A DNA stretch of 6,378 nt from a candidate division Zixibacteria bacterium SM23_81 (GCA_001304015.1 LJUY01000087.1:1-6378), one strand, 5' to 3'. Shown: positions 1 to 6,378, counted from the stretch's first letter. Notes: generated by a model from the sequence alone, not told the origin. Program-made: numbers and translations.

Positions 1-2
1 CA

Positions 3-18
3 ATTGCGTATATGCAAT
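3..18. promoter_or_regulatory. Palindrome 1, putative activator-binding site
   Basis: ATTGC and GCAAT arms separated by six bases (8-13) form an inverted repeat; the inner TATA also pairs, leaving one mismatched pair (8/13). The same arms and spacing recur at 33-48, exactly 30 bp away, about three helical turns. Its centre lies about 162 bp upstream of the predicted sigma-54 transcription start, a usual distance for an enhancer-binding protein site. It sits at the window edge, so further copies may lie upstream. The repeat is seen directly; activator binding is inferred. Confidence 0.55.
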
Positions 19-32
19 CGCACTGTGTGTAT

Positions 33-48
33 ATTGCATTATTGCAAT
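33..48. promoter_or_regulatory. Palindrome 2, putative activator-binding site
   Basis: Second copy of ATTGC-N6-GCAAT, with identical arms and arm spacing to the copy at 3-18 but a different centre (ATTATT instead of GTATAT). Conserved arms with a variable centre are typical of a dimeric regulator contacting two half sites. The centre is about 132 bp upstream of the predicted sigma-54 start. A lone GCAAT half occurs at 104-108 without its partner. Confidence 0.55.
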
Positions 49-145
49 CATCGTATGTCGACACAGGTTCATTGTCTGGTGATCAATGAGCTTTTAAGGT
101 CTTGCAATACAGAACGTTATAAAATATCACGGCAAATGATGGGTC

Positions 146-161
146 TTGGCATGCTCCTTGC
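146..161 (+). promoter_or_regulatory. Sigma-54 (-24/-12) promoter
   Basis: TTGGCATGCTCCTTGC matches the consensus TGGCAC-N5-TTGC with a single C-to-T change. The invariant GG (148-149) and GC (160-161) are separated by exactly 10 bases, as RpoN requires. The predicted start of transcription is near 172-173, giving a leader of only about 12 nt before the ATG at 185, with the Shine-Dalgarno at the extreme 5' end. Sigma-54 promoters need an enhancer-binding protein; the palindromes at 3-18 and 33-48 are candidate sites. The activator gene is not in the window. Confidence 0.8.
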
Positions 162-184
162 CTCATGAGATGTGGAGGTCAGCC

Positions 185-574
185 ATGACCATAGCGGTGC
201 CCCTTTTCGGATTACGAGTGTCGCCTCGCTTCGACTGTGCGCCGGACATGATGCTGGTCACTGTGGATGGAGGAGAGATCACCAGCCGGCAAAGATTCTC
301 CATGGGACAAATCAATTCTCTGGCCCGGATCAATTGGATCTGCCAGAGAGGCGTCGATGTGGTCGTCTGCGGAGGCATCACCCGTTTTTCCATGAGGTCC
401 TTGACGAATAGGGGACTGCAAGTGTTTCCTTGGGTGACGGGCGATGCCGAGGAAATCATCGAGATGTTCTTGAGCGGGCGGCTGCGCTCCGGTTTGGTCG
501 TCGAGGCGGGGAAGAGACAGCGTCGATGGCGCTGCCGTGGGAGACGAGGGAACGGACCATGGGTCATGGATTGA
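185..574 (+). CDS. NifX/NifB-C-type metal-cluster protein (dinitrogenase Fe-Mo cofactor family)
   Basis: 129 aa, matching the small ribonuclease-H-like fold family of NifX, NafY, the NifB C-terminus and ORP (PF02579), which bind or carry metal-sulfur clusters. It opens with MTIAVPLFGLRVSPRFDCAP, the family's first strand and loop (V-S-P-R-F-D replaces the V-x-x-R-F-G of the two paralogues downstream). VVVCGGITRF at about residues 57-66 occupies the position of GxCGPNAF in those paralogues, so the Cys-Gly is kept while the rest of the loop differs. The last 20 residues are Arg-rich. The ATG at 185 is chosen over upstream TTG 146 because it follows TGGAGG at 173-178 and begins exactly at the domain; the upstream extension would lie inside the promoter. 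It is the first gene after the sigma-54 promoter. Its cluster is unknown; a role in carrying a cofactor or sensing it is inferred. Confidence 0.9.
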   Translation: MTIAVPLFGLRVSPRFDCAPDMMLVTVDGGEITSRQRFSMGQINSLARINWICQRGVDVVVCGGITRFSMRSLTNRGLQVFPWVTGDAEEIIEMFLSGRLRSGLVVEAGKRQRRWRCRGRRGNGPWVMD

Positions 575-616
575 TATTCGTCGCAGGCGGCTACGAACTG
601 AAAGGAGGTGTCAAAA

Positions 617-979
617 ATGCCAGGATTCGACGGAACCGGTCCTTTGGGCTACGGTCCTAGAACCGGCGGAGGCTTCGGCTTTTGCCCCCCCGGGATGGGG
701 CCAGCCTCTGGCCCATTGGGTTTTCTCCGTGGTGCAGGTCGAGGCGGTCTTCCATGGGGTGGTGGTAGAGGACGCGCCTGGGGTGGGGGGAGAGGTTGGG
801 CCTGGAGAGCCGCTTATGGAGGATTTGTACCCCCATACTGGGGAGCTCCTTACCCTCCGGCATGGACCCAGGAGCAGGAGCTTGATTCCCTGAAGGCCCA
901 GGCGACCGCCGTGGAGGAGGAGCTGGAGGCCATTCGCCGGAGAATCGGCGAACTGGAGGCAGAGGGCAAGAAGGATTGA
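617..979 (+). CDS. DUF5320-type Gly-rich protein with C-terminal coiled coil
   Basis: 120 aa. The N-terminus reads MPGFDGTGPLGYGPRTGGGF and is followed by Cys23, the signature MPxxDGTGPxGxGPxTGxxxGxC of a small-protein family of unknown function found in anaerobes and archaea. Residues 24-80 are low-complexity, rich in Gly, Arg, Trp, Pro and Tyr. Residues 84-116 (TQEQELDSLKAQ through RRIGELEAEG) form a charged amphipathic helix that should be a coiled coil. It has a perfect Shine-Dalgarno (AAAGGAGGTG, 601-610) and ATG at 617; GTG 608 would overlap that site and is rejected. The same helix motif ends the proteins at 3544-3912 and 4209-4868. I do not know the function; partnering with a NifX-like protein through the helix is inferred. 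Confidence 0.88.
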   Translation: MPGFDGTGPLGYGPRTGGGFGFCPPGMGPASGPLGFLRGAGRGGLPWGGGRGRAWGGGRGWAWRAAYGGFVPPYWGAPYPPAWTQEQELDSLKAQATAVEEELEAIRRRIGELEAEGKKD

Positions 980-992
980 TCCAGCAAGAAGT

Positions 993-1019
993 GGGGGTAG
1001 AAGATCTTTTTCCACCCCC
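993..1019 (+). other. Intercistronic hairpin
   Basis: The arms at 993-1004 and 1008-1019 pair as GGGGGT with ACCCCC, then one A/C mismatch, then five pairs including one G-U, closing a 3-nt loop (1005-1007). No T-run follows (CTCTCAAGGGAG comes next), so it is not a standard intrinsic terminator. It ends four bases before the Shine-Dalgarno of the next gene (1024-1030). It may stabilise or set a processing boundary in the operon mRNA; the role is inferred. Confidence 0.55.
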
Positions 1020-1035
1020 TCTCAAGGGAGTTGCT

Positions 1036-1398
1036 ATGAAAGTTGCCATTACATCCACCGGACCGACTTTGAAGGCAGAGGTCGACCAGAGGTTCGGTCG
1101 GGCGAGGCTCTTTCTCATCGTCGACACAGAGACGGAAAGCGTCAAGGTAGTCGATAATGAGCAGAACCTCAACGTCTCTCAGGGGGCGGGCATTCAAGCG
1201 GCCGAGACGGTGGTCAATGAGGGAGCGGAAGTTCTCATCACCGGGCATTGTGGTCCCAATGCCTTTCGGACTTTGCAAGCTGCGGGCGTAAGGATCATCG
1301 CAGGCGCCCAGGGCACCGTTGGCCAGATGGTGGAGAAGTTCAAGAGGGGAGAGTTGGAGTTCGTTCAGGGAGCGGATGTTCCCGGTCACTGGAGCTAG
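1036..1398 (+). CDS. NifX/ORP-like metal-cluster protein (dinitrogenase Fe-Mo cofactor family)
   Basis: 120 aa, close to the length of orange protein (ORP) of Desulfovibrio. It begins MKVAITSTGPTLKAEVDQRF, has GAGIQAAETV at 50-59 and the family loop GHCGPNAF at 70-77, whose Cys72 is a plausible metal or thiol site. VEKFKRGEL follows near 99-107 in the last helix. It is clearly paralogous to residues 1-106 of the fusion at 4209-4868. ATG 1036 follows AAGGGAG (1024-1030); the in-frame upstream start near 976 would cross the hairpin and is not preceded by a suitable site. The DUF89 gene starts only four bases after its stop, so the two are co-transcribed. Metal identity (Mo/Cu as in ORP, or another) cannot be told from sequence. 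Confidence 0.92.
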   Translation: MKVAITSTGPTLKAEVDQRFGRARLFLIVDTETESVKVVDNEQNLNVSQGAGIQAAETVVNEGAEVLITGHCGPNAFRTLQAAGVRIIAGAQGTVGQMVEKFKRGELEFVQGADVPGHWS

Positions 1399-1402
1399 AA
1401 CG

Positions 1403-2269
1403 GTGAAAACCTATCTGGAGTGCATTCCCTGTTTTTTGCGACAGGCCCTGGAAGCCAGCCGGATGGCCACCCATGATGATGGGGTACAAGCCAAAATTAT
1501 ACGGCGAGTTTTGCGCGAAACCGCGAACTTCTCCTTCAGCCTCAGCCCGCCGCACATGGGACAAAAAATTCACAGAATAGTTCGGGAAGAAACCGGCGAC
1601 CCAGATCCTTATCGGGCTGAGAAGCTTCGCTACAACATGCTGTATGCCCAGATCTATCCACAGGCGAAAAAGATGGTGGCCCGTTCTGAAAATCCAAGAG
1701 ATTCAGCCCTCAAGCTGGCTGTTGCCAGCAATGTCCTTGATTTCGGGCCACCAGGTTTCAACTTGGGGTCTAAGATAGGGTCCATTCTAGAATCAGCCCT
1801 TTCGGAGGAGTTGGCCATAGATGACCGGGCGAGTTTTTGGAGGACTATGGAGAAAGCTGAGGAAATTCTCTACTTAGGGGACAACACCGGAGAGGTCTTC
1901 TTCGATCGGCTTTTGCTGGAGCATTTGCCCGTGGAGAAGGTGACCTTTGTGGTCCGAGGGGGTCCGGCCATCAACGACATCACCATGGGAGATTTGGATG
2001 ACACCGGTTTGAATGGCTTTGTCTCAGTGGTCGACAACGGCTCGGATGCGCCGGGGACCATCCTGGAGGATTGCTCGCCAGAATTTCGCCAGCGGTTTGA
2101 AGCGGCCGACCTGATCATTTCCAAGGGGCAGGGCAATTACGAGACCCTGAGCGGCATCGATAAACACATTTTCTACCTGCTGAAGGCCAAATGTCCGGTT
2201 CTGGCTAGGGATCTCGATGTCGCCGAGGGAAGTTTGGTGGTAAAGGAGGTGCTGCCGAAGGCAGTCTGA
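1403..2269 (+). CDS. DUF89/ARMT1-like metal-dependent phosphatase family protein
   Basis: 288 aa, starting VKTYLECIPCFLRQALEASR, the usual start of prokaryotic DUF89 (PF01937) proteins. Conserved blocks are GDNTGEVFFD (159-168, with the metal-site Asp-Asn), GGPAINDIT (186-194), DNGSDAPGT (211-219), SKGQGNYETL (240-249) and CPVLARDLDV (264-273). The family includes divalent-metal-dependent phosphatases proposed to clear damaged phosphometabolites; the substrate of this subgroup is unknown. Cys7 and Cys10 (CIPC) are typical of the subgroup. I chose GTG 1403, with GGAG at 1391-1394, since the family starts exactly there; ATG 1319 or 1376 would overlap the upstream gene and add unrelated residues. 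Its place between a NifX-like gene and an Fe-S scaffold gene suggests a job tied to metal-cluster or pterin metabolism, which is inference. Confidence 0.9.
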   Translation: MKTYLECIPCFLRQALEASRMATHDDGVQAKIIRRVLRETANFSFSLSPPHMGQKIHRIVREETGDPDPYRAEKLRYNMLYAQIYPQAKKMVARSENPRDSALKLAVASNVLDFGPPGFNLGSKIGSILESALSEELAIDDRASFWRTMEKAEEILYLGDNTGEVFFDRLLLEHLPVEKVTFVVRGGPAINDITMGDLDDTGLNGFVSVVDNGSDAPGTILEDCSPEFRQRFEAADLIISKGQGNYETLSGIDKHIFYLLKAKCPVLARDLDVAEGSLVVKEVLPKAV

Positions 2270-2315
2270 CGGAAGCGATAAGTTGCATAGCCACAAAGAC
2301 CGGAGAGGCGGACGG

Positions 2316-2765
2316 ATGGAAAAACTTTTTGACCAATGGGCTCAGGAGCTTCAAGAGCTTATCTTGGAACAAGATCGCAAGATTTTTTCTCCACAGGTGA
2401 TCGACAATTATCTCAAACCGAAGAACCTGAAAGAGGTTTCCAATCCTGATGGGAAGGGCATCGTCACCGGACCGTGCGGGGATACCATGTATATTGGGTT
2501 TAAAGCCAACCAGGATCGTATCGTCGAGATTGGATTTCTCACCGATGGGTGCGGGCCGACGGTGGCCTGTGGCAGCATGCTCACGCAATTAGTTGAAGGC
2601 CGAACCCTGACAGAAGCGGCCGCTATCGCACAGGAGGATCTGCTGAGAACATTGGGCGGATTGCCGGAATCGCACCTGCACTGTGCGAAATTGGCCGTTG
2701 ACACGTTGCTCCGGGCTTTGAAGGATTGCCAAGACAGAGGAGGTGAGCCAGATGCCCAGAGGTGA
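2316..2765 (+). CDS. NifU/IscU-like Fe-S cluster assembly scaffold
   Basis: 149 aa, a single NifU N-terminal-type scaffold domain. The three ligand cysteines of IscU/NifU are present: Cys54 in GPCGDTM (followed by the conserved Asp56), Cys79 in DGCGPTVACGS and Cys123 in HLHCAKLA (preceded by His122). Cys85 is an extra cysteine. In IscU these residues build a transient [2Fe-2S] or [4Fe-4S] cluster for handing on. No NifU C-terminal domain and no cysteine desulfurase are seen here. ATG 2316 with GGAGAGG (2302-2308) is preferred over TTG 2283. Its last 14 bases overlap the next gene, implying translational coupling. The context suggests that it supplies Fe-S clusters to the ferredoxin-ATPase or to the NifX-like proteins; that is inference. 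Confidence 0.92.
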   Translation: MEKLFDQWAQELQELILEQDRKIFSPQVIDNYLKPKNLKEVSNPDGKGIVTGPCGDTMYIGFKANQDRIVEIGFLTDGCGPTVACGSMLTQLVEGRTLTEAAAIAQEDLLRTLGGLPESHLHCAKLAVDTLLRALKDCQDRGGEPDAQR

Positions 2766-2970
2766 TGGAACAGGCCCTGCGGGAAAAGGTCCAGGAACCG
2801 GCAGGGGCATGGGTCGGGGAGGTGGAGGTAGAATGGGAGGTTTCGGCCTGGGCCTCGGCGGCCACTGCGTCTGCCCCAGCTGTGGCAAGACAGTGCCGCA
2901 TAAAAGAGGAGTGCCCTGTATGAACGTGACCTGTCCAAGCTGCGGGATGCCCATGACCCGGGCCAGATGA
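2752..2970 (+). CDS. Small zinc-ribbon protein with DUF5320-type N-terminus
   Basis: 72 aa. It starts MPRGDGTGPAGKGPGTGRGM, the DUF5320-type signature, followed by a Gly-Arg-Met linker (20-37). The C-terminal half has six cysteines (39, 41, 44, 56, 61, 64): CPSCGKTVPHKRGVPC and then CPSCGMPM, a two-knuckle zinc-ribbon or rubredoxin-like metal site. ATG 2752 lies inside the end of the scaffold gene and follows AGAGGAGGTG (2736-2745); GTG 2743 would lie within that ribosome binding site. The coiled-coil tail of the sister proteins is absent and is replaced by the metal knuckles. Bound metal (Zn or Fe) and function are unknown. Coupled translation with the scaffold suggests a shared process. Confidence 0.85.
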   Translation: MPRGDGTGPAGKGPGTGRGMGRGGGGRMGGFGLGLGGHCVCPSCGKTVPHKRGVPCMNVTCPSCGMPMTRAR

Positions 2971-3028
2971 GGCTGGACAAGGACAACGGCGTTCAGGCCG
3001 CATAGACCACAGAGAGAGGTGATTGACT

Positions 3029-3505
3029 ATGCCGCGATTTGATGGGACAGGACCTTCCGGTGAAGGGCCTATGACCGGTCGTGGTTTGGGTTACTGCATT
3101 TTGAAGAATCCAGAGAAAAAAGAGGAGGGCACCGACGTTCGGGGCTATGCCGGACTTAGAGGTGTGCCGCTTAGCGATTCTCACGGAGATCTGCACACGG
3201 ACAGAAAGGAGGCGATCCTGATGCCTCGAGGAGACGGAACGGGTCCCATGGGGTTGGGGCCGATGACGGGAAGGGCAGCCGGTTACTGTGCCGGTTACCC
3301 CCTCCCTGGTTTTATGAACCTATATCGGGGGCGTGCGGGAGTTCCGCTCGGACCAACGGGATATCCTGGGACATATCCCTATGGTGGGGGACACTTCTAC
3401 GGACGCGGTTTTCCGGCACGGTACTTTGGACCGGGCCTAGGACGTGGCTGGGGCCGGGGCAGAGGTCGGGGACGTGGACGAGGATGGTTTGGGTGGGGCT
3501 GGTAA
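3029..3505 (+). CDS. Double-signature DUF5320-type protein (apparent tandem fusion)
   Basis: 158 aa reading frame holding two complete family N-termini. Residues 1-23 are MPRFDGTGPSGEGPMTGRGL plus GYC; residues 65-87 repeat it as MPRGDGTGPMGLGPMTGRAA plus GYC. Between them, residues 24-64 are hydrophilic (ILKNPEKKEEG, RGYAGLRGVPL). The C-terminus (98-158) is Gly/Arg/Tyr/Trp-rich, ends in an RG repeat and WFGWGW, and lacks the coiled coil seen in the neighbours. ATG 3029 follows GAGAGGTGA (3014-3022). A perfect Shine-Dalgarno (AAAGGAGG, 3206-3213) stands before the internal ATG 3221, so a separate shorter product is likely (next entry). It looks like two adjacent genes that lost the stop codon between them. 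Function unknown. Confidence 0.75.
   Translation: MPRFDGTGPSGEGPMTGRGLGYCILKNPEKKEEGTDVRGYAGLRGVPLSDSHGDLHTDRKEAILMPRGDGTGPMGLGPMTGRAAGYCAGYPLPGFMNLYRGRAGVPLGPTGYPGTYPYGGGHFYGRGFPARYFGPGLGRGWGRGRGRGRGRGWFGWGW
3221..3295 (+). repeat. 75-bp direct repeat, copy 1
   Basis: Starts at the internal ATG and runs through the codons of the MPRGDGTGP...GYCAG signature. It matches 3544-3618 at 73 of 75 bases; the only differences are two adjacent bases (GT versus AA, 3253-3254). Silent positions are also identical, whereas the signatures at 617, 2752 and 3029 use different codons. This points to a recent duplication or gene conversion. The shared AAAGGAGG lies upstream of both copies. Confidence 0.9.
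3221..3505 (+). CDS. Internal-start DUF5320-type protein nested in the 3029-3505 frame
   Basis: Possible independent product of 94 aa, initiated at ATG 3221. AAAGGAGG at 3206-3213 with 7-nt spacing is as strong as the best site in the window, and translation from here gives a normal family protein beginning with the signature at residue 1. Its first 75 bases match those of the next gene at 73 positions. It is in frame with the longer ORF, so both a 158-aa and a 94-aa form could be made. The sequence alone cannot settle which dominates. Confidence 0.6.
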   Translation: MPRGDGTGPMGLGPMTGRAAGYCAGYPLPGFMNLYRGRAGVPLGPTGYPGTYPYGGGHFYGRGFPARYFGPGLGRGWGRGRGRGRGRGWFGWGW

Positions 3506-3543
3506 GTTCTTTTTAACACCTTGCTGCAAAGGAGGATGTGAAG

Positions 3544-3618
3544 ATGCCTCGAGGAGACGGAACGGGTCCCATGGGAATGGGGCCGATGACGGGAAGGGCA
3601 GCCGGTTACTGTGCCGGT
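3544..3618 (+). repeat. 75-bp direct repeat, copy 2
   Basis: Second copy of the repeat at 3221-3295, 323 bp downstream, opening the next DUF5320-type gene. Identity stops sharply after the CAG codons, where the two proteins diverge (YPLPGF versus NDMPGY), although the protein motif PGxMN remains similar. Confidence 0.9.
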
Positions 3619-3912
3619 AACGATATGCCAGGATATATGAATCCAATTCCTGGGCGAGGTTTCTGGGGTCGAGGCGGCTGGGGTCGAGGCTGGCGCCGTG
3701 GTCTCTACGCCGCCGGCTTTCCTGGTTGGGCACCTTACGGAACAGGTATGTTCCCATACCAGGCATTTGGCGGGCCTTATGCCCCGCAGCCGACCCCTGA
3801 GCAGGAGCTGGAGGCACTGAAGGGGCAGGCCAAGTATTTCCAGGATGCTCTCCAGGATATCAACAAGCGGATCCAGGAGTTGGAAGCAGCCGGTCAAGAG
3901 GAGAAAAAGTAA
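3544..3912 (+). CDS. DUF5320-type Gly-rich protein with C-terminal coiled coil
   Basis: 122 aa. It starts MPRGDGTGPMGMGPMTGRAA then GYCAG, with Cys23 as the only cysteine. Residues 36-82 are rich in Gly, Trp, Arg, Tyr and Phe (GRGFWGRGGWGRGW). Residues 84-117 (TPEQELEALKGQAK through NKRIQELEAAG) form a heptad-like charged helix, the same tail as in the proteins at 617-979 and 4209-4868. ATG 3544 lies eight bases after AAAGGAGG (3528-3535); GTG 3538, two bases after that site, is too close. It is the fullest version of the family in this window: signature, aromatic-Gly linker, coiled coil. Function unknown; association with NifX-like partners through the helix is inferred. Confidence 0.88.
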   Translation: MPRGDGTGPMGMGPMTGRAAGYCAGNDMPGYMNPIPGRGFWGRGGWGRGWRRGLYAAGFPGWAPYGTGMFPYQAFGGPYAPQPTPEQELEALKGQAKYFQDALQDINKRIQELEAAGQEEKK

Positions 3913-3918
3913 AGGGAT

Positions 3919-3959
3919 TGGGTTCTCAGGAGGATGACGGCCATCCTTCTGAGAATCCG
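3919..3959 (+). other. Long intercistronic hairpin
   Basis: The arms 3919-3936 and 3942-3959 pair along 18 positions without bulge or mismatch (three G-U pairs, one of them terminal) around a 5-nt loop (ACGGC, 3937-3941). It starts seven bases after the stop of the DUF5320 gene and ends 12 bases before the Shine-Dalgarno of the FmdB-like gene. No T-run follows (CAATTTCG), so a standard terminator is unlikely. It could protect the upstream mRNA 3' end, mark a cleavage site or attenuate downstream expression; the role is inferred. Confidence 0.65.
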
Positions 3960-3983
3960 CAATTTCGTATCGAGGTGAGAACT

Positions 3984-4190
3984 GTGCCCATCTACGAGTA
4001 CCGATGTGAGAAGTGCCATCACATAATGGAATTTCTGGAGAGTTACGACGGCGCTGCCAAAGAGCACCGTTGCCAGAAGTGCGGAGGCAAGGATATGCGA
4101 AGGCTCCTGTCAGTTCCGAACGTCAGAGTAACTGACGGCTCGCCGTCGTCTGGGGGTTCCTGCCCGACAGGAACGTGCCCGATCACATGA
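3984..4190 (+). CDS. FmdB-family zinc-ribbon protein
   Basis: 68 aa, starting MPIYEYRCEKCHHIMEFLES, the hallmark of the FmdB/CxxC zinc-ribbon family (PF09723). Two Cys pairs, C8-x2-C11 and C30-x2-C33, make the metal knuckles. After the RLLSVPNVRV strand comes a short Ser/Gly tail with two more cysteines (Cys60, Cys65; SCPTGTCPIT). GTG 3984 is chosen because the family starts MPIYEY and GAGGTGA (3972-3978) precedes it; the upstream start at 3918 would put the hairpin inside the gene. FmdB was named as a putative regulator from a formamidase locus, but the role of most members is unknown. Its gene ends 18 bases before the fusion gene. Confidence 0.9.
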   Translation: MPIYEYRCEKCHHIMEFLESYDGAAKEHRCQKCGGKDMRRLLSVPNVRVTDGSPSSGGSCPTGTCPIT

Positions 4191-4208
4191 GCAGAGAAGG
4201 GATATTTT

Positions 4209-4868
4209 ATGAAAATCGCTGTGACATCCACAGGCCCCACTCTTGATGACCAGGTGGAAGCACGATTTGGCCGGTGTTCCTACTTTCTGATCATCGATCT
4301 CGACACCATGGAGTTTGAAGCTCTGGAGAACCCCAACATTGCCTTGGGGGGAGGAGCAGGAATCCAATCGGCTCAGCTGCTAGCCCAGAGGGAAGTCAAT
4401 ACAGTGTTGACGGGGAATTGCGGCCCCAATGCCTTTCAGACGTTCGGCGCTGCTGGAATTCAGGTGATCGTCGGAGTCAGCGGACCCGTCAAAGAGGCTG
4501 TGGAGAAGTTTAAATCCGGGGTGTTCTCAGCAGCCTCCGGTCCCAGCGTGGACAGCAAATTTGGCCTCTCTGGCGGCGCGGCGGGTGAGCAAGCCGCCCA
4601 GCAATCTCCCCAGCCTACCATGCTCGGTCCCGGTATGGGGAGTGGTATGGGGCGAGGCATGGGCATGGGAAGGGGTATGGGAAGGGGTATGGGAAGGGGT
4701 ATGGGAAGAGGCATGGGAAGGGGCATGGCCGGGGTTCCTATGACAGGTCCTCCTCCCCAGATGACCAGGGAGCAGGAAGTGGCCATGCTGAAGCAACAGG
4801 CCCAGGCCATGATGGAACAGCTCGAGGGGATACAGAAGCGAATTTCAGAGCTGGAGAAGGGAAAATGA
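4209..4868 (+). CDS. NifX-like domain fused to Gly-Met-Arg repeat and DUF5320-type coiled coil
   Basis: 219 aa in three parts. Residues 1-107 are a NifX/ORP-like domain (MKIAVTSTGPTLDDQVEARF, GAGIQSAQLL, GNCGPNAF at 69-76, VEKFKSGVF), close to the protein at 1036-1398. Residues 108-180 are a flexible Gly/Ala/Gln then Met-Gly-Arg-Gly repeat linker. Residues 185-217 (TREQEVAMLKQQAQ through QKRISELEKGK) are a coiled coil sharing the pattern EQExxxLKxQA...I..RIxELE with the tails of the DUF5320 proteins at 617-979 and 3544-3912. ATG 4209 follows AGAAGGGA (4195-4202). The fusion suggests that separate NifX-like and DUF5320 proteins act together. The many Met residues could bind Cu(I), but that is speculation. 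Confidence 0.88.
   Translation: MKIAVTSTGPTLDDQVEARFGRCSYFLIIDLDTMEFEALENPNIALGGGAGIQSAQLLAQREVNTVLTGNCGPNAFQTFGAAGIQVIVGVSGPVKEAVEKFKSGVFSAASGPSVDSKFGLSGGAAGEQAAQQSPQPTMLGPGMGSGMGRGMGMGRGMGRGMGRGMGRGMGRGMAGVPMTGPPPQMTREQEVAMLKQQAQAMMEQLEGIQKRISELEKGK
4632..4733 (+). repeat. 12-bp tandem repeat coding for Met-Gly-Arg-Gly units
   Basis: The core 4665-4724 is five 12-bp units of ATGGGAAGGGGT; the first three are identical and the last two differ at one or two bases. Looser units flank it from 4632 to 4733. It encodes the GMGRGMGRG linker of the fusion protein at residues 142-175. Identity at silent positions suggests recent expansion by slippage, so copy number may vary between strains. Antisense reading frames rich in HTPS and PMPL here are by-products of the repeat. 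Confidence 0.88.
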
Positions 4869-4938
4869 CCGCGCGGCAGCTTTAAAGTGTAGTCTAAGAA
4901 TAGGCTATATCAAAATTGCTGCTATTTGAGGGTTGAAG

Positions 4939-5736
4939 ATGTCTCGTTTCGGAATATTGTGTTTATGCATTATGTTGTTGGCTTTTAACGGAAATTTAGC
5001 CGGGGAGGTGGCCTCCGTGGATTCCATCACCATCACCACCGTCTACGATAACAACCCCTTTGTCGAGGGTCTGGTATCCTCCTGGGGATTTGCCTGTGTG
5101 GTGCAGGGTTTGGAGAGGACCATTCTCTTCGACACAGGGGGAGATGGAGGGGTCCTGTTGGCCAATATGGAGCAGTTAGCCCTGGATCCACAGATCGTCC
5201 AGATAGTAATCCTCTCTCACCTCCATGGCGATCACACCGGGGGGTTGGCCGATTTTCTCCAGGTCAATCCCGAGGTGACGGTGTACATGCTGGAATCCTT
5301 TGCGGAACACTTGGAAAAGGATGTCACCGAGAGGGGAGCCCAGTTGGTCACCGTAAAAGAGCCTGTGGAGATCTGCCAGGGAGTTTTTCTGACCGGAGAG
5401 ATGGGGACGGCTATCTCGGAGCAGGCCCTGGTTCTCAAAACTTCCCAGGGGCTCGTTATCATCACCGGCTGTGCCCATCCTGGCATCGTAGACATGGTCA
5501 AGAAGAGCCAGGAAATTGGCAAGTTGCCTCCTTGTTTGGTCATGGGGGGATTTCATCTTCTCGGAGCCTCTCGCCCAAAGGTGCGAGAGATATTGAGCCA
5601 GTTTCGTGAACTTGGCGTGGCCAAAGTCTCTCCCTGCCATTGTACCGGGTCGGAAGCTATTTCCATGTTCGCGGAAACCTATGGCCAGGGATATATCCAG
5701 AATGGCACAGGGCGGGTCATCACCTTGGAACGCTAG
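4939..5736 (+). CDS. Metallo-beta-lactamase fold protein, COG1237 type, with signal peptide
   Basis: 265 aa. The MBL metal motif HLHGDH (His94, His96, Asp98, His99) follows the strand IVQIVILS. Further ligands are GCAHPG (His180) and GGFHLLG (His206); the ending PCHCTGSEA and GYIQNGTGRV is typical of COG1237, often annotated as 7,8-dihydropterin-6-methyl-4-(ribofuranosyl)aminobenzene-phosphate synthase-like, though the reaction of most members is unproven. Residues 1-22 (one Arg, then ILCLCIMLLAF, then NLAG) look like a Sec signal peptide added before the usual domain start, so the protein may be periplasmic. There is no lipobox cysteine at the cleavage region. ATG 4939 follows GAGGG (4928-4932). 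A 70-bp gap precedes it, the longest in the cluster after the leader, so it may have its own promoter, but I see none clearly. Confidence 0.88.
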   Translation: MSRFGILCLCIMLLAFNGNLAGEVASVDSITITTVYDNNPFVEGLVSSWGFACVVQGLERTILFDTGGDGGVLLANMEQLALDPQIVQIVILSHLHGDHTGGLADFLQVNPEVTVYMLESFAEHLEKDVTERGAQLVTVKEPVEICQGVFLTGEMGTAISEQALVLKTSQGLVIITGCAHPGIVDMVKKSQEIGKLPPCLVMGGFHLLGASRPKVREILSQFRELGVAKVSPCHCTGSEAISMFAETYGQGYIQNGTGRVITLER

Positions 5737-5796
5737 GGCTGACGACTTCTCATGATCCGCTCACCGGCCAGACACCTGTCTTTGAGGAATCAATTC

Positions 5797-6378
5797 ATGA
5801 TCATCGCCATCGCCTCCGGAAAGGGAGGCACGGGAAAGACCACTCTGGCCACAAATCTGGCCATGAGCTTAGCCAGAGAGGATCAGGAAGTTCAGCTGCT
5901 CGATTGCGACGTGGAGGAGCCCAACTGCCATTTATTTCTCAGGCTCTCTTTGGAGGCTTCTGTGACGGTCAGCATGCCCGTTCCAGAAGTCGATCGGGGA
6001 AAATGCACCGTCTGTGGCCAGTGTGACCAGATCTGCCAGTTCAGCGCCATCGTGTGCCTCAAGGATACTGTGCTCACTTTTCCCGAGCTCTGTCACAGCT
6101 GCGGCGGGTGTGTTCTGGTTTGTCCTCAAGGAGCCATATCCGAGAAGCCCCGGGATATCGGGGTCATCGAGAAGGGGTATGCCGACGGGATTCGTTTCGT
6201 CCACGGCCGTCTTAAAATCGGTGAGGCCATGTCGCCGCCTTTGATTCGAGAGGTGAAGAAGCGTATCTGCCCCCAAGGCTACCGCATCATAGACGCCCCG
6301 CCGGGAACCTCCTGTCCGGTCATCGAGGCGACCAGAGGCAGCGATGTCTGCATCCTGGTCACCGAGCCCACCCCCTTT
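5797..6378 (+). CDS. MinD/Mrp-type P-loop ATPase with two [4Fe-4S] ferredoxin motifs (3' end outside window)
   Basis: First 194 residues; family members are about 280-290 aa, so roughly 90 are missing past the edge. It starts MIIAIASGKGGTGKTT with the deviant Walker A (residues 8-16) of the MinD/ParA/Mrp group. DCDVEEPN (36-43) is the switch I region and YRIIDAPPGTSCPV (162-175) the Walker B/switch II region. Inserted between them is a bacterial 2[4Fe-4S] ferredoxin domain: Cys70, 73, 76, 80 (the last followed by Gln rather than Pro) and Cys99, 102, 105, 109 followed by Pro. ATPases of this form accompany ORP in Desulfovibrio, usually as a tandem pair, so a second copy may follow. ATG 5797 follows TGAGGA (5783-5788); ATG 5752 is in frame but gives 15 unmatched residues. 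Likely roles are ATP-driven cluster transfer or electron delivery, by inference. Confidence 0.93.
   Translation, partial: MIIAIASGKGGTGKTTLATNLAMSLAREDQEVQLLDCDVEEPNCHLFLRLSLEASVTVSMPVPEVDRGKCTVCGQCDQICQFSAIVCLKDTVLTFPELCHSCGGCVLVCPQGAISEKPRDIGVIEKGYADGIRFVHGRLKIGEAMSPPLIREVKKRICPQGYRIIDAPPGTSCPVIEATRGSDVCILVTEPTPF

What the first reader, a model, noticed from the sequence alone, without database searches (positions are those of the whole stretch)
185..6378. Expanded ORP-like metal-cluster operon combining NifX paralogues, Fe-S scaffold, DUF89, FmdB, MBL and MinD-ferredoxin ATPase
Three NifX-family proteins, a NifU-like scaffold, two zinc-ribbon proteins, a ferredoxin ATPase and several DUF5320 proteins in one strand with gaps mostly under 60 bp suggest a dedicated metal-sulfur cofactor pathway. 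No nifHDK, nifB or nifEN is present, so it is not a nitrogenase locus as far as the window shows. ORP loci provide precedent for NifX-like plus MinD-ferredoxin genes under sigma-54, but the scaffold, DUF89, MBL and DUF5320 components would make this a wider system whose product is unknown.
Basis: partly seen in the sequence, partly recalled or inferred. Interest (0 to 1): 0.72.

Follow-up and report, generated by a model that had tools for sequence, protein, structure and literature searches.

The report
Expanded ORP-type metal-sulfide cluster operon
This stretch holds most of a gene set, found side by side in many oxygen-avoiding bacteria and archaea, that most likely collects iron and sulfide, holds them on glycine-and-arginine-rich proteins and builds metal clusters from them; several of its parts have never been studied, and it offers a first testable role for the unknown protein family DUF5320.

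Summary
All named genes are there, on one strand, behind a sigma-54 promoter and two palindromic activator sites. The window is one whole 6378-bp contig; a second, 78%-identical copy on contig C87 of the same assembly shows what lies beyond: the sigma-54 activator upstream; a second MinD-ferredoxin ATPase, MrpORP, a CDF transporter fused to NifX and a DUF4213/DUF364 protein downstream. The set recurs, same strand, across many bacterial and archaeal phyla; DUF5320 and the MinD-ferredoxin gene co-occur far above chance (41 shared of 45 and 46 carriers in 145 genomes). The 'no co-occurrence' refutation fails and the ORP comparison holds: NifX2 groups with D. gigas ORP, the NifX3 model fits ORP at 0.9 A, MrpORP passes its curated cut-off. 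New here: NifX3 carries a disordered Gly/Arg/Met tail plus a coiled coil shared with DUF5320, and DUF5320 proteins match the composition of the thioferrate-binding IssA tail. Best reading: an ORP-type, anaerobe-wide system that binds metal sulfide (probably iron sulfide) on tailed NifX and DUF5320 proteins and passes clusters on through a NifU scaffold and three P-loop ATPases. The metal, product and storage step are inferred.

The parts
3..18 (.). Putative activator (EBP) site 1, ATTGC-N6-GCAAT palindrome
   Evidence: Two exact matches in the window, 0.01 expected; similar TTGC...GCAA repeats lie between the EBP gene and the sigma-54 promoter in C87, L058, L081 and L117
33..48 (.). Putative activator (EBP) site 2, ATTGCA-TTAT-TGCAAT palindrome
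146..161 (+). Sigma-54 promoter, TTGGCATGCTCCTTGC (-24/-12)
   Evidence: Exact consensus, 0.09 expected by chance even with one mismatch allowed; a matching site is also found in C87, L058 and L081, and one can be read by eye in L117
185..574 (+). NifX1: NifX-domain protein, promoter-proximal class, with a short R/W/G-rich cationic C-terminus
   Evidence: PF02579 33 bits; own clade with L058, L081, L113 and L117 (100/100); tails
617..979 (+). DUF5320 protein a
   Evidence: PF17253 1.2e-21
1036..1398 (+). NifX2: ORP-like NifX protein
   Evidence: PF02579 7e-25; in a fork with D. gigas ORP 2WFB (96/93)
1403..2269 (+). DUF89/ARMT1-like metal-dependent phosphatase (GTG start)
   Evidence: PF01937 7.7e-65; closest solved relatives 2g8l and 2ffj
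2316..2765 (+). NifU/IscU-type Fe-S scaffold with all three cysteines (C54, C79, C123) and the Asp (D56)
   Evidence: PF01592 4e-25; invariant residues; best solved relative 4eb5 NifU
2752..2970 (+). DUF5320z: DUF5320 N-terminal motif plus a 6-Cys ribbon (CxCPSCG ... PCxxxxCPSCG)
   Evidence: PF17253 24.6 bits, just under cut-off; found in 38 of 80 related loci; lowest dN/dS, 0.05
3029..3505 (+). Double DUF5320 protein b/c; the internal ATG at 3221 has its own Shine-Dalgarno (AAAGGAGG)
   Evidence: PF17253 5.9e-21, two stretches; internal SD also in C87 and, in altered form, in L052
3544..3912 (+). DUF5320 protein d: disordered Gly/Arg/aromatic body with one Cys, C-terminal helix
   Evidence: PF17253 4.6e-28; model helix 85-120, rest about pLDDT 45-50
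3984..4190 (+). FmdB-type zinc ribbon (GTG start)
   Evidence: TIGR02605 1.4e-15; PF09723
4209..4868 (+). NifX3: ORP-like NifX domain + disordered (GMGRGM)n tail + coiled coil shared with DUF5320
   Evidence: PF02579 and PF17253; 2WFB 1.8e-20; model fits 2WFB at 0.9 A, TM 0.91; hhalign to DUF5320 98.7%
4939..5736 (+). MBL-fold hydrolase with a hydrophobic, signal-like N-terminus
   Evidence: PF00753; closest solved relative 7dck 4.7e-59
5797..6378 (+). MinD-type P-loop ATPase with inserted ferredoxin domain (Orp3/Orp4-like), cut by the contig end
   Evidence: ncbifam MinD/ParA and ferredoxin matches; full-length copy on C87

Best explanation
It is an ORP-type metal-sulfide operon of anaerobes in an expanded form that recurs across bacterial and archaeal phyla. 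Proposed working: (1) a sigma-54 activator with a GAFTDA motif binds TTGC/GCAA palindromes and switches the operon on (sites and gene shown; binding and signal inferred). (2) NifX2 and NifX3, which have the ORP fold, bind inorganic metal sulfide (inferred from ORP). (3) NifX3's flexible Gly/Arg/Met tail and the free-standing cationic DUF5320 proteins, probably joined through their shared coiled coil, hold or wrap the anionic metal sulfide, most likely iron sulfide, much as the IssA tail is proposed to hold thioferrate (inferred from composition and architecture). (4) The NifU-type scaffold and the MinD-ferredoxin and MrpORP ATPases convert it to [4Fe-4S] or related clusters and deliver them (domains shown; activity inferred from D. 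vulgaris MrpORP). (5) DUF89, MBL, FmdB, the CDF-NifX transporter and DUF4213/DUF364 adjust metal or ligand supply (guess). In short, an anaerobic iron-sulfide holding and cluster-delivery system rather than a nitrogenase-like pathway.
For: ORP link: NifX3 best solved match is D. gigas ORP, its model superposes at 0.9 A, NifX2 groups with ORP in the tree; C87 MrpORP scores 547 against a cut-off of 450; two MinD-ferredoxin ATPases on C87; GAFTDA activator as in DVU2106 (PMC4641369); sigma-54 site and palindromes. Conserved set: DUF5320 with the MinD-ferredoxin gene in 41 genomes, of 45 and 46 carriers among 145 (p 7e-26), 35 within 10 kb; of 42 well-covered loci 33 hold NifX, 28 a tailed NifX, 27-28 each MinD-ferredoxin gene and Mrp, 27 DUF5320, nearly all on one strand. 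Storage idea: 23 NifX with tails of 45 or more residues, most of them Gly-rich and of high pI; DUF5320 bodies median pI 10.0, Gly 0.25, Arg+Lys 0.11, aromatic 0.14, usually one Cys, against the IssA tail 15/70 Gly, 7/70 cationic, 14/70 aromatic, pI 10.7, one Cys (PMC5524996); shared coiled coil. MrpORP delivers Fe-S to ORP proteins in vitro (PMC6345978). Copper exposure raises Dde_3197-3199 along with feoA and flavodoxin in O. alaskensis (PMC10533852).
Against: The tailed NifX proteins fall with ORP, not with MTH1175, the IssA-type anchor in the tree, and IssA itself could not be included. Their tails are Met-rich and nearly free of aromatics, unlike IssA. Composition can converge. D. gigas ORP binds a Mo-Cu cluster, so the metal may not be iron. 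A rise together with feoA and flavodoxin could mean iron shortage or cluster damage rather than iron excess. No direct metal data exist. DUF89 is in only 7 of 42 full loci.
Confidence: 0.5

Rival explanations
1. It assembles a heterometallic Mo-Cu(-S) cluster as reported for D. gigas ORP; the extra genes build and load that cluster, and the role is ORP-like (put forward for cell division in D. vulgaris).
For: NifX2 groups with, and NifX3 folds like, D. gigas ORP; D. vulgaris Orp8 is described as homologous to proteins with a [S2MoS2CuS2MoS2] cluster and the ORP complex as putatively involved in cell division (PMC6345978); MobB-like genes near NifU in 9 of 80 loci.
Against: The D. vulgaris MrpORP NifX domain itself carries a [3Fe-4S] cluster when isolated (PMC6345978); the NifU scaffold and ferredoxin ATPases point to Fe-S; no molybdate transporter or Moco gene was recognised in the C87 locus.
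Confidence: 0.2
2. It is a metal-stress system: NifX and DUF5320 proteins trap toxic metal (copper or others) as sulfide while NifU, Mrp and MinD proteins repair damaged Fe-S clusters; CDF-NifX and DUF4213/DUF364 export or chelate the metal.
For: Dde_3197-3199, whose numbers lie close to MrpORP Dde_3202, change by about 6-8 log2 units on copper (PMC10533852); CDF transporter fused to NifX and a 'putative heavy-metal chelation' protein on C87.
Against: CDF is found in 2 of 80 and DUF364 in 7 of 80 loci only; wide core conservation argues for a housekeeping role; no P-type ATPase or metal-resistance gene was recognised in the C87 locus.
Confidence: 0.15
3. It matures one particular, still unknown metalloenzyme.
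For: Three NifX classes, radical SAM and methyltransferase genes in many loci resemble the make-up of complex cofactor pathways.
Against: No catalytic target enzyme recurs among the clustered neighbours across loci; the core is the same in very different organisms.
Confidence: 0.12

Closest known systems
ORP (orange protein) system of Desulfovibrio vulgaris, DVU2103-DVU2109
   Same: Sigma-54 promoter with cognate GAFTDA activator, ORP-type NifX, two MinD-ferredoxin ATPases, MrpORP.
   Different: Here the activator is upstream in the same direction and not part of two divergent operons; added NifU scaffold, DUF89, MBL, FmdB, several DUF5320 units, three NifX classes including a tailed NifX, CDF-NifX.
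IssA, iron-sulfur storage protein of Pyrococcus furiosus, and its uncharacterised 'IssX' relatives
   Same: NifX domain plus disordered, glycine-rich, cationic tail; free DUF5320 proteins share the tail's Gly/Arg/aromatic make-up and single Cys.
   Different: NifX3 lies in the ORP clade, its tail is Met- not aromatic-rich and ends in a coiled coil; storage of thioferrate untested; IssA was purified without partners, whereas here partner genes are many.
NifU/IscU Fe-S scaffold systems
   Same: NifU fold with three Cys and Asp conserved.
   Different: Motif TDGCGPTxACGS; no cysteine desulfurase was recognised next to it; part of an ORP-type locus.
Nitrogenase FeMo-co biosynthesis (NifB/NifX/NafY/NifEN)
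   Same: NifX fold shared.
   Different: No NifD/K/E/N-family match in the genome.

Membership tests
ORP system | ORP-type NifX protein | tested here: met
   NifX2 with 2WFB in tree; NifX3 2WFB 1.8e-20 and 0.9 A fit
ORP system | Two MinD-type ATPases with inserted ferredoxin | tested here: met
   First at 5797-6378 (cut), both complete on C87
ORP system | MrpORP (P-loop ATPase fused to NifX) | tested here: met
   C87 copy 546.7 bits against cut-off 450 for NF041136; beyond the end of the window contig
ORP system | Sigma-54 promoter and cognate activator | tested here: met
   Site at 146-161; GAFTDA activator directly upstream on C87
ORP system | Orp5 homologue | not tested
   No Orp5 sequence at hand
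ORP system | Physical complex, bound metal cluster | not testable with these tools
   Needs protein work
IssA (thioferrate storage) | NifX domain plus disordered cationic Gly-rich tail | tested here: met
   Tail pI 10.5, Gly 0.23; tail residues mostly pLDDT about 45-50
IssA (thioferrate storage) | Falls in the IssA clade of NifX domains | tested here: not met
   In ORP clade (96/95) apart from MTH1175, taken as IssA-type anchor after PMC5524996; not filed as IssA
IssA (thioferrate storage) | Forms thioferrate particles | not testable with these tools
   Needs protein work
NifU/IscU scaffold | Fold plus three Cys and Asp | tested here: met
Nitrogenase cofactor pathway | NifD/K/E/N-family proteins in the genome | tested here: not met
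   No PF00148 match; genome 92.6% complete

The most novel reading that the evidence does not exclude
DUF5320 proteins and tailed NifX together form a bacterial and archaeal iron-sulfide storage particle (a sulfide counterpart of ferritin), with NifU, MinD-ferredoxin and MrpORP ATPases as an energy-driven release machine, widespread in anaerobes and so far overlooked.
Probability: 0.25. Interest if true: 0.85.

Novelty: new variant of a known kind. Interest (0 to 1): 0.6.

Why it matters
How strict anaerobes store iron and sulfur and build Fe-S clusters is poorly known. This links two separate stories (ORP in sulfate reducers, IssA in Pyrococcus) and a Pfam family of unknown function (DUF5320) to one gene set that recurs across phyla, with direct tests. 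In the paper library searched, DUF5320 is named in only two papers, neither about this subject by title and abstract, and no paper describing this gene set turned up.

Tried and rejected
Nitrogenase locus: rejected, no NifD/K/E/N family in the genome. Low-complexity ORFs as artefacts: rejected by dN/dS and conservation. Filing NifX3 as IssA: rejected on the tree. RNA families and tRNAs: none. Search by COG number gave no papers; the main 2011 ORP paper is not held. First greedy ORF filter undercounted families because of antisense shadow ORFs; redone on all ORFs. DUF5320 against solved structures: only weak, mostly coiled-coil, matches. Archaeal sample: DUF5320 and MinD-ferredoxin co-occur (40 of 45, p 1e-6) but are often not neighbours there.

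Full report
OBSERVATION. The window is a complete 6378-bp contig (C62) of an assembly of 3.07 Mb in 99 contigs, 92.6% complete, 4.05% contamination. Twelve reading frames run from 185 to the contig end, with gaps between a 14-bp overlap and 71 bp. A sigma-54 promoter TTGGCATGCTCCTTGC lies at 146-161, and two ATTGC-N6-GCAAT palindromes lie upstream (0.01 expected).

SECOND COPY. Contig C87 of the same assembly carries a syntenic copy, mostly 73-78% identical in DNA. Against it the genes show dN/dS of 0.05-0.26; for NifU dS was saturated. C87 supplies what the window lacks: directly upstream a sigma-54 activator with the GAFTDA motif, the variant listed for DVU2106 of D. vulgaris (PMC4641369); downstream a second MinD-ferredoxin ATPase, a methyltransferase, MrpORP (547 bits against the curated cut-off 450), a CDF transporter with a C-terminal NifX domain, a DUF4213/DUF364 'putative heavy-metal chelation' protein, an FmdB-like protein and a radical SAM protein. 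Whether C62 is a second operon of the same organism or a contig of a relative binned with it is not settled; GC contents are alike (0.56 and 0.55). No NifD/K/E/N-family protein is found in the genome.

CONSERVATION. Over a sample of 145 genomes, nearly all from different families, DUF5320 occurs in 45 and a close MinD-ferredoxin relative in 46, both together in 41 (Fisher p 7e-26; without the own phylum 5e-24), and in 35 genomes within 10 kb. In an archaeal sample 40 of 45 DUF5320 genomes carry the ATPase (p 1e-6), often not as neighbours. Anchored on the NifU-like gene, 80 named loci were fetched, from Zixiibacteriota, Chloroflexota, Aminicenantes, Nitrospira, KSB1, TA06, Stahlbacteria, Desulfobacterales and other 'delta' groups, Methanosarcinales, Syntrophoarchaeum, Thermoplasmata and others. 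Of the 42 with at least 5 kb before and 1.5 kb after the anchor, 33 have NifX, 28 a tailed NifX, 28 and 27 the two MinD-ferredoxin genes, 28 Mrp, 27 DUF5320, 24 the 6-Cys DUF5320z, 23 FmdB, 19 the radical SAM gene, 14 MBL, 7 DUF89, 7 DUF364; strand bias is strong (e.g. NifX 101 to 2). These loci are the best 80 of 421 and many are Dehalococcoidia, so the counts are not independent. Regulators alternate: a close sigma-54 activator precedes the core in four bacterial loci, DUF134 is found in 22 others, never both.

NIFX CLASSES. A tree of 111 NifX domains puts the tailed NifX proteins, NifX2 and D. gigas ORP in one clade (96/95), NifX2 in a fork with ORP (96/93), MTH1175 (called IssA-type by Vaccaro et al.) and TM1290 just outside, NifX1 in its own clade with other promoter-proximal copies (100/100), and the MrpORP domain apart (few columns, some long branches). 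NifX3's closest solved relative is ORP, and its AlphaFold model (domain pLDDT about 97) fits ORP at 0.9 A, TM 0.91.

TAILS AND DUF5320. NifX3 continues into a disordered Gly/Arg/Met-rich stretch (pLDDT mostly 45-50) and a confident helix 187-217. That helix is matched by the C-terminal helix of DUF5320 (hhalign 98.7%). DUF5320 proteins have an almost invariant start MPxxDGTGPxGxGPxTGxxxGxC, usually one Cys, a disordered Gly/Arg/aromatic body and often the same helix. Their bodies have median pI 10.0, Gly 0.25, Arg+Lys 0.11, aromatic 0.14. For the IssA tail the published numbers are 15/70 Gly, 7/70 cationic, 14/70 aromatic, pI 10.7 and the protein's only Cys (PMC5524996). NifX1 also ends in a short R/W/G-rich tail, with Cys in most copies. 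The likeness to IssA is in chemistry and layout, not in demonstrated homology.

MECHANISM. Shown: gene content, promoter anatomy, folds, conserved scaffold residues, conservation of the set. Inferred: metal-sulfide binding by NifX2/NifX3; holding of the mineral by tails and DUF5320; conversion and delivery by NifU, MinD-ferredoxin and MrpORP ATPases. Support from others: MrpORP binds Fe-S on both domains and passes clusters to the Orp3-Orp4-Orp8 complex in vitro (PMC6345978); IssA stores thioferrate and rebuilds ferredoxin (PMC5524996); two IssA homologues rise in pyrite-grown M. voltae together with FeoB (PMC8516115); in O. alaskensis Dde_3197-3199 change with feoA and flavodoxin by 6-8 log2 units on copper (PMC10533852), which I read as a link to iron or Fe-S stress.

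VERDICT. It is best filed as a new, expanded variant of the ORP system. The iron-sulfide storage role of the tails is a hypothesis that purification can settle.

Noticed in passing
window 3029-3505 (internal ATG 3221): One frame holds two DUF5320 starts; the inner ATG has its own strong Shine-Dalgarno, kept in C87 and, altered, in L052, so two products from one frame are possible.
   Followed up: partly
window 4939-5010: The MBL hydrolase begins with a hydrophobic, signal-like stretch, also in C87 and L052; it may be exported, unlike the rest of the set.
   Followed up: no
L010:7406-8683 (-), L113:8551-9882, L078:15092-16582: CDF-type cation transporter fused to a C-terminal NifX domain; closest named models MamB/MamM/FieF for the C87 copy.
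   Followed up: partly
L058, L081, L113, L117 versus 22 loci with DUF134: The regulator of the cluster alternates between a sigma-54 activator and a DUF134 DNA-binding protein.
   Followed up: partly
window 185-574 and L058, L081, L113, L117: NifX1 class ends in a short R/W/G-rich tail (Cys in most) and follows the sigma-54 activator; it could serve as a sensor or partner of the activator.
   Followed up: no
L064, L068, L077, L091, L096, L105, L111, L131 and others: MobB-like, TrmO-like and thioredoxin genes recur near NifU in some loci.
   Followed up: no
G000:C62 and G000:C87: Two copies of the operon at about 78% DNA identity in one assembly: old duplication or a relative's contig in the bin.
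   Followed up: partly
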